A DNA stretch of 64,000 nucleotides from positions 1 through 64,000 of the forward strand of contig CAJXNP010000026.1 of the NCBI GenBank assembly GCA_913057175.1, written 5' to 3'. The DNA comes from an uncultured Cytophagales bacterium. Its GTDB lineage: Bacteria; Bacteroidota; Bacteroidia; Cytophagales; Cyclobacteriaceae. Shown piece by piece: positions 1-64,000 of the stretch. Position numbers and translations under genes: made by a program. The notes beneath the pieces were generated by a model, which was given only the letters and a program-made list of their open reading frames with translations, did no database searches and had not been told where the DNA came from. Numbering within the stretch: position 1 is the first letter of the stretch; each line of letters starts with the position of its first letter.

Positions 1-15
1 TTTCGGGGTTTTTTA

Positions 16-483
16 TTAAATTTTTATCGACGTAACTTGTTGTCTTTCTGTCTGTTGACTTTTATAAGGTACGGCCTTCTTCAAGTCAGTGATCTTATTT
101 GATCGTATAAGATCAAATGTAGGGCTGTGGTTTTCAATGTGTTCAAATAAGATCAAGGCTTTTTGGTAGTAAGGGGTTGCCAGCTCCGGCTGATCGTTGA
201 GTTCATGCTCCTGACCAAGATTGTAGAGCATTTCTGAAAGGTACTCCAGGTGATAGTCCTTGAGCCCTTTCTCTTTTAAAAGAAAGTGAAAGAAAGCATC
301 ATCATCCAACCTGATCAATTCTGACAAATCGAGCTCCAGTTCCTGCTTTATGAACTGATTGATCATTTCGACCATTTCCTGGGTTTTGCCCTGTGATTTT
401 ATACCAAGTAATTTAGAGACCATGACTCCCATGGCTCTCCCTAACTGGTCGATTTGTCGCTGTAAATAGTCTCTTCGGATCAT
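16..483 (-). CDS. Small cytoplasmic protein, DUF6483-like
   Basis: A 155-residue protein with no signal peptide or membrane segment. The opening MIRRDYLQRQIDQLGRA followed by a helical region resembles the DUF6483 family of Bacteroidota and Firmicutes, whose function is unknown. Residues 85-120 (LYNLGQEHELNDQPELATPYYQKAL) look like a single TPR-type helical hairpin, so a protein-binding role is possible. It starts at the only ATG near the frame opening. The 3' end abuts the window edge, where a T-rich stretch follows the stop codon. Family assignment is from memory of the N-terminal pattern. Confidence 0.7.
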   Translation of the reverse strand: MIRRDYLQRQIDQLGRAMGVMVSKLLGIKSQGKTQEMVEMINQFIKQELELDLSELIRLDDDAFFHFLLKEKGLKDYHLEYLSEMLYNLGQEHELNDQPELATPYYQKALILFEHIENHSPTFDLIRSNKITDLKKAVPYKSQQTERQQVTSIKI

Positions 484-533
484 TACTTAATCAAGTTTTA
501 GTCAAATTTAGTCGTGGTACCAATCAATCTATT

Positions 534-562
534 AGTCATCCTGAAACGAGTTCAGGATGACT
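534..562. repeat. Hairpin repeat, 12-bp perfect stem
   Basis: AGTCATCCTGAA (534-545) and its exact reverse complement (551-562) enclose a 5-nt loop. The core ATCCTGAA-n4-TTCAGGAT recurs inside the element at 16370-16505. On the plus strand it is followed by a T-run. It lies just past the stop of the minus-strand Dabb gene, so it may act as a transcript end or be a REP-type dispersed palindrome. Confidence 0.7.
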
Positions 563-574
563 GTATTTTTTAGT

Positions 575-976
575 TTATAAAATAGAGATCGAGTCGTAAA
601 CCTGTACCCTTTCCCACAGGTCTTCGCATTCTTTGATAAACGTTTTGTGGACGGGTTCTTCCTGGTACTTATCCTGGATTGCCTTGCTCGGGAACGTTAG
701 AAACAAACTATACGTATAGGAATTGTCAACAACGGTCCGGTCTGTCATGGCTGGCACACCGATGTACTTTTCAATCGGGTATTCCGATGCGTTGATGAAC
801 TTTTTTATGGATGCCTCAAACTTTGTCCGATCTTCCTTGCTATCAGGGTTTTTCAACCAAAAATATACCATGTGGACAAATTCACCATCAACTTCCTTGC
901 TTTGTGCTTGGGAGAAATTGGGTGAAAAAATACTGATGATCAATAGGGTAAATGTTATTTGAATTATTCTTTTCAT
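575..976 (-). CDS. Exported Dabb (stress-responsive A/B barrel) family protein
   Basis: A 133-residue protein. Residues 1-24 form a signal peptide ending FSQAQ. Residues 34-128 match the Dabb ferredoxin-like alpha/beta barrel: a first strand VHMVYFWLKN, the charged KEDRTKFEASIKKF helix, then the SYTYSLFLTFPSKAIQDKYQ strand-helix unit. Dabb domains usually dimerise, and some are plant stress proteins or polyketide cyclases. In Bacteroidota many are exported with no known substrate. It is monocistronic between a hairpin at its 3' end and a repeat element upstream. The function remains unknown. Confidence 0.8.
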   Translation of the reverse strand: MKRIIQITFTLLIISIFSPNFSQAQSKEVDGEFVHMVYFWLKNPDSKEDRTKFEASIKKFINASEYPIEKYIGVPAMTDRTVVDNSYTYSLFLTFPSKAIQDKYQEEPVHKTFIKECEDLWERVQVYDSISIL

Positions 977-1047
977 TGTTTAGAAATGTTTGTTTGTTAA
1001 TTTATAATATTATGTTTTTAGAAATTCAGCAATTCATTGCAAGTATC

Positions 1048-1202
1048 AATAGAACGCAGATGACGCTGGTTTTTATGATTAACTAAGATCAGTTTTGTTA
1101 GACTTATTCTCTTAAAAAATCATTGATGTTTTTTTCTGAGATGATAAAGCATTTATAATAATCCGCGTCTATTCTAACCATCCATGTCATCTTCGTTCTA
1201 AC
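1048..1202. repeat. Dispersed repeat with imperfect terminal inverted ends
   Basis: The left end AATAGAACGCAGATGACGCT (1048-1067) and the right end (1182-1202, reverse complement GTTAGAACGAAGATGACATG) form an imperfect inverted pair about 150 bp apart. The 17-nt core at 1052-1068 recurs exactly, in inverted orientation, at 29049-29065. It fills the gap between the Dabb gene and the oxidoreductase and contains no ORF. It is a MITE or REP-like dispersed element by appearance only. Confidence 0.6.
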
Positions 1203-1210
1203 ATTTCTAC

Positions 1211-2332
1211 TCAACCCTCTATTATTTTAATCCTTTCCCCATTTTTCCCAATCGATTCGTGAATGGCGTCGATGATTAGCATATCTCTCCAGCCTTCTTC
1301 ACCTTTTACCCTTGACTCCTCATCCGTCATCACGCAATGCGCAAAATCTTCGATCTGCAACCTTTGCTGGTTGACATGTTGAAAATTCATAGAGCCTTCC
1401 GTACTGCTGCCAGCCTGTCCTCCATATCCATACGCAGGATCCAACTCGATATAACCATCCGTACAACCGGCAAATAACCTGCTGATGTAAGCCGCCGGAC
1501 CGGAATAGGAATTACACAGTGTACCATCGGCAAATTCAAGCTGCCAGGTAAAGATCTCGTCTATTTCGGTAAAAATATCCTTTCTTTTTACTGTTGCCTG
1601 TGCCGTGACAAAAACAGGTTCTGACCCTTTTGTATACCGGGCACCCTGGATAGGGTACACGCCCAGGTTATAAAGGGATCCGCCACCCATGTTTTTTTTC
1701 AATTTCCATGACCCTGGTTCAGGAGTAAAGGAATATCCCAATGCACATTCCATGTAGTTTACCGGGCCCAATATTTCATTTTGCCCGAGCCGCATGGCTT
1801 CGATGTTGTAAGGATCGTAGTGGAGGCGGTAACCGATCGACAATTTACGGTTTGCTTTTTTCGCGGCTTCGATCATTTTCCAGGCATCAGTTGCATTTAG
1901 CGCCATGGGTTTCTCACAGATAACATGCTTTCCTGCCTCCAATGCACGGATCGTATATTCTGCATGCATGTTGTTGGGTAGTACTACATAAATGACATCG
2001 ATATCATCATTATTGGCAATGTCATCGTAATTGTCATAGTTATAAATGTTTTTTTCAGGAATGCCATATTCCTTTGACCAGCTTTCTGCTTTGGAAGGTG
2101 TGCCTGTTACGATTCCTGACAGAAAGCAATTTTTAGCTCCCTTTAGAGCGGGTCCGAGCTGTGTCGTGCTGTAATTCCCTAATCCTACTAAGGCAAACCC
2201 CAATTTCCTGTCGTTCTGGAAAGCACAGGAATTGGAACTGAGAATGGAAAATGATGGTAATAAAAAGCCTGTCCCTACTATTTTGGAGAGGTCTTTGACA
2301 AATCTTCGGCGGTTAGAATTTTCGGAGAACAT
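1211..2332 (-). CDS. Gfo/Idh/MocA family oxidoreductase with Tat-type signal
   Basis: A 373-residue NAD(P)-dependent sugar-type oxidoreductase. NRRRFVKDL at residues 7-15 with a following hydrophobic stretch is a twin-arginine export signal, so the enzyme probably works in the periplasm with a bound cofactor. The Rossmann motif FALVGLGNYS is at about 46-55, the family motif CEKPMALN at 139-146 and GYRLHYDPYN at 167-176, which resembles the glucose-fructose oxidoreductase branch. The C-terminal alpha/beta domain is complete. The substrate cannot be read from sequence. It is monocistronic, divergent from the HTCS regulator. Confidence 0.85.
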   Translation of the reverse strand: MFSENSNRRRFVKDLSKIVGTGFLLPSFSILSSNSCAFQNDRKLGFALVGLGNYSTTQLGPALKGAKNCFLSGIVTGTPSKAESWSKEYGIPEKNIYNYDNYDDIANNDDIDVIYVVLPNNMHAEYTIRALEAGKHVICEKPMALNATDAWKMIEAAKKANRKLSIGYRLHYDPYNIEAMRLGQNEILGPVNYMECALGYSFTPEPGSWKLKKNMGGGSLYNLGVYPIQGARYTKGSEPVFVTAQATVKRKDIFTEIDEIFTWQLEFADGTLCNSYSGPAAYISRLFAGCTDGYIELDPAYGYGGQAGSSTEGSMNFQHVNQQRLQIEDFAHCVMTDEESRVKGEEGWRDMLIIDAIHESIGKNGERIKIIEG

Positions 2333-2481
2333 AAGCTTAAATTACGCAGCATTTAGAGTGGATTAAAGATAGTTAACCTGGTTTATGTTTGAAAATTGTA
2401 ATTGATGATCGGTTGAAAATGAAAATTTAAGTTAAAAATTAAACCGTAATTTGTTAACTTATTGTGTTTACTATCTTTTTT

Positions 2482-5460
2482 ATGAACCGCTATTTTTTAA
2501 CCGTTCTATTCATCTTTATTCATTGCCTGTATCTCATGGCAAATGTTGATAAAATCAGTGATCTGAATAAGAAAATCAATCATTCGAAGGATACCGCAAA
2601 GATCAATGCTCTAATTGAACTTACAAAAATATACGCTACAACAAACCTCAATAAAGCTGACAGTTTATCGGAAATAAGCCAGCAATTGATGGATGATTTG
2701 GAATATCCGCAAGGGGAGATTAAAAATTTAAACCTTATTTCATTTATAAAAAGTTCAATGGGACAGTATAAAACAGGCTTCGAATCCATTGAAAAGGCCA
2801 TTGGTTTAAGTAAAGAAATAGATGACAAGAGATTATTGGCTGAAAGCTACAGCACCTTGTTTTCTTATTATTTTATGAAAGGGGATAATGAAAGCGCCAT
2901 GAAGCCTGCGATGAATGCGCTTGAATTATCAAAAGAGCTTCAATTCAAAAACATTTTGGCTAAGTCGTATGACAATGTCGGCATTTTACATGGAATAAAG
3001 GGAAAGCACACCGAAGCGATCGATTATTTCATTCAATCACTTGAATTATACGAGGAGTTGGATGAACCTGGTAACATCAGCAGGGCGTTGATGCACATCG
3101 GTCACACGTTTGAATTGGCCGGAAACTATACCAAGGCTTTGGAATACCTGAAACGGTCGATCATTGTGAATAAAAAGGCCGGAGACAAATACAATGAAGG
3201 ATGGGCCCTTGTCAATACCGGAGTTGTATACAGCAGGCTCAACAAGGTCGATACAGCTTTGGTGTACTATGAAAAAGCGCTTGTGATTGGCGAACAAATC
3301 AACAACCAACGATTGATCCTCACTTGTCTGGACAATATTGGAGGGAAATACACCCTGATGGGTGATTTTGACAATGCAAATTTCTATTTGCAAAAGGCTT
3401 TTCAATTGTCAGAAAAATCAGGCATGAACTCAAGGACCATTTATATTATGGGAAACCTGGCTGAAAATTTTTTGTATATGGGCAAGTTCGATTCTGCTCG
3501 GATCTATGGGGAAAAGCAGAGGAACCTGGCCATTGAACAGGACCTGATTTCAGAACAGAAAGTAGCCTATTTTAACCTTGCACAGATCTATGATAGCCTG
3601 GGTGATTATAAAAAAGCCCACCGGTCATTGCTGGAATATATTAAGGTGAACGACACCATATTCAGCAGGCAGAAATCGGAACAAATCGAAGAATTGAGGG
3701 AATCTTACGAAACAGAAAAAAAAGAGCAGGAAATCGCTAATCTAACCACCATCAATGCAAACCAGGAATTCCGCACCAGGACTTACGGAGCAGCGGCCTT
3801 AACCATCTTATTGTTTGCCGGAATTCTGTTCTATATACAAAGGATCAGGATCACCAGAAATCGGGCGTTGCTGGAAAAGGAAAAGGAATTGGATAGAATG
3901 AAGTCCCGTTTCTTTGCCAACATTTCTCACGAATTCCGAACGCCTCTTACATTGATTCATGGCCCGATTGATGACCTGATCCATCGTGTGGAAACTCCGG
4001 ATATCAAGAGAAATTTAAGTGTGATCAAGCGGAATACCGGCCGGTTGCTTGACTTGGTCAATCAGCTGTTGGACCTGTCAAAGATCGAATCCGGAAAATT
4101 GAAATTAAACATTTCAGAGCATGAAATTGTGCATGTCATCAGGGGTGTGGCCATGTCTTTTCATTCCCTGGCAGAACAGAAAAAGATCGATTTCATGATG
4201 GATATCTCTCCTGAAAGCCTTTCAATGGATTTTGATCGGGAGAAAATGGAAATCATCCTGTCGAACCTGCTTTCGAATGCGTTTAAGTTCACCCCGGAAA
4301 ACGGGACAATCACGGTTAGCTCTGAAATTGTAGATAATAATCGTTCAAGGAATTTCAAGGTGATTATTTCAGATAGTGGCCAGGGGATACCGGCAAATGA
4401 AGTTGACCAGGTTTTTAACCGTTTTTACCAGTCGGAAAACAGCGAACTCAGGCAACACGAAGGTTCGGGCATTGGCCTGGCTTTGACAAAGGAGTTGGTG
4501 GAGTTGCACAGAGGTAAAATAAAGGTAAATAGTGAATTAGGTTGTGGAACTTCTTTTGAATTTGAGATACCTATCAAAAATTCATCGAATAAAACAATTG
4601 ATCGTGAAAGCGGATTGGAAAGTAAAATGGAAAATGTCGAAATGGCGGAAATGGAAGAAATAGCCGTTTCTGTTGATGAAAATAATAAATCAAAAAATCA
4701 GCTACCCGTTTTGCTGGTCATCGAGGACCACCAGGATGTTCGAAATTACATCAGGGATATTCTAAAAAATGATTTCTCCATCCAGATGGCAAACGATGGT
4801 GACGAAGGGATTAAAAAGGCCATAGATGTGGTTCCCGATTTGATCATCAGCGATGTCATGATGCCGAAAAAGAATGGTTATGAAGTATGCAGAACATTAA
4901 AAAACCATCAGGCCACCAGCCACATCCCCATCATTTTGTTGACCGCCAAAGCGGATTCCGAAGCTGTGATCGAAGGCCTTGAAACAAAAGCCGATGATTA
5001 TGTGACTAAACCATTCATTCCGAAACAGCTGTTTCTCAGGGTGAAAAACATGATCGAAGCCAGGAAAAGGCTGAAGGAGAAATATCAAAAAAATGGCGTG
5101 CTAAAGCCTTCTGAAATTACTGAGAACTCTGTCGATGAAAAATTCTTGAACAAACTGGTCGAGACAATTGAAAACCAGCTTGCCAATGAGCATTTCGGTG
5201 TGGAACAACTTAGCGATGAAATCGGAATGAGCCGTTCGCAGTTGCACCGAAAATTGACAGCTTTGATCGATCAGTCCCCCAATCAATTCATCCGTTCCTT
5301 CCGGTTGAACCGCGCGCACGAACTCCTCAAGAAGAAGGTAGCCACAGCATCAGAAATCGGCTATCGTGTAGGGTTTGGCAGCCCATCCTATTTTGCCAAA
5401 TGTTATCACGAACAGTTTGGTTATAGTCCTTCTGAGACCATAAAAGATCCTTCTAAATAG
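2482..5460 (+). CDS. Hybrid two-component regulator: TPR sensor, histidine kinase, receiver, AraC HTH
   Basis: About 992 residues. A GTG 18 bp upstream is in frame, but the ATG starting MNRYFLTVLFIFIH gives a proper signal peptide, so I chose it. Order: signal peptide (1-20), TPR repeats (about 30-390) probably periplasmic, coiled coil, one membrane helix near 433-452, HisKA with His483 in NISHEFRTPL, HATPase with N-box and GSGIGLAL, a receiver domain with Asp791 in IISDVMMP, and a C-terminal AraC-type HTH (about 890-992). One polypeptide carries sensing, phosphorelay and DNA binding. Most Bacteroides HTCS use a Y_Y_Y propeller sensor; a TPR sensor is the other common Bacteroidota type. The likely target is the secreted protein gene at 5848. 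Confidence 0.92.
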   Translation: MNRYFLTVLFIFIHCLYLMANVDKISDLNKKINHSKDTAKINALIELTKIYATTNLNKADSLSEISQQLMDDLEYPQGEIKNLNLISFIKSSMGQYKTGFESIEKAIGLSKEIDDKRLLAESYSTLFSYYFMKGDNESAMKPAMNALELSKELQFKNILAKSYDNVGILHGIKGKHTEAIDYFIQSLELYEELDEPGNISRALMHIGHTFELAGNYTKALEYLKRSIIVNKKAGDKYNEGWALVNTGVVYSRLNKVDTALVYYEKALVIGEQINNQRLILTCLDNIGGKYTLMGDFDNANFYLQKAFQLSEKSGMNSRTIYIMGNLAENFLYMGKFDSARIYGEKQRNLAIEQDLISEQKVAYFNLAQIYDSLGDYKKAHRSLLEYIKVNDTIFSRQKSEQIEELRESYETEKKEQEIANLTTINANQEFRTRTYGAAALTILLFAGILFYIQRIRITRNRALLEKEKELDRMKSRFFANISHEFRTPLTLIHGPIDDLIHRVETPDIKRNLSVIKRNTGRLLDLVNQLLDLSKIESGKLKLNISEHEIVHVIRGVAMSFHSLAEQKKIDFMMDISPESLSMDFDREKMEIILSNLLSNAFKFTPENGTITVSSEIVDNNRSRNFKVIISDSGQGIPANEVDQVFNRFYQSENSELRQHEGSGIGLALTKELVELHRGKIKVNSELGCGTSFEFEIPIKNSSNKTIDRESGLESKMENVEMAEMEEIAVSVDENNKSKNQLPVLLVIEDHQDVRNYIRDILKNDFSIQMANDGDEGIKKAIDVVPDLIISDVMMPKKNGYEVCRTLKNHQATSHIPIILLTAKADSEAVIEGLETKADDYVTKPFIPKQLFLRVKNMIEARKRLKEKYQKNGVLKPSEITENSVDEKFLNKLVETIENQLANEHFGVEQLSDEIGMSRSQLHRKLTALIDQSPNQFIRSFRLNRAHELLKKKVATASEIGYRVGFGSPSYFAKCYHEQFGYSPSETIKDPSK

Positions 5461-5482
5461 CCTGATCTCATTAAAAGATTTT

Positions 5483-5575
5483 AAAATTTTGAATTGAATT
5501 ATACCAATATTCTCCTCTAGAGAGGAGATTCAGAGGTGTGTAATTCAAAAATCTCATAATTCAAGTCAAAATTTT
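5483..5575. repeat. Palindromic element, copy A (93 bp)
   Basis: Terminal arms at 5483-5502 and 5556-5575 are inverted repeats matching at 19 of 20 positions. An internal 8-bp hairpin TCTCCTCT-AG-AGAGGAGA lies at 5511-5528, followed by CAGAGGTGTGT. A second copy with the same internal sequence lies at 47027-47149. No coding capacity. It sits in the 387-bp gap between the HTCS gene and the large secreted protein gene. Confidence 0.75.
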
Positions 5576-5742
5576 CTTTAATTATTGGGTCAAAAATTAA
5601 AAGTAAACAGAATTTTATGTATAACACACCTCCCATCGACCACAAGATGGAAATAGTGGCGTTTTTTTCATTCAGAAAATTGCTTTTACCTAACTCAGGT
5701 TATTAGAATTCAAATCCTTTAAATTTCTCATAAAACCTCTAT

Positions 5743-5774
5743 TTGCGACAAATTTTCCAGCTATTGCGACAAAT
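5743..5774 (+). promoter_or_regulatory. Pair of 11-bp direct repeats, candidate AraC/HTCS operator
   Basis: TTGCGACAAAT occurs at 5743-5753 and again at 5764-5774, each preceded by CTA and separated start to start by 21 bp, which is two helical turns. AraC-family proteins typically bind direct half-sites at this spacing. The pair lies about 75-105 bp before the start of the secreted protein gene and just downstream of the HTCS gene. Binding is inferred. Confidence 0.5.
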
Positions 5775-5847
5775 GTGATAGGCTCACCATGGCTTAGAAT
5801 GGCAACTTTGGAAACAATCTATTTCCAACTATTTAATTTTTTAAATC

Positions 5848-8800
5848 ATGAAAACTATCAAGAAAAAATTAAGGATCTACGTACCGGATGGCTATCGATC
5901 AGGTTTACTAAGGTTTAGCTTATTATTTGGATTTATACTAGTGGGTATGAACCTATATGCCCAAAGAAAATCGGACATGGTACTTAGCGATGCGAATTTG
6001 GGTTCCGACTGGAATATCAGAATGAAAATTGAAAATGCATACTCAGGTATGGATTGTTGGGGAACGGATACCTATTATCTTGAAATCTTTAAAAATGGAA
6101 ACAGTCAGGGTGAGATGAATCGCGGGAACGATTATCTTGAAAATACAGATTACTATCAAATTAATGGGGTAGGAATAAATACCAAGCATCAATGGTTTGT
6201 GAAATATAGCACAACCGGATATCCCGGATCTTGTGAATACTGGAAGTATAGCAATACCAAACAAATTGGAACAAAGCCATTAAAAGCCCCAATTGAAGTT
6301 TCAGCAACTGATTCAACTGATGAAATCTCGCTATCCAATCGGATCAAATTGACCTGGCGAAAAGGTACGGATGTCCCGGATAATATACATCATTACTACA
6401 TTGTCAAAGATTATGATTATGATAATAAAATATCTATTAGTGGGGAAGAACCCAGAGAATGGATTGATATAAATGTCGGTCCGGATGAAATTCATAATTA
6501 TTCTATCTGGACGTATGTCAGCAGCAGTACCTGGGGTGGTCATCATTCGGATACCATTACCGTAACAGGAAGTACATTTCCTCAGTTTACGGCCTCAAAT
6601 GGTCAGGTCTTCAATACCAATCAGATTAAATTGTCATGGGCTAAACTTCCTGATGAAGTAACATCCATCAAATTCTATAAGGAAGGTGAAGAAATTGAGA
6701 ATAGAACAGATATGAATGCAACCAGAACAACTTATGATAATAATGTCATACCTGGTTATAAATATGAATATTCTTTTATCCCATATGATGATGATACGCC
6801 GTATGTTGCCCAAACAGATAGTGGTTATGCCAAACCCAATGGGAGAATCAAAGGTACTGTTAAGGCGCCATTTGGCGGCCCTGTGGAAGGCGCCATTGTT
6901 TATGCGGAGTTATTAGGGGATATCCCTCAATCAAAATTACACGGTGTGTATACTGACACAACAGATGCTTCAGGTTCTTTTGATATTAGAGATATTTATT
7001 ATCATGAAGGGGCAACTTTTAAAGTCTACCCCGTTAAGGGAAATCATGGTTTTAATCCTGCTTACAGTGAAGTAGACCTTGATCTTCAGTATCCGTCTTC
7101 CAATATACCATCACCAAGTTTTATTGATACTTCCTCCTTTACCATACAAGGAAAAGTTGCACAAATTATCGGAAGCGATAGCGCTTTTGTAGAAGGAGTG
7201 GAAATATATGTAAATGATGTGTTTCGTGGGACAAAAACAGACGAAAAGGGTGAATATTCCCTGACTGTGGAAGAAATTGGAGAATATACCATTCGGCCTA
7301 ATTATCTGGATCACTCATTTTTTCCCAATAATAGAACTCTCCAAATCGAATCAGATATTACTTCAGTATCATTCAAAGATACGGAAGTAGATACGCTAAG
7401 AGGATATTTGTTGGGAGGCTGTGAAATATATATCGGCCAAGCTGAATTGAGGATTTATAATTCCAATAACCCTTCATCTGCATTTGATACCCTCATTATC
7501 ACCCAAGAAAACACAGGCTACTATGAAGTTATATTACCCTCCCGGGAATACATTTTGGAAGTTGTCAGTTTTGAACCTGAAGCAACTCAAAATGTAACAG
7601 AAGACGATGTTTTAACCTTTTTTGGAACTTATGAAGTTGATCTGACGGAAAATTCCGTACAACAGGATTTAATTTATAGAAGACCTCCGGAAATTGAGGT
7701 GATTGGTTTTCCTGATCCTGGTTGTGCACCTTTCGATATTCCAATTGTTGAACAAATTGTGAATTATCCGCTGGAAATACAGGTTTATGAAAGTTTCGGT
7801 GAACATAATTGTCTGACAAGTTCGGGGTATATCGTGATACACGATGATGTAAAAGACAACTACAATAGTCCTGACACATTATTTCTTGAAAACGGAATAG
7901 CTCATTATAATTTGCTTCCAGGGATACCTAATACAGTAGGTGGAGGCGATCATCCTTATCAAAAATTAATTACATTTCATGCCAATGTAGATGGCCAAAC
8001 AAATGATGTTGAGCAGTATGTTTTGGTGGAAGGTAACAAGCCTAGGGAGAATACCTTCTCAACGGTTTCGCCGGAAGTCCCATTTTTAATTTTAAGAGAT
8101 CCTCCGGGTGACGATAGTTATAGTTATTTATCAGAGAACACCTCGTTTACCTCCTCCATGAGCTTATATACCAAAGTATCCGGAAGCGTGAGCGTTTGGA
8201 ACCAGACTAAAGTAGGGGTTGAGCAAGAAGCTGGAGTTGGCGTGTTTATACCATATAAACTATGGGGTCAGGTGAAGACCTCCATGGAAATTGGAGCAAG
8301 CCTGAAAAGTCAGGTGGAATTTGGTTTGCAATTTTCAGTCGAAAACAAATTCAGTACATCCGGTAATGATGATATAACCGGTGAAGAAGGGGATGTATTT
8401 ATTGGTTCTGCGATTAATATGATCTATTCCCTGACAGATGTGATAGAATTTAACCGGGAAACCTGTGAGGTAGAAACATCTTTAGAGATTATCATGGCGC
8501 CAAATGACTTTGCAACTACTTTTATGTATACAGAAGATCATATCAGAAACGTCCTGATTCCACAACTTGAAGAAATTTCGAAAATTGAAACAAATGATTC
8601 AACTATTGCACATTACGAAAATCAGATAGATGTTTGGCAGCAAACTCTTGCTGCAAATGCCGAGCTGAAAGAAAATGCGCTATTCATCGAGAACAGATCA
8701 TTCAGCGCCGGAGCCGGATTTGAATCTTCAGCCACGGTAACAGCCAATACTGCCATAAGCATAGAATTTGATATGTATATTAAACAATCTGTTGCAGTAG

Positions 8801-10785
8801 AAGCAGGTCTGGAAGTTGGGGGCGTAGGTCAATCTTATGGTGGTGATGCAAAGTATCGTATGGAAATTGGCGGCTCAGCTTCTACTGGTATTTCCCACAC
8901 CAAGACTGTAGGGTACTATTTAAATGATGATGATCTTGGGGATTATTTTAGCGTGGATATAAAGGGTGACCTGGCTTACGGTACCCCTGTCTTTGACCTG
9001 GTAAGTGGGCGAAGCAGCTGCCCATGGGAACCAGGTACCCAATCGCGTGAAGGCGTCCAGTTGACCATTGATAAAAGGTTACAATACGATATTGAGCAGG
9101 ATGATGAGGCTGTTTTTAAATTGACTTTAGGAAATACCAGTCAAAGTGATGAAGATAAAACCTATTCGTTATTGTTTCTTCCGGAAAGTAACCCGGAGTT
9201 AGCAATGATTAATTGGAATGGTGCAGGTAGTGCCGATGGAATACAACTACCTATCCCTTCCGGGAGTTCAATAGATCAGACTTTTACAGTAGCTAAAGGA
9301 CCAAATTCGAATGCTTACCAGGATTTGAAATTTGCATTGGTATCGGATTGTGATGCTGGGGTAATTAGCGATACGGTCTCGTTTTCGGTTTATTTTAAAA
9401 GCAACTGCAGTTCTGTTGTTCTTTCTGAACCTAATGAAAATTGGTTAAGCTATGGAAATAGCGACAATTCGATTCAGCTTAAAGCCTCTGAATATGAATT
9501 AGATAATCTTAATAACATTGTTTTTGAATATAGAAATAAATCATCTAATGCCTGGAATACCATAGAAATTCTTGATAGGATAGATATGGAAACAAATACC
9601 ACTTCAATTGATTGGGATATATCAAATGTTCCAGATGGCAATTACGATTTACGCGTGAAGATTGCGTGTGGTGATAATAATGGTGAGTACAGTTTTTCAG
9701 AAATTGTAAGTGGTACGATGGATCGGTCAGCACCATCATTATTGGGTATACCCGAACCAACAGATGGATTGTATGAAAATGGAGATGAAATTTCTGCAAC
9801 ATTTACTGAACCAATAAATTGTTTTGATATCAATCCATCAAATGTTGTTTTGAAGGATAGAGTTTCTGGTGAGATATACACGGTTGGCGTTGGATGTCAG
9901 TCAAATAAAATTCTGATTGTTCCACTGACAGAAGAAAGTTTTGAAAATCAGGTTTTGGAAGTTACCCTATTGAATATCGGCGATCAGCATGGTAATGTGC
10001 GAAGCGATTCTATTATTTGGGAGTTTGATATTGACAATGCTGAATTTGTTATTGAGGAAGAATCTGATACTGACAGGGATGGTATTACAAATAATTCAGA
10101 CAATTGTCCCTTTACAGAAAACGGAGAACAAAGCGACAGTGATGGAGATGGTATTGGTGACCTATGTGATGATGACATAGATGGAGACGGAGTTTCCAAT
10201 AGTGCGGATAATTGTCCATATTACTCAAACCCAAACCAGGCAGATTCTGATGGAAATGGAGTGGGGGATGTTTGTGAGCTGGAAGGTGACGGTGATCAGG
10301 ATAGCGTCAACAATGAGGAGGATAATTGTCCATTCGATGCAAATGGCAACCAATCGGATATAGATAATGATGGTATCGGTGATGCATGCGATGAGGATCG
10401 GGATGGTGATGGTATATTGAATGAGGAAGATAATTGCCCATCAACCTACAACCCAAACCAGGAAGATGAGAACAACGACGGAGTAGGTGATGTATGTAAT
10501 ACCGTTACCGGTTTAAACGAGGAGGAAGCTTTAGCTAAAACGATCATTTACCCTAATCCCGCTACCCATGAGGTTTTCTTAGAAATGGAGCTTTTTACAC
10601 CCGGATCAGTTAGTATTTATTTATTTGATATGAATGGTAGGCAAATCGACTCTATTCTTCAAAATAATTTATCTGAGGGCAGGTACAAAAATTCTTTTGA
10701 TGTTTCCAATTTGCAGCAAGGAATTTACTTTATCCACATCAATTCAGAAAATAAAGTTGTTACCAAAAAGCTGTTGATTCAATAG
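5848..10785 (+). CDS. Large secreted T9SS protein with thrombospondin type 3 repeats
   Basis: 1645 residues. The signal peptide runs to about residue 39 (LVGMNLYAQ). Fibronectin-like beta regions occupy about 140-330. Two carboxypeptidase-regulatory-like beta-sandwiches start near GRIKGTVKAPFGG (about 331) and FTIQGKVAQ (about 430). A long central region with little recognisable homology runs from about 640 to 1080. Thrombospondin type 3 calcium-binding repeats (DSDGDGIGDLCDDD and similar) span about 1400-1550, and a type A T9SS sorting domain (IIYPNPATHEVFLEMELF to KKLLIQ) ends the chain. It should cross the outer membrane and be anchored or released at the surface. Its role is unknown; adhesion or a surface layer is a guess. 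Regulation by the upstream HTCS is suggested by the direct repeats. Confidence 0.85.
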   Translation: MKTIKKKLRIYVPDGYRSGLLRFSLLFGFILVGMNLYAQRKSDMVLSDANLGSDWNIRMKIENAYSGMDCWGTDTYYLEIFKNGNSQGEMNRGNDYLENTDYYQINGVGINTKHQWFVKYSTTGYPGSCEYWKYSNTKQIGTKPLKAPIEVSATDSTDEISLSNRIKLTWRKGTDVPDNIHHYYIVKDYDYDNKISISGEEPREWIDINVGPDEIHNYSIWTYVSSSTWGGHHSDTITVTGSTFPQFTASNGQVFNTNQIKLSWAKLPDEVTSIKFYKEGEEIENRTDMNATRTTYDNNVIPGYKYEYSFIPYDDDTPYVAQTDSGYAKPNGRIKGTVKAPFGGPVEGAIVYAELLGDIPQSKLHGVYTDTTDASGSFDIRDIYYHEGATFKVYPVKGNHGFNPAYSEVDLDLQYPSSNIPSPSFIDTSSFTIQGKVAQIIGSDSAFVEGVEIYVNDVFRGTKTDEKGEYSLTVEEIGEYTIRPNYLDHSFFPNNRTLQIESDITSVSFKDTEVDTLRGYLLGGCEIYIGQAELRIYNSNNPSSAFDTLIITQENTGYYEVILPSREYILEVVSFEPEATQNVTEDDVLTFFGTYEVDLTENSVQQDLIYRRPPEIEVIGFPDPGCAPFDIPIVEQIVNYPLEIQVYESFGEHNCLTSSGYIVIHDDVKDNYNSPDTLFLENGIAHYNLLPGIPNTVGGGDHPYQKLITFHANVDGQTNDVEQYVLVEGNKPRENTFSTVSPEVPFLILRDPPGDDSYSYLSENTSFTSSMSLYTKVSGSVSVWNQTKVGVEQEAGVGVFIPYKLWGQVKTSMEIGASLKSQVEFGLQFSVENKFSTSGNDDITGEEGDVFIGSAINMIYSLTDVIEFNRETCEVETSLEIIMAPNDFATTFMYTEDHIRNVLIPQLEEISKIETNDSTIAHYENQIDVWQQTLAANAELKENALFIENRSFSAGAGFESSATVTANTAISIEFDMYIKQSVAVEAGLEVGGVGQSYGGDAKYRMEIGGSASTGISHTKTVGYYLNDDDLGDYFSVDIKGDLAYGTPVFDLVSGRSSCPWEPGTQSREGVQLTIDKRLQYDIEQDDEAVFKLTLGNTSQSDEDKTYSLLFLPESNPELAMINWNGAGSADGIQLPIPSGSSIDQTFTVAKGPNSNAYQDLKFALVSDCDAGVISDTVSFSVYFKSNCSSVVLSEPNENWLSYGNSDNSIQLKASEYELDNLNNIVFEYRNKSSNAWNTIEILDRIDMETNTTSIDWDISNVPDGNYDLRVKIACGDNNGEYSFSEIVSGTMDRSAPSLLGIPEPTDGLYENGDEISATFTEPINCFDINPSNVVLKDRVSGEIYTVGVGCQSNKILIVPLTEESFENQVLEVTLLNIGDQHGNVRSDSIIWEFDIDNAEFVIEEESDTDRDGITNNSDNCPFTENGEQSDSDGDGIGDLCDDDIDGDGVSNSADNCPYYSNPNQADSDGNGVGDVCELEGDGDQDSVNNEEDNCPFDANGNQSDIDNDGIGDACDEDRDGDGILNEEDNCPSTYNPNQEDENNDGVGDVCNTVTGLNEEEALAKTIIYPNPATHEVFLEMELFTPGSVSIYLFDMNGRQIDSILQNNLSEGRYKNSFDVSNLQQGIYFIHINSENKVVTKKLLIQ

Positions 10786-10846
10786 CTGAAGAATGGATGA
10801 TTCGAATCCATGAATTATTAAAATCACCAATTTAAATTTTACTAAA

Positions 10847-11293
10847 ATGAAAAAATGTAATTCAATTCTATATAGTCTGATGATCTTTATACTTGCAACA
10901 AGTTGTTCATCAGATCCTGAAGAGCAAAAACCTCAATTAGCAGAAGAAGAAACACAAACAAATCTCCTGGCTAAAACCTGGATATTGGGTGAAGTCTTGC
11001 ATGAATCCGAAATAGTAACGGAAAGATTTGAAGGATTCACGTTGACTTTTACAACAGACAAAAAATATTTGTCAACCCATGCAAGTGGGGGTTATGATGA
11101 AGAACCATTCAAAGCTTCAGGTTCATGGGATTTTAAAAACGGTAACCTGAATGTTATAAGCAGAGATGATGGCGTTGATATGGATGTGGTAGCTAGTGAA
11201 AATAACCTGATGTTGGTATTCTTCTTAATATCAGAATCATCATCCAGAATTGCTGGTCTCGGAGAGTATCGGTTTGAGCTGATTTCTCAATAG
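10847..11293 (+). CDS. Lipocalin-like lipoprotein
   Basis: A 148-residue lipoprotein with lipobox ILATSC followed by SSDPEE. The mature part (LLAKTWILGEVLHES, then FTLTFTTDKKYLST and GSWDFKNGNLNVIS) has the pattern of the lipocalin-like/DUF4923-type small beta barrels common in Bacteroidota. It follows the large secreted protein gene by 61 bp, so cotranscription is possible. A strong terminator lies just after it. No ligand can be named. Confidence 0.75.
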   Translation: MKKCNSILYSLMIFILATSCSSDPEEQKPQLAEEETQTNLLAKTWILGEVLHESEIVTERFEGFTLTFTTDKKYLSTHASGGYDEEPFKASGSWDFKNGNLNVISRDDGVDMDVVASENNLMLVFFLISESSSRIAGLGEYRFELISQ

Positions 11294-11297
11294 TTGG

Positions 11298-11340
11298 AAA
11301 AAGGGCCGCTCATTATTAAAATGTCGGCCCTTTAATTTTT
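11298..11340. terminator. Bidirectional rho-independent terminator
   Basis: AAAGGGCCG (11300-11308) pairs exactly with CGGCCCTTT (11325-11333), followed by TAATTTTTTA on the plus strand and preceded by an A-rich stretch that gives T's on the minus strand. It separates the convergent lipoprotein gene and DUF4136 gene. Confidence 0.85.
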
Positions 11341-11358
11341 TACAAAAACACGTAATGT

Positions 11359-11946
11359 TTACTTCTGTTTCAATGGCGGAACAGGATAAGCAGCCATGAT
11401 CTTTTTAGCAGCTTCCTGGACTCTTTCCTCTCTGTTGTTGGGATTTTCACTGATCGTTTTTGTTCCTACTCCTTCCCATATCAGTTTCTGATTTTCCTTA
11501 TCAAAGACAGAACAAATCAAGGTTCCTACAGTATAATCATGCTGACTAACTGTTGTTGTGGACATTCCCATACCCGTTCCATAACCCCATCCCGGGCCAT
11601 ACCCATAGTATCCGCCATATCCATAGTAACCACCACCTCCCATGTAAGTGGTATTGGCAACTTGTTCGGTTTTTTGTTCCGTTACAATAAATAAGGTCAC
11701 AATTACATCCCCGCCTTCGGGAACATAGTTCATGCCTCTCTTGTTAAATTCGGCATTAAAAGCTTGCTCGATCCGTTTTTTATCAATGTCGTTCAGGAGC
11801 TTATCACTATTGTCTGCCCATCCGTAGTATTCAAAAGTATTGAATTGGGTAAAGTCAACTGACTTGTCCACATCTGAAAGGACCTTCATGGTCTCACAGC
11901 TAAAGAAGAAAGGTGCAACAAATAATAAAATCAATAAATTTTTCAT
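11359..11946 (-). CDS. DUF4136 domain lipoprotein
   Basis: 195 residues from the ATG at 11946. An upstream in-frame ATG at 12012 would bury the signal peptide, so I chose the internal start MKNLLILLFVAPFFFSC. The lipobox is FFFSC. The mature part VDFTQFNTFEYYGWADN begins a DUF4136 domain, followed by the family's INVTLF-type strand (GGDVIVTLFIVTEQ). A Gly/Tyr-rich insert (GGGGYYGYGGYYGYGPGWGYG-like, residues about 105-130) interrupts the domain, as in many members. Function unknown, outer-membrane lipoprotein by inference. Confidence 0.85.
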   Translation of the reverse strand: MKNLLILLFVAPFFFSCETMKVLSDVDKSVDFTQFNTFEYYGWADNSDKLLNDIDKKRIEQAFNAEFNKRGMNYVPEGGDVIVTLFIVTEQKTEQVANTTYMGGGGYYGYGGYYGYGPGWGYGTGMGMSTTTVSQHDYTVGTLICSVFDKENQKLIWEGVGTKTISENPNNREERVQEAAKKIMAAYPVPPLKQK

Positions 11947-12191
11947 ATTGGTGATAGTTAATTGTTTAGGTAAATAAATAATTATTGGCAGGTTAAAACA
12001 TGACCTTTGCATTTCTGTGGTAAATATAAAATAATCACCATGATATTCAACATGGTTATCCGCTGATTAAGTTTTGTAAAGGGCAGCATGTGGAGAGCAG
12101 AGAAAAACGGTCAACGTGATTTAGGCTAAGACACACTGTTTACTTTTCACTGATTACTGTTCACTTTTACCCTACCTATTCCCCAAAACAT

Positions 12192-13070
12192 TTAATCGGC
12201 TTTTTTGGTTGGAAGATTCTCCTCCACATCCTCCCGTGTATACTTCCACCGTTTATGTGACCAAAGCCAGTCAGAGGGGTTCGTAATAATGTATTCCTCG
12301 ATGATCCTTGCATATTTTTCAATTACCTGCTTTGAACCTTTTTCATAGGGTGGTTCGCCAATAAGAATTGAATCAACTTCGTAGTAACCTCTCTTGATCC
12401 TCCTGATCGGAAAACAGGCCACAGCATTATTGGTTAATCTTGCCAGTGCTTCCGTCCCTACAAAAAAGGCTGTTTCCTGGTTTAGAAAGTTCGTCCAGTG
12501 CTTTTCTTCGTTTTTAAGTGGCATTTGGTCAGCTACAAGGGCAAAAACCCTAATACCTTCTCTGCTTCTTTTTATTAGTTCCTTAGCTACGTTTTTTTTG
12601 GGTATGGGATTAGCACCAAATCGTGATCTGTTCTCAAACATCAATTTGTCAAATTTTTTATTGGTTAATGGTTTGTATACGGCGTCGACGGGATAATTAA
12701 AATTGGCTTGAAATCCATACAGACTCCACTCCCAATTACACATGTGGGCCGCCATGCAAAAGACAGACCTACCCATATTGAATTGTTTTTGAACAATTTC
12801 CTTATTTTTAAATACAACTCTTTTTTTGATTTCATCTATATCCAGGTTGAAGGACTTGATCATTTCCACTATGACATCACTTAGATTGGTGTAGAAAGAC
12901 CTGGCTATTTTTCTTATTTCAGCATCGCTCTTGTCCGGAAAACTGTTTCGAAGATTCCGGAAAACCACCTTTTTTCGGTATCCGATGATATAAAAAGCTG
13001 TGAAGCTTAAAACGTCTGAAAGAATGTATAAAAACCAAAAAGGTAGTTTTGAAAGTAATTTGAGCAACAT
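12192..13070 (-). CDS. Lysophospholipid/lipid A acyltransferase (LpxL/HtrB family)
   Basis: 292 residues. An N-terminal hydrophobic segment (about 8-30) anchors it to the inner membrane. The HX4E catalytic signature is AAHMCNWEW, with His109 and Glu114. GRSVFCMAAH and the ALVADQMP block with WTNFLNQETAFFVGTEALA match the LpxL/HtrB family of late acyltransferases that add secondary acyl chains to lipid A. In Bacteroidota homologues also make other acyl lipids, so the acceptor is not certain. Length is typical. No operon partner; it is preceded by a 500-bp region rich in palindromes. Confidence 0.9.
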   Translation of the reverse strand: MLLKLLSKLPFWFLYILSDVLSFTAFYIIGYRKKVVFRNLRNSFPDKSDAEIRKIARSFYTNLSDVIVEMIKSFNLDIDEIKKRVVFKNKEIVQKQFNMGRSVFCMAAHMCNWEWSLYGFQANFNYPVDAVYKPLTNKKFDKLMFENRSRFGANPIPKKNVAKELIKRSREGIRVFALVADQMPLKNEEKHWTNFLNQETAFFVGTEALARLTNNAVACFPIRRIKRGYYEVDSILIGEPPYEKGSKQVIEKYARIIEEYIITNPSDWLWSHKRWKYTREDVEENLPTKKAD

Positions 13071-13144
13071 TTACCGGTTTGACTTTTCTGACGGATCCAA
13101 TTTTTGCGAAATATAATAGAATGGAAACAATAAGTTTTCTGATC

Positions 13145-13198
13145 ATAACAGTTTTCTGCAACTCTCCAAGGGTTCCAAACCCTTGAAGGGTTTTTAGT
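13145..13198. repeat. Palindromic dispersed-repeat-like sequence
   Basis: AAGGGTTCCAAACCCTT (13168-13184) is a 17-nt palindrome with a central C-A mismatch region, followed at once by GAAGGGTTTTTAG. Such AAGGGTTnnnAACCCTT strings are common between Bacteroidota genes. It lies upstream of the acyltransferase gene. Only one copy is visible here, so the repeat status is inferred. Confidence 0.4.
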
Positions 13199-13294
13199 CG
13201 TTGGACGGCTGACCAGAAATAGGTTACGAATGAACAAATATAATTTTCATGCATTCGTGGCTTATTTCTAATCTTCAAAATGCAATTATGCTTT

Positions 13295-13570
13295 ATTAAC
13301 CCGGTTTATTCATGTGAAAAACATGAATAATGACGATAACTTATTAAAAACCTCTGTTATTCAATAAGTTATGTCAGGTCTGATGACTCCGACAGTCGCA
13401 TCAGACTCGTAGGAGGTTAACCCCGACTTTATCAAAATCCTTATTCCCCAAATTTGAGGAATGGTTGTATTCTATACTAATAGTGAAAACAAACTTATTT
13501 CACTTCTAATCAGGATTTTGCTAAACGTCGGCCCATCGGGCGGAAAATTCAACGAATTTTCCGGGTTAAT
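13295..13570. repeat. 276-bp chain of perfect hairpins bounded by 10-bp inverted ends
   Basis: Outer ends ATTAACCCGG (13295-13304) and CCGGGTTAAT (13561-13570) are exact inverted repeats. Inside are successive perfect stems: TTATTCATGT/ACATGAATAA, ATAACTTATT/AATAAGTTAT, GTCTGATG/CATCAGAC and GGAAAATTC/GAATTTTCC, plus a nested pair CCGAC-TTT-ATCAAAATCC against its partner at 13511-13531. No ORF. It ends 26 bp before the YCII gene. It looks like a MITE or a structured RNA. Confidence 0.65.
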
Positions 13571-13596
13571 TCATTCATCATAAATCATAACCAATC

Positions 13597-13935
13597 ATGA
13601 AAAAGTTTATCGTTATTTACCACGCAACTGCCGAAGCGCTCCAACAAACTGCGAACGCCACACCTGAAGAAATGCAGGAAGGTATGAAACCCTGGATGGA
13701 ATGGGTGGAAAAATGTGGAGACAAGCTCATAGATCTGGGCACTCCCTTAATGGGTGGACAGAAATTGCTGCCGGATGGTAAAAGCGTTGCCAGTGAACGA
13801 GGAGTTGCCGGTTACTCCATACTTCAGGCCAAAGACATGAATGAAGCAAAATCACTCCTCCAGGGACATCCACATCTGATGTGGCGGGGAGATTGTGAGA
13901 TAGAGGTCCATGAATCCATGCCATTGCCGATGTAG
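13597..13935 (+). CDS. YCII-related domain protein
   Basis: 112 residues, cytoplasmic, no signal. The YCII fold pattern is MKKFIVIYHAT, then WMEWVEKCGDKLIDLGTPL and the C-terminal strand-helix with GYSILQAKDMNEAKSLLQGHPHL, where the His pair is typical of YCII/DGPF domains. These ferredoxin-like dimers are small putative enzymes of unknown substrate, often linked to ECF sigma factors, although none is present here. It is followed by a long inverted repeat. Confidence 0.85.
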   Translation: MKKFIVIYHATAEALQQTANATPEEMQEGMKPWMEWVEKCGDKLIDLGTPLMGGQKLLPDGKSVASERGVAGYSILQAKDMNEAKSLLQGHPHLMWRGDCEIEVHESMPLPM

Positions 13936-13968
13936 GAGCGTTTACAAAAGCTCCAACGTGCAATGGAT

Positions 13969-14056
13969 CAAACAACAAATAAATCACAAATGAGAAAATT
14001 CAATATCAAAATGTTGATAACCTGATCATTGTAAATTGATATTTATTTGTTGTTTG
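13969..14056. terminator. 16-bp perfect inverted repeat with 56-nt loop
   Basis: CAAACAACAAATAAAT (13969-13984) is exactly complementary to 14041-14056, which is followed by CTTTTTGAAC. It lies 33 bp after the YCII stop and between convergent genes. It may be a terminator or a remnant of a small palindromic element. Confidence 0.45.
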
Positions 14057-14154
14057 CTTTTTGAACATTGTGGTTTTACCCAACATACTTCTTCATTCCT
14101 CTCAGAAATTTTGCTTGATCAGGAAAAATCCTGTTTGATTTTTTATTTCAATTT

Positions 14155-15105
14155 TTACTCAAGAGGAATGCGGTCTTTATTCTTGTTTAGCCATTCGTCA
14201 AAGCTTTGTAAATCAGGGTTAATTGACCTGGAAAAATCCAGGCTACGAGCTTCAACAAATTCATCTGCAAAATCATGATAAAACTGAAACATATTTCCCA
14301 AATCGTCTGCACCTGGAAATCCCAGTCCCCGATAGACTGACGGCTCGATGGCCTGATATTTTACCTCTCTGCCAAACGCTTCTGTCATAGATTTGGCCAT
14401 TTCGGCCCCTGATTGATGATCGCCAGCAATGCCAACTGTCTTTCCTATGTAATCTCCATCTTTTTTAAAAATTCCATAAGCACATTTCCCTATGTCCTCA
14501 GCTGCTATTCCGGATAACTTCTGGTCCCCCATCGGCAAGGTAAAGACAAGCGTTCCATTTGGGTCAGGTTTCGGACCCATTCCAAAAAAGATCATGTTTT
14601 CCCAGTAAAAACTTGTATGCAATAATGTTGTAGGAATGTAGAGATCCGTAAAAAAATGATTGGATTCCCCTTTGGCATCAAAATGAGGGACTTTGTATTT
14701 TTCCATTAAAGTTGGCATTCGGTCATCATCCAATGGAATAAATTTACGTGTGTCTTCAAGTGTTGACCAAATGACATGTTTGACATTGGCGCTTTTAGCT
14801 GCTTCCGCCATATTTTTGGCATGTTGCATTTCTTTTTCCGGAGAGAAATGGTCCCAGAAAAATGTTACACAAAACGCTCCATAAACGCCTGAAAATGCTT
14901 CTTTAAGGCTGTCAGCGCTATCCACATCCGCTTTTACAACTTCTGCGCCCATACTTTTCAGTTCCTTTGCTTTATCTGAATCGGGATTTCTGGTCAAAGC
15001 TCTTGCGCTAAATCCGCCTTCGGGGTCACTTAGGATCGCTCTCACCAAGCCGCCACCCTGAGCGCCTGTGGCACCCACGACAGCAATGATTTTATTACCA
15101 TTCAT
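14155..15105 (-). CDS. NmrA/HSCARG family NAD(P)-binding protein
   Basis: 316 residues. The N-terminal Rossmann motif VVGATGAQGGGLVRA holds the atypical SDR glycine pattern GxxGxxG (Gly11, Gly14, Gly17). RALTRNPDSDKAKELKSMGAEVVKADVD and the NMAEAAKSANVKHVIWSTLE block match the NmrA/HSCARG branch, which lacks the full SDR catalytic tetrad and often serves as an NADP(H) sensor or quinone oxidoreductase. It is cytoplasmic. It stands alone, and its promoter region carries an 8-bp inverted repeat that may be an operator. Confidence 0.88.
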   Translation of the reverse strand: MNGNKIIAVVGATGAQGGGLVRAILSDPEGGFSARALTRNPDSDKAKELKSMGAEVVKADVDSADSLKEAFSGVYGAFCVTFFWDHFSPEKEMQHAKNMAEAAKSANVKHVIWSTLEDTRKFIPLDDDRMPTLMEKYKVPHFDAKGESNHFFTDLYIPTTLLHTSFYWENMIFFGMGPKPDPNGTLVFTLPMGDQKLSGIAAEDIGKCAYGIFKKDGDYIGKTVGIAGDHQSGAEMAKSMTEAFGREVKYQAIEPSVYRGLGFPGADDLGNMFQFYHDFADEFVEARSLDFSRSINPDLQSFDEWLNKNKDRIPLE

Positions 15106-15150
15106 AGTTTCTAAATTGGAAAATTTAACAGGATGAAATAGAAACTAAAG

Positions 15151-15176
15151 TTTGAAATTATATTTCATATTTCAAA
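15151..15176. promoter_or_regulatory. Inverted repeat in NmrA promoter, candidate operator
   Basis: TTTGAAAT (15151-15158) and ATTTCAAA (15169-15176) are perfect inverted half-sites with a 10-nt spacer, 46-71 bp upstream of the NmrA start codon. The rest of the 302-bp gap to the DUF4242 gene is AT-rich and shows no gene. The cognate regulator is unknown. Confidence 0.35.
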
Positions 15177-15407
15177 TAAATGGGTAGTTTCCAAAGTGAA
15201 TTATTTGTTAAATTTTATGTGTCTGATTGCGGTTTATGTCCGCCAAAACACAGAAAAGAAGTAAAAACAAGCAATCATTTGCCTATAGCTATTTAAATTA
15301 AAAATAGGGTGTTAATCCTCTTAATATAGGGAGCCCTCCCGATTCCATTCATTACCATATCACATAGCTTTGATGTCATTATTTAATCTCAAAAAAAATA
15401 TTTAACC

Positions 15408-16028
15408 ATGAAAAAATTAATGATCACCACACTAGCTATTGGCACTCTGATTGCATGCCAAAACTCTAAAAACCTTAGCAGTACAGACACGAAAGAATCA
15501 AAGCAAATGTACATCGATGTGCACCACCTGGGTGCTGGAAATGTAACAGCAGAAGCGGTTGCTGATGCTCACATTAAAGATCTGCAAACTCAAGGGGAGT
15601 TTGACGTCAACTTTATCAAATATTGGGTTGATGAAGAAGCAGGGAACGTCTATTGCCTCTCTGAATCACCATCCGAAGAAATGATTAGCAAAACCCATGA
15701 AAAAGCTCACGGACTGATACCGGAAGAGATTTACCAGGTTTCCGATGGAGAAGAAGCGGTTGAATCCGGCAAATCAAGATTTTTCCTCGACATTCATGAA
15801 CTGGGATCAGGAAATGTAACGGCAGAAGCGGTTGAAGATGCGCATGTAAAAGACCTGGAAATTCAGGATAAATACAACGTGAATTTCATCAACTATTGGG
15901 TGTCTGAAGAAGATGGAATGGTTTATTGCCTGTCAGAAGCTAACAGCCAGGACGATGTCATTCATACCCACACGGAAGCCCATGGATTGGTTCCGGATCA
16001 TATCATGGAGGTAGTTCAGGGAGAATAA
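15408..16028 (+). CDS. Lipoprotein with two tandem DUF4242 domains
   Basis: 206 residues with lipobox LIAC (Cys17). Two copies of a DUF4242 domain follow: copy one starts MYIDVHHLGAGNVTAEAV (about 35-110) and copy two FFLDIHELGSGNVTAEAV (about 123-204). They are highly similar over their length (KDLQTQGEFDVNFIKYW versus KDLEIQDKYNVNFINYW), which marks an internal duplication. DUF4242 proteins include the SCO4226-type nickel-binding protein, but that role is not shown for this branch. A third, single-domain copy follows 32 bp downstream. Confidence 0.85.
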   Translation: MKKLMITTLAIGTLIACQNSKNLSSTDTKESKQMYIDVHHLGAGNVTAEAVADAHIKDLQTQGEFDVNFIKYWVDEEAGNVYCLSESPSEEMISKTHEKAHGLIPEEIYQVSDGEEAVESGKSRFFLDIHELGSGNVTAEAVEDAHVKDLEIQDKYNVNFINYWVSEEDGMVYCLSEANSQDDVIHTHTEAHGLVPDHIMEVVQGE

Positions 16029-16060
16029 TCATTCTATAAAATTCTCTTTAATCGAAAAAA

Positions 16061-16336
16061 ATGAAGAAATACATCATAGAAAGGGACCTTCCGGGAGCGG
16101 GAAAGCTGACGAAAAAGGAGCTGAGGGAAATTTCTGATACGTCTATCCAAATGGTCGGTCAACTGGATAAGCCCTATCAATGGCTGGAAACATATGTCAC
16201 AAACAATAAATTATTTTGTATTCATATTGCTCCGGACGAGGAAACCATCAGAGAACATTCCAAAAGAGCTGGCTTTCCAATTGGATCAATCAGGGAAATC
16301 ACAACCATCATTGATCCATCGACGAGCAAAATTTGA
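16061..16336 (+). CDS. Single-domain DUF4242 protein
   Basis: 91 residues without a signal peptide, so cytoplasmic. KYIIERDLPGAGKLTKKELREISDTS, WLETYVTNNKLFCIHIAPDEETIREHSKRAGFP-type spacing matches DUF4242 (strand, helix, two strands, helix). It is 32 bp after the tandem DUF4242 lipoprotein gene and probably shares its transcript. The LuxR-type AAA regulator follows after a repeat element. Function unknown. Confidence 0.85.
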   Translation: MKKYIIERDLPGAGKLTKKELREISDTSIQMVGQLDKPYQWLETYVTNNKLFCIHIAPDEETIREHSKRAGFPIGSIREITTIIDPSTSKI

Positions 16337-16369
16337 TCATTCGGAAGGGTTCCAATTTTGAATTATTAA

Positions 16370-16505
16370 GAAGCTGTTTCAAAGGTTTTATAGTCATCCT
16401 GAACTTGTTTCAGGATCGGTCACTTGCTAACAATGAGTGTCAAAGATTCTGATCCGCCATTTGGCAAACAGAATGACAGAATGATTTTACCTTCGAAACA
16501 GCTTC
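16370..16505. repeat. 136-bp MITE-like element with terminal inverted repeats
   Basis: The left end GAAGCTGTTTCAAAGGT (16370-16386) and the inverted right end GAAGCTGTTTCGAAGGT (16489-16505) differ at one position. Internally it carries GTCATCCTGAAC-TTG-TTTCAGGAT, the same hairpin core as the repeat at 534-562. No ORF. It lies directly in the promoter region of the LuxR-type gene. Confidence 0.7.
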
Positions 16506-16554
16506 AATTTTCTTTTATCGTTTATTGATTTTTAGAAAGTATGGTTATATTAAA

Positions 16555-19161
16555 ATGCGTAACCATGCTGGAATGAAACTACTCGAACGGGAATCTGCAC
16601 TTCAAACCCTGGATGAATTATACAATGAAATCAAAAATGGAACAGGAAGAACTGCTTTCGTCCTGGGGGAAGCAGGAATTGGAAAAACAACCCTTGTCCG
16701 CGCTTTCAAAGAAAAGGTTAAGAAAGATCTGACCATTTTAACCGGAACTTGCGATTCCCTTATTTCACCTCGTCCGCTTGGCCCACTTTATGACATTGCT
16801 TCGCAACTATCTACTGATTTCAGGGAATTCCTAAAATCAGAAAACGACCGCTCGGAATTATACTCAACCTTCATTGAACAGTTAAAAAACATCCGCCGTC
16901 CTGTCCTTTTGATCATCGAAGATCTCCATTGGGCTGATGAAGCTACCCTGGACCTTATGAAATTTTTAACAAGACGTATCGATCAAATCAACTGTCTGTT
17001 ACTGATTACGTACCGTGATGATGAAGTTCCATCGGACCATCCTCTGCGAAGCATCCTGGGCGAAATTCCAACTCACGTTTCAAGGAAAATAAAGCTTAAC
17101 CGGCTTTCGCCAAACAGTGTACAAGAGCTTTCAAGAAACACTTCCTTTAATCCGGAAGCAGTTTTTAAGTTGACTGACGGCAATCCATTCTATGTCAATG
17201 AAGTACTTGCCAGCTATAGTGATGGGATTCCTGAAAACATCAAAGATTCCATTCTGAGTGTTTTTTACAAACAAAATAAAGAAACCCAAAAACTGTGGGA
17301 GTTAATCTCCATCATGCCCGGAAGGTTAAGCCTGAAAATGTTACAGAAAGTTCTTCTGCATTTTCAAATTGAATTAGACAATCCAACCAATAATGGCGTG
17401 CTAAGATACGAAGGAGAAAATCTTGTATTCAAACATGAATTATATCGCCAGGCAATTGAAGATTCTCTAGATCCAATAAAAAGGGTACAGCTCAACCAAA
17501 AAGTACTGGAAGTCTTGTTGCCCAATAAAGATGAAATAGACCTGGCCATGATTGTTCATCATGCTAAAAACTCCGACAACAGATCTTTAGTAGCAGAGTT
17601 TGCCCCACTTGCCGCTCAAAATGCTGCCCAGCATGGCGCCCATATCCAGGCAGCAGACCTGTACAAAATGGCTATCAACTTTACGAAAGCCCCAGGCGAA
17701 ATAATGGCCGATCTCTATGAAAAATATGCCTACGAATGTTACCTGACTAACCGGACAAAAAAAGCAATCGAATCACAATTGGAAGCATTGAAAATCTGGC
17801 AGGAACTTGGAGATCGAATTAAAACCGGATCATCAATGAGGATCCTTTCCAGGTTGAATTGGTTTGAAGGGAAAAAGGAGCTTGCCGAAGAATATGGCTT
17901 GAAGGCTATAAAGGAGCTGGAAAATGGATTTCCACTAAATGAAAGAGCCAAAGCCTATTCCAATTACTCACAATTGAAAATGCTCGCCGGAGAAAAAGAA
18001 CAGACCCTGTTGTATGGTAAAAAAGCGATTGATCTTGCTAAAAAAATAGATGATGAAGAGATCTATTGCCACGCATTGAACAACATTGGCGCGGTTAAAT
18101 TCAATTATGATCGAAATGGTGGCAAAGAGCTATACCAAAGTCTGGAAATTGCGCTAAATAATAAGTTTCATGAACATGTAGCCAGGGCTTACACCAATAT
18201 TGCCAGTATATCGATCAATCACCGGTTGTACGATAAGGGGATCGATGCACTAACCAAAGGAATCGATTATTGTGCTGAAAGGGATCTTGACTCATGGCAT
18301 TATTATATGTTGTCGTGGAAAGCACGTTATCATTTTGAAACAGGGGAATGGAAAGAAGCTGAATCAATATGTGAAAAATTACTGGGCAATCCCAACCACC
18401 CTCCTATTGTCCGGGTAACTGCGTTGGCGATTATGGGAAGTTTATTAATTAGAAAGGGGAAATTAAAGGATTTTTCCCTTTTAAACGAGGCTAAAGAAAT
18501 TGCCCTCTCAACAAAAGAACTTCAGCGAATCATTCCAGTAACCCTCGTTTTTCTTGAATATGCATGGATGAATAAAAATATTGAAATAGCTAAAGAATTG
18601 ACGGAAGCTTCTCTACAAGCATTGGAAAAAAATTTCGTTCAATACCACTTTAGTGAACTGGCTTACTGGATGGATTTGAATAAAATGAAATACGATCATT
18701 CCAAACCCTTTTCACAAATTTTTGAAGCTGATCTGAAAAATAATTGGAAGCTAGCTGCACAAAACTGGTCAGAATTGAATTGTCCGTTTGAGCAGGCGCT
18801 GGCACTTTTCAGGGGAGATGAAAAAGCCGTCAAGGAAACATTTGTGATATTGGACCAGTTGGGAGCCAAAGGAACCATTGAATTTTTAAAATCAGAATTA
18901 AGAGCAAAAGGTCATAAATCCATACCGCGGGGCCCCAGGGAAAGTACAAAGAACAATCCCGCTTATCTGACTCAAAGGCAAATAGATGTTTTGAACCTGC
19001 TCCGTGAGGAACTTTCCAATGCTGAAATTGCCGAAAGATTGTTCATCTCTGCCAAAACTGTTGACCATCACATTTCAGCAATACTTTCGAAATTGAATGT
19101 TCATTCGCGAAGTAAGGCTGTTGAGGAAGCAGAAAAATTGGGGGTTATTCACATGCAATAG
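16555..19161 (+). CDS. LuxR-family regulator with AAA ATPase and TPR-like region (LAL/MalT type)
   Basis: About 868 residues from ATG 16555; ATG 16573 (MKLLERESALQTL) is equally plausible, while the TTG at 16525 lies only 20 bp past the repeat element. Order: AAA ATPase with Walker A GEAGIGKTTL and Walker B LLIIEDLHWAD, arm domain with TYRDDEVPSDHPL, a long helical TPR-like region (about 360-780), then a GerE/LuxR HTH (LTQRQIDVLNLLREELSNAE and onward to LNVHSRSKA). This is the large ATP-binding LuxR class, which senses a ligand and switches on transcription. The flanking DUF4242 genes may be targets, but that is inference. Confidence 0.88.
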   Translation: MRNHAGMKLLERESALQTLDELYNEIKNGTGRTAFVLGEAGIGKTTLVRAFKEKVKKDLTILTGTCDSLISPRPLGPLYDIASQLSTDFREFLKSENDRSELYSTFIEQLKNIRRPVLLIIEDLHWADEATLDLMKFLTRRIDQINCLLLITYRDDEVPSDHPLRSILGEIPTHVSRKIKLNRLSPNSVQELSRNTSFNPEAVFKLTDGNPFYVNEVLASYSDGIPENIKDSILSVFYKQNKETQKLWELISIMPGRLSLKMLQKVLLHFQIELDNPTNNGVLRYEGENLVFKHELYRQAIEDSLDPIKRVQLNQKVLEVLLPNKDEIDLAMIVHHAKNSDNRSLVAEFAPLAAQNAAQHGAHIQAADLYKMAINFTKAPGEIMADLYEKYAYECYLTNRTKKAIESQLEALKIWQELGDRIKTGSSMRILSRLNWFEGKKELAEEYGLKAIKELENGFPLNERAKAYSNYSQLKMLAGEKEQTLLYGKKAIDLAKKIDDEEIYCHALNNIGAVKFNYDRNGGKELYQSLEIALNNKFHEHVARAYTNIASISINHRLYDKGIDALTKGIDYCAERDLDSWHYYMLSWKARYHFETGEWKEAESICEKLLGNPNHPPIVRVTALAIMGSLLIRKGKLKDFSLLNEAKEIALSTKELQRIIPVTLVFLEYAWMNKNIEIAKELTEASLQALEKNFVQYHFSELAYWMDLNKMKYDHSKPFSQIFEADLKNNWKLAAQNWSELNCPFEQALALFRGDEKAVKETFVILDQLGAKGTIEFLKSELRAKGHKSIPRGPRESTKNNPAYLTQRQIDVLNLLREELSNAEIAERLFISAKTVDHHISAILSKLNVHSRSKAVEEAEKLGVIHMQ

Positions 19162-19303
19162 GATAGATGACCAACTTGGTGAAAGAGTCCAAATTATCCA
19201 TGATACCATTCAATTATTTTTAGTGAAAGACGCACATTAAAACCCTATTCTAACAAAAATTTCAATCAATCCACCTCTTGTTCTTCCCTGATTTTAAGTT
19301 AGT

Positions 19304-19330
19304 AAAAAAATCCCTCCGGGATGGAGGGAT
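19304..19330 (-). terminator. Rho-independent terminator for the small minus-strand gene
   Basis: Read on the minus strand, ATCCCTCC-n5-GGAGGGAT (19330 to 19310) is followed at once by TTTTTTT. It lies about 43 bp after the stop of the ORF at 19373-19660. On the plus strand there is no T-run, so the direction is clear. Confidence 0.8.
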
Positions 19331-19372
19331 GGCAATGGATGGAACATACACTTTGGTTTTGGTATTTGACGT

Positions 19373-19660
19373 CTATGTACGAAAAATCGGGAATGAATTG
19401 ATGTAATTTTTATATTCCAGGTGCCTGGTTAATTCTCTTACTTTTTCAATCCGATTATTAATATCCTGGTAATAAGTGAAAATCTCGTTGACCCTATTTG
19501 CAAAATAACTTTGATGATACGAGTTCGAAACATTCATTGGATGTCTTGAAAACATATCACCCAAATTGGTTTCAGGTTGATCTTCAATTAATCGATTTGA
19601 TAAGTTGGTTTCATTCTGAAATGAATTTTCAGAATGAACAATTTGGTTATCAGTTTTCAT
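19373..19660 (-). CDS. Small protein of unknown function
   Basis: 95 residues, charged and Asn-rich, with no signal peptide and no recognised domain. The C-terminal half (FANRVNEIFTYYQDINNRIE, then KVRELTRHLEYKNYI) is predicted helical. The main reason to accept it as a gene is the intrinsic terminator placed just downstream in the right orientation. It lies between the LuxR-type gene and arsR, transcribed against both. Confidence 0.5.
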   Translation of the reverse strand: MKTDNQIVHSENSFQNETNLSNRLIEDQPETNLGDMFSRHPMNVSNSYHQSYFANRVNEIFTYYQDINNRIEKVRELTRHLEYKNYINSFPIFRT

Positions 19661-19875
19661 TGTGGTTGTATGGACTAACGTTGAAAATCATGTTGCTGAC
19701 TGAGAAAAGGGATGACAATATAGCAAGCTTATATATCCTAAAAGATACCTGAGTTTTAAGTATCCGTTAACTTTAAAAGTCCAATATTACCAGACACTTA
19801 ACAATAACTTCATCTAAAATTTACATTAAAAATTGAAAGATAATACCTCATTCATCATAATATTGCGATGTAACA

Positions 19876-20208
19876 ATGGGTATTACAAAAACACAAAATT
19901 TCACGGACGAACAAAATGAGCTGGCCTTGTTGGGCAAAGCATTCTCCCACCCTGCGAGGATTGCAATTATTATGCATTTGCTCAAATCCCAACAATGTAT
20001 TAACAGCCATTTGATCGAAGAGCTGGGCCTGGCGCAGGCAACGATATCCCAGCATTTGAAAGAATTAAAAACCATTGGGATCATACAGGGAACAGTCGAA
20101 GGAACAAGCATGAATTATTGCATCAATCCTGTGTGCTGGAATGCCTTAAAAAAAAAATTCAATGAACTGTTTGACCAGTTTGAAGACCCAACAGGCAATT
20201 GCTGTTAA
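19876..20208 (+). CDS. ArsR/SmtB family transcriptional regulator
   Basis: 110 residues. Winged HTH with LALLGKAFSHPARIAIIMHLL, recognition helix region LAQATISQHLKELKTIGIIQG and the wing TVEGTSMNYCINP. It ends in GNCC, so metal(loid) sensing by cysteines (the C-terminal CC and Cys in YCINPVC) is possible, but the classical ELCVCDL site of ArsR is not present (LKSQQCINSH instead). It is 17 bp upstream of the arsenate-reductase-like gene, which it probably controls. Confidence 0.88.
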   Translation: MGITKTQNFTDEQNELALLGKAFSHPARIAIIMHLLKSQQCINSHLIEELGLAQATISQHLKELKTIGIIQGTVEGTSMNYCINPVCWNALKKKFNELFDQFEDPTGNCC

Positions 20209-20225
20209 CTAAAATCTTAATTGAT

Positions 20226-20933
20226 ATGAAACTGATTTTATTGATTATTTCATCATCCGTTTTAACTACGCTGACCTTAACTTCTATGAATTCCATAAAA
20301 ATGAATACAAAAGTGAATTTCAACCCGGAAATAAGATCTTACCTGGAAACTGTCCAAAATGGTTTTGACAATATTCCTGAAGAAAGAAAAGAACAACTGG
20401 AAGAAATAGCATCATTTGTCAAAATGAAAGTTGATGAGAAGGAATCCGCCAATTTGCTTTTCATCTGTACACACAACAGCCGGAGAAGCCATATGGGACA
20501 GTTATGGGCAAAAGTTGCTGCAGATTATTATGGCATTAAGGGTGTCAACACCTTTTCCGGAGGTACAGAAGCTACTGCTTTTAATCCCCGGGCTGTTGCC
20601 TCCATGGAAAGGGCAGGTTTTGAAATTTCGAAAACCAATGATAGCAAGAACCCAGTCTATTTGGTAAAATATGCCTCCGATTTACCAGAGCAAAAAGCAT
20701 GGTCAAAGATCTATTCAGATCTTGATAATCCACAGGAAAATTTTGCTGCAATTATGACCTGCTCGTCGGCTGACCGAAATTGTCCGATTGTACGGGGAGC
20801 ATCCGAGAGAATTGCCATTCCCTACGAAGATCCAAAAATAGCGGACGGTACACCCGAAGAGTCTGCCAGATATGATGAAAGATGCCTGCAAATTGCAACG
20901 GAGATGATGTACTGTTTTTCCAGAGCGAGATAA
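20226..20933 (+). CDS. Exported ArsC-like arsenate reductase / low-Mr tyrosine phosphatase family
   Basis: 235 residues from ATG 20226 (an earlier TTG overlaps arsR). Residues 1-20 are a signal-like hydrophobic segment. The catalytic CX5R loop is FICTHNSRRSH with Cys81 and Arg87. A second pair, Cys179 and Cys186 in MTCSSADRNCP, has the seven-residue spacing of the Cys82/Cys89 pair of thioredoxin-coupled ArsC, and YEDPKIADGTPEE matches the acid DP loop. Cytosolic ArsC usually has no N-terminal extension of about 75 residues or signal; an exported form is unusual. No arsenite pump lies nearby. Confidence 0.82.
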   Translation: MKLILLIISSSVLTTLTLTSMNSIKMNTKVNFNPEIRSYLETVQNGFDNIPEERKEQLEEIASFVKMKVDEKESANLLFICTHNSRRSHMGQLWAKVAADYYGIKGVNTFSGGTEATAFNPRAVASMERAGFEISKTNDSKNPVYLVKYASDLPEQKAWSKIYSDLDNPQENFAAIMTCSSADRNCPIVRGASERIAIPYEDPKIADGTPEESARYDERCLQIATEMMYCFSRAR

Positions 20934-20952
20934 TGATCGAATCGGTTACTTA

Positions 20953-23900
20953 CTATTTTTTGGTGGCTTTTAATTTCTTTGCCAAAACAGCTAGCTTTTC
21001 CTTTGTTTCTGTGTCGCTGGGATCAAGTTCAAGTCCCTTTTTATAGTTGGTAATGGCTTCTTCCAGCCTATTCATTTTTTCATATAGCTCTCCGAAATTA
21101 ACATAACTAATGGCGTCTTCAGGTTTTATTTCAACCGCTTTTTTAAGTTTTTTTTCTGCATCTGCAAAATTCCCCAGCTCGGTTTCAACTGCACCCAAAT
21201 TAGAAAAATATAAATAATTATCAGGATCAAGATCACTGGCCATTTCGAAGTTTTCCCTGGCCTTTAGCCAATCTTTTTGATCAAAATAGCATAAACCAAG
21301 ACCATTGAAGGCTTCCGGTGATTTTGGGTTCAACTTTATGGATTTTTTAATACTATTGATCGCACTTTTAACATGTCCGGCGTGATTTTGATTTTTACCC
21401 AGTGAAAACCACGCCTTATCATCATCGGGTTTCAGATCTATTGTCTTCTTAAAATTGACGATAGCTTCCTCATAATTTTGGAGAATTTCTTCGATCACTC
21501 CGATATCATAATAGTACAATTCATTGTCCGGATCAATTTCGATCAGTTTTTTATAAATATCTTTTGCCAGATCGTATTTTTCCATTCTCATATAAACTCC
21601 CGACAATCTGATAAGCGCATTTTCATAGGCAGGATTTAAGTTGATAGCTTTTTGGTAGTACTCTATTGCTTTTTTATCATCATTTTCCTTTTCCTCAATA
21701 AGACCCAGATCGTGGTAATTCTCTGCATTAGATGGGTCTAATTCAGCAAGCCTGACATATACCTCTCTTGCTTTTGAGTAATTCTTCTGGTCATAGTAGA
21801 TCGTAGCCATTCGCAAGTAAGAATTCTCATACTGGGGATTAACCTCGGTAGCTTTTTGAAAGTATTCAATGGCTCCTTCAAAATTTTTATCAACCTCGTT
21901 AATCAGCCCAAGATTATGGTAGGAATAGTAGAAGCCAGGATCAACCCCAATCGCTTTCAAATAGTTTTCCCTTGCCTTTGCATAATCTTTACGGGCATAG
22001 TAAATATTTCCGACGTCATTAAAAGTTACAGCTGAAAAGGCGTTCAATTCCAGGGATCTTTCATAATAATCAAGCGCTGAATCAAGATTACCCAGGGCCT
22101 TATCCACCAATCCAATGTTGCGAAGCGCATAATCCGCCTGGGGATTCAGCTCAATAGTTTTAACATAGCATTCCCTTGCCTTTTCATATTCCCGGATATC
22201 ATAAAATTTATTGCCTAATTCAGTGAACAAACCTGCATTGTAGGGATCGAAATTTAATTTCGTTATATACTGATAAGCCTCATCCAATTTACCCTGCCTT
22301 TCAAAATTATCTAGTAAATAAGTTACCGATGTATAATCGTTTGGATCAACGCTGAGTATTTTTTTCAGATCTTCATTGGATTTTTCGTACTCTTTCAAAT
22401 AATAATATGCATCAGACCTGGATTTATAAACATCAAGGAAGCTGGAAGTTCTTAAGGTGTCTGTAACAGATTCCTCAGCCTTATTATAGCTTTCAATTGC
22501 ACTTTTATAGTCCCGGATGACAATATATGCGTCTCCAAGTTTTTTATATAAATCAAGCAGTTTCTGGTCATCCCTGGTAAAAGTTTCAGCGCCAGATTTT
22601 CCAACACTCTTTTCATCTGATTTTTTCCGCTTACTACTTTCAGCAAGATCTTCTCTTTTCACCTCCTTTTCATTGGTTTGACTTACTCCATTGGTCAACC
22701 TCCCAATCTCCCGCAAAAGTTCGTTAATGGTTTGCATTGATACATCATCAGAATGACTTTCAGTACCCAATCGTTGATCTTTGGCTTGCTGAATGGTCTG
22801 GACCAGGTAGTCATGTGTTATCTCAAAAATGGACTCCCCGTAGACATCATAATCCTTTTTAAGGATCCTTGCAGATACCAATTCTTTCAAAATTTCTACC
22901 ATTTCCTCTCCGTAATCATCCCTGATAGCAACCTGGTGATAGGGTATCCGACGGTTGTTGGACAGCATCCTCTCCTCGACCAGGGTCCTGACGTTGATCC
23001 TTTCCTCATCGGTAAGAGGTCGTCCGCTGACGGTTAAATGTCTGATACAATCCATGTAATACCCATTAATGATCTCGCGCGGATTTTCAATCTCATGCTT
23101 TTCGATGATTTTATCCTCATCTCCCGGAAGGACCTTTTGCTCGATATGGGAACAAATTGCCTGCAAGCTAAATGGTTCAACCCTGCGAATTTCAAATTCA
23201 CTATCCGGATCATCGGTATGAGAGGACAATACTTCGAAAATATACTCTTTCGTTGTCTCAGCAATTTTAAACCTGCTGCTCAAAAAATGATCACCAGGAT
23301 GCTGAGAAGGGCCTTCCATCGCCTGGAAAGCAGCTTCCTTTTGCAAGGCCAGCAGTTCATAAGAATTTTGTAGAATATGTGGGCTGGCCTTTTTAAGCCG
23401 GGTAATCAGGTGAAGCCGATCTGAACGAATGGCAAAAAGAAATTTTACAGGAATGGGGGTATACAATATGCGGGAAATTTCTTTTGGCGTCGAGCTAGCA
23501 CGCATGTTTTCGTCTTTCTGAACTGACTCGGGAATATATTGTCCGATGATGGGCTGCAACTCCCTGACTAATTGATCAATCTGCCCTTCCGGATAGGTAA
23601 ATATCTCCTCGGCCTGGTCAAATATCAGTAATAAAACCTGGCGTTTATTTTCCCGTGTTTGCAGAAACTGAAATTGTTTAAATAAATACCACAATGAATT
23701 TTTGAGACTTTCTGTTCGGAGATCCAAAAATGCATCATCCATATTGACAATTTTTCTAATAACCGTGGTGATCCTGTCACAGAGGGTATTTTTGCTGGCG
23801 TCGTAAGGTTTCGGATTAACATTAACCGGAATGTATGCAGGAATTTGATTTTCACTTTCAGATTCCTGCTGAAGTAAGGCAGGTATTAAACCCGCCTGGA

Positions 23901-24063
23901 TAAGGGATGATTTGCCCGTTCCGGACCTTCCAAATAATAGAGTGGTAGGATTGACAATGACCGAAGTTTTCAATTGTGCAATATCTTCGTCTCTGCCAAA
24001 AAAAACGGATGATTCATTCGCTGTAAAAGATTTGGGACCAGGGAATCTGTATTGTTTATCCAT
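20953..24063 (-). CDS. nSTAND-type ATPase fused to a long TPR array
   Basis: 1036 residues. The N-terminal FGRDEDIAQL (22-31) precedes Walker A GRSGTGKS (45-52), a Walker B-like LLLIFDQAEEIF (144-155) with the DQxEE motif of nSTAND1, the sensor-like AIRSDRLHLI, and EPFSLQAICSHIEQ. A disordered charged linker (about 440-500) leads to some 15 TPRs to residue 1030. STAND ATPases oligomerise when their repeat domain binds a trigger. It is the last gene of the operon, 7 bp after the protease gene, and is probably the sensor that activates it. No effector domain of its own is visible. Confidence 0.85.
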   Translation of the reverse strand: MDKQYRFPGPKSFTANESSVFFGRDEDIAQLKTSVIVNPTTLLFGRSGTGKSSLIQAGLIPALLQQESESENQIPAYIPVNVNPKPYDASKNTLCDRITTVIRKIVNMDDAFLDLRTESLKNSLWYLFKQFQFLQTRENKRQVLLLIFDQAEEIFTYPEGQIDQLVRELQPIIGQYIPESVQKDENMRASSTPKEISRILYTPIPVKFLFAIRSDRLHLITRLKKASPHILQNSYELLALQKEAAFQAMEGPSQHPGDHFLSSRFKIAETTKEYIFEVLSSHTDDPDSEFEIRRVEPFSLQAICSHIEQKVLPGDEDKIIEKHEIENPREIINGYYMDCIRHLTVSGRPLTDEERINVRTLVEERMLSNNRRIPYHQVAIRDDYGEEMVEILKELVSARILKKDYDVYGESIFEITHDYLVQTIQQAKDQRLGTESHSDDVSMQTINELLREIGRLTNGVSQTNEKEVKREDLAESSKRKKSDEKSVGKSGAETFTRDDQKLLDLYKKLGDAYIVIRDYKSAIESYNKAEESVTDTLRTSSFLDVYKSRSDAYYYLKEYEKSNEDLKKILSVDPNDYTSVTYLLDNFERQGKLDEAYQYITKLNFDPYNAGLFTELGNKFYDIREYEKARECYVKTIELNPQADYALRNIGLVDKALGNLDSALDYYERSLELNAFSAVTFNDVGNIYYARKDYAKARENYLKAIGVDPGFYYSYHNLGLINEVDKNFEGAIEYFQKATEVNPQYENSYLRMATIYYDQKNYSKAREVYVRLAELDPSNAENYHDLGLIEEKENDDKKAIEYYQKAINLNPAYENALIRLSGVYMRMEKYDLAKDIYKKLIEIDPDNELYYYDIGVIEEILQNYEEAIVNFKKTIDLKPDDDKAWFSLGKNQNHAGHVKSAINSIKKSIKLNPKSPEAFNGLGLCYFDQKDWLKARENFEMASDLDPDNYLYFSNLGAVETELGNFADAEKKLKKAVEIKPEDAISYVNFGELYEKMNRLEEAITNYKKGLELDPSDTETKEKLAVLAKKLKATKK

Positions 24064-24070
24064 GTGTTCG

Positions 24071-25570
24071 TTAGATAATATGTTCGTCCCGGACTTTTGC
24101 TTTTTCGTACACCTTTCCTTCCTTGTATAATATCGGAATGCCGTGAAACTCTCTTAACTTATCATTTGCTGAATTTTTAATAGCAAGTTTCCCCACGTTA
24201 AAAGCGTATTCAAAATTCTGACTATCCTTAATAAAAGCCTCAAAGAAACCTTTCGTGAAAACATCGCTAACTTCTTCTAAAACTGTTGATTTCATTCCGA
24301 TGCAATAGGGTACGATTTTCGAGATTTCCATCGCCTGGACGTCGGATTTGCATGCAGAAAACACCACGCAATTGATTTGAGTATGTTCCTTTGCCAATTC
24401 CGAAATCATTTCCTTCAAGTCTTCAAGCGGCAGGTACTCCGATTTATCGTCTTTATCGTTCAGGATCAGTTGACCATCACTACTTCCATGGCAGTTGAAA
24501 TAAAGCATATTCGGATAATCTTTGTTCACCAGTGTCAGGATATCACCTCTTTTGACCTTGTAGTTTGGCCTCAGCAATTCGTAATAATCAGGGTTCAATG
24601 CTTCTTCTATGGACAGGAACTTTTCTCCTACTCTTAGAACCATTTTTCCTTCCGGTGATGCTGCAAGAAAAAGGATGCGATACTTGTCTATCTGTTTAGC
24701 ATCATTCACATCTATATTTGTGCCCTCGAGTGAACGAATATCCGTCAAAATGCCTTTCTCACGGCAAGCATTGAATAGATCATCGATGAATTTTTTTTCA
24801 TTTTCCGGAGAAAAATTCATTTTAAAGCTGGTCTTGTAATAATTTATTTTCGGGTCGAATAATTTCTTCTTATCCTTATAATCAAAAATCGCCATTCTAC
24901 TGAACGAGGTATTTTCCTGCCGGAATTTTTCTAGTAAATAAAAGATCAGCTTCAAATACCATTTGTCGTAGTTAAACCCAAGAAATAAAAAGCTGTTTGC
25001 TTCCTTAATGTGTTTCCTCAGATTTTGTTTTCCCTGGTCCTGGAAGATCTTGTCCAGGAAGGCAAAGAGGTTGTTAAAAGTAAAAATCAGACAATTGAAA
25101 TTTTCATAATGACCAAACAGGTTATAGATCATAGGTTTTTCCTTGGAAGTTTCCAAAGGCCCTTCATCAAACCCATCATATTTGTATTTACAAAAGCTGT
25201 AATCCTTTTTGATTTGATCAAATGCTTTAACCATTAGATTATCCGGCGAAAGCGAAATTATTGAGCTAAATGGAATTCTCGTCAGCTTTCGGTAGGATTC
25301 ACTTACATTTAATCCCTTGTAAAATTCACCCAGCTCATACATGATATCAAAGGTATCTTCATTGCTCTCATAAAAGAGAAATCCATCATCGCTTAAGTAA
25401 TGGCCTTTTGCAAGATCCTCGAATTTTTGGCTGATCAGATAGTCATGGATGCTCTCAGTGAAATCCACCTCTTCAGAATCGATATTAATAAATTCAGGAC
25501 CCAACACCAGGATGCATTTCATGCTGCTGCTTAGTCGGTTAACTAATCTATTGAAATCTTCATCTTTCAT
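24071..25570 (-). CDS. SIR2-like domain fused to CHAT caspase-like protease
   Basis: 499 residues. Residues 1-285 have the SIR2_2-like layout: CILVLGPEFIN, PFSSIISLSPDNLM, IYNLFGHYENFNCLIFTFNN and FLFLGFNYDKWYLKLIFYLL. The nucleotide-binding glycine loop and TTNxD are replaced, so NADase activity is doubtful. From about 297, RILFLAASPEGKMVLRVGEK opens a CHAT domain with His361 in YFNCHGSSDG and Cys407 in VVFSACKSD as the catalytic dyad. It starts 1 bp after the stop of the gasdermin-like gene. The natural role in this context is to cut and release the pore-forming partner. Confidence 0.82.
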   Translation of the reverse strand: MKDEDFNRLVNRLSSSMKCILVLGPEFINIDSEEVDFTESIHDYLISQKFEDLAKGHYLSDDGFLFYESNEDTFDIMYELGEFYKGLNVSESYRKLTRIPFSSIISLSPDNLMVKAFDQIKKDYSFCKYKYDGFDEGPLETSKEKPMIYNLFGHYENFNCLIFTFNNLFAFLDKIFQDQGKQNLRKHIKEANSFLFLGFNYDKWYLKLIFYLLEKFRQENTSFSRMAIFDYKDKKKLFDPKINYYKTSFKMNFSPENEKKFIDDLFNACREKGILTDIRSLEGTNIDVNDAKQIDKYRILFLAASPEGKMVLRVGEKFLSIEEALNPDYYELLRPNYKVKRGDILTLVNKDYPNMLYFNCHGSSDGQLILNDKDDKSEYLPLEDLKEMISELAKEHTQINCVVFSACKSDVQAMEISKIVPYCIGMKSTVLEEVSDVFTKGFFEAFIKDSQNFEYAFNVGKLAIKNSANDKLREFHGIPILYKEGKVYEKAKVRDEHII

Positions 25571-25571
25571 T

Positions 25572-26339
25572 TCAAACTTCGATATTGACGGTTTCTGCTA
25601 ATAATTTTTCACCCGGAAAATCCTCATCATCCAAAACAGTCTTGATCACATCATCCTTTCTGATCCTGTAGCTGATCTCCCCGGACCTTTTGTCCCTGAC
25701 GAAAAAAATTCGATAAGCTTTCACGGCAATGGTCAGATATTCTTCTCCTTCATTTACCGCGACATCTTCTCCGGTTTTACCAGCATGGAATGCTGCTCCA
25801 AGATCGCCTACGTTACCAGCAGCAGCCTCTAATCCGGCATCTATGGACTTGCCATCGGTATATTCCAGGGAATATTTTTTACACTTCAGAATATCCGTTA
25901 CGACGAACAATTCATCATTCTCAAGCATACTGATAAATGATTTGGCAGCCTTGTTCAATTTCGAGCTATTGATGTAGGCATCCAGTTCAAACTCATTTAC
26001 TGTATTCTTTTTGGCTTCCATCAGGTTGATTTTTACCGATTTGTTTTTATCAAGTTTGAAAGAAGCGGAAAGTTTGACGTACTTCAGCAGACTTTCCAGC
26101 AACGATAGATGGTTGTCAACTGAAACCTCCATGGAAATGGTTTTGTTAATATTTGCTGAAACCAGGTAGTCGTCAGAGATCAAGGGCAAAGGCACTTCAC
26201 TATCGATGAACAAATTATCGATCCTGGCCGCAGTGGAGTTGACAATTGTTTTATTCTGTTTAGTTAAAATGCCCAAAGGTTTGACCTGGTCGGTTGGCAT
26301 GCTGAGCAGCACATAACCGGAGATGTCGTTGGTTGCCAT
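25572..26339 (-). CDS. Bacterial gasdermin-like pore-forming protein (putative)
   Basis: 255 residues with no signal peptide. It follows the bacterial gasdermin pattern as I know it: an N-terminal GYVLLSMPTDQVKPLGIL strand, DNLF then ISDDYLVSANINKTISMEV, a FVVTDILKCKKYSLEY block (145-160), an Ala/Gly-rich amphipathic stretch (167-190) and TIAVKAYRIFFVRD (203-216), then about 40 residues that could be the autoinhibitory tail. Most bacterial gasdermins carry an N-terminal Cys for palmitoylation; here the only Cys is 153. It is the first gene of the operon, followed by a CHAT protease, which is the hallmark context. Sequence identity to known members is low, so this is a family call by pattern and context. 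Confidence 0.6.
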   Translation of the reverse strand: MATNDISGYVLLSMPTDQVKPLGILTKQNKTIVNSTAARIDNLFIDSEVPLPLISDDYLVSANINKTISMEVSVDNHLSLLESLLKYVKLSASFKLDKNKSVKINLMEAKKNTVNEFELDAYINSSKLNKAAKSFISMLENDELFVVTDILKCKKYSLEYTDGKSIDAGLEAAAGNVGDLGAAFHAGKTGEDVAVNEGEEYLTIAVKAYRIFFVRDKRSGEISYRIRKDDVIKTVLDDEDFPGEKLLAETVNIEV

Positions 26340-26496
26340 GGTTTAAAGGTTTGGTGATTCTTTTTTTGCATAAATTAATTCTTTTCCTGGCTAAAATCAA
26401 TGAAGCATCATATTCTTGACGTTTTAGGAGTAACACTTTAAAAAAATCCCGTTGCACGTTCGACGTTCATAAAAAGAATTCACTTAAATTTGACAT

Positions 26497-26922
26497 ATGA
26501 GGGCTTTTGCATCGCTTATTTTTTGTTTTGCTATGGGCTGTAGCGACGACAATCCGACACCGAATGATCTACTGACATCAACCACCTGGGGTAAACCTGA
26601 ACTCGTTCACCAACCTTCAGCGGGATTCACTGAGACAAAAAGTTGTGCCGTTGAGTCAACAACCTACAATTTCAATTCCGATGGTTCCTACCGGTATTTC
26701 GATGTCTGCAACTCCACAAACTTTCAAATGGACGGAAAGTGGTCCTGGACACAATCGGGGAAGGAAATAAAACTGGAAACAATCTATAATGATGTCCCCC
26801 AAAAAACCTATCGAATATTAATCCTGGAACTTTCGAATCAATTGCTCCATACGAAACAGATGGAATACAGCGAGCCATTGAATACGGCTCAGTATGTGGA
26901 ATTAAAATACCGACCTAAATAA
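26497..26922 (+). CDS. Lipocalin-like lipoprotein
   Basis: 141 residues with lipobox FAMGC and mature SDDNPTPNDLL. LLTSTTWGKPELVHQ, STTYNFNSDGSYRYFDVC and GKWSWTQSGKEIKL follow the lipocalin-like/DUF5004-type pattern (TTW..., D-G-S-Y, G-W-W). Two Cys pairs may form disulphides in the periplasm. It is divergent from the gasdermin operon with 157 bp between starts. No link to that operon is evident. Confidence 0.7.
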   Translation: MRAFASLIFCFAMGCSDDNPTPNDLLTSTTWGKPELVHQPSAGFTETKSCAVESTTYNFNSDGSYRYFDVCNSTNFQMDGKWSWTQSGKEIKLETIYNDVPQKTYRILILELSNQLLHTKQMEYSEPLNTAQYVELKYRPK

Positions 26923-27001
26923 TGGGAAATCATTTATTGGTTAGCTAAATAAAGAAAATACTTATCACCTGACGAATAATCATTATTACAAAATAATAAA
27001 A

Positions 27002-27754
27002 ATGAAAGAAGTTCAGGATAAATTCTCTCATCAATCGTTTGTTTACAAAAAATTCCGACCGACCTATCCAATAGAATTATTTGAATTCATTTATTCCTTT
27101 TGTTCAAATAAATCTACTGCATGGGACTGTGGGACTGGAAACGGGCAGGTCGCCCTGATCCTTGGTGATAAATTCGACCAAGTCTATGCCACTGATATCA
27201 GCGAAAAACAAATTCAAAATGCCGCACGAAAAGAGAACATCTTTTATTCCATTGAGCGGGCTGAAAAAACGTCATTCCCTGAAAACAGCATCGATTTGAT
27301 CACAGTAGCCCAGGCCATCCATTGGTTCGATTTGCCAGCTTTTAACCAGGAAGCCGGAAGGGTTTTAAAACCCGGCGGGGTCGTCGCAATATGGGGATAT
27401 GGAATGTTGGAAATTGACGCTGAAACAGACCAAATGATTCAAGATTTTTATCACAATATGGTTGGGAAGTACTGGGATAAGGAACGCAAACACATTGAAA
27501 ACAGGTATGAATCGATTCCATTTGATTTTGAAGAAGTAAATCACTCTCAGAAATTTCAAATCAAAGCCTACTGGACTCCCGAACAACTAAGTGGATATCT
27601 CAATTCCTGGTCAAGTGTCCAAAATTACATCCGGCAAAATGATGGCGAAAACCCGGTAAATGAGTTGATGGGTGAACTTTCAAATAAATGGGATACCGGG
27701 CTAAAAGAGGTAGCTTTTCCAATATTTCTCCGTATTGGAAGAAACAAAAAATAA
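27002..27754 (+). CDS. Class I SAM-dependent methyltransferase
   Basis: 250 residues, cytoplasmic. Motif I is AWDCGTGNGQVALIL, the acidic end of strand two is YATDISEKQI, and motif II/III region TVAQAIHWFDLPAFNQEAGRVLKPGGVVAIWGYG follows. The HWFD sequence places it in the Methyltransf_11 group close to yeast trans-aconitate methyltransferase homologues. The substrate is unknown. Length is typical and there is no operon partner. Confidence 0.9.
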   Translation: MKEVQDKFSHQSFVYKKFRPTYPIELFEFIYSFCSNKSTAWDCGTGNGQVALILGDKFDQVYATDISEKQIQNAARKENIFYSIERAEKTSFPENSIDLITVAQAIHWFDLPAFNQEAGRVLKPGGVVAIWGYGMLEIDAETDQMIQDFYHNMVGKYWDKERKHIENRYESIPFDFEEVNHSQKFQIKAYWTPEQLSGYLNSWSSVQNYIRQNDGENPVNELMGELSNKWDTGLKEVAFPIFLRIGRNKK

Positions 27755-27842
27755 TTTTTTCTACATTCCTTTTTAAGAAGTCGATTTTCTCGATTCAATT
27801 TCAATTGAAAGAACTGTACGATCAAATACCAATATTTAAATT

Positions 27843-28883
27843 ATGACCTGGAAATCCGCCATTTACCTACCCTTGTTCTATTTTTTTTCATTACAATGCT
27901 CATTTAGTCAGGATTCTCAAATCTATGAATACCAGGAAGACTCAAGGACAAAATCTTTTTGGGATGGAGACACTGTTCAATCAAAGGGGAAAAAAGATTT
28001 TTTAAACGTTGATGGCCAGGGTGTTATTACCCGGCTTTGGTGGACAGCCTGGCCGAAAGAAAATGCAGAAGAAAATTTGCGATTCGCTCAGCAAATGATT
28101 CTGAATGTATATTGGGATGGTAGCGATAAAGCTGCTATTTCTGTTCCGATAGCAGACTTTTTCTGTCAGCCACTAAACCTTCAACTCTTCGATAATTACT
28201 TCTTCAATTCCACCAATGACAAGCTGGTTTTCAATGCCATGATCCCAATGCCCTTCAGGCAAAATGCCAGGTTTGAAGTCGTGAATTATTCTAATGAGGA
28301 AGTTGTCTTTTGGTTCGGTGCAGATTTGGAAATGAAAGAGCTGGAAGACAACAACCTTTATCTCCACGCTTATAGGCAGATTCTCGAAGATGTCCCTCAG
28401 GATTCGGCCTTTTTTATTCTTCCGGAAGTCAGCGGTAAAGGTAAATTTCTAGGAGTTCATTTGGGTCTCAATCAGCAAAATGTCCTGGAAAACTGGCCGT
28501 GGTATACCCGACCTGTTTCCATCTCTCTGGATAAAAAGGGTGAAGCTGAAAAACCTGATATGTTCATCAATACCATAGATGATTACTTCGCTTCCGGCTG
28601 GTGGGATCGCGAACAGAAACACGAAACGTATGATTTCGATTTTACAGGAAGACCTTATCTCTCAGTTGATGAAAATAATAATCTTAGAATCTCAATGTAT
28701 CGCTATCATGTGCGGGATCCATTTTGGTTTTCCGAAAACCTGTCATTTAAAATAGGGGAAAACTGGAATTTTGGAGACCAGGAAATCGGCAATGGCGATT
28801 GGTCGACAACAGTTTTCTTTTATCTGGATGATCCACAAAACAATCTGGAGGGTAACTACTCAGCTGCATCAATAGAACGCTGA
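27843..28883 (+). CDS. DUF2961 domain protein (GH172-like)
   Basis: 346 residues with a signal peptide ending near CSFSQ. GQGVITRLWWTAWP, QMILNVYWDGSDKAAISVPIADFF and the closing FFYLDDPQNN match DUF2961, the family of GH172 difructose-anhydride and arabinofuranosidase enzymes. It should act in the periplasm or on the surface as a trimeric or hexameric glycosidase. The last three residues IER and the stop lie within a dispersed repeat (from 28871), so the original 3' end may have been replaced. The substrate is unknown. Confidence 0.8.
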   Translation: MTWKSAIYLPLFYFFSLQCSFSQDSQIYEYQEDSRTKSFWDGDTVQSKGKKDFLNVDGQGVITRLWWTAWPKENAEENLRFAQQMILNVYWDGSDKAAISVPIADFFCQPLNLQLFDNYFFNSTNDKLVFNAMIPMPFRQNARFEVVNYSNEEVVFWFGADLEMKELEDNNLYLHAYRQILEDVPQDSAFFILPEVSGKGKFLGVHLGLNQQNVLENWPWYTRPVSISLDKKGEAEKPDMFINTIDDYFASGWWDREQKHETYDFDFTGRPYLSVDENNNLRISMYRYHVRDPFWFSENLSFKIGENWNFGDQEIGNGDWSTTVFFYLDDPQNNLEGNYSAASIER

Positions 28884-29070
28884 TAAAGCAGATTAAGATA
28901 TACGCAGATAAAAATATGTCTGTTGATATCTATGAAAAGATCAAAATTGTAAAAGCGGAATGAAATCAAGAAAAATTGGAATTAAAAATTAAAGAATGGC
29001 AAATCTTAATTTTGAAGCTTCAATTTAATCATCTTTGATCATACAGATCAGCGTCATCTGCGTTCAATAA
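28871..29070. repeat. Dispersed repeat overlapping the GH172-like stop codon
   Basis: The left end AATAGAACGC (28871-28880) and the inverted right end TTATTGAACGCAGATGACGC (29051-29070) form an imperfect pair. The 17-nt stretch at 29049-29065 is the exact reverse complement of 1052-1068 in the other copy. The interior is AT-rich with no ORF. Confidence 0.6.
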
Positions 29071-29141
29071 TAATTTACTTGCTGAATAGTTACCCAGGAG
29101 GAAATAAAATTCAAATCGAGAAATGGACTATGAAGGTGAAT

Positions 29142-30701
29142 CTACTTAATCACTTTCATCACCTTATTAAAACCATCCCCCTTGAACACAACCAGATAAG
29201 GCCCGGATGGCAGACCATCTGTATTCCATGAAAGTTCGTTTATTCCATTACGGGTTTGACCACGATATATTTTTTGTACCATTTTTCCGTTAAGATCCAG
29301 CAATTCCACAATGATATTATCTCCGCCAGATTGAAATTGTATAAAAGACTGCGGTTTTAAAGGATTCGGATAGATCCGGAAAGATTGGTCAATTTTTTCT
29401 TCCAAACCTGTGATTTTTTCCACCCGCCCTATCACCGGAACCGTATCAAAGGAATTGTACATTAAATCTGATGACTGGCTGCCATCAAGTCCAAACCATT
29501 GTTCGAGAACGGATGCATAGACCTGCCTGAAATCATTCTGAATAGGTAAGTTATCCTCATAGCTCATGTTACTCCGGATTTCAGGATTCTGACCCAGAAC
29601 ACCCCCTTTTATTTCATTTCCAAACAGGAACATCGGCGCCGCTGATCCGTGATCAGTTCCAAGGCTGGCATTGGAGACGATCCTTCTTCCAAACTCTGAA
29701 AAAGTCATTCCGATAACCTTATCGGCGTTGCCGTGGGATTCAAGATCATTCATAAATGCCATCACAGCATCATTCAGCTCCTTCAATAGTTCGCTATGTT
29801 CTCCCTTTGTATGGTCATTGGAAAGAACCTGGGCATCATGGGTATCAAATCCCCCCAGGCGAACCAGGTAAACCGGGGTTTGCAAACCTCCGGCGATGAG
29901 TCTTGAGACAATCTTCAATTGTTCTCCCAGACCGGATTGTGGAAACGACTGCTGATTTTTTACTTTCTCAGCTGCATTTCGTACAACTTCCCCATAAACC
30001 TGGGATTGTTTTTTGATGGTTTGAATGTATTGCAATTTATCGCCTACCCTGGTTTCCAGAGGTTCATCATCTATGTTATCCACAAGGCGGTAAAATGAAG
30101 TCGGATCATTGACAACCATGCTCATGGAGGTGTTGGGCCCCTGAAAGAGCAGTGATGAACCATAGCCGATCTCAATAGCCAGAGGATCGGGCATCAATTC
30201 ATTGGGAAAGTCTTCGGGAAATCCCGGATACTGTTGATCAAGATACCTTCCCGACCAACCGGAATTAATTACTTCTTTCGCACCGGATGCTGTCATCCAG
30301 ATATCCTGTGACCGGAAATGAGAAAAGTTTTGTTCAGGATATCCAACGGATTGAACGATTTTCAACCGGCCTTCCTGAAATAAGGATGAAAACCCATTTA
30401 AGGATGGATGTAATCCTAAATCATAACCCGGCAACTCGATCAATCTATTCTCCGGAAGGATCACATGAGGCCTGACCGAATTGAGTGCAGACATTTTATC
30501 CAATGGAACAAGCGTGTTCAACCCATCGTTTCCACCTTCCAGGTAAATCATTACCAGGATGCGGTCATTTTCTATCGCATTTCTCATCACGGAAGCAAAA
30601 ACTTTGTTGATGGGTAGTGAGGTTCCGAAAGAGCCAGCCAGGCCAGTTGCAGCCATGGAATGAAATGTATGTCGTAAAAATTTCCTTCGTTTCATCATCA
30701 C
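29142..30701 (-). CDS. DUF1501 protein with T9SS sorting domain
   Basis: 519 residues. MMMKRRKFLRHTF carries a twin-arginine-like motif in a signal sequence. The DUF1501 core includes VMIYLEGGNDGLNTLVPL, SGWSGRYLDQQYPG, GGFDTHDAQ and GTDHGSAAPMFLFGNEIKGG, related to the alkaline-phosphatase/sulfatase superfamily. Residues about 445-519 (FRIYPNPLKPQSFIQFQSGG to NKVMKVIK) are a T9SS sorting domain, so the protein is surface-exported. It overlaps the DUF1800 gene by 4 bp. The DUF1501/DUF1800 pair is conserved across Bacteroidota and Planctomycetes with unknown role. Confidence 0.88.
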   Translation of the reverse strand: MMMKRRKFLRHTFHSMAATGLAGSFGTSLPINKVFASVMRNAIENDRILVMIYLEGGNDGLNTLVPLDKMSALNSVRPHVILPENRLIELPGYDLGLHPSLNGFSSLFQEGRLKIVQSVGYPEQNFSHFRSQDIWMTASGAKEVINSGWSGRYLDQQYPGFPEDFPNELMPDPLAIEIGYGSSLLFQGPNTSMSMVVNDPTSFYRLVDNIDDEPLETRVGDKLQYIQTIKKQSQVYGEVVRNAAEKVKNQQSFPQSGLGEQLKIVSRLIAGGLQTPVYLVRLGGFDTHDAQVLSNDHTKGEHSELLKELNDAVMAFMNDLESHGNADKVIGMTFSEFGRRIVSNASLGTDHGSAAPMFLFGNEIKGGVLGQNPEIRSNMSYEDNLPIQNDFRQVYASVLEQWFGLDGSQSSDLMYNSFDTVPVIGRVEKITGLEEKIDQSFRIYPNPLKPQSFIQFQSGGDNIIVELLDLNGKMVQKIYRGQTRNGINELSWNTDGLPSGPYLVVFKGDGFNKVMKVIK

Positions 30702-32476
30702 ATCAATTGAAATTCCGCAAGTTGTGTCAGTTGCTGAAACATGGCCTTCAGACGGGTTTCTACTACCTGTCTGTATTGCTCATTTTCAGGATCATAATCA
30801 AAGTTATTCCAGGCTTGGGTCCAATAATGATCACTTGCCTGTCCGGACAATAGCGTTTTCTTCAGAAAAGCATGCGTGTCCTCCGAAAGTGAGACACCCG
30901 TTAATAATTGAACCGCTTCCTCAATCATCAGGTCAGGGTCCGAAGGATTATCCAGTGATTTTACAAACTCTGTTAAATCAGCAAAAAGTCTGTTTGTTTC
31001 GTCTACCCAAAAGCCCCAAAAAATTAAAGAATCCGTTTTGATCGCCCTGCTGGGAACGGTATTTGTGGAGATCCACGCCTTATCAAACTGGGGCGCCTGG
31101 TAATAGGCCGGCCAACCCGAAACATTCGGGGGATCGCCAATTTCCATCCCCAACTCGGACATACTCCAATGGATGGATCCGTAAGTGTTCCTGGCGATGG
31201 ATGTGTCCTCGGAGATGTTTTTTTCAACATCAAGTGTTCTCATGGATCCTATCAAATAATCAACCGGATTTTTAATGAGGACTCCCCTGTTTTCAGGATC
31301 AAAGAAATGCTCACTTTTAAAAAGTGTTTTCAGCACAGGTACCATTCCATAATTGTTTTCCCTGAAAACCTGTGCCAGAGGTTGGATGACGTTTTCTTCT
31401 GTCTGCTCATCTATTTCGTGGTAGACAAAGAAATTATACAATCTTCGACAGATGTATAAAGCCGTTTCATTGTTATCAAAGATCATGTCCAGCAAATCGT
31501 CCAGTTCCAATGCACCTCCTACTCCACTTCGTCCGGTAATCACACGATTCCCATAAAAAGCTGAAAATTGCTTGTTTGCCGTTTCATGCAGATGCGGATA
31601 AAACTGGGTTTTCATCACTCCTTCACTGGTCACATCATCCCAGTGAGTCACCCAGCCAGTCAACACACGTGCAGCAGCCTGGACATCTTCTTCGGTGTAA
31701 TTTGATCCCGGACCTTTGCCGATGCAAAACAGTTCCTGTAATTCCCGTGCATAATTTTCGTCAGGCGCTTCCTTATTGTTTAAAGTGCCATTGAGGTATA
31801 GAAGCATGACCGGGTTTAAGGTCAATTCCCTGATGAGCGTTTTGTAATTTCCCAGGGCATGTGTACGCAGCATATCGAAATACTGGTAGCTACCTTTGGA
31901 AATAAATATTCCCCACATTTCTGTTACCAACAGGTTGTGCCAGAAAAGGATCATTTTTTCATGAATGGTAGTTTCCTGATGAAGAAAGTTTTTCACCATC
32001 CAGGCTTTCAGGGAAATAATCCTCGGTGATTCCAGGTCGTCATCCCACGGCGCTTCGATAAAGGTTTCACCATCGGCTATTTCATTATCTTCCACACCTG
32101 CTTCAAGGGAATAGTTATAATCATTGACAGGTGGGTCGGGAATGGGACTTGTTTGTATGAGCTCATCCACTGCCTGTTCCATCGACATGCCTGTGAAATA
32201 GTCCAGCTCACTTTTTTTAACACCAAACAGAAGCCTTCGCAACAGATGTGCCGCTTGTTGAGAGGTCCATTCATCCGTGTAGGGATCAAGCCCTGAGTCA
32301 AGTGCAGTACGGCTTGAACTGCCACTTTTTCGAAAACCAGCATCCCCGGATGGTGGTAAAGGTTCCGGAATAACCTTTCTGTATTTTTTGATGATCTCAG
32401 CTAGGTTTGCCGGCCTCGGATCCTTTCCTAATCCCATAATGAAAAATGTCAAAAAATAAATAGTTCCAAAAATCAT
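30698..32476 (-). CDS. DUF1800 protein
   Basis: 592 residues as called; MGLGKDPRPANLAEI at 32437 is an alternative start that would remove a hydrophobic leader (MIFGTIYFLTFFI). Core motifs: AAHLLRRLLFGVKKSELDYF, ILFWHNLLVTEM, YARELQELFCIGKG, VQAAARVLTGWV and NPVDYLIGSMR, as usual for DUF1800. ATGA overlap with the following DUF1501 gene shows translational coupling, so the two products probably form one unit. Reaction unknown. Confidence 0.88.
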   Translation of the reverse strand: MIFGTIYFLTFFIMGLGKDPRPANLAEIIKKYRKVIPEPLPPSGDAGFRKSGSSSRTALDSGLDPYTDEWTSQQAAHLLRRLLFGVKKSELDYFTGMSMEQAVDELIQTSPIPDPPVNDYNYSLEAGVEDNEIADGETFIEAPWDDDLESPRIISLKAWMVKNFLHQETTIHEKMILFWHNLLVTEMWGIFISKGSYQYFDMLRTHALGNYKTLIRELTLNPVMLLYLNGTLNNKEAPDENYARELQELFCIGKGPGSNYTEEDVQAAARVLTGWVTHWDDVTSEGVMKTQFYPHLHETANKQFSAFYGNRVITGRSGVGGALELDDLLDMIFDNNETALYICRRLYNFFVYHEIDEQTEENVIQPLAQVFRENNYGMVPVLKTLFKSEHFFDPENRGVLIKNPVDYLIGSMRTLDVEKNISEDTSIARNTYGSIHWSMSELGMEIGDPPNVSGWPAYYQAPQFDKAWISTNTVPSRAIKTDSLIFWGFWVDETNRLFADLTEFVKSLDNPSDPDLMIEEAVQLLTGVSLSEDTHAFLKKTLLSGQASDHYWTQAWNNFDYDPENEQYRQVVETRLKAMFQQLTQLAEFQLM

Positions 32477-32667
32477 GTTGGTTCAAACACATCTGCAGAC
32501 CAACCACAATATGCAATATACTCAAATTTTAAGGGATTCGCGCAAGATCGGTGATGGAACGGGAATAACAGCTCGTTTTCCATAGCTGCAATTCTATAAG
32601 AAAGAATACCGCATAACAACTGATCCGTTCTTACGGATATAGCATTGGTGCAATATGCTTAGTGTTG

Positions 32668-32800
32668 ACCTTCTAGTTCATCGTACGGTGATTTTTTGTT
32701 GTCTTTTTCTTTAAAGTGTTAAAATTTTCGGATTGTCACTTCCGAGGCTGTTGGATAAAGTTCTATCCCATCTCTAATTCAGTATTCCTATTTATTATCA
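32668..32800 (-). pseudogene. Decayed copy of the 3' end of the gene at 38029-38703
   Basis: The plus-strand DNA aligns with 38036-38172: CTTTTTCTTTAAAGTGTTAA against CTTTTTCATCAAAGTGTTAA, then CACTTCCGAGGCT against CGCTTCCGAGGCT, then AAAGTTCTATC against AGAGTTTTATC and CAGTATTCCT against CAGTGTTCCT. On the minus strand the copy has in-frame stops and small indels, with NTLKKKTTKN still visible against NTLMKKATKK. No intact gene remains here. Confidence 0.75.
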
Positions 32801-33645
32801 AGCTCTTCTGTAAGCTAAGAATCCTTCAAACATTGAAATCTATTGCATCAATCCTATAATGAAAAAGGTGGATAAATTTCCTACTGAACTGTACCTACCA
32901 TTTGCAGCTTTCATTATGATATAACTCGTGGTGATTATCAACGGAAAACAAAAAAATTAACTGATAAAATAAATAGAGCCAAAGATCAATTTTTCTATCA
33001 TTTCGCATCATCTTCGCAGCCCCATCACTTCTATAATCAATCTTAGAAGGATAATCCTCAAACAGAATGAAGAATACAAAAAAAGAATTCATTTAATACA
33101 TTTAATAAACTTCAAGGAAGACCCACCTATTATTAGATTATTTGGTTAGCTGTGTAAGATTTTAATCTGAAGATCTTTCAATAGAACCCGAAGAGGTAAG
33201 CATTCTTGAAAGTATAGCAAATTCCTCCAAACCAAATGAGAAAGGTTGATGACAAAAGAAAATCGTGATACCGGTATAGGGATCCTGGAAGAATTAAAAT
33301 CCAGTTTCTTTAATATCGATGATTAAACATACAAAAAAGGCTGCGAGAATATGTGAGTTTTTTCTTTGACTTAATATCTGCAAAAATTTTATCTAAAAAA
33401 ATAAAGGAGAATTAACTATTAAAAGTGGTCTGCTAAAAGGATTTAAATTACAAAACTCTTTTCCAACACAATACATTGTTGATCATTTACCACCATCAGA
33501 TGCGATTCATAAAGAGGAATCTTTTATATCTCAAATTTAAAACCTCAGTGTCTTAATCAGTAGTTACAATTGTTCAACTTATAAAATCTTCTTACGAACC
33601 GATGCATCTGATGGAGGTAATGCAACAGCTAAAATATCTTCAATA
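32801..33645. other. Non-coding stretch, no gene recognised
   Basis: AT-rich DNA with no ORF above about 65 codons that looks coding. Short open stretches (for example 33249-33326, encoding a 25-residue peptide starting MTKENRDTGIGI) have no recognised homology. CCATCAGATGC (33493-33503) and its inverted copy (33604-33614) form a distant pair. With the pseudogene just upstream, this reads as decayed sequence. Confidence 0.6.
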
Positions 33646-34776
33646 CTATAAACCAAAGTGTGGATGTCCGAAGTTACTAATTGTCCAAACCTCTCCTGCC
33701 AAGGTAACAATATAGGCCTTGTTCCTAATAAATTCTAGGGAGGTGGGTCGATCTAGCCCATCAGATATTACAGTAAACGTTCCGTCTTTATTGACCCTCA
33801 GAAGTGAACCATCATTTGGAATCGCCGGTGAACCCTCTTGAACGCCATCCCACTCGCCCTGTGAAAGAGCATAAAGAGTTAGACCCCATTGGGCTCGGCC
33901 TCGGTGAGATCGACCGTAGTGAGATAGGCTATAATTGAACTCCACATCAACCAGCAATCGGGCCCCTGAGGCCACGTCTCTAACAATGGGCGAAATTGGG
34001 CCAAACGATACTACTTTACCATCTTCTGGATTGTGAGGTATGGGTCCAGCTTCTGCCATATAAACTCTGTTGCCCCACAACGCAAGCCCTGTTGGAACAA
34101 CGTTGCCAAAAGTCTTGAATTCAGTGATCTCACCATTGCAGGTAACATGCAATATACGGTTATGGTGGCCATCCGCTACCAGAAACGCTCCACGATATGA
34201 CTGAAAAGAGTATTGCACCCCTGTTGGAACAAAAAAATCAGTGTTCGGCGGATTAGCCAGGGAAAATGCACCAATGTCCGCAATGACAGTAAAGCTGTTC
34301 GGTCCGTCTATGCGATAGATTCCGACGACGTCTCCAGGGTTTCCACCTAGTTCAGGTCCAACGAGCGTGACCAAGGCATAAGCTTTTCTGCCAAGGAATG
34401 CGACATCCCACACACCTCCAATATCAAAGATAGGTAAGGGAAATCCACTGGCAAATGTCATAATTTCACCAGTTTTTGGGTTGATGCGTGAAATCCTTCC
34501 GAATGCATACTCGGTAACATATAATGCCCCATCTGGGCCAACGGTACTACCCGATGCGCCTTGAAGACCTGATGTAAGCGGTTTGGCATATCCAGTTTTT
34601 GATTTGAATTTACTTTCCTCCATCCGTAGTGTCGCGTTTGAATCAGGAGTCAGGCCGTCGATTTCATCATCACAGCCAGCAAGTAAAACTAGAAGAGCAA
34701 AGGAGACAGCTAATAAAGAGAATCCTCCTTTAAAGCGTCTCTCGTTGACGAGTAATAGTTTAGTTTGTCTGAACAT
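33646..34776 (-). CDS. ScyD/ScyE family beta-propeller lipoprotein
   Basis: 376 residues. A long basic leader ends with the lipobox LLAGC. Propeller blades are visible as GLQGASGSTVGPDGALYVTE, GRISRINPKTGEIMTFASG, VPTGVQYSFQSYRGAFLVAD and DGTFTVISDGLDRPTSLEFI, as in the ScyD/ScyE family named from the scytonemin cluster and common as exported proteins. Base composition is richer in G+C than the non-coding region beside it. It may bind a ligand rather than catalyse. Monocistronic. Confidence 0.82.
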   Translation of the reverse strand: MFRQTKLLLVNERRFKGGFSLLAVSFALLVLLAGCDDEIDGLTPDSNATLRMEESKFKSKTGYAKPLTSGLQGASGSTVGPDGALYVTEYAFGRISRINPKTGEIMTFASGFPLPIFDIGGVWDVAFLGRKAYALVTLVGPELGGNPGDVVGIYRIDGPNSFTVIADIGAFSLANPPNTDFFVPTGVQYSFQSYRGAFLVADGHHNRILHVTCNGEITEFKTFGNVVPTGLALWGNRVYMAEAGPIPHNPEDGKVVSFGPISPIVRDVASGARLLVDVEFNYSLSHYGRSHRGRAQWGLTLYALSQGEWDGVQEGSPAIPNDGSLLRVNKDGTFTVISDGLDRPTSLEFIRNKAYIVTLAGEVWTISNFGHPHFGL

Positions 34777-35227
34777 AACAATTTTATTTTTTGGATGTAC
34801 ATAAGGTAATTCAAGGATGGAATTTCATGAGAGGATGACTCGGATGGAAATGAAAATTCACTAAAATCAAATGAAATAACCATGATTAGTGAAGGAGTGT
34901 GAGTAATCTAATATACAATTATTATATCGTTTATTTTAGAAAATTGACATTTAATTGCTGAAATTTAGATACCTATAAAAGTGGCAAACCTCGCTTTTCA
35001 CGTTTAAAGTCCTTTCAAAAGAATATTTATAAAATAATTTCCCTTAATCCTATTTGCTCTATAGCAATAGCAGAGACTAAAACTTTCAATGTATTTATCT
35101 TAAAGTATCAATTAAAGGTTGGATTTGACCAGGCATGAAACTGATAATGCCTTCCTGAATATTTTTTTACGCCAAAGACAGCAATTCTCCTATAAAGAGA
35201 ATATCTTGGTATTATTGGTTTATAATT
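34777..35227. other. Intergenic stretch, no feature recognised
   Basis: AT-rich 451 bp between the divergent ScyD-like gene and the membrane protein gene. I see no strong inverted repeat, no ORF and no match to the repeat families found elsewhere in the window. Confidence 0.6.
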
Positions 35228-35596
35228 ATGAAGGAACAAGAACAGTATCCCCTCAAACGCCCTTTAACCGTTACCCTCATCGGTTCCCTGTATATCGCTG
35301 CAGGTATAATCGGCTTTGTCTATCATTTAATCGCACCTTCGTTATCCCAATTTCAGCAGTTTTTAACCCTGTTTTTGTGGGTACTTGCAATTACCGGAGG
35401 AATTTTCGTGCTATTCAGAGCTAAATGGGCCCGCTGGATCCTGCTTGTTTGGATAACCTATCACCTGATTATCAGTTTCCAACATTCTACATTTGAAATA
35501 ATCATGCATGTGATATTTTTTATTTTGACAATCTATTGTCTGCTCCAGCCGAATGCTTCAAAATATTTCCGAAATAAGAAAAAAGAAGCTGATTAG
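35228..35596 (+). CDS. Small inner-membrane protein, four predicted helices
   Basis: 122 residues. Hydrophobic segments: about 13-35 (LTVTLIGSLYIAAGIIGFVY), 44-63 (FLTLFLWVLAITGGIFVLF), 68-86 and 92-110 (IIMHVIFFILTIYCLL), with basic loops and a KKKEAD tail. No domain recognised. Such four-helix proteins of about 120 residues are common orphan genes in Bacteroidota. It converges on the gene at 35630. Confidence 0.7.
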   Translation: MKEQEQYPLKRPLTVTLIGSLYIAAGIIGFVYHLIAPSLSQFQQFLTLFLWVLAITGGIFVLFRAKWARWILLVWITYHLIISFQHSTFEIIMHVIFFILTIYCLLQPNASKYFRNKKKEAD

Positions 35597-35629
35597 AATA
35601 AGCTTTTGCACAATCAATCAGACAGGCCT

Positions 35630-36550
35630 TTACAACGCGTAATAGTCATTACCAACTGAATTTTTTATCAACACATTTAAAATTGATAATTGCAATAAGT
35701 CGACTATTTCCAATCCATCTTTATCATTGTTCATCAACAGATATGGATGGACCTTATCTTTCTTGCTCAAAATGATGAAATCAGGATGGTTTTGGAAAAT
35801 TAAGTTTGGGTTATTTTCAAATGCAACAAGTGAACGATAGTGACTGCCACTTGTTAACATTGAGAAATTGCGGTTTCTGAACGTGCCTTCTATCGCAAAA
35901 TCTGTATTCGATTGAAGCTGCTCATATTTCCTTATTTTTTCATAATCGTTTGACCCGTCTTTGCGCAATTTAAGCATCCAGCTTTTCAATGGTGAACTCA
36001 TGGGAATATTGATCATCAAAGAAAATACCCCGATGGTGTCTTTATCTTCCAGAATGATCCCAAACCCACCGGCCATCCAATCGGGATACAAGCTGTCTTC
36101 GGAGGCAATGGTATAGCTCCCATCGCTTGTTTTCACACGTTCCCTTTTCTTGTAAAATGTCCCGGAGAAGTAAATATGAATATTCCAATTTAATGACGTT
36201 TGATTAGTCCTTAGCTCATTTTCAGTTACCCAAACCCCTTCTTGCCAGGATGATGAATTAATACCGGTAAATATTGTCAAAACGTTATTAGATAATTTGT
36301 CCTTAAAATTCAGGTCAGGTGAAACAGGTTTGGGACTACCATTCATCACAGTAATCTCATTGAGGTCCTGATGGTCAAAGCCATAGATATCCCTTGTAGC
36401 CTTGGCTTTTACTACCGGAATGGAGTCATATTTTAGCAGAATATTTTGGGCAGATGTGAGCGTAGTTAAAACACTAAAAATTAATGCAAGGTATGGTACT
36501 CTAAGCCCACAAATCCTATATCCTACGAAACTCCCGAATTGATCGCTCAT
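35630..36550 (-). CDS. Exported protein of unknown function
   Basis: 306 residues from ATG 36550. An upstream ATG (36598) would overlap the preceding ankyrin gene, so I prefer the downstream one, which gives a leader ending near TTLTSAQ. The mature part is beta-rich (LTIFTGINSSSWQEGVWVTEN, NIHIYFSGTFYKKRERVKTS). I do not recognise a family. It starts 14 bp after the ankyrin lipoprotein stop and is probably in the same transcript. Confidence 0.65.
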   Translation of the reverse strand: MSDQFGSFVGYRICGLRVPYLALIFSVLTTLTSAQNILLKYDSIPVVKAKATRDIYGFDHQDLNEITVMNGSPKPVSPDLNFKDKLSNNVLTIFTGINSSSWQEGVWVTENELRTNQTSLNWNIHIYFSGTFYKKRERVKTSDGSYTIASEDSLYPDWMAGGFGIILEDKDTIGVFSLMINIPMSSPLKSWMLKLRKDGSNDYEKIRKYEQLQSNTDFAIEGTFRNRNFSMLTSGSHYRSLVAFENNPNLIFQNHPDFIILSKKDKVHPYLLMNNDKDGLEIVDLLQLSILNVLIKNSVGNDYYAL

Positions 36551-36564
36551 TTCTTCTATTAATT

Positions 36565-37923
36565 TTATTGTTTTGAATGATCTACTTCCTTCCACCATTG
36601 ACCACTCTTGATATATTCAATTCTTTCTCTCACTGTTTGCCCTGGTATATCAGGCCCCAATCCTTTTTTAATAAATGGGATATCTGGATCGGCGCCATTT
36701 GCTATCAGGTATTCGGCGGTTCGAATATGGTTGAGCTGAACAGCCCTGTGAAGGGCATTGATTCCATCAACATTTGGACAATCAATATTTTCAGTCTTTT
36801 GAACTATTGGCTCCAATGAAGGTAGTATTTCGGTATTCCATATTTCAATATGTCTTTCATCATATGGGTGCTCCGTCAGACGGATTAGCGCTGAGTTTTC
36901 ATTATTATCCGTAATGTTAACATCAATACCGCTTTGAATAAGAAACCGGATTATCTCAGGGTCTTGTGAGTAAAACAGGAGTGTTTTACCATTTTCATCC
37001 CTGAAATTTATATCTGCACCGTACTGAAGAAATGTCTTTATCACATCGGTCATTGCAGCAGGTGAAGTTTTTGCATCAACATACAGAACAGAAGGAAAAG
37101 TATTTGCCAAAGAAGCATGCAGCGGACTCATACCTGCTTCGTTGTAAAAATCATAGGGGGTTTTTCTTTTGAGCAGTTCCTCTACGACATCCTTGCATAA
37201 AAAAGTAGCCGACAGATGGAGAATTCGCTTCATTGTCTCTTCTGCCGGAGACCAGTAATCCAGCAGTCTTAAAGCTGTAGATTCATTTTTTCTGACAATT
37301 GCCACTTCCAATGGGGTCATTTCCCAGTAGTTATTTTCTTCAACACCAGGAGTACTTTTCTCAATCAGCGAATCCAGCTTCACAATATTTCCCCAATATG
37401 CCATTTCGTGATATTCATTCCCTTCTAAAAGGAGTATAGGTGTAATTTCTCCATCCGCTTTAACAGCCTGATCTGCAACAACCAAAACATCTTCCGGTAG
37501 TGGTTTCGGATATGAAATAGCGGCTACACCTGAAGTCTTCATAAGAAGCCTTTCACCTTTCCCAAATTCGTAGCAGTACAAACCGCCTTCCTTTTTACTT
37601 CTTTTGCCGGCCAGAAACTCATTGTGAAAATAAATGAGACTTCTGCCATCTTCGGAAACTGCAAATTGTTTGGATTGTAAACCGGAATATCCAAAAGGGA
37701 AATTTGTTGGCCACTCAGGATCACGTACGGAGGCTAAATATTCAGGTCGACCATTGGAAGCCTTAACATAAATATCCAAATGTTTTTGCTTGCGAAATGA
37801 CATTGGAATGGTCTCTATCAGAAAATATTCGGAAAGGGACTCTGTCTGAGTTTTAACATTTCCACATGCGAAAAGTACCAGGATGAATAGGATGAACTTC
37901 CCAAATGAAAATAACTTTTTCAT
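36565..37923 (-). CDS. Ankyrin repeat lipoprotein
   Basis: 452 residues with lipobox LFACG (Cys20). The N-terminal 190 residues are unassigned and hold a KQHLDIYVKASNGRPEYLAS segment. Ankyrin repeats begin near 200 (NYWEMTPLEVAIVRKNESTALRLL) and continue through AGMSPLHASLANTF, ADINFRDENGKTLLFYSQ, IDVNITDNNENSALIRLTE and DGINALHRAVQLNHIRTAEYL, at least six units. It is probably an outer-membrane or periplasmic binding protein. The first gene of a two-gene unit with the exported protein downstream. Confidence 0.8.
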   Translation of the reverse strand: MKKLFSFGKFILFILVLFACGNVKTQTESLSEYFLIETIPMSFRKQKHLDIYVKASNGRPEYLASVRDPEWPTNFPFGYSGLQSKQFAVSEDGRSLIYFHNEFLAGKRSKKEGGLYCYEFGKGERLLMKTSGVAAISYPKPLPEDVLVVADQAVKADGEITPILLLEGNEYHEMAYWGNIVKLDSLIEKSTPGVEENNYWEMTPLEVAIVRKNESTALRLLDYWSPAEETMKRILHLSATFLCKDVVEELLKRKTPYDFYNEAGMSPLHASLANTFPSVLYVDAKTSPAAMTDVIKTFLQYGADINFRDENGKTLLFYSQDPEIIRFLIQSGIDVNITDNNENSALIRLTEHPYDERHIEIWNTEILPSLEPIVQKTENIDCPNVDGINALHRAVQLNHIRTAEYLIANGADPDIPFIKKGLGPDIPGQTVRERIEYIKSGQWWKEVDHSKQ

Positions 37924-38028
37924 TTATTGCAGACCAACTTTTTTAATCGATTCCTTACCTGGAATAACAAAGACTTTGAGACCACTTATCTGGTCATTGT
38001 CATCATAGATAATTTATTGATGTCAATG

Positions 38029-38703
38029 CTATTGCACCTCCATTTCATCATAAGGCCATTTCTTTGTCGCCTTTTTCATCAAAGTGTTAATAACAGTTTG
38101 TGTGTCGCTTCCGAGGCTTCTCGACAGAGTTTTATCGTATTTCCAAAGCAGTGTTCCTGTTTTACCATCACTAAGATTCAGGTTTATATCGCCTGAATTG
38201 GTTGAACCGTACATACCAAAAGCCACACCTAAAGCTGCAGACGCTCCTTCGGACATGGGTTTGCTGGTATTCAATTCCCCGTGAATGATCGCATCAACCT
38301 TCAGAATTTGAGCCAGTTCCTCAATGGTATAGGTGTCATAATTGTCCTGGGTAATTCCGGCTTTTTTTAATGTCGCATTTGTATTGGCAATGGGTTGGAC
38401 CTGGTACCTTGGATGCACTTTCCCTTCCTCCTGTCGTCTAAAATAATAGGTTTGAAGTGCGCTTTGAACAGACAGGCCTTCGTCCAGCAGCATTCTTTTG
38501 TATTCTTCATCCGATAGTTTTTCCATTTCTTTCGGACGCAGTTTGACCACAGCTTTAAAAGGAATGATGGCCAGAACCTGATGATCTTTTGCATACACAT
38601 CAAAATCAGGATGGGTATAAATCTCGCGTTGCTGGGCGACCAAATTACTGTACGATACAAGCATGCTTGCCAACAGAAGCAGGTAAAAGGTTAGGTTTTT
38701 CAT
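38029..38703 (-). CDS. Exported protein of unknown function (GNA1162/DUF799-like pattern)
   Basis: 224 residues from ATG 38703; the earlier ATG at 38760 would hide the signal peptide MKNLTFYLLLLASMLVSYSNLVAQ. The mature part has HQVLAIIPFKAVVKLRP and YTIEELAQILKVDAIIHGEL, which resembles proteins that sense or build periplasmic assemblies (CsgG/GNA1162-like: small-strand then DAIIhG), followed by a Gly-rich stretch and KTGTLLWKYDKTLSR. Confidence in the family is low. A decayed copy of its 3' end lies at 32668-32800. Confidence 0.6.
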   Translation of the reverse strand: MKNLTFYLLLLASMLVSYSNLVAQQREIYTHPDFDVYAKDHQVLAIIPFKAVVKLRPKEMEKLSDEEYKRMLLDEGLSVQSALQTYYFRRQEEGKVHPRYQVQPIANTNATLKKAGITQDNYDTYTIEELAQILKVDAIIHGELNTSKPMSEGASAALGVAFGMYGSTNSGDINLNLSDGKTGTLLWKYDKTLSRSLGSDTQTVINTLMKKATKKWPYDEMEVQ

Positions 38704-38893
38704 ATTGGTAAATGTTTGATTTTTTGACGGACCGACCAACGAATCATTAGGCAGACCCAATCCCTGAAAATGTACAACGGAAAGATTAAAACGGGATTAA
38801 AATTTAATTAAAATCTGATTAAAATTATGGGGGTTGATGATGCTTTTCGCTGGCTGTTATTTATGATCGTTTGGTCTTTCCTTTCTATGGGGC

Positions 38894-39024
38894 GCCATGA
38901 TATTCAAACTGCACAGACCATGATACTCTAACTACACACACCATGATATTATTACTATGCGGATCGCAACATTCTAACTATACAGACCATGACATTATAA
39001 CTAGACAAACTATGATACCCCAAC
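38894..39024. repeat. 23-bp tandem repeat, five full units and one partial
   Basis: Units start at 38894, 38917, 38940, 38963, 38986 and 39009 with no indels. The consensus is about ACCATGATATTCTAACTACAC plus two bases. The units are degenerate (for instance ATCGCAACATTCTAAC in the fourth) but keep a strict 23-bp period. The period is not a multiple of three and no ORF spans it. It lies in the 475-bp gap between two divergently placed genes. Confidence 0.8.
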
Positions 39025-39178
39025 GGAAGCCACATGGCTATTTATGAGTAAAAGGAAATTTAAAATGATGGGATAACCCAGATTATCAAGGGAAGCTTGC
39101 ATAGGAAAAACAGGTTTAAATTTCAGAAAAATACTTATAATATTATTTTTCCGGATATTTTTAGGGGTTAATTTAAAA

Positions 39179-39673
39179 ATGAATATACTTCCATCTTTAA
39201 TGATAAGTTTGACCATTTTTATGGTTGCAGAATTCAAAGTTATCGGATGTCCTGATAACTCTGTAGAATTGAATAAACTTATTAATATTCTTAAAAAAGA
39301 CCAATATGAAATCCAGGATATAGCTATTGACTCATTAATGTTCAAAAGTAAAGAAATGGACTGGATTTCATTTAAAAACAAAGATTTTAAATCCTATAGA
39401 ATGAAACGGAGTTTTGAAATTCCTAATTTGGATGACAAGTTCTATCCTGGGTTTGAAATCTACGAAGTCTGTTTTGAAAATGAGCAAACAGCAAAGGACT
39501 ATGAACTTCAATTAAACAACATTATCAGGTCTAGTGATTTCTACAATGAAAAACAATATGACTACATTGTAAGAAATGGTAACCGTCTGATCTACATCTT
39601 AGCAAGAGCAAAAATGTTTGAGGAATATGCACTTTTATACAAAAGTAAACTGGAAGAAATGATAAATAACTAA
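39179..39673 (+). CDS. Protein of unknown function, possible lipoprotein
   Basis: 164 residues. The N-terminus MNILPSLMISLTIFMVAEF is hydrophobic and VIGC at residues 21-24 could be a lipobox, although charged residues precede it. The rest is mixed alpha/beta (NKLINILKKDQYEIQDIAID, GFEIYEVCFENEQTAKDYELQ) without a recognised domain. It is AT-rich and lies downstream of the tandem repeat. Confidence 0.6.
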   Translation: MNILPSLMISLTIFMVAEFKVIGCPDNSVELNKLINILKKDQYEIQDIAIDSLMFKSKEMDWISFKNKDFKSYRMKRSFEIPNLDDKFYPGFEIYEVCFENEQTAKDYELQLNNIIRSSDFYNEKQYDYIVRNGNRLIYILARAKMFEEYALLYKSKLEEMINN

Positions 39674-39780
39674 CCCCATTGGTGCAAGAAGAAGCATAGC
39701 GATTCTTGTACCATAAAATTCTAAAGAAAATTAAGCAGAAGCAATCCTAATCCAGGGTGTTACTTCTAAATTTAACTTCC

Positions 39781-42168
39781 CTATTCACTTTCCCCCACTA
39801 CCTCAATAACTATCTCGTCGTGCAATAATTTCCCATCATTCGATATTCCATTGATTAACACATGGTATGTTCCTGTTTGATCTGAGGTGTAAAAGCTCAA
39901 CTCTTTTGGAGCAGCATTTTTTATGTGGATTGACGGGTTCCAGTATAACAATTCCCGGAAGTCTGGTTTCCGGCTGTCTCGTTTTTCTTGAGTATCGTAG
40001 GTTGGAGCGAAGTAAATCCTTTTCTTTTGCAAACCATCAAAGTCCAGAACTGGCATTCTTCCGTCCAGAAGTCGCTGAGCCAGTTGGCCGTCGTAAGAAA
40101 ATATGCTCACAATACCGTCAAAATTCATGGGGCCAAAAAATTCCTTTCGACGCTTCACATCGATCCGGTTGATCAGCAGTGGATCCAGTGCCATGATGAT
40201 GTCCATATCAGCTATAGGAAGGCCATCCAATAAAACGAGGGGCTCTCCCGAAAAAAGCTGCCCATCGTTGAGATTGAAAACATTAAACCGGTAATGGCTA
40301 CTATGCCTGCGAGCCTGGACTCCGCGAATATATTCTCGCATTACTTCTTCCATCCCGGGAAACCGTGTGTAATCGTCAAGATAATAGGACTCATCAGGTC
40401 GTCCATAAAAATGAGTCGTATCTATCGCTTTTGTTTGCCAATCATTTGGACGATAGATGTGATCAAGTTGCATGGTTACACTTCGTGATTCCAGGGCAGG
40501 CTTTTGTGACAGTGAAATGTTTAATGGTGCTTGAGATGGTAAACAATAATTTTTCGAATATCCGTCGTATAGTTTTATTTCGAATAAACTGTCAGGCTTT
40601 TCCGCCATTTTCGCATAGACATTTCCGCCTCCGTATACATTGTTCATCTCAAAGTAGATTTCTCCGTTCTTATTGCTTTTGGCTGTCCGGAAAGCAAAGT
40701 TTATACCTGGCCTGGAAAGATAAACAAATTGATAAGGGGCTGGTGCTTTTGTCCTGTTATCGATGACTTTTCCTTCCACAATCGGTGCGACATATTCAGG
40801 AAAAAAACCCATGTTCCACTGGTCAGTAGTCAAAATTGCCTTCCAGTCAAATCTCCTCCAGCCATGAGTAAGCATTAAATTGTCCAGGGCGTTATCCACC
40901 AAAGAATCGCCACCAAAGTAATACCAGGGAGATTCAATTTGACCTGTTAGATCAGAATTCAGAAGCAAGTAGTTTACGATATTGAACTTATCCAGCGATT
41001 GAACCTCATCGAGTCGATAAACAGACATGGATAATTCAGCATTCGTGAGTTGGTTCGCATTAATGAGGAGGTCTACCTTATCGCGAGGAGAGTAACTCCA
41101 GAAAGCTGAGGAAACCTGAATATGTCTCATATCACCAGGATGCTTAAAAAATAAGCGCTCACAGATGGGATTTCCGTCTGCGTCAAATAGTGTGATATGA
41201 TTGACTCCATCACCTAATTGATCAATTGGTAATGCATAGCTAACCGATTGCTGCGACAAAGTTAGGGCAAGCTCCTCAATCACCCTTCCACGACAATGGA
41301 TGACAAGAAATACCGGCTGAGACGAGGCAATAGATGTATCACATTTAATTGCAATCCCTAAACGATCTGTTTCCTTTTGCACGGATAAAACATACCCGTG
41401 TTCTTTCGCTTTCGGCAATTGTATTTTTGATATCAAATTATCGGAAGAGTCATATAGATGCGCCTCATAACTTTTCCCCGATACGGGAGTCAGATAAAAA
41501 CTCCCCAAACCAAACTTTAATGGCAGGAAGGTAGTGATGGTATCCGTATCATTGTTTATCAAATAACCAATATAGTCAACACCTTTGCCATTTGAATTCA
41601 CTGCTCGAACGCCCAGTTTGCTTTCAACGCTATTAACAAGGTGACCACCTTCCGGAAAGAACTGAATATCGTAGGTCGAATTCGATCCTTTTGTGAATTG
41701 CATGGGTCTGAAAGGATTGAAAATGGAAATCGACTTTTGAAAGTAATAGGCAGAATCAAAGTTCCGCATCCACCGGGTGTAGGCTCTCAATTGATATTTG
41801 CCTGAATTGAGTTTAGAGGATAGAAAAAGGGACCCGGCGCCACTACTATTGAGCATCGATACTTTTGCCTGTGCATGAACCGTGGTATCCTTACCGATCA
41901 ATTCAACATAAATGACCGCGCTTAAATCTGAAGGGTGGTGAGTAGAGGCGTCCACTAAATAAGCTTTAAAATATATTTCCTCGCCAACCGTATAAAAAGT
42001 TCGATCCGTATGCAGGAATACCTTCTCGTGATAAACGTGGTTATTGTAGTTTTGAAATGAAGATGAAATTTCATCAAACATATTATTCTGCCCAGAAGAG
42101 GGCATGCTCCACATCAGGCAGGTCAGGAGAAGTAATGGATATGTTTTACAGATGAATTCCATTACCAA
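39781..42168 (-). CDS. MG2-like/TonB-plug surface protein
   Basis: 795 residues with a signal peptide ending SMPSSGQ. VFLHTDRTFYTVGEEIYFKAYLVD is the macroglobulin MG2-type opening found in a large Bacteroidota family, followed by SGKYQLRAYTRWMRNFD. Middle parts carry carboxypeptidase-regulatory-like (VEGKVIDNRTKAPAPYQFVYL) and TonB plug-like (LLDGLPIADMDIIMALDPLLINRIDVKRRKEFF) patterns, but no beta barrel follows. It is the last gene of an operon with DUF4249 and a TonB-dependent receptor and overlaps the DUF4249 gene by 7 bp. Role in uptake or surface assembly is inferred from context. Confidence 0.75.
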   Translation of the reverse strand: MVMEFICKTYPLLLLTCLMWSMPSSGQNNMFDEISSSFQNYNNHVYHEKVFLHTDRTFYTVGEEIYFKAYLVDASTHHPSDLSAVIYVELIGKDTTVHAQAKVSMLNSSGAGSLFLSSKLNSGKYQLRAYTRWMRNFDSAYYFQKSISIFNPFRPMQFTKGSNSTYDIQFFPEGGHLVNSVESKLGVRAVNSNGKGVDYIGYLINNDTDTITTFLPLKFGLGSFYLTPVSGKSYEAHLYDSSDNLISKIQLPKAKEHGYVLSVQKETDRLGIAIKCDTSIASSQPVFLVIHCRGRVIEELALTLSQQSVSYALPIDQLGDGVNHITLFDADGNPICERLFFKHPGDMRHIQVSSAFWSYSPRDKVDLLINANQLTNAELSMSVYRLDEVQSLDKFNIVNYLLLNSDLTGQIESPWYYFGGDSLVDNALDNLMLTHGWRRFDWKAILTTDQWNMGFFPEYVAPIVEGKVIDNRTKAPAPYQFVYLSRPGINFAFRTAKSNKNGEIYFEMNNVYGGGNVYAKMAEKPDSLFEIKLYDGYSKNYCLPSQAPLNISLSQKPALESRSVTMQLDHIYRPNDWQTKAIDTTHFYGRPDESYYLDDYTRFPGMEEVMREYIRGVQARRHSSHYRFNVFNLNDGQLFSGEPLVLLDGLPIADMDIIMALDPLLINRIDVKRRKEFFGPMNFDGIVSIFSYDGQLAQRLLDGRMPVLDFDGLQKKRIYFAPTYDTQEKRDSRKPDFRELLYWNPSIHIKNAAPKELSFYTSDQTGTYHVLINGISNDGKLLHDEIVIEVVGESE

Positions 42169-43322
42169 TACTCCGGCTTAATATGAGTGCCCCTATCCGC
42201 ATATGAACAGACAATGCATTCTCTGTTCGCGGTAGTGATTCCTATGATCGTGCCCGTCAGATCATATACAATCTCAATAATCTCTTGTTGATAGGGGTCT
42301 TCATAAAATGTGTTGATATCTACAAACGTTTCATCGTCTTCATCACAACCTGTCGGAATGTTGTAAGCCCGCTTCCATCCGGGAAGTTCTTGTTGATTAA
42401 CAAAAACGCGCTTTTCTGTTGTCCTGGAGATACTAAAGTAACCTAATACAAGCTCTTCAGGATCACTTTCTGCCATAATATTACCGGGAATGTTAGCTGG
42501 TTGTGTTTCAAAAATGGAACCTGTATTTTCATTGGTTTGCTGGATGTTGTACCAATAATCGTATTCTGCTGCAGTTAAAGCATATTGCCTCACGAGGAGG
42601 CTATACCGAAATCTGTGCTTCCAGGAATCTGCCGGAATGCTAGATACTTCCTTCCCTACAATAATATCTTCCGTAAATGTGGACGTATTTCCTAATATGA
42701 CTTTCCGGGATTGTTGTTCGGCCCAGCACAGGTAGATATTTTGTGTTTCCTGATCGCGTTGCACCACTTCGCCCAATTCCTCATCATATATTCCTTTTGA
42801 TAAAAAGAGGGAATTGTATTCTGCGGTCTCAATAAATTCCCATCGATAAAAATTGGTCGAATGGGTAGGGTCATGAGTATTGACATAGAAGGTAATGCCG
42901 CCATCGTCTGCCTGCCAGGTAATACTGTCAATCGGCGGACTGGTAAGTACATCCACTGTATCGGAATGATAGCGATGGTTATCGGAGGTAAGTATGTGAA
43001 GGGTAAGGTTTTCAGTTGGCTCATATGTTGAAAAGTCGGCTAAATAAACACCGCTAGTATCTTCGTCAAAATCTAACCTGTTTCCAGGAATATCCTCAAT
43101 CCAAACTCGGGCATTGGTCTCCCTGGTTTCCTGATTGACCGCATCAAGTTTTTTTGTTCGCGATAGGACAATTTGACCCTTACCATCACTTACATCCAGC
43201 ACACTTTCCACAACCAGATATCCTAGTTCTTCTGTCTCAATATCGGGTTCATAAGGTTTCAGGCAACCTGTCAAAATCAGTAACAAAAACATTATGTATA
43301 TCCATCTTGTCCTCATCTTCAA
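42162..43322 (-). CDS. DUF4249 lipoprotein
   Basis: 386 residues with lipobox LILTGC and mature LKPYEPDIETEELGYLVVES, the typical opening of DUF4249 (CxxPY.P). The family is usually encoded next to a TonB-dependent receptor, as here, and probably plays the SusD-like or lid role for it, although that is not proven. It overlaps the receptor gene by 4 bp and the following gene by 7 bp, so all three are translationally coupled. Confidence 0.88.
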   Translation of the reverse strand: MKMRTRWIYIMFLLLILTGCLKPYEPDIETEELGYLVVESVLDVSDGKGQIVLSRTKKLDAVNQETRETNARVWIEDIPGNRLDFDEDTSGVYLADFSTYEPTENLTLHILTSDNHRYHSDTVDVLTSPPIDSITWQADDGGITFYVNTHDPTHSTNFYRWEFIETAEYNSLFLSKGIYDEELGEVVQRDQETQNIYLCWAEQQSRKVILGNTSTFTEDIIVGKEVSSIPADSWKHRFRYSLLVRQYALTAAEYDYWYNIQQTNENTGSIFETQPANIPGNIMAESDPEELVLGYFSISRTTEKRVFVNQQELPGWKRAYNIPTGCDEDDETFVDINTFYEDPYQQEIIEIVYDLTGTIIGITTANRECIVCSYADRGTHIKPEYW

Positions 43323-46096
43323 AACCTGAAATTATAGGTGATTGTCGGAATAGGCTGATTAAAAATCGATAACTGATAACCTTTTACACGCCCATTTTCA
43401 TTTGTGTAAAATACTGAATAGGCATTGTCACGACCAGTAACATTATACACAGAAACTGACCATGAACTATGTGCCAGTTTTTTGATTTTGTGATTTCCCT
43501 CAAAATTGATGGAAACATCTGTCCTGTAATAATCTGGTATGCGGTATTGATTGCGTTCGGAAAAAACCAGCCTTTCCACTTCGTAATAATCGTATTTACC
43601 AGTTGGCAGGGTGGTAGGTCGACCAGTACTATAAGTAAAATTAAGGGAGAAGTTGAGTCGTCTGCTAATCTTATAATTGCTTACCAGGGTCACATCGTGA
43701 GGTCTGTCATACGTACTGGGGTATTCCTTACCAAGGTTGATGGATTCTCCCCCTACAGAGGCTTTGGTTTGCAATAGAGAGCGTGAATAGGTATAGCTCA
43801 ACCAACCGTTAAATTTTCCTACTACTTTTTTGACTAAAAACTCTACGCCATACGCTCTTCCATCCGTACCGATAATATCTGTTTCAATATTTCTATTGAG
43901 AAGAAGTTGGGCGCCATTCTTATAGTCAAGAATATTGTCCATTGTTTTATAATAGGCTTCTACGCTAGTTTCTATGGAATTTGCTCGTAGGTTTTTGTAA
44001 AAGCCGATAGAGAACTGATCACCAATTTCAGGTAGAATATAGGTATCACTCAATTTCCAGATATCGGTTGGAGAAATGGTAGTGGTATTAGACAGCATGT
44101 GGATGTACTGCCGCATTCGCTGGTAGCTCAACTTGACGGAAGTACGGGTGTCGATCAGATATCGGGCTGATGCTCGAAATTCCGGTCCACCATAGGAAGC
44201 AATGACTTCATTTTTCCCATACGAAATGGTATTGATCAATGAAGATGGACTTTTGGGTATGCCCGATTCGTATTGATTAACAGTTCCTGGACCTAGAAAT
44301 TGGTAAAAAGAATAACGAAGGGCCCCATACAGCGAAACCCGTTCGCTTATGGCCAGCTGATCACCTATATAAATAGCGGTTTCTATCGCCTGTTCCGGCG
44401 TAGTTATATTGTCTTCTACAACCGATTCCTCCCCCGTACTGACCTGACTGACCGGATGGATACGATAGAAGTCCGCATTAACTCCAAATGAAAAAGTGTG
44501 TTTGCTTTTCTCAAAGTTGAAATCGGCCTTCAACATCCCCTGGTTAGTCTGGTAATCAGAGTCAAAAGCATAGACCGGATTGCCGTCAAAAGCAATGTTG
44601 TACTTATATTCAGTGAAACCACCGGTAAATTCTCCATACAGGGATTTATTGAAAATGTGTTTCCACTTGAGGTTCGTGCTAAAGTTATTGTATTGATAGG
44701 TGGTGTCGCTCTGAAGCTGGAATTTATCATCGCTATAATAAGCTGATAAAGTGATGCTATTTTTATTATCCTTTTCATAAATCATTTTCGCATGCAGATC
44801 ATAAAAAGAACCCCGGCTTTTGCGGATATTATCATTTTGTATTTGCGAAACCAGCCAATTGGAGTACGTAGACCGTCCACTCACAAGGAAGGTAAGCTTG
44901 TCCTCTATTATCGGGCCTTCCAAAAGCAGCCTTCCCGAGACCAGTCCGATACCCCCGGAAGCTGCCAATCGTTTTTTGTTGCCGTTTTTTGAATTTACAG
45001 TCAAAACGGAAGACAATCTTCCTCCATAGCGCGCAGGAATCCCGCTTTTGTACAATTCAATGTCTTTGACCACTTCCGGATTGAAAACCGAAAAAAATCC
45101 GAATAAATGAGAGGGGTTGTAGATTGGGGCGTCATTAAATAAAATTAAGTTTTGGCCGGTTGACCCTCCGCGCACATTGAGTCCCGTTGAATTTTCACCG
45201 GAAGACTGCACCCCCGGCAAGGTTTGAATAGCTTTTAGTACATCTACTTCACCCATGAGTGTCGGTAGCTGCGAGATTGAATTAATATCGAGTTTTTCTA
45301 CTCCCATCTGTGTGGCTTCAATATTCTCATCTCTGCTGGCCTCAATCACTACTTCTTTGAGAGCTTTTACCTCCTCTTTTAAATTTATTTCCAACGTGCC
45401 ATCTCCATAAAGAAGGATCTCAATGTGACGTTCATTCATACCAACACTGGAGATTTCCAGGTATGACCTTCCCGTGGGAATGTTAATGTGATAATTGCCC
45501 AGGACATCTGTAGAAACACCCGTATTGGTAGGAGGATGCTGTACAACAGCTCCGATAATTGCTTCGCCCGTATAATGGTTGATTACCTTGCCGGTAATCG
45601 TTGCTTTTCCGCCCTGTACTATTTCTGATAACTGACCTATTTCGGTAATGTCGTTTTCATCACCATTTTGTTGAGAGCTACTTTCATTGAGAAAGTCGAA
45701 TAGTCGAATATCAAATTCTTCCTCATTTTTTGCCTCGGTTTGAGCGATATACGAGTCTGGAATGTGAGCGTGAATGGGTCTATCCTTTGTGATGAAAACA
45801 TTGTTGTTGTGAATAAGTACATGAAAGCGGCTATCAGTAAAAATGGTTGCCAAAGCTTCATCAAGTGAAGAGTTTTTAAAGGTCTCTGAAATCAACAGGC
45901 TGTCCAGTTCTTCCTCGTCAAAGAAAAACTGATAAGAGGATTTGCCTTCAATTAAGGAAACAAATTGTCGGAATGGGGTCTCTTCAAAATGTTCATTAAG
46001 CAGGAACTCATCTTGAGCATGACAAACCGAGGTGGTCAACAAAAATGCAAACCACAAGATCAGGCAATATATGCTTCTCCTACCTGATCTCGTCAT
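43319..46096 (-). CDS. TonB-dependent receptor with STN domain
   Basis: 925 residues with a signal peptide ending SVCHAQ. Order: STN domain (about 30-105, FRQFVSLIEGKSSYQFFFDEEEL), a carboxypeptidase-regulatory-like domain (about 165-235, ATITGKVINHYTGEAIIGAV), plug (LPTLMGEVDVLKAIQTLPGV then STGLNVRGGSTGQNLILFND) and a 22-strand barrel ending TITYNFRF. An STN domain usually marks transducers that signal to an anti-sigma factor, but no sigma/anti-sigma pair is adjacent. The substrate is unknown. First substrate-binding gene of its operon after the unknown exported protein. Confidence 0.92.
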   Translation of the reverse strand: MTRSGRRSIYCLILWFAFLLTTSVCHAQDEFLLNEHFEETPFRQFVSLIEGKSSYQFFFDEEELDSLLISETFKNSSLDEALATIFTDSRFHVLIHNNNVFITKDRPIHAHIPDSYIAQTEAKNEEEFDIRLFDFLNESSSQQNGDENDITEIGQLSEIVQGGKATITGKVINHYTGEAIIGAVVQHPPTNTGVSTDVLGNYHINIPTGRSYLEISSVGMNERHIEILLYGDGTLEINLKEEVKALKEVVIEASRDENIEATQMGVEKLDINSISQLPTLMGEVDVLKAIQTLPGVQSSGENSTGLNVRGGSTGQNLILFNDAPIYNPSHLFGFFSVFNPEVVKDIELYKSGIPARYGGRLSSVLTVNSKNGNKKRLAASGGIGLVSGRLLLEGPIIEDKLTFLVSGRSTYSNWLVSQIQNDNIRKSRGSFYDLHAKMIYEKDNKNSITLSAYYSDDKFQLQSDTTYQYNNFSTNLKWKHIFNKSLYGEFTGGFTEYKYNIAFDGNPVYAFDSDYQTNQGMLKADFNFEKSKHTFSFGVNADFYRIHPVSQVSTGEESVVEDNITTPEQAIETAIYIGDQLAISERVSLYGALRYSFYQFLGPGTVNQYESGIPKSPSSLINTISYGKNEVIASYGGPEFRASARYLIDTRTSVKLSYQRMRQYIHMLSNTTTISPTDIWKLSDTYILPEIGDQFSIGFYKNLRANSIETSVEAYYKTMDNILDYKNGAQLLLNRNIETDIIGTDGRAYGVEFLVKKVVGKFNGWLSYTYSRSLLQTKASVGGESINLGKEYPSTYDRPHDVTLVSNYKISRRLNFSLNFTYSTGRPTTLPTGKYDYYEVERLVFSERNQYRIPDYYRTDVSINFEGNHKIKKLAHSSWSVSVYNVTGRDNAYSVFYTNENGRVKGYQLSIFNQPIPTITYNFRF

Positions 46097-46817
46097 AATG
46101 CTTAAGTAATTTTACATAATCCTCTTCATCTCTAAATTCCAGACCTGCCTTTTGGATATAGGATTTAAGCGCCAATTTTTCCTCATTCAAAATTTTCAGC
46201 AATGACCTCTTTCCCCTCAGCCTATAGGCTACGCCTTCATGAACAACGTAATACCGAACTTTCTCATTAAAGTGTGTAATGACCTTGAGATTTTCCGTTT
46301 CCTGGCGAGGTTCTTTGATAACCTTTTTTAATAAAATGCAATTGCCACGATACAATGGAATGTAAAATCCTGCATCCAGATTTTCAAAATCGTTCCGGGC
46401 GATGTACTCAAAATGATAACCTGCCACATTAAAGCTTGTAACCATTTCACTTTGAAGTTGTACCAGTTCGGAGATACCCTCCTGGTCCACATGATGAACG
46501 ATCAGCTTATCATATACGATATCATAGCGCATGGTGATATCCTTAAATAGGATTCTGTCAAAAACAACCTGCCCGCCTTCGATGATCTCTTCATGGAAAT
46601 AAGGATGACCTTCCATAATTCCTTCCATGGGGACGTATTGCGATCCATTATAAAGAAGTTCCTGGCTTTTTACTGCTTCCTTGTATTGCTTTAGAGCCAC
46701 AAGATAGGCTTTTGATGCAGTATCCGTATCTTTTTCCTGTCCCCGCGCTCCGGGTGCGAGCAGGAAAAAGTTGGTAATTAAAGCTAGTGTCTGAAGCGAT
46801 TTTATCCAGGTTTTCAA
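46080..46817 (-). CDS. Exported protein of unknown function, first gene of the receptor operon
   Basis: 245 residues with a signal peptide ending APGARGQ. The body has YNGSQYVPMEGIMEGHPYFHEEII, ITMRYDIVYDKLIVHH and ITHFNEKVRYYVVHEGVAYRL, which I do not recognise as a named domain. It overlaps the receptor gene by 17 bp, so it is part of the same operon and may be a periplasmic partner. Its promoter should lie in the gap before 46960. Confidence 0.7.
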   Translation of the reverse strand: MKTWIKSLQTLALITNFFLLAPGARGQEKDTDTASKAYLVALKQYKEAVKSQELLYNGSQYVPMEGIMEGHPYFHEEIIEGGQVVFDRILFKDITMRYDIVYDKLIVHHVDQEGISELVQLQSEMVTSFNVAGYHFEYIARNDFENLDAGFYIPLYRGNCILLKKVIKEPRQETENLKVITHFNEKVRYYVVHEGVAYRLRGKRSLLKILNEEKLALKSYIQKAGLEFRDEEDYVKLLKHYDEIR

Positions 46818-47026
46818 AAGTCTAAAATTATCAGTATCGAAAAAATAAGAAACTTTGGTTGATAATTATAAGAATAAATTGTTTTCGAGGAACCTAATCC
46901 TTTATCGATTGCAAATAGCTCATATAAAAGGAGATATGATTTTATTCAAGGAGTAATGGTAGGAAAATCGATTTTAAGATTTTTATTGTATAAAAATCTT
47001 AGCTTATGTAAGTCTACAGAAAACTC

Positions 47027-47149
47027 AAATTCTGACTTGGATTATACCAATATTCTCCTCTTGCCTGTCCTCCGTACAAGACTTTGGAAGGTGGAAGAGG
47101 AGATACAGAGGTGTGTCATCAAAAAAACAAATAATTCAAGTCAGAATTT
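47027..47149. repeat. Palindromic element, copy B (123 bp)
   Basis: Arms AAATTCTGACTTGGATTAT (47027-47045) and the inverted 47131-47149 match at 18 of 19 positions. The interior shares ATACCAATATTCTCCTCT and CAGAGGTGTGT with copy A at 5483-5575 and carries an extra stem (CTTGCCTGTCCTCC region) of about 30 bp. The arms differ from copy A at the same position on both sides (TTCT against TTTT). The rest of the 486-bp gap before the mannosidase gene holds no gene. Confidence 0.75.
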
Positions 47150-47303
47150 CTTCAATCTCAAAGTTAAAAGTGATTTCCCTGAGGGTAATGGGTGATACAT
47201 TCGGTTTCTAACAGAAGGTTGGATAAAAACACAATAATAAATTCGTAATTATCAGCTAAATTACTGCTAGGAAGGGCGAGGGAGAGAATTCAAGAGCATA
47301 AAA

Positions 47304-50300
47304 ATGAAGCAGGTTTTAGTAATAATAATCTTACCGGTTTTAAGCAACATTGTGCTTGCACAGAATGGCCAGAAATATTTCCAGGGATTCACGGAAGAAA
47401 TCAGCGGGAAACGATTTGGTTACCACTCCCCTCTTCCTGACGTAAACACATCTCTCTTGCTGAGGGGAATGCAGGACTACGAGCCCATCGAATGGAAAAC
47501 AGAAGCCATTCCGACTGATTACCAGTCAAAACACGTTTCATTCATCTGGTTATTTGGCATGGATGTCACCTCCTCTCCTGCTGATTTTACTTTAAGCCTG
47601 AATGATCAATCTCTTGTCTCTTTCAGCAGTTCCAAAACCTCATCGGTAGGAGAATTAACCTTTAAAGGAACAAACGATGCTGAGCTTTCATTGCATATAA
47701 CCATGCTGGACAAGTACGAAGATCAAATGGGATTTGCCATTTTGAAAGTTCCAACCTCACTGATCGAAAAAGGCAAACCTGCACACCTGAAGCTATCCTC
47801 CACCTCAACAGGGAATCCAGCCTGGTTCATGACCTTTACCTCAAAAATCGAAGAGAAAATTGACATCTATCAGAACAAAGTTGTCGCAAAAAGGGATGGT
47901 GAATTGTTTCACTCTGTAAGTCTGGACTTTATCCATCTGGGAAAGGACGCCAAAACCTCTATAAAAATTGGCAACACAACAACAGAAAAAGTTCTGAAAA
48001 TTGGCTTTAACAAACTTGAAATATATTTACCAAAGGTGGACAAAGAAACATCTTTCACAGCTGAACTTCAGATAGATGAGAGAACTCCCATTACAAAATC
48101 ATTTACCCTAAAACCCGTGCGTGAATGGGAGATTTTTTTGGTTCAGCACACCCACACCGACATTGGATATACACGTCCGCAAACTGAGATCTTACCCGAG
48201 CACCTTCGCTATATCGATCATGCTCTTGATTTTTGTGATCAAACAGATGATTACCCTGACGCTGCAAAATTCAGATGGACATGCGAAACATCCTGGTCCG
48301 TTCGGGAATATCTCAGAACAAGACCGCAAGCACAAATTGATCGGTTGCTTAGGCGCTTAAAAGAAGGACGTATCGAGGCAACGGGCATGTTTTTGAATTA
48401 TTCGGAAATTGTGGATGAAGCAGCTCTTGCCGCTCAAACCAAAACACTTCGGTTCCTGAAAAACAGCGGTATTGATGTGACCACAGCGATGCAAAACGAT
48501 GTAAATGGTATTGGCTGGTGCATGATCGATTATTACCACAATACCGATGTGAAGTTCGTCACCATGGGTATTCACGCACACCGGGCACGCAGGCCATTTA
48601 ACAAGCCCACTTCATTTTGGTGGGAATCGCCTGCCGGAAACAGGTTACTTGCCTACAGAAGCGAGCATTATCAACATGGTAATGCTTTGGGAGTTACGAT
48701 CAACCAGCAGGATAATCTGCGAAACAACCTCTCTCAATATCTCACCGGACTGGAAGAAAACAATTATCCTTACAATAAGATCTCTCTTCAATTTTCCGGA
48801 TATGTCACCGACAACTCTCCTCCATCTACCAGGGTTTGCGACATCATAAAAGAATGGAATGAAAAGTACGAATGGCCAAAACTAAGGAGTTCGCTTGCGC
48901 GGGATTTCATGATCTTCCTGGATGAACAGCATGCTGATGATCTGCCAGCAAAACAAGTGGCATGGCCCGATTGGTGGACAGACGGAGTGGGCTCAGCCGC
49001 TAACGAGACCAAACAGGTTAGGCAAACTCAAAGTAATATGACAGCAATTACTGCTCTTTTGTCGATGGGAATCATGGAAGGAGTTGAGATACCTGCGAAT
49101 ATTTACGAAGAAATCGATCATGTTTATGACAATCTTTTGTTTTACGATGAACATACACATGGCGCTGCGGAAAGCATAACAGACCCGCTAGGACAAAACA
49201 CGATCAATCAGTGGGCCATGAAATCCGCCTATGCCTGGGAAGCGACTAAAATGTCAAAATTGTTGGAAGAAAAAGCTTTGGCGCTTTTGGAACCCGTCTT
49301 GAAAAAAGGGAACAAACCGACCATCGCCATATTTAACACATTGAACTGGCAACGCTCTGGTCTTGTTGAATTATTTATTCAAAACTCAATTGTTCCCGAG
49401 GGTGAAAGTTTCACCATTACGGATTCGGATGGGAATGAAATTTCCTATCAACATAAACAACAACGTCAAGAAGGAGCATATTTTGAATTGTGGGTGGAAG
49501 ACGTCCCACCCATGGGCTACAAAACCCTTCAGGTAAATGTCGGTGAAAAAGCACAAGTAATTCCTGACGTAAACGAGGAGATTTTTGAAAATGAATATTA
49601 TCGTTTGGCAATCGATGAAAAAAAGGGAGTCGTCACGCAATTATTTGATAAAGAACTTCAAAAGGAACTTCTTGATCCAAACGACACGCTTACACTCGGT
49701 CAGTTCATCTATGAGCAACTAGGCAACCGCCACCAGATGGAGCGCCTTACCAACACGACGAGAGACACCGTATATCGACCACTCGATTTGACCCGCTCAA
49801 TATTAAAAGAAGTCGAGGTGACAAAGAAAGAAAGTGGTGCAATTTACAACAGTCTGTTTTTGAATGGCAAAATGCCAGTTTGCGCGGACGAAAGAGGAGT
49901 TTCCATTGAAATCAGGCTGTATCATTATCAAAAGAAAATTGATTTTTTGTATCGAATGATCAAACTACCCGTCACCACTCCTGAAGGTGTTTATGTGGCC
50001 TTTCCATTTCAATTGGAAAATGGAAAATTAGCCTTCGAAGTCCAGGGAGGTGTGGTCTATCCAGGGGTCAATCAATTAGAAGGCTCCTCCTCCGACTGGA
50101 ATTGCATCCAGAATTTTGCCGCTGTCAGAAATAATAATTCGCAAATCGTATTTGTGAGTGATGAGATTCCCTTGGTACAATTTGGAGATATTAATACAGG
50201 TAGATATTACTATCGGTTGAATCCGAAAACCAACCACATTTTTTCCTGGGTTTTGAACAACTATTGGGTCACCAATTTCAAGGCCAGTCAGTCAGGTGAA

Positions 50301-50705
50301 CTACAATGGCAATATAGCATCACTTCGTCCTCAGACAATTCAGACACCTATGCAACCCGGTTTGGATGGGGTGAGAGAGTTCCTTTGCAAGCTAGGGTGA
50401 TTTTGCCCGGTATTAATGAAAGTGAAACCGTTTTAACTTCCCGTTCGCTCGTGAAAATAGATGTGCCAAATTTATTGTTGGTGAACACCACTCCTTCTTT
50501 GGATGGAAAGGGAATCATATTGCACCTGAGAGAATTGGAAGGCGACCATGCCACATTAGATGTGAGGAGGCTTGTTGAAGAAACGGGTGCATCGTCAGCC
50601 CGGGAAGTAAACACGCTGGAAGAAGAGCTAAAAACACTCACCTCTTCATTGTTAATCGAGCATTTTGATACAAGGTTTATTAAGTTGAATTTTGAAAAGG
50701 ATTGA
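47304..50705 (+). CDS. GH38 alpha-mannosidase-like glycoside hydrolase
   Basis: 1133 residues with a signal peptide ending NIVLAQ. The catalytic domain starts at about 275 with QHTHTDIGYTRPQ; zinc ligands are His284 and Asp286. The expected nucleophile is Asp399 in AMQNDVNGIGW, 113 residues later as in Golgi mannosidase II, and His617 or His619 in YDEHTHGAAES would be the last metal ligand. A long C-terminal beta domain of GH38 type follows. It is longer than most bacterial GH38 enzymes and probably acts in the periplasm on alpha-mannosides. Stop and next gene are separated by a 349-bp gap with a palindrome. Confidence 0.88.
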   Translation: MKQVLVIIILPVLSNIVLAQNGQKYFQGFTEEISGKRFGYHSPLPDVNTSLLLRGMQDYEPIEWKTEAIPTDYQSKHVSFIWLFGMDVTSSPADFTLSLNDQSLVSFSSSKTSSVGELTFKGTNDAELSLHITMLDKYEDQMGFAILKVPTSLIEKGKPAHLKLSSTSTGNPAWFMTFTSKIEEKIDIYQNKVVAKRDGELFHSVSLDFIHLGKDAKTSIKIGNTTTEKVLKIGFNKLEIYLPKVDKETSFTAELQIDERTPITKSFTLKPVREWEIFLVQHTHTDIGYTRPQTEILPEHLRYIDHALDFCDQTDDYPDAAKFRWTCETSWSVREYLRTRPQAQIDRLLRRLKEGRIEATGMFLNYSEIVDEAALAAQTKTLRFLKNSGIDVTTAMQNDVNGIGWCMIDYYHNTDVKFVTMGIHAHRARRPFNKPTSFWWESPAGNRLLAYRSEHYQHGNALGVTINQQDNLRNNLSQYLTGLEENNYPYNKISLQFSGYVTDNSPPSTRVCDIIKEWNEKYEWPKLRSSLARDFMIFLDEQHADDLPAKQVAWPDWWTDGVGSAANETKQVRQTQSNMTAITALLSMGIMEGVEIPANIYEEIDHVYDNLLFYDEHTHGAAESITDPLGQNTINQWAMKSAYAWEATKMSKLLEEKALALLEPVLKKGNKPTIAIFNTLNWQRSGLVELFIQNSIVPEGESFTITDSDGNEISYQHKQQRQEGAYFELWVEDVPPMGYKTLQVNVGEKAQVIPDVNEEIFENEYYRLAIDEKKGVVTQLFDKELQKELLDPNDTLTLGQFIYEQLGNRHQMERLTNTTRDTVYRPLDLTRSILKEVEVTKKESGAIYNSLFLNGKMPVCADERGVSIEIRLYHYQKKIDFLYRMIKLPVTTPEGVYVAFPFQLENGKLAFEVQGGVVYPGVNQLEGSSSDWNCIQNFAAVRNNNSQIVFVSDEIPLVQFGDINTGRYYYRLNPKTNHIFSWVLNNYWVTNFKASQSGELQWQYSITSSSDNSDTYATRFGWGERVPLQARVILPGINESETVLTSRSLVKIDVPNLLLVNTTPSLDGKGIILHLRELEGDHATLDVRRLVEETGASSAREVNTLEEELKTLTSSLLIEHFDTRFIKLNFEKD

Positions 50706-50813
50706 TGGGAAGGATTCAGCGCTCAGAACAATCTGAATCATGACGCATCCACTGAAATATCACCTATTTTTTTACTACTTATAAAGTTGGATTGCCCAAT
50801 TTCCCATTTGATT

Positions 50814-50987
50814 TGATACTTAATACAGCGCAAACGCATTTAGGAATTTTTGTCTCCAAAAACACCAAAAGTCCCTCTTTGAAGAGGGTGAAGGGAGATG
50901 TCCCACAAGAAAATTTGTTTTTGGAGACAAAAATTATTAACAATAATTACACAAACTTTTTAAATGCGTCTAGCCTGATACTTAATA
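50814..50987. repeat. 174-bp nested palindrome flanked by a 12-bp direct repeat
   Basis: TGATACTTAATA occurs at 50814-50825 and 50976-50987. Inside it, ACGCATTTA (50834-50842) pairs with TAAATGCGT (50961-50969), then AATTTTTGTCTCCAAAAACA (50845-50864) pairs exactly with 50916-50935, and a central stem CCCTCTT/AAGAGGG lies at 50873-50888. No ORF. It resembles a small mobile element with a target-site duplication, although the direct repeat is not directly adjacent to the outer arms. Confidence 0.7.
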
Positions 50988-51054
50988 GGTTAAATAAACC
51001 CAGTTTCAGAATTTATATTAAATTGTAATTTGAATCAAAACCCTCTACTTAACT

Positions 51055-51264
51055 ATGAAAATCACCTATTGGAAGATATTGGTCTGGTCAGTCGTGATCA
51101 TTGCGTTCATTTCTTACTTGTTTATTTTCAAGCTGGGCCAGACAGAACCTTCGCTTTTGTCATTACCGTTTATTTTTTGGTCAGGGATAGTGATGACTAC
51201 CGTGCTGGTGATCCTCACCTTTATCGGCGCAAGGATCTTTCCCTATAAAGAAGATCGCCCATGA
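51055..51264 (+). CDS. Small membrane subunit next to sodium symporter
   Basis: 69 residues with two hydrophobic helices (about 7-27 and 38-58). It overlaps the symporter gene by 4 bp (ATGA), as do small YhdT/DUF997-type subunits next to pantothenate-type symporters. I do not see a diagnostic motif, so its role as an accessory subunit comes from position alone. Confidence 0.7.
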   Translation: MKITYWKILVWSVVIIAFISYLFIFKLGQTEPSLLSLPFIFWSGIVMTTVLVILTFIGARIFPYKEDRP

Positions 51265-52664
51265 TTACCTGGATCGCGGTATTCTTTGCCATATTCATAG
51301 GATTGTTGTTTCTGGCATCTTACAAGTCGTACAATAAAAACCGAACCGCTAACGAATACATATTTGCCGGCTCCAACATTGGGGCGGTACTCGGCTTCCT
51401 CACATTTGCCGCTGCTTTGTTCAGCGCTTTCACATTCATGGGCATGCCCGATTTCTTTAGAAATCATGGTGTTGGCGCCTGGATTTTCTTAGCTTTTTCG
51501 GATGGATTCATGGTCTTCTTTATCCTTTGGTTCGGATATAAATTACGCAGGAAGGCCAAAGCTATTGGGTACAACGGAGTCGCCGGGATGATGTCGCAAT
51601 GTTACGGCATAAAGTGGGCAGGCTACCTGGTTTTCCTGAGTTCATTTATTTTCCTGATCCCTTACGTGGCCATCCAGATCCGCGGCATTTCCATCTTCCT
51701 GGAGGCAGCAGTGCCCTTTGCTCTTCCCTCCTGGATATGGTCGGCGTTGATCGTAGTAATGATGATCGTGTATGCTGAGATCGGAGGACTGAAAGCCATT
51801 ATGTACAGCGATGCCATCCAGGGGCTGCTTTTATTGGTGGTTATCTGGATCATTGGAATTTCCTGCCTCGATCTGGGAGGTGGAATGCGTGCTGTATTTG
51901 GAGATGTGGCTGAAAAAAATCCTGAGTTGTTGTCACTTCCCGGGCCGAATAAGCTGTTTGGACCCCAGTTCCTGATCACTTCGGCCATCGCTATTTTCAT
52001 GATCCCGGCCACACAACCTCAATTCACTACCCGTCTGGTCGTAATGAAAAGCCTGAAATCTGTGCATACCATGGCTTTTGCCGTGGGCTTCTTTGCCATT
52101 TTGGTCATTTTACCAACCGCATTTATCGGGATGTATGGGGCTATTGAGTATCCGGAGGCTTCCACATCCGATTTCCTGTCATCCGCTTTACTGTTTGATC
52201 AGGCAAATCCAGTTGCTGCTTTGGCCGTGGTAGGCTTGTTTGCCGCTTGCTTGTCCACAACCAACGCCCAGATTTTTGCCCTGGGAACAGAACTTCGGTC
52301 TCTACTATCCGGTGAAGAAAAGAAGGTGATGTCTATCACAAAAGTATCGCTCCTGGTTTTCTCACTCATCGTATTGCTGTTTTCCCTGGTGATGGGAGAT
52401 GAATTGGCATTGCTGGCAAGAGTGAGCTTCACCGGGACTTCCATGATCGCACCGGTTGTGTTTGGAGCTTTGCTTTTTAACCATCCGCCAAAGATTCTTT
52501 TGATCACATCAGCCATTGCTTTTTTCATATTTCTGGGCTCGGTAGTTGGAGTTCTGCCCGATCACTTTGGCATTTATAGAATGGACTTTATTCTCTATGC
52601 GATCCACGGTCTGGCGAGCACCTTGATCATGGTATCGCATCACTTTCAAACTCGTAATTCATGA
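51261..52664 (+). CDS. Sodium:solute symporter (SSS family)
   Basis: 467 residues, about 13 membrane helices. Family features: an opening helix LLFLASYKSYNKNRTANEYI, FAGSNIGAVLGFLTFAAALFSAFTFMG (the broken helix 1 region), GGLKAIMYSDAIQGLL and the TM8 region AALAVVGLFAACLSTTNAQIFALG that corresponds to the second sodium site. It most resembles PanF/sialic acid-type symporters. In context the cargo is probably the sugar acid processed by the following enzymes. Start overlaps the small membrane gene; stop overlaps the GH88-like gene by 4 bp. Confidence 0.9.
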   Translation: MITWIAVFFAIFIGLLFLASYKSYNKNRTANEYIFAGSNIGAVLGFLTFAAALFSAFTFMGMPDFFRNHGVGAWIFLAFSDGFMVFFILWFGYKLRRKAKAIGYNGVAGMMSQCYGIKWAGYLVFLSSFIFLIPYVAIQIRGISIFLEAAVPFALPSWIWSALIVVMMIVYAEIGGLKAIMYSDAIQGLLLLVVIWIIGISCLDLGGGMRAVFGDVAEKNPELLSLPGPNKLFGPQFLITSAIAIFMIPATQPQFTTRLVVMKSLKSVHTMAFAVGFFAILVILPTAFIGMYGAIEYPEASTSDFLSSALLFDQANPVAALAVVGLFAACLSTTNAQIFALGTELRSLLSGEEKKVMSITKVSLLVFSLIVLLFSLVMGDELALLARVSFTGTSMIAPVVFGALLFNHPPKILLITSAIAFFIFLGSVVGVLPDHFGIYRMDFILYAIHGLASTLIMVSHHFQTRNS

Positions 52665-54040
52665 ACATTAATTTTGACATAAAACCCACTGACTTAAGCT
52701 CAAGAATAGATGATTTCTGGCAATTGTCGGGAAGGAAGATCCTTTCCATTGAAAAGGGTTTCGAACTAAACAAAAGCACACCCGTCATCACCAGGAATGG
52801 CAAGTATGTTCCACAGGGATGGACTGAATGGACCCAGGGATTTCAATATGGATCGGCAATTCTTCAGTTTGAGGCCAGTGGAGATGAAGCCTTTTTGGAT
52901 ATTGGAAGAAAAAATACATTCACGAAAATGGCTTCCCACCTAACCCATTTCGGAGTCCATGACCATGGATTTAACAACATAAGTACTTATGGCAACTTGC
53001 TTCGCTTGATGGTGAAAGGTAAAATTGATTCAAATGATGAAGAAAAAGCATTTTATCAGCTTGCGCTGAAAACGAGTGGCGCTGTTCAGGCCCATCGATG
53101 GAGCAAAACCAGCGATGGAGGCGGATATATCTATTCATTTAATGGACCTCATTCCCTTTTCATTGATACTGTTCGATCCTGCCGGATATTGATGCTTAGT
53201 CACCTGCTCGGACACAGATTGATGGGTGAGCAGGATGTATCCATTGACCTGATGCAGCGAACAGTTGAACACCTGCTAACGACTGCAAAATACAATATTT
53301 ATTACGGGGAAGGGCGGGACAGCTATGATATAAAAGGCCGGACCGCCCACGAGTGCATCTTCAACACGAGTTCTGGAAGTTTCAGATGTCCTGGCACTCA
53401 GCAGGGGTATAGTGGCTTTTCTACCTGGACGCGGGGTCTGGCATGGGCCATGTGCGGGTTTGCTGAAGAGCTTGAGCTATTTGAAAAACTTCCACCTGAT
53501 TCGTATGAAAGCATCATTTCAAAAGATGATTTGATAGCCAAAATGTTGAAAGCGGCAAGGGCTACCTGTGACTTTTATATTCAAAACACACCAACAGACG
53601 GCATTCCCTATTGGGATACCGGAGCACCCGGATTGGCAAGCATGGGTGATTACCTCGATAGACCATCAGAACCTTTTAACGATTTTGAACCGGTCGATAG
53701 CTCTGCTGCAGCCATTGCAGCCCAGGCATTGTTGAGACTGGGCCATTATCTTAATGATAGAGATGGCAGTAAGTATACTCAGGCCGGATTGACCATTGCT
53801 AACACTTTGTTGTCTGATCCTTATTTGTCCACCGATGAAGGACACCAGGGATTGATCCTGCATGCCATTTATCATCGACCTAATGGATGGGATACCATTC
53901 CTGAAGGAAAAAAAATACCATGCAACGAGTCGGCCATGTGGGGGGATTATCATATGCGGGAGCTTGCTATTCAGATGTCGAGAATGATCCATGGCCAACC
54001 GTATTATGCCTTTTTTGATTGCATCGAAGATTTACCTTAA
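52661..54040 (+). CDS. GH88-like unsaturated glucuronyl hydrolase family protein
   Basis: 459 residues, no signal peptide, so cytoplasmic. The (alpha/alpha)6 pattern has GWTEWTQGFQYGSAI, THFGVHDHGFNN with Asp101, SLFIDTVRSC with Asp169, and STWTRGLAWAMCGFAEE, which match the GH88 hallmarks: the HDLGF Asp, the IDNM-type Asp and the WaRGqaW block. In GH88 the Asp pair hydrates a delta-4,5 unsaturated uronate. The motifs are shifted from the classic family, so it may belong to a sister group. Start overlaps the symporter stop. Confidence 0.75.
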   Translation: MNINFDIKPTDLSSRIDDFWQLSGRKILSIEKGFELNKSTPVITRNGKYVPQGWTEWTQGFQYGSAILQFEASGDEAFLDIGRKNTFTKMASHLTHFGVHDHGFNNISTYGNLLRLMVKGKIDSNDEEKAFYQLALKTSGAVQAHRWSKTSDGGGYIYSFNGPHSLFIDTVRSCRILMLSHLLGHRLMGEQDVSIDLMQRTVEHLLTTAKYNIYYGEGRDSYDIKGRTAHECIFNTSSGSFRCPGTQQGYSGFSTWTRGLAWAMCGFAEELELFEKLPPDSYESIISKDDLIAKMLKAARATCDFYIQNTPTDGIPYWDTGAPGLASMGDYLDRPSEPFNDFEPVDSSAAAIAAQALLRLGHYLNDRDGSKYTQAGLTIANTLLSDPYLSTDEGHQGLILHAIYHRPNGWDTIPEGKKIPCNESAMWGDYHMRELAIQMSRMIHGQPYYAFFDCIEDLP

Positions 54041-54057
54041 TTGGAACCTACTTTTCT

Positions 54058-55503
54058 ATGGCACAAAAGACTAAACCAAAATACAAGCGAATTGCACAAC
54101 TGAAAACCGCAGATGATTTCAGAAATTATCTGGAGGAACAAAACATTGACCTCCATTTTGATGAAGAGCTGTTGACTGGTGATCAATCCCCTTACCGGGA
54201 ATCCTACACGCTAAGAACCAGTGATGTGATAGGAAATCGCTTTTGCATTCTGCCGATGGAGGGCTGGGATGGCACCACAGATGGAAAACCGACTGAATTC
54301 ACAAAAAATCGGTGGAAGAATTTTGCTCACAGCGGCGCCAAACTCCTTTGGGGTTGTGAAGCATTTGCCGTGCAGGAGGCGGGACGCGCCAATCCCAATC
54401 AACTCGTCATAAAACCAGAAAACCAAAAAGAATTGGAAGGCTTATACGACCTGCTTATTACGGAGCATGAAAAAGTTCATGGAAGCAGCAACGACTTGTA
54501 CATCGGCCTTCAACTGACCCATTCCGGAAGGTTTTGCAAGCCAAAAGATCACAAAACTTTTGATCCAAAAATTGCCTATCACCATCCCCTACTGGATAAA
54601 AAATTTGGCATCCCGGATGACTATCCTACGATCACGGATGACGAGCTTGACCGTTTGATCGAAGACTTTGTTAAAGCAGCTGTCCTGGCAAAAAAAGCCG
54701 GTTTCCGTTTTGTCGATATCAAGCATTGTCACGGCTACCTCGGACATGAAATCCTGAGCGGTTTTCATCGCCCGGGTAAGTACGGGGGTAGTTTTGAAAA
54801 CAGAACCCGGTTTTTAAAAGAGATCGTTGCTGGCATCAAGGCTGAAGCGCCGGGTCTGAACATGGGAGTAAGGTTGAGCGCCTTCGATTGGATCCCTTTT
54901 ACCAAGGGAGAAGATGATTTTGGAATTCCGGCAAACTTTGAAAAAGAAAGTTATCCATTTGCCTTTGGCGGGGATGGTTCGGGTCAGGACGTTGATTTGA
55001 CAGAACCATTTAAGTTTGTAGAATTGCTGGAAAAGTTAGGGATCGAACTGTTATGCGTGACAGTGGGAAGCCCTTATTATAATCCTCATATCCAGCGACC
55101 TGCACTTTTCCCACCTTCGGACGGATACCAGCCTCCGGAAGATCCTCTGGCTGGCGTTGCACGTCAGATCAACGTGACAAGTGAAATTAAAAAAGCATTT
55201 CCCAACATGGCAATTGTTGGATCAGCCTACTCGTACCTTCAGGAATGGCTTCCTCACGTGGGTCAATATGTACTTCGTAACCACATGAGCGATTTTATCG
55301 GTCTTGGACGGATGGTGCTTTCCTACCCCGAACTCCCTGCTGATGTAATGGAAAACATGCCATTGAAACGGGGGAAATTTTGCCGGACGTTTTCGGATTG
55401 CACGACAGCTCCAAGAAACGGGCTGCGATCCGGATGTTATCCACTGGATCCTTACTACAAGCAAACACCTGAATTTGAAAAACTCAAACAATTTAAATCA
55501 TGA
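54058..55503 (+). CDS. NADH:flavin oxidoreductase, old yellow enzyme family
   Basis: 481 residues from MAQKTKPKY (an in-frame ATG at 54019 overlaps the previous gene and gives an unlikely leader). TIM barrel with FMN: NRFCILPMEGWDGTT, THSGRFC, FVDIKHCHGYLGHEILSGF, YGGSFENRTRFLKEIV and ELLCVTVGSPYYNPH. The segment of about 45 residues at the N-terminus and the C-terminal end FSDCTTAPRNGLRSGC with Cys are extra to the core. It has no fused Fe-S or FAD domain, unlike 2,4-dienoyl-CoA reductases. Its substrate is presumably an unsaturated or keto sugar from the GH88-like step. Confidence 0.85.
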   Translation: MAQKTKPKYKRIAQLKTADDFRNYLEEQNIDLHFDEELLTGDQSPYRESYTLRTSDVIGNRFCILPMEGWDGTTDGKPTEFTKNRWKNFAHSGAKLLWGCEAFAVQEAGRANPNQLVIKPENQKELEGLYDLLITEHEKVHGSSNDLYIGLQLTHSGRFCKPKDHKTFDPKIAYHHPLLDKKFGIPDDYPTITDDELDRLIEDFVKAAVLAKKAGFRFVDIKHCHGYLGHEILSGFHRPGKYGGSFENRTRFLKEIVAGIKAEAPGLNMGVRLSAFDWIPFTKGEDDFGIPANFEKESYPFAFGGDGSGQDVDLTEPFKFVELLEKLGIELLCVTVGSPYYNPHIQRPALFPPSDGYQPPEDPLAGVARQINVTSEIKKAFPNMAIVGSAYSYLQEWLPHVGQYVLRNHMSDFIGLGRMVLSYPELPADVMENMPLKRGKFCRTFSDCTTAPRNGLRSGCYPLDPYYKQTPEFEKLKQFKS

Positions 55504-56270
55504 AAGAAGAAAAATTCGCATTGGTCACGGGAGGAAGCAGAGGCATCGGACTGGGGATCACCGAGAAATTGTTGCAAAACAATTATTCGGTGGTGATCAA
55601 TGGAGTTCGCTCAGAAAGTGAAGTCGATGATCAGTTGGGAAAACTGAGAAGAAATGGCGGTAAAATCTTGTATTGCCAGGGCGATATCGGAACTACAGAG
55701 GGCAGAAATAAGATTGTCAGTTTCATCAAAGAGTTGGGAGCGATCAATGTCCTTGTCAACAATGCAGGCGTGGCGTCTAGTCGTAAAGATATTCTGGAGA
55801 TAAATGAAGAAGATTTTGATCGTGTGTTAGGCATCAACCTGAAAGGCACGTTCTTTTTGTCGCAGGCGATTGCAAAGCTCATGGTTAAAAATAAAAGGGA
55901 GAATAAAAATTATGAAGGTTGCATTGTCAATGTTTCTTCCATATCGTCAGTCGTTGCTTCTGTCAATCGGGCGGAGTACTGCATTTCCAAGACCGGTGTA
56001 TCCATGTTGACGAAATTATTGGCCATCAAAATGGCAGAAGTTGATATTCCCGTGTATGAAATCCAACCCGGTGTCATCGAGACGGATATGATCGAAAGGG
56101 TTAAGGAAAAATATGAACAGTTGATCGAAGAGGGACTGACGCTACAAAAACGAATGGGCACACCAGAAGATATTGGAAAGATTGTGGTTGTCTTGGCAAA
56201 CGGAGACCTCCCCTACTCCACCGGTCAGGTATTAACCCCGGATGGGGGATTGATGGTTTGGAGGTTTTAG
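55500..56270 (+). CDS. SDR family NAD(P)-dependent reductase
   Basis: 256 residues, classical SDR. Cofactor loop TGGSRGIGLG (10-19), NNAG at 87-90, and the catalytic Ser147, Tyr160 and Lys164 (EYCISK). Close to 3-ketoacyl-ACP reductases and gluconate-type dehydrogenases. The start overlaps the OYE gene stop by 4 bp. In this operon it most likely reduces or oxidises a sugar intermediate rather than a fatty acid, because no acyl carrier genes are nearby. It is the last gene; about 130 bp of AT-rich DNA follow. Confidence 0.88.
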   Translation: MKEEKFALVTGGSRGIGLGITEKLLQNNYSVVINGVRSESEVDDQLGKLRRNGGKILYCQGDIGTTEGRNKIVSFIKELGAINVLVNNAGVASSRKDILEINEEDFDRVLGINLKGTFFLSQAIAKLMVKNKRENKNYEGCIVNVSSISSVVASVNRAEYCISKTGVSMLTKLLAIKMAEVDIPVYEIQPGVIETDMIERVKEKYEQLIEEGLTLQKRMGTPEDIGKIVVVLANGDLPYSTGQVLTPDGGLMVWRF

Positions 56271-56397
56271 GGGAGTAGATAAAGGAGAATCTTATTACTA
56301 ATATGAAAGAAATGGTAATAAGAAGATATCCCTGTAATCAAGTTGTGTCTAGTGAAAAAAGTTTAACTTCGTAAGAGCTATATCTTAAATTTGCATT

Positions 56398-56610
56398 ATG
56401 CGAACTCAAGAAATTATAAAAGAAATAAATCAACTGCCAATCAATAAACGATTTTTGATCATTGAAAAAACTTTGAAGTCAATCAGACAAAGCGAACAAA
56501 AGAAAAAAATGGAACAAGCTGCTAATGCACTACTTATTGACTACAAGACTGACTCCGAGTTGACTGCATTTACCGATCTTGACTTAGAAAATTTCTATGA
56601 AGCAAGGTGA
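56398..56610 (+). CDS. Antitoxin-like small protein
   Basis: 70 residues: MRTQEIIKEINQLPINKRFLIIEKTLKSIR then an acidic C-terminal tail. The first part matches small antitoxins of Bacteroidota (an addiction-module type beginning with helix-loop KEIxxLPxxxRxxIIE). It overlaps the MazF-like toxin gene by 14 bp, which is the normal antitoxin-toxin order. The acidic tail is expected to wrap the toxin. Confidence 0.82.
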   Translation: MRTQEIIKEINQLPINKRFLIIEKTLKSIRQSEQKKKMEQAANALLIDYKTDSELTAFTDLDLENFYEAR

Positions 56611-56941
56611 AATTTGGTTAATTAACCTCGATCCAACCATTGGTGCAGAAATTAAAAAGACAAGACCAGCAATAATTGTTAATGATGACGCTATTGGAAA
56701 ATTGCCACTAAAAGTTATTGTTCCCTTGACTGATTGGAAAGATCGGTATGAAATTGCTCCATGGATGATTAAAGTGACTCCAGATAGACAGAATAATTTG
56801 CCAAAGGATTCGTCAGCTGATTGTTTTCAAGTCCGTTCACTCTCGGAACAAAGAATTATCAGGAAAATTGGAAAAATTAATAATGAGACACTCGACAAAA
56901 TTAAGGACGGCTTAGCAAAGGTTCTATCTATTGGAGAATAG
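56597..56941 (+). CDS. MazF/PemK-type mRNA interferase toxin
   Basis: 114 residues. MKQGEIWLINLDPTIGAEIKKTRPAIIVNDD is the standard MazF opening with its beta-hairpin, and PLTDWKDRYEI and CFQVRSLSEQRIIRKIG hold the S2/RNA-binding region with the Arg and Ser residues of the active site. It cleaves mRNA, by family knowledge. The pair is an isolated TA module next to a Crp/Fnr regulator and looks like a mobile cassette. Confidence 0.9.
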   Translation: MKQGEIWLINLDPTIGAEIKKTRPAIIVNDDAIGKLPLKVIVPLTDWKDRYEIAPWMIKVTPDRQNNLPKDSSADCFQVRSLSEQRIIRKIGKINNETLDKIKDGLAKVLSIGE

Positions 56942-56965
56942 AATAAAATCACTACCGCATCGACC

Positions 56966-57532
56966 TTGCAACAGATCCACCGCTACTTCCAAACACACTT
57001 TAACATCTCTGATCACGACTGGGAAATATTTTCTTCCCGACTGACGAGGAAGCAATTCCCAAAAAAGAAGGCCCTCCTCTCTATTGGTGAAACCGAGAAA
57101 AACCTGTCCTTTATCGAAGAGGGAATCATTCGCTTCTACATCCCCAAAGAAGAAAATGACCTAACCTTTGGCTTTGCCTTTGAAAACTCCTTCTTCAGCG
57201 CCTACGATTCTTTTCTGACCCAATCTCCGTCTACATATGTCGTCGAAACCATTACAGACACTGCTTTGTGGAGAGTGACTTACGAAGACCTTCAGGATAT
57301 TTACAGCAAATCTCAGATCGGCAACCTGATCGGGCGCAAAGCCAGCGAAGAGCTGTTTTTGAAGAAAACAAAAAGGGAGCTGTCTCTTTTAAACGATACT
57401 GCCGAAGATCGCTATTTGAAACTTTTCTCAGAGCGGCCTGAAGTGATCCGGCAAATTCCCCTCAAATACATTGCCTCCTACATTGGGATCACTCCCCAGG
57501 CATTGAGTAGAATTCGACGACGAATTACTTAA
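56966..57532 (+). CDS. Crp/Fnr family transcriptional regulator, TTG start
   Basis: 188 residues. There is no ATG between the upstream in-frame stop at 56939 and the start, so TTG 56966 is the only reasonable start. cNMP-binding domain RKQFPKKKALLSIGETEKNLSFIEEGIIRF, and the C-terminal half (DRYLKLFSERPEVIRQIPLKYIASYIGITPQALSRIRRRI) is a winged helix typical of Bacteroidota Crp-like regulators. It lies 24 bp after mazF. It may act on the DoxX-like gene 57 bp downstream. Confidence 0.85.
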   Translation: MQQIHRYFQTHFNISDHDWEIFSSRLTRKQFPKKKALLSIGETEKNLSFIEEGIIRFYIPKEENDLTFGFAFENSFFSAYDSFLTQSPSTYVVETITDTALWRVTYEDLQDIYSKSQIGNLIGRKASEELFLKKTKRELSLLNDTAEDRYLKLFSERPEVIRQIPLKYIASYIGITPQALSRIRRRIT

Positions 57533-57588
57533 CCCAGGTTCATTGACTGATCTTGATAAAGTTCTGAACTTTGTCAAAAAGATCAATC

Positions 57589-58041
57589 ATGAAACCATTA
57601 TATATCTTAATCGGGGTATTCATCATAGCCCTTCTCGTATTAAAAATCGTCAACAAACAATTTGATTTTTCACTGGCGGGAAGGATTGCTATGGCTTGCA
57701 TGCTTGGGTTTACAGCCATCGGCCATTTTGCTTTCGTGGATGGCATGGCCGCCATGATTCCCAATATCTTCCCATTCAAAAAGGAGATCGTTTTCGCAAC
57801 CGGATTGCTGGAAATTGCCTTTGCGATTGGCTTGTTATTCCCCAAATACCAGGTATTAACGGGTTGGGCGTTGATCGCATTTTTCATTCTGATCCTGCCA
57901 GCCAATATCAAGGCCTCGATGGAAAACCTCAACTACCAAACCGGAGAGGCAAATGGCCCCGGCCTCTCCTACCTATGGTTCAGGGTTCCCTTGCAGGTTC
58001 TATTTATCGTTTGGGTGTATTTATCGGCGATAAGAGGGTAA
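57589..58041 (+). CDS. DoxX-like membrane protein
   Basis: 150 residues from ATG 57589 (a TTG six codons upstream is less likely). Four helices: YILIGVFIIALLVLKIV, RIAMACMLGFTAIGHFAF, VFATGLLEIAFAIGLLF and LTGWALIAFFILILPANIKAS, with the FTAIGHF and GLLEIA motifs of DoxX. Members have roles in membrane stress and in oxidative metabolism, with no fixed reaction. It may be a target of the adjacent Crp/Fnr regulator. Confidence 0.85.
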   Translation: MKPLYILIGVFIIALLVLKIVNKQFDFSLAGRIAMACMLGFTAIGHFAFVDGMAAMIPNIFPFKKEIVFATGLLEIAFAIGLLFPKYQVLTGWALIAFFILILPANIKASMENLNYQTGEANGPGLSYLWFRVPLQVLFIVWVYLSAIRG

Positions 58042-58224
58042 ATTAATTTTTTGCACTTCTTTTTTCTCTCTGGTGCGAACGTCCCCGTTCTTGCCCAGTA
58101 CAATTAGCACTTATCCTAAATCCATTTGTCTGTGCTATCACACAAAACAATTACAAGCTGTTATATTTAAATTCAGAAGAGTATCTTTCGTCATCAACTG
58201 CAATACAAAATTTCAAATCTAAAT

Positions 58225-59289
58225 ATGCACAGACTAACTCTTTATTTATTCCTCTCTTTTCCAATCTTTTTCACATTCTGTACATCAAAACCTGATAAAA
58301 CAAAAGAAAATATCAAGGATGGCACAACCGCTACCAAAACGGTAGCCGACAAGCCCCTTTACCGTGACCCTATTTACGATGGCGCTGCTGATCCGGTAGT
58401 TCTCTATAACCAGCAAGAAAATAAATGGTTAATGTTTTACACCAATCGCAGGGCAAATGTAGCAAATGCTTCTGGCGTTGGATGGGTGCATGGTACACGC
58501 ATTGGAATAGCTGAATCCGGTGACAGGGGAGCAACATGGCATTACCTGGATACTGCCAATATCAATTTCCGGGAAGTTCAGGATTATACCCATTGGGCTC
58601 CGGAGGTGATCGAACATGAAGGAACCTACCATATGTACCTGACCTTTGTTCCAGGGATCTTTGAAGACTGGAACCATCCTCGCGATATCGTACATATGAC
58701 AAGTAAAAATGCCCTGGATTGGGATTATGCATCTACGCTCGAGCTAAATTCCAAAAAAGTAATCGATGCCTGCGTGTTTCAATTACCAGACGGATCATGG
58801 AGAATGTGGTATAACAATGAAAAAGATGGCAAATCCATTTATTATGCTGACAGTCCTGATCTCTATCAATGGGTAGACAAAGGAAAAGCGCTGGGAGATC
58901 GTCCGGGCGAGGGTCCGGTGGTGTTCCGGTGGAAGGACAAATACTGGATGATCGTCGATGTGTGGAAAGGCCTGAGTGTTTATTTCTCCGAAGACCTGGA
59001 AAACTGGACTCGGCAAGAAGCAAACCTGGTAGAAGAACCGGGGGAAGGGCTGGATGATATGGTCAAAGGTGGTCACGCTGATGTAGTGGTAAACGGTGAA
59101 AAAGCCTATCTCTTTTACTTTACCCACCCGGGCAGAATACCCTCTCAGGAAGAAAGTGATGGATATTCTCAAAGAAGAAGTTCCATCCAGGTAGCTGAAT
59201 TGGAATATGAAAACGGCAAATTGGTTTGTGATAGAAACAAACCTGTGATAATCAACCTCGATCCTGATTTCAATAAGAAAGGGGATTAA
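58225..59289 (+). CDS. GH43-like five-bladed propeller glycosidase (lipoprotein)
   Basis: 354 residues, lipobox-like FFTFC after a signal segment. Blade motifs: RDPIYDGAADPVVLYNQQEN, WAPEVIEHEGTYHMYLTFVP, DACVFQLPDGSWRMWYNNEK and GEGPVVFRWKDKYWMIVDVW, with Asp near 50-55 and Glu in APEV or GEGP as candidate catalytic residues. It fits clan GH-F/J families (GH43, GH117-like). Substrate is unknown. It lies upstream of the SusC/SusD pair and probably belongs to the same locus, though 668 bp of AT-rich DNA intervene. Confidence 0.78.
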   Translation: MHRLTLYLFLSFPIFFTFCTSKPDKTKENIKDGTTATKTVADKPLYRDPIYDGAADPVVLYNQQENKWLMFYTNRRANVANASGVGWVHGTRIGIAESGDRGATWHYLDTANINFREVQDYTHWAPEVIEHEGTYHMYLTFVPGIFEDWNHPRDIVHMTSKNALDWDYASTLELNSKKVIDACVFQLPDGSWRMWYNNEKDGKSIYYADSPDLYQWVDKGKALGDRPGEGPVVFRWKDKYWMIVDVWKGLSVYFSEDLENWTRQEANLVEEPGEGLDDMVKGGHADVVVNGEKAYLFYFTHPGRIPSQEESDGYSQRRSSIQVAELEYENGKLVCDRNKPVIINLDPDFNKKGD

Positions 59290-59327
59290 TCGTATTCAAT
59301 TAAACCCCATTACTACCTGATTTTTGA

Positions 59328-59441
59328 GGCGATACGGTAGAAGGACAAACTCATTTTGCGTGGACTACGATCTACCGAAAATATGGAGACGAGTGGAAAA
59401 TAGATTGTGTAACTTCGACAAATATGCCAGAGGAAGATTGA
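59328..59441 (+). pseudogene. Remnant of an NTF2-like/DUF4440-type protein C-terminus
   Basis: This frame reads GDTVEGQTHFAWTTIYRKYG and then DEWKIDCVTSTNMPEED before a TGA stop, with another stop just before it. The pattern (strand, WTT-Y-RK-GDEWKI, D-V-TS) resembles the last strands of an NTF2-like/SnoaL fold. No start or upstream part is visible, so it reads as a fragment of a gene that has been lost. Confidence 0.4.
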
Positions 59442-59957
59442 GGATTATATCCAAAAAAGTCAAATCAAAGTTGAATTGCCAGGAACTGCATCACACAAAT
59501 AAATGTTATTGACATAATAAAAAATACTTTATTTTTTTATGAAATGCTTGTCAAAAAAGATGATTTATTGTCAACTTTAAATTATTATTTGAAATTATTG
59601 TGAAATATTAAATTAAATCCACATTCAGAAAAGTTATTTTATCTATTTCACCTACCTACCTTTCAGTTAAATATTAATTATTTCAAGCTTATTTATATTA
59701 TTTTTTTGGGTTTAATGAATACTTTTTCTTTACTTCATATGAGATAACCAACCGATAGAAAGCAATCAGGAAGGACTGCTATCAAAAGGTTATTAAGATA
59801 TCCACTCATTAACATAACAAACCTTAAACGCCTTTTCCTTTTTTAAAAGGAGAATGGAACAGCTTACAAACCTTAACAGATTATAGTGTAGATCCATTGG
59901 ATTTAAAAATGCGTGATGTCCGCGCATAGTAAATTATATAACTAAATACACTGTACT
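59442..59957. other. AT-rich promoter region of the SusC/SusD locus
   Basis: About 515 bp, very AT-rich with runs of T and A (59518-59720). No ORF and no clear inverted repeat of more than 10 bp. The promoter and any regulator site for susCD should lie here, but I cannot pick a convincing -33/-7 pair. Confidence 0.5.
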
Positions 59958-62900
59958 ATGATCAAAGGTTTACGTTTTAACGAACATTCCTTATGGCCTA
60001 CAGGTAGGCTTTGGAATTGGAAAGTAATGCTGATTTACTTTCTATTGCTATTCTTAATTAGTCCCCATTTAATTGCCCAAAACATTACTGTAACCGGAAA
60101 GGTGATTTCCGGAGAGGAAAATGAAGCATTGCCAGGAGCTAATGTTGTGGAAAAGGGTACAACGAATGGTACAATTACTGACGTTGATGGAAATTATTCT
60201 ATCACTGTATCAGGAAATGCTACATTAGTATTCAGTTCCGTAGGATTTGTCAGTGAAGAGATCGATGTAGGAAATCAGTCCGTCATTAACATCACACTCA
60301 CCGCTGATATCCAGGAATTGAAAGAGTTGGTAGTTATCGGATATGGTACCCAAAAGAAAAGTGACCTGACCGGAGCGGTTGGATCCCTTTCTTCTGAAGA
60401 ACTCAATTCCCAGCCCATCACTTCTGTCGAACAGGGTTTGCAAGGCAGAATGGCTGGTGTCAATGTTACAAACAACTCCTCCGCTCCCGGCGGAGGAATC
60501 AGTGTTAAGATCAGGGGAACAACATCCATACTTAATGGTAGTGAACCATTATATGTTATAGATGGTTTTCCCGTAACCGGACAATCACAATTTAACACCG
60601 ATGCCGGCAGAGGTCTTGATAGCAGCACAGGCAGTAATTATACCGTTAGTCAAAATCCGCTCGCGACCATTAACCCTGCAGATATTGCCTCTATTGAAGT
60701 ACTGAAAGATGCTTCTGCGGCTGCGATTTATGGAGTGAGAGGAGCAAATGGTGTCATCCTGATCACCACAAAAAGAGGTGAAAAAGGCGCTCCAAGGGTA
60801 TCATACAATGGTTATGTTGGCGTGCAATCCAATGCAAAGGAAATCGAGATGATGAATGCAGAAGAGTATCAAAACATCTACAATGTAGCTGAAACTAATG
60901 GTGGTTTTCCTCCGGTTTTCACAGAAGACCCTCCTTACGACACCGATTGGCAAGAGCTTATTTTCAGGAATGCCATCATCCAAAATCATCAATTAAGTGT
61001 AAGTGGTGGTACAGATGCGGTTCAATATCTGGTTTCAGGTAGTTATTTCGACCAGGAAGGTATCGTAAAAGGATCCGATTTTCAGAGGTATTCATTAAGA
61101 GTCAATCTGGATATCAATGCCAGTGACAAATTTAAATTCGGAAACTCATTGAATGTATCAAGATCAGTTAATAATGCGGCTAACACCGAAGGGGAATCAC
61201 GGAACGGGATCACTTCGGTAGCATTGGAAATGTCTCCTATCCTTCCTATTTATCAACCGGATGGAACCTACTCAAGTAACCGCTTTGTCAATGCGCCTGA
61301 TGCACAGGGCAGTCTTAACCCGGTGGCTTTTATCAACGAATTCTCAGATGAAAATGTCATCACCAGAATGATCGGAACCATATATGGTGAATATTCGATC
61401 ATACCTGAACTTAAATTAAGAGTCAGTTTGGGTGCAGATCTGGAATATCGCGATCGGCATGTATATTTCTCCTCTAAATTCAACAATGAAAACCCACTCA
61501 ATTCCGCCGATGTAAGCAATGTAAACAGGAGCTCATTTTTGAATGAAAACACCCTTAATTACAATAAAAATTTTGGCAGGCATGGATTGAATGTATTAGC
61601 GGGTTTTACCGTACAATCTGAACAGGAAGAATTCAGAACGATTAGAAGCCAGGGGTTTGCAACAGATGTTACAGGACCATACGACCTTGGTGGCGGATCA
61701 GTTGTACCAACAGTTTCATCCGGACTAGCTGAATTCAAGATCCTCTCATTTCTTGGAAGGATTAACTACAACTACGACGATAGATACCTGATAACGGTGA
61801 CCGGCCGACAAGATGGATCATCAAAGTTTTCCGATGGAAATAAATGGGCGTTCTTCCCTTCTTTTGCGGGTGCCTGGAGGATCTCTAATGAAGAGTTTAT
61901 GTCGGGTGCTTCAAATTTATTTGACAATTTAAAACTCAGGGCCGGATATGGTAAAGTTGGAAACCAGGAATTGCCTGCCTACCAATCGTTGGCTTTACTT
62001 CAATCTACCAATTATAATTTTGGAGATGGAACGATCGTAAGTGGCTTTTCTCCTTTCCGGGTTGCTGTACCAAATCTTACCTGGGAAGTCACCACTCAAA
62101 CAAACGTAGGATTGGATGTATCGCTTCTGGGAAGCAGGTTCAATTTAACAGTTGACTACTACATTAAGAAAACAGAAGACCTGTTGCTCCAGGTAACACT
62201 GCCTGAGAACTCAGGTATCCTCGAACCATCTGTTCAGAACCTTGGCGAAATGGAAAATAAGGGCTGGGAATTTACAGCAGATGGTGTAATTATCAGCAAC
62301 AATAACTTCACGTGGGACCTTGGCTTTAATATCTCTTTGAATGACAATGAAATAACATCAATGGGTGACAACAATGTTTTTGGTGATCTCTCTTTTATTG
62401 TAGCGCAACCCACTTTTGCCGGTTCTACGGCAAGGTCCTATGTGCTGGTCGGTGAACCAATCGGATCATTCTGGGGTTACAAAACAGATGGTTTGTATCG
62501 TAGCCAGGGAGAAGCTGATGCCGGGCAGGTCATACAACCGGGTGTCATTCCGGGTATGGTGAGGTATGTTGATGTAAATGGTGACGACGTTTTGGATGAT
62601 GAGGACCGAACCGTATTGGGAAGTCCGTTCCCGGATATGATCTATGGATTTAGCACCAGCCTTAATTTTAATAATTTTGAATTAAGGGCATTCTTCCAGG
62701 GTCAGAAAGGAGGTTATGTGTACAACATGATGAGAAGGTTTAATACAGGTGTTTCACGAGGTCAAAATGTCTTGAAAGAGGTAAATGACTATTGGACACC
62801 TGAAAACCCTGATGCACAATGGCCAACGCCGAATTCAAATCCTCCTTTGGTCGGAGGACAAGCTAACCTTGGTGATTCTGATTGGTATCTGGAAGACGCC

Positions 62901-63134
62901 AGTTACCTGAGAATGCGGGAAATAACCCTGACCTATACATTCCCGGATAGCTTTCTGGGTCGTGTCGGAGGGTCCGTTTATGTCACCGGACAGAATTTGT
63001 TCACCATCACAGATTACACTGGATATAACCCGGACACAAATGGACGTTCCGGTCAAAAAGGAGCTTTTGGATATGATGTGAGCTCTTATCCATTGTCAAG
63101 AACATATTTATTGGGACTGAAACTTGACTTCTAA
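59958..63134 (+). CDS. SusC/RagA family TonB-linked outer membrane protein
   Basis: 1058 residues. A long signal region ends LISPHLIAQ. Carboxypeptidase-regulatory-like domain (TVTGKVISGEENEALPGANV to DVDGNYSITV), TonB box-like VVIGYGTQKKSDLTGAVG, plug with GRMAGVNVTNNSSAPGGGISV, SIEVLKDASAAAIYGVRGANG, and a 22-strand barrel ending in LLGLKLDF with a terminal Phe. It imports an oligosaccharide with its SusD partner, which starts 17 bp downstream. The glycan is not readable, but the neighbouring GH43-like and GH38/GH88-like enzymes suggest a plant- or algal-type polymer. Confidence 0.95.
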   Translation: MIKGLRFNEHSLWPTGRLWNWKVMLIYFLLLFLISPHLIAQNITVTGKVISGEENEALPGANVVEKGTTNGTITDVDGNYSITVSGNATLVFSSVGFVSEEIDVGNQSVINITLTADIQELKELVVIGYGTQKKSDLTGAVGSLSSEELNSQPITSVEQGLQGRMAGVNVTNNSSAPGGGISVKIRGTTSILNGSEPLYVIDGFPVTGQSQFNTDAGRGLDSSTGSNYTVSQNPLATINPADIASIEVLKDASAAAIYGVRGANGVILITTKRGEKGAPRVSYNGYVGVQSNAKEIEMMNAEEYQNIYNVAETNGGFPPVFTEDPPYDTDWQELIFRNAIIQNHQLSVSGGTDAVQYLVSGSYFDQEGIVKGSDFQRYSLRVNLDINASDKFKFGNSLNVSRSVNNAANTEGESRNGITSVALEMSPILPIYQPDGTYSSNRFVNAPDAQGSLNPVAFINEFSDENVITRMIGTIYGEYSIIPELKLRVSLGADLEYRDRHVYFSSKFNNENPLNSADVSNVNRSSFLNENTLNYNKNFGRHGLNVLAGFTVQSEQEEFRTIRSQGFATDVTGPYDLGGGSVVPTVSSGLAEFKILSFLGRINYNYDDRYLITVTGRQDGSSKFSDGNKWAFFPSFAGAWRISNEEFMSGASNLFDNLKLRAGYGKVGNQELPAYQSLALLQSTNYNFGDGTIVSGFSPFRVAVPNLTWEVTTQTNVGLDVSLLGSRFNLTVDYYIKKTEDLLLQVTLPENSGILEPSVQNLGEMENKGWEFTADGVIISNNNFTWDLGFNISLNDNEITSMGDNNVFGDLSFIVAQPTFAGSTARSYVLVGEPIGSFWGYKTDGLYRSQGEADAGQVIQPGVIPGMVRYVDVNGDDVLDDEDRTVLGSPFPDMIYGFSTSLNFNNFELRAFFQGQKGGYVYNMMRRFNTGVSRGQNVLKEVNDYWTPENPDAQWPTPNSNPPLVGGQANLGDSDWYLEDASYLRMREITLTYTFPDSFLGRVGGSVYVTGQNLFTITDYTGYNPDTNGRSGQKGAFGYDVSSYPLSRTYLLGLKLDF

Positions 63135-63151
63135 TCGAAAAAGAAATTGAA

Positions 63152-64000
63152 ATGAAAAAGTTAATATATATACTATTAGGCAGCATGCTAGTTTGGGGAA
63201 CGGCATGTAATAATTACCTTGAAGAAATTCCCAAGGATTCTATTTCCCCCGTTAATTTTTATCAGACGGAAGATGACGCGTTGGCTGCTGTAAACGGAGC
63301 TTATAGTGCATTACAAGACCTGGGATATTACTCCAGGTATTGGTATACTTCAAGTACGCATGCCTCCGACGGTAGCTATAGTCGAATTGCGCCAACCGGT
63401 GACAGGGGTGTGATCTGTACATTAAATGATGCAGGTATGATCATTAGCGACAGGTATAATATCTCTGTTTGGCGTGCCACATGGCAAGCTGTCAACCGTG
63501 CAAATGCTGTAACTACTTACATTCCCGATATCGAGATGGATGAAACACTGAAAGCAAGGATCATAGCTGAAGCCAAGTTTTTGAGGGCATTAAGCTATTT
63601 CAACATGGTACGAAGGTGGGGTGGCGTTCCAATCATACTGGATGTAACCAACACTTCTGATCTGATTGAGTTGCAGGTTCCCAGAAACACTGCCGATGAA
63701 GTTTATACTCAGATCATCACAGATCTGACAGAAGCAATGGCCGATTTGCCTTATATAGCTGACTATGGACCAAATGATGTTGGCAGAGCTTCCAGAGAAT
63801 CCGCACAGGGATTGTTGGCAAAGGTGCAGCTTTATCGACAGGACTGGGCTAATGCCAGAGACAATGCCCTGGCAGTCATCAATTCCCCTTCCGGTCTTGA
63901 CCTGATGCCGGATCCAATTGATAATTACTGGATGGGCGATAACCCTGATAATAATATCGAAAGTATTTTCGAAGTACAGTACAATGGAATAGCTCCTCAG
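63152..64000 (+). CDS. SusD/RagB family lipoprotein (partial, cut at window end)
   Basis: 283 codons visible from ATG 63152, 17 bp after the SusC stop, with no stop codon before the window end. The lipobox is VWGTAC. The opening NNYLEEIPKDSISPVNFYQT, then EDDALAAVNGAYSALQDLGY, is the classical SusD N-terminus; later TWQAVNRANAVTTYIPDIEM and AEAKFLRALSYFNMVRRWGG are SusD helices. It sits on the cell surface as the lid of the SusC channel. The C-terminal half lies outside the window. Confidence 0.93.
   Translation, partial: MKKLIYILLGSMLVWGTACNNYLEEIPKDSISPVNFYQTEDDALAAVNGAYSALQDLGYYSRYWYTSSTHASDGSYSRIAPTGDRGVICTLNDAGMIISDRYNISVWRATWQAVNRANAVTTYIPDIEMDETLKARIIAEAKFLRALSYFNMVRRWGGVPIILDVTNTSDLIELQVPRNTADEVYTQIITDLTEAMADLPYIADYGPNDVGRASRESAQGLLAKVQLYRQDWANARDNALAVINSPSGLDLMPDPIDNYWMGDNPDNNIESIFEVQYNGIAPQ

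Follow-up and report, generated by a model that had tools for sequence, protein, structure and literature searches.

A gasdermin gene beside pseudo-SIR2/CHAT and nSTAND1-TPR genes in an uncultured Cytophagales bacterium: a candidate NLR-like cell-suicide operon

A three-gene operon

The stretch of DNA analysed here (the window) comprises 64,000 nucleotides of an uncultured Cytophagales bacterium (contig CAJXNP010000026.1, assembly GCA_913057175.1). Three of its genes, all on the minus strand, lie at 25572-26339 (255 aa), 24071-25570 (499 aa) and 20953-24063 (1036 aa) in the list of open reading frames, with intergenic gaps of 1 and 7 bp. An earlier note had read them, in this order, as a gasdermin, a SIR2-like/CHAT protein and an nSTAND ATPase with TPR repeats, and both the coordinates and the domain searches confirm that layout. 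In one other genome (locus L029), a gasdermin gene is again followed after 1 bp by a SIR2-like gene, the end of the contig cutting the operon there; this repetition argues against an arrangement due to chance. No defence gene was found among the eight neighbouring genes scanned around the operon.

The gasdermin

The product of the first gene (25572-26339, minus strand) is, judging from profile searches, a bacterial gasdermin. The PADLOC model bGSDM matches it with an E-value of 1.2e-27, while NCBIfam NF051890 gives a borderline score (99.7 bits for a cut-off of 100, and 100.1 in a genome search); the L029 gasdermin, which shares 69% identity with it, reaches 101.6 bits. A Pfam search returned no match. 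Chains of bacterial gasdermins in the PDB are matched by the protein (7n51, 8sl0, 9v2s, 7n52), and a profile built from four gasdermin sequences retrieves 8sl0 (E 4.5e-11) and 7n51 (E 6.2e-11). Curated profiles and the PDB profile search thus agree with the identification first proposed, and neither points to an unrelated fold.

The match to the NF051890 core stops at residue 206, and about 40 residues come after the core. Residues 216-255 (25575-25694, minus strand) form a tail that may be an autoinhibitory, cleavable peptide, and the window and L029 proteins have in common the tail block SYRIRKDDVI.T.LDDEDFPGE. The sole cysteine is residue 153, so that the N-terminal cysteine is absent; according to excerpts of PMC9612521, this palmitoylation site is present in most bacterial gasdermins, as a majority trait rather than a defining one.

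Such genes are uncommon in the genomes searched. A profile search of 395 genomes of the phylum found a match in four, the window's own included, and a protein search of 295 genomes of the family also matched four, namely the window's own, G495 (which carries L029), G476 and G529. The gasdermins of the last two are distant, with no protease recognised nearby; the same protein search of plasmids gave no match. The picture of homologues that neighbour a protease is partial. In the window, the CHAT protein gene lies 1 bp downstream of the gasdermin gene, and four candidate gasdermins described below (L051, L063, L064, L065) have a CHAT gene in their operon. No protease, however, was recognised near the distant curated gasdermins L003 and L004 (1.5 kb on each side), L072 and L073, whose neighbours were left out of the Pfam scan, and the L029 contig ends before any CHAT part. 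Two Shiga toxin subunit models matched L003 (E 0.07-0.08) and were dismissed as chance.

A degenerate SIR2 domain fused to CHAT

The second gene (24071-25570, minus strand) codes for a fusion of 499 residues. Its first part, about residues 1-285 (24716-25570, minus strand), belongs to the SIR2 fold: Pfam SIR2_2 scores 38 bits for a cut-off of 24.5, and Foldseek with a predicted model finds a good fold match to the antiphage NADases ThsA, KomBC and DSR2, as well as to Avs5. Structures of ThsA, KomBC and Avs5 among these matches have titles that describe them as helical. The SIR2-like domain of the earlier note therefore stands as a fold, but the residues that make a SIR2 an NADase are lost, with Ser108 at the position of the catalytic Asn and Phe152 (codon 25115-25117, minus strand) at that of the catalytic His. 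In a profile alignment, the His of the ThsA motif YKMHG faces the F of YNLFG, and TTNYD faces slspD.

The same loss pervades the family. Its genomic members were gathered with the patterns GF[NDQ][YLF][DK]KWY and [KL]P[MIL]IYN[LI]FG, so that the invariance of the letters in these patterns is partly built in; the catalytic His is missing from 45 of the 46 aligned rows, including all 30 that bear only the pattern outside that position. Asn is kept in 18 of the 46, and some members may therefore bind NAD. At the glycine-rich motif, GP replaces the GA of active SIR2 in each of the 45 rows that carry a letter. Read from these alignments, the SIR2 part of the protein looks like a dead enzyme; with its catalytic residues lost, it is more likely to be an adaptor or scaffold than an NADase.

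The second part, about residues 293-488 (24107-24694, minus strand), aligns with caspase-like proteases of the CHAT type. The PDB entry 8tl0, a 'CHAT domain-containing protein', matches residues 302-460 (E 3.6e-6); the Pfam CHAT profile has no match on the window protein, and its cut-off is exceeded by the aligned relatives L020, L021 and L063. The alignment has ten rows from nine distinct genes, L020 and L051 being one gene. His361 (codon 24488-24490) and Cys407 (codon 24350-24352, both minus strand), named in the earlier note, face His and Cys in each of the nine remaining rows (eight distinct genes), and the dyad is thus kept throughout. In the predicted model of the fusion protein, the CHAT half is poor (pLDDT mostly under 50).

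Only in the window was this SIR2 type seen joined to CHAT in one protein. A search of 59 relatives, counting the genome of the window, found the fusion in that genome only; at L029 the contig ends at residue 281 of the SIR2-like protein, and a search of that genome recovered no other piece. Forty-eight plasmid records match the fusion protein (locus L019 was drawn from this search), none over more than 80% of the query, and of five pattern matches in viral contigs none was confirmed.

The nSTAND1-TPR protein

The third gene (20953-24063, minus strand) codes for an nSTAND1 ATPase of 1036 residues with a C-terminal TPR array, a candidate sensor. All the features anticipated for it were recovered: the Pfam nSTAND1 profile (E 8.6e-27), 13 TPR_2 stretches, a Walker A motif (GRSGTGKS, residue 45) and a Walker B-like motif (LLIFDQ, residue 145). 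A weak PMG match in the Pfam search of the operon proteins was dismissed as chance.

Pseudo-SIR2 and nSTAND1 as recurrent partners

Pairing of the two genes recurs well beyond the window. In 41 of 45 cases, a pseudo-SIR2 gene has an nSTAND1 gene no more than 500 bp away in the same orientation, and 31 of these pairs are 10 bp or less apart, overlaps counted. What is fused to the pseudo-SIR2 varies: EAD11 in 22 genes, TIR in 12, CHAT in the window only, and nothing detected in 10. This constant neighbour and varying fused partner suggest that the pseudo-SIR2 is probably an adaptor joining an NLR-like sensor to an effector. At L021, EAD11 exceeds the Pfam cut-off on both the pseudo-SIR2 and the neighbouring CHAT gene; at L020/L051 it does so on the pseudo-SIR2, the head of the CHAT protein scoring 15.4 bits, below the cut-off of 26. 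Seen against these loci, the direct CHAT fusion of the window looks like an EAD11 link made permanent.

C-terminal sensor-like domains also vary between loci. A tree of the pseudo-SIR2 domains, which carries long-branch warnings (for L026 most of all), places the four candidate-gasdermin loci in a clade with EAD11-type rows (support 96/92), and sets the window and L029 beside TIR-fused rows, a position that is not firm (88/68). Gasdermin and CHAT may thus have joined the pseudo-SIR2 and nSTAND1 pair twice. We lean, if only slightly, towards regarding this pair as an undescribed NLR-like immune chassis that recurs chiefly in Bacteroidota, in which a dead antiphage sirtuin would be the constant, perhaps filament-forming adaptor, sensors (TPR, LRR, WD40, FGE-type) and killers (TIR, EAD11-recruited partners, CHAT with gasdermin) would be swapped, and killing by gasdermin would have been gained on two or more occasions, in one case through a gasdermin family that escapes current profiles. 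One such locus belongs to a Candidatus Brocadia (Planctomycetota).

A candidate second gasdermin family

At the four loci L051, L063, L064 and L065, pseudo-SIR2, nSTAND1 and a separate CHAT gene accompany a protein of about 250 residues, which a predicted model suggests as a candidate for a gasdermin family missed by standard profiles. The nine best PDB matches found by Foldseek with this model are all gasdermins, several being chains of the same entries; the model itself is weak (pLDDT 61.8), and its gasdermin matches have a TM of about 0.3 and an rmsd of 13-21. At a further locus, L081, the candidate gene adjoins a Peptidase_C14 gene. Profile comparison with gasdermins gave no significant support (probability 0.3% first; 5.7%, E 0.0066, with a larger set). 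Profile searches of the PDB also stayed short of significance, returning at first only an unrelated HA-70 chain (E 0.12), then, with nine rows, the bacterial gasdermin 7n50 as top match (E 0.16). NCBIfam had no match on four members and Pfam nothing convincing, while PADLOC bGSDM matches two of nine members (best E 0.029) and another PADLOC model, E2, matches one (E 0.0098). No protease was recognised adjoining the candidate gene at three of the nine loci (L083, L084, L085), the neighbours being outside the Pfam scan. Locus L063 belongs to Chitinophaga niastensis, L083 lies near the start of its contig, and L085 is a distant row of the family.

A proposed mechanism and its rivals

We think it rather probable that the three genes form an NLR-like cell-suicide system, in which a sensor would act through an adaptor-protease on a pore-forming gasdermin, possibly as a phage defence. 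The repeats of the nSTAND1-TPR protein would sense a signal of invasion or stress, and the protein, with ATP, would switch state or oligomerise. The N-terminal pseudo-SIR2 would consume no NAD and would couple the sensor to the fused CHAT, possibly as a scaffold that polymerises, given the helical assemblies of related antiphage sirtuins. Gathering of the fusion protein would activate CHAT through His361 and Cys407, and the protease would then clip the C-terminal tail from the product of the adjacent gasdermin gene. The freed gasdermin would make membrane pores, the cell dying before the invader spreads. The sensor, protease and gasdermin logic of the earlier note fits the domains and the gene order; what has to be amended is the part of the SIR2-like domain, which lacks the NADase residues.

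It appears unlikely that the three genes cause regulated death for some purpose other than phage defence, such as keeping plasmids or gene transfer agents in check, recognising kin or dying under stress. To be fair to it, the eight scanned neighbours are devoid of defence genes, and excerpts of PMC13236601 describe a CARD-NLR-like system that controls the release of gene transfer agents; against it, some parts of the chassis (nSTAND1, TIR, SIR2 fold, gasdermin) also make up antiphage systems, and each locus tends to have its own kind of C-terminal sensor-like domain. It is highly doubtful that the SIR2-like domain works as an NADase, a second effector depleting NAD+ while CHAT frees the gasdermin: the above-threshold SIR2_2 score, the fold shared with ThsA, KomBC and DSR2 and the Asn retained in 18 rows speak for it, but the near-universal loss of the His (a Phe here), the change of Asn to Ser here and GP in place of GA run counter to it. 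Equally hard to credit is another target for CHAT, with the gasdermin a bystander or working uncleaved; gasdermin genes with no recognised protease nearby do exist (L003, L004, L072, L073, on neighbours left out of the Pfam scan), but here a single base pair separates the gasdermin gene from that of the CHAT protein, and candidate gasdermins accompany CHAT in four operons and Peptidase_C14 at L081.

Relation to known systems

The preferred reading, a sensor acting through an adaptor-protease on a gasdermin, has published relatives. Bacterial gasdermin-protease systems (Johnson et al., 2022, as reported in excerpts of PMC9612521 and PMC10989679) likewise set a gasdermin beside a caspase-fold protease, and some of their operons also have NLR, NACHT or LRR parts. 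Their gasdermins have a short C-terminal tail, for which residues 216-255 are the candidate here. In the window, by contrast, a degenerate SIR2 precedes the protease in one protein, the N-terminal cysteine is absent, the partner is an nSTAND1-TPR protein and related operons hold a candidate second gasdermin family. As to the combination of SIR2-like domain, CHAT and nSTAND around a gasdermin, which the earlier note had not seen described in that form, operons combining gasdermins with caspase-like (CHAT included), NLR and NACHT parts are in print in excerpts of PMC9612521, but a pseudo-SIR2 part in gasdermin operons was not found in the literature searched, itself partly in excerpt. The Lysobacter CARD-NLR system (Wein et al., 2025, through excerpts of PMC13236601) also unites an NLR-like ATPase, a protease and a gasdermin, with a CARD and a trypsin-like peptidase where the window has a pseudo-SIR2 link and CHAT. 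Neither trypsin nor CARD is among the Pfam, PADLOC and NCBIfam matches listed for the operon proteins (25 each from Pfam and NCBIfam for the third protein), although a CARD could escape sequence profiles.

The SIR2 part of Avs5 is an active NADase. Avs5 resembles the window system in coupling a SIR2 fold to a STAND ATPase, and the title of its entry (PDB 9jap) speaks of a helical assembly; it is, however, a single polypeptide, whereas the window has two genes, has lost the SIR2 residues and has a fused CHAT as effector. EAD-adaptor conflict systems (excerpts of PMC7159879, PMC8195603 and PMC10907252) are alike in joining sensor and effector through swappable adaptor domains and in reusing inactive enzyme domains as regulators, and one of them associates EAD8 with nSTAND1 and a trypsin-like peptidase (PMC10907252, in excerpt). 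No pseudo-SIR2 that constantly accompanies nSTAND1 was found in the excerpts of these three papers; the main text of PMC8195603 mentions Sir2 a single time, for its effector role in another system, and the word is absent from the other two. In the TPR-CHAT of Craspase, too, a sensing partner activates a CHAT protease, but that system is CRISPR-guided and has a different partner (PMC9729208, in excerpt).

Excerpts of a review (PMC9612521) count the activation of bacterial gasdermin pathways as a major open question. In the evolutionary series described here the parts come apart, one adaptor being coupled to TIR, to an EAD11 link or straight to CHAT, and its role is therefore open to test by the loss of individual residues or genes. 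The series also points to a dead sirtuin that likely serves immunity as a signalling scaffold, alongside active sirtuins with helical assemblies, and it yields a candidate family of gasdermins overlooked by current annotation.

The operon and its gasdermin

The three minus-strand genes of the operon lie where the earlier note had placed them, separated by 1 and 7 bp: a gasdermin (25572-26339, 255 aa), a SIR2-CHAT protein (24071-25570, 499 aa) and an nSTAND1-TPR protein (20953-24063, 1036 aa). That the first is a bacterial gasdermin, as proposed there, is borne out by the agreement of PADLOC (E 1.2e-27), the NCBIfam profile, on which it is borderline (99.7 and 100.1 bits against a cut-off of 100), and matches to solved bacterial gasdermins (a profile of four sequences finds 8sl0 at E 4.5e-11). 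It departs from most described gasdermins in lacking the N-terminal cysteine and in having a tail of about 40 residues. The domains foreseen for the other two proteins were also recovered. The second has Pfam SIR2_2 in front and a C-terminal CHAT half, recognised via PDB 8tl0 and via aligned relatives above the Pfam CHAT cut-off, and both His361 and Cys407 are found in that half, common to the aligned relatives. The third is an nSTAND1 protein with Walker motifs and 13 TPR_2 stretches. The gasdermin, SIR2-CHAT and the profile of its N-terminal SIR2-like domain and that domain's family (pseudo-SIR2, pSIR2) each have a single match in the window's genome.

The flanks look ordinary. Eight neighbouring genes scanned with Pfam include NmrA-type and SCO4226-like proteins, a LuxR-type regulator carrying AAA_16 and TPR (16525-19161, plus strand, 878 aa, 1.8 kb off the operon), an ArsR-type regulator, a methyltransferase, a DUF2961 protein, one LMWPc phosphatase match below cut-off (20.6 against 23.2) and one protein without any Pfam match. 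No tRNA genes were found in the window, and the G+C content of the operon is 0.37-0.42 throughout.

The earlier note knew of no description of the combination in this form. Operons that join a gasdermin to caspase-like proteins (CHAT among them) or to LRR, NACHT or NLR parts have already been published (PMC9612521, excerpt), and so has a CARD-NLR gasdermin defence (PMC13236601, excerpt). Our literature searches of open-licence papers found no account of a pseudo-SIR2/nSTAND1 core.

A probable pseudo-SIR2 domain paired with nSTAND1

Of 395 genomes of the phylum searched with SIR2-CHAT, 10 have a match, the window's own among them; every match apart from that one spans one half only. A pattern scan of genome contigs yielded 80 hits, resolved into 39 pSIR2 loci (L-numbers denote loci collected for comparison); these, six loci from protein searches (L019, L020-L023, L026) and the window form an alignment of 46 rows, in which L020 and L051 are one gene and from which the L066 piece was left out as too short. 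The catalytic histidine position holds Phe in 32 rows, Cys in 5, Tyr in 4, Ala in 2, and Val, Leu and His in one each, the sole histidine being that of L026; the catalytic asparagine is kept in 18 of the 46. The Phe is itself part of one of the two scan patterns, and the rows were therefore split by pattern: none of the 30 carrying just the pattern without it has the histidine. Aligned to ThsA, the pSIR2 profile shows YNLFG at the position of YKMHG and slspD at that of TTNYD. In FAM118 sirtuins, NAD processing requires the active-site histidine and asparagine (PMC12700824, excerpt). Judged by its residues, the SIR2 part of the window protein is probably a pseudoenzyme. Its AlphaFold model has pLDDT 63 to 96 in ten-residue blocks (above 80 in 22 of 28), and its top Foldseek matches (best 50 of 785) are ThsA, KomBC, DSR2, HAM-SIR2 and Avs5, several bearing titles as helical structures.

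Neighbourhoods were counted for 45 pSIR2 genes from 46 loci: L032 contributes two genes, the L020 copy, the L066 piece and two short L052 pieces are excluded, and L024, L025, L027 and L028, from the SIR2-CHAT protein search, lie outside the set. An nSTAND1 gene stands on the same strand within 500 bp in 41 of the 45; in 31 the distance does not exceed 10 bp, overlapping genes being counted in. The histidine-keeping L026 likewise adjoins one. The four exceptions comprise two loci at contig ends (L029, L031), L052 (fragments on a 4-kb contig) and L054, where no nSTAND1 adjoins although both flanks are present. The fused partner is EAD11 in 22 genes (weak in the local profile for L051 and L064, L020, the same gene as L051, being above the Pfam cut-off), TIR in 12, CHAT in one, and none detected in 10; a separate TIR gene adjoins in L031 and L040. 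At the sensor end, the 13 nSTAND1 proteins scanned with Pfam carry TPR (window), LRR (L021), WD40 (L040, L053, L067), FGE-type domains (L030, L046) or Lcl_C below cut-off (L032), and none of these in L019, L020, L043, L063 and L064. Since the nSTAND1 pairing is constant while sensor end and fused partner vary, pSIR2 is best read as a link between sensor and partner. Large genes with signal-peptide-like starts, some beginning PCNTFDCA/QKAEQILK-like, lie closely downstream of nSTAND1 in L019, L041, L043, L044, L045, L049, L055 and L061.

In the window protein pSIR2 and CHAT are fused directly. EAD11 is above the Pfam cut-off in both pSIR2 and the neighbouring CHAT gene of L021; in L020/L051 it is so in pSIR2, the CHAT head falling below. 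The pSIR2 tails and CHAT heads of L051, L063, L064 and L065 are alike over 32 columns (hhalign probability 60%, E 8.8e-5). EADs have been proposed to work via homotypic contact, Death domain-like (PMC8195603, excerpt).

Gasdermins and candidate gasdermins in related operons

In L029, from a Cyclobacteriaceae MAG, a gasdermin gene is followed after 1 bp by a pSIR2 that shares 75% identity with that of the window and is broken off at residue 281 by the contig end; a search of that genome turned up no further piece. In four further loci a gene of about 250 codons directly precedes pSIR2, then nSTAND1 and CHAT (L051:8203-8955, L063:8221-8970, L064:8198-8950, L065:8186-8935), and its family has further members at L081:8819-9592, L082:8777-9559, L083:692-1471 and L084:8527-9339. 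These candidate gasdermins occur in 6 of 301 genomes (family of Flavihumibacter soli, G179). NCBIfam and Pfam give them no name, and the PADLOC bGSDM model touches them weakly. The structural model is weak (pLDDT 61.8), and its nine best PDB matches are all gasdermin or gasdermin-like (bacterial, GSDME, Trichoplax, Neurospora RCD-1), 8sl0 being the sole one below E 0.001 (E 6.8e-4, probability 0.99, TM 0.31). A nine-row candidate profile placed six gasdermins at ranks 1, 2, 3, 8, 11 and 12 among 124 listed non-self sequences, the window's at the top, and a gasdermin profile placed the nine candidates at ranks 1, 2, 3, 7, 8, 11, 12, 14 and 21; 207 background ORFs were searched, the scores are weak (best E 0.0066) and the members mutually related. 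Among the neighbours of the nine aligned candidates, four have CHAT in the operon, one Peptidase_C14 in the next gene (L081) and one Peptidase_C25 (L082, 351 bp off), with no protease recognised for three. After a stretch of variable length, a short terminal block containing an L.F motif is seen in eight of the nine rows, an ending that would suit a cleavable tail.

In the pSIR2 tree, which carries long-branch warnings, L051, L063, L064 and L065 fall within a clade with EAD11-type rows (96/92), and the window and L029 (100/100) stand beside TIR-fused rows (88/68, not firm). Gasdermin has perhaps joined pSIR2 operons twice, two recruitments being likely if the candidates are gasdermins.

The L081 Peptidase_C14 protein has 1130 aa and an esterase/lipase-like C-terminal part. 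Proteins of 112-113 aa with a signal-peptide-like start are encoded 13-32 bp before the candidate at L063:7847-8188, L064:7846-8184 and L065:7812-8153; that of L063 has no family match.

A possible mechanism

Going by its family, nSTAND1-TPR would act as the sensor, switching state; pSIR2, going by the chassis, would couple it to the protease, and the ensuing gathering would activate CHAT. From gene order and known gasdermin-protease pairs, CHAT would then cut the gasdermin tail, and the resulting pores would kill the cell. In known gasdermins the cut follows a Leu or Arg that lies about 20 residues before the C-terminus (PMC9612521, excerpt).

Other gasdermin-like proteins

Gasdermins of 233 aa are encoded in L003, L004, L072 and L073, with no protease recognised among the nearby genes seen. 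In the window's own genome, the gasdermin family profile weakly matches (35.8-37.1 bits against a cut-off of 100) a protein of 404 aa whose start resembles a signal peptide (L007:961-2175, contig C6), perhaps an exported gasdermin relative. At L006:55-2142, a 383-aa gene is directly followed by one for a lipoprotein-like protein of 306 aa that matches gasdermin weakly (28.3 bits); neither has a Pfam match, and the 383-aa protein contains QGDQFSC, which we take to be a papain-like motif.
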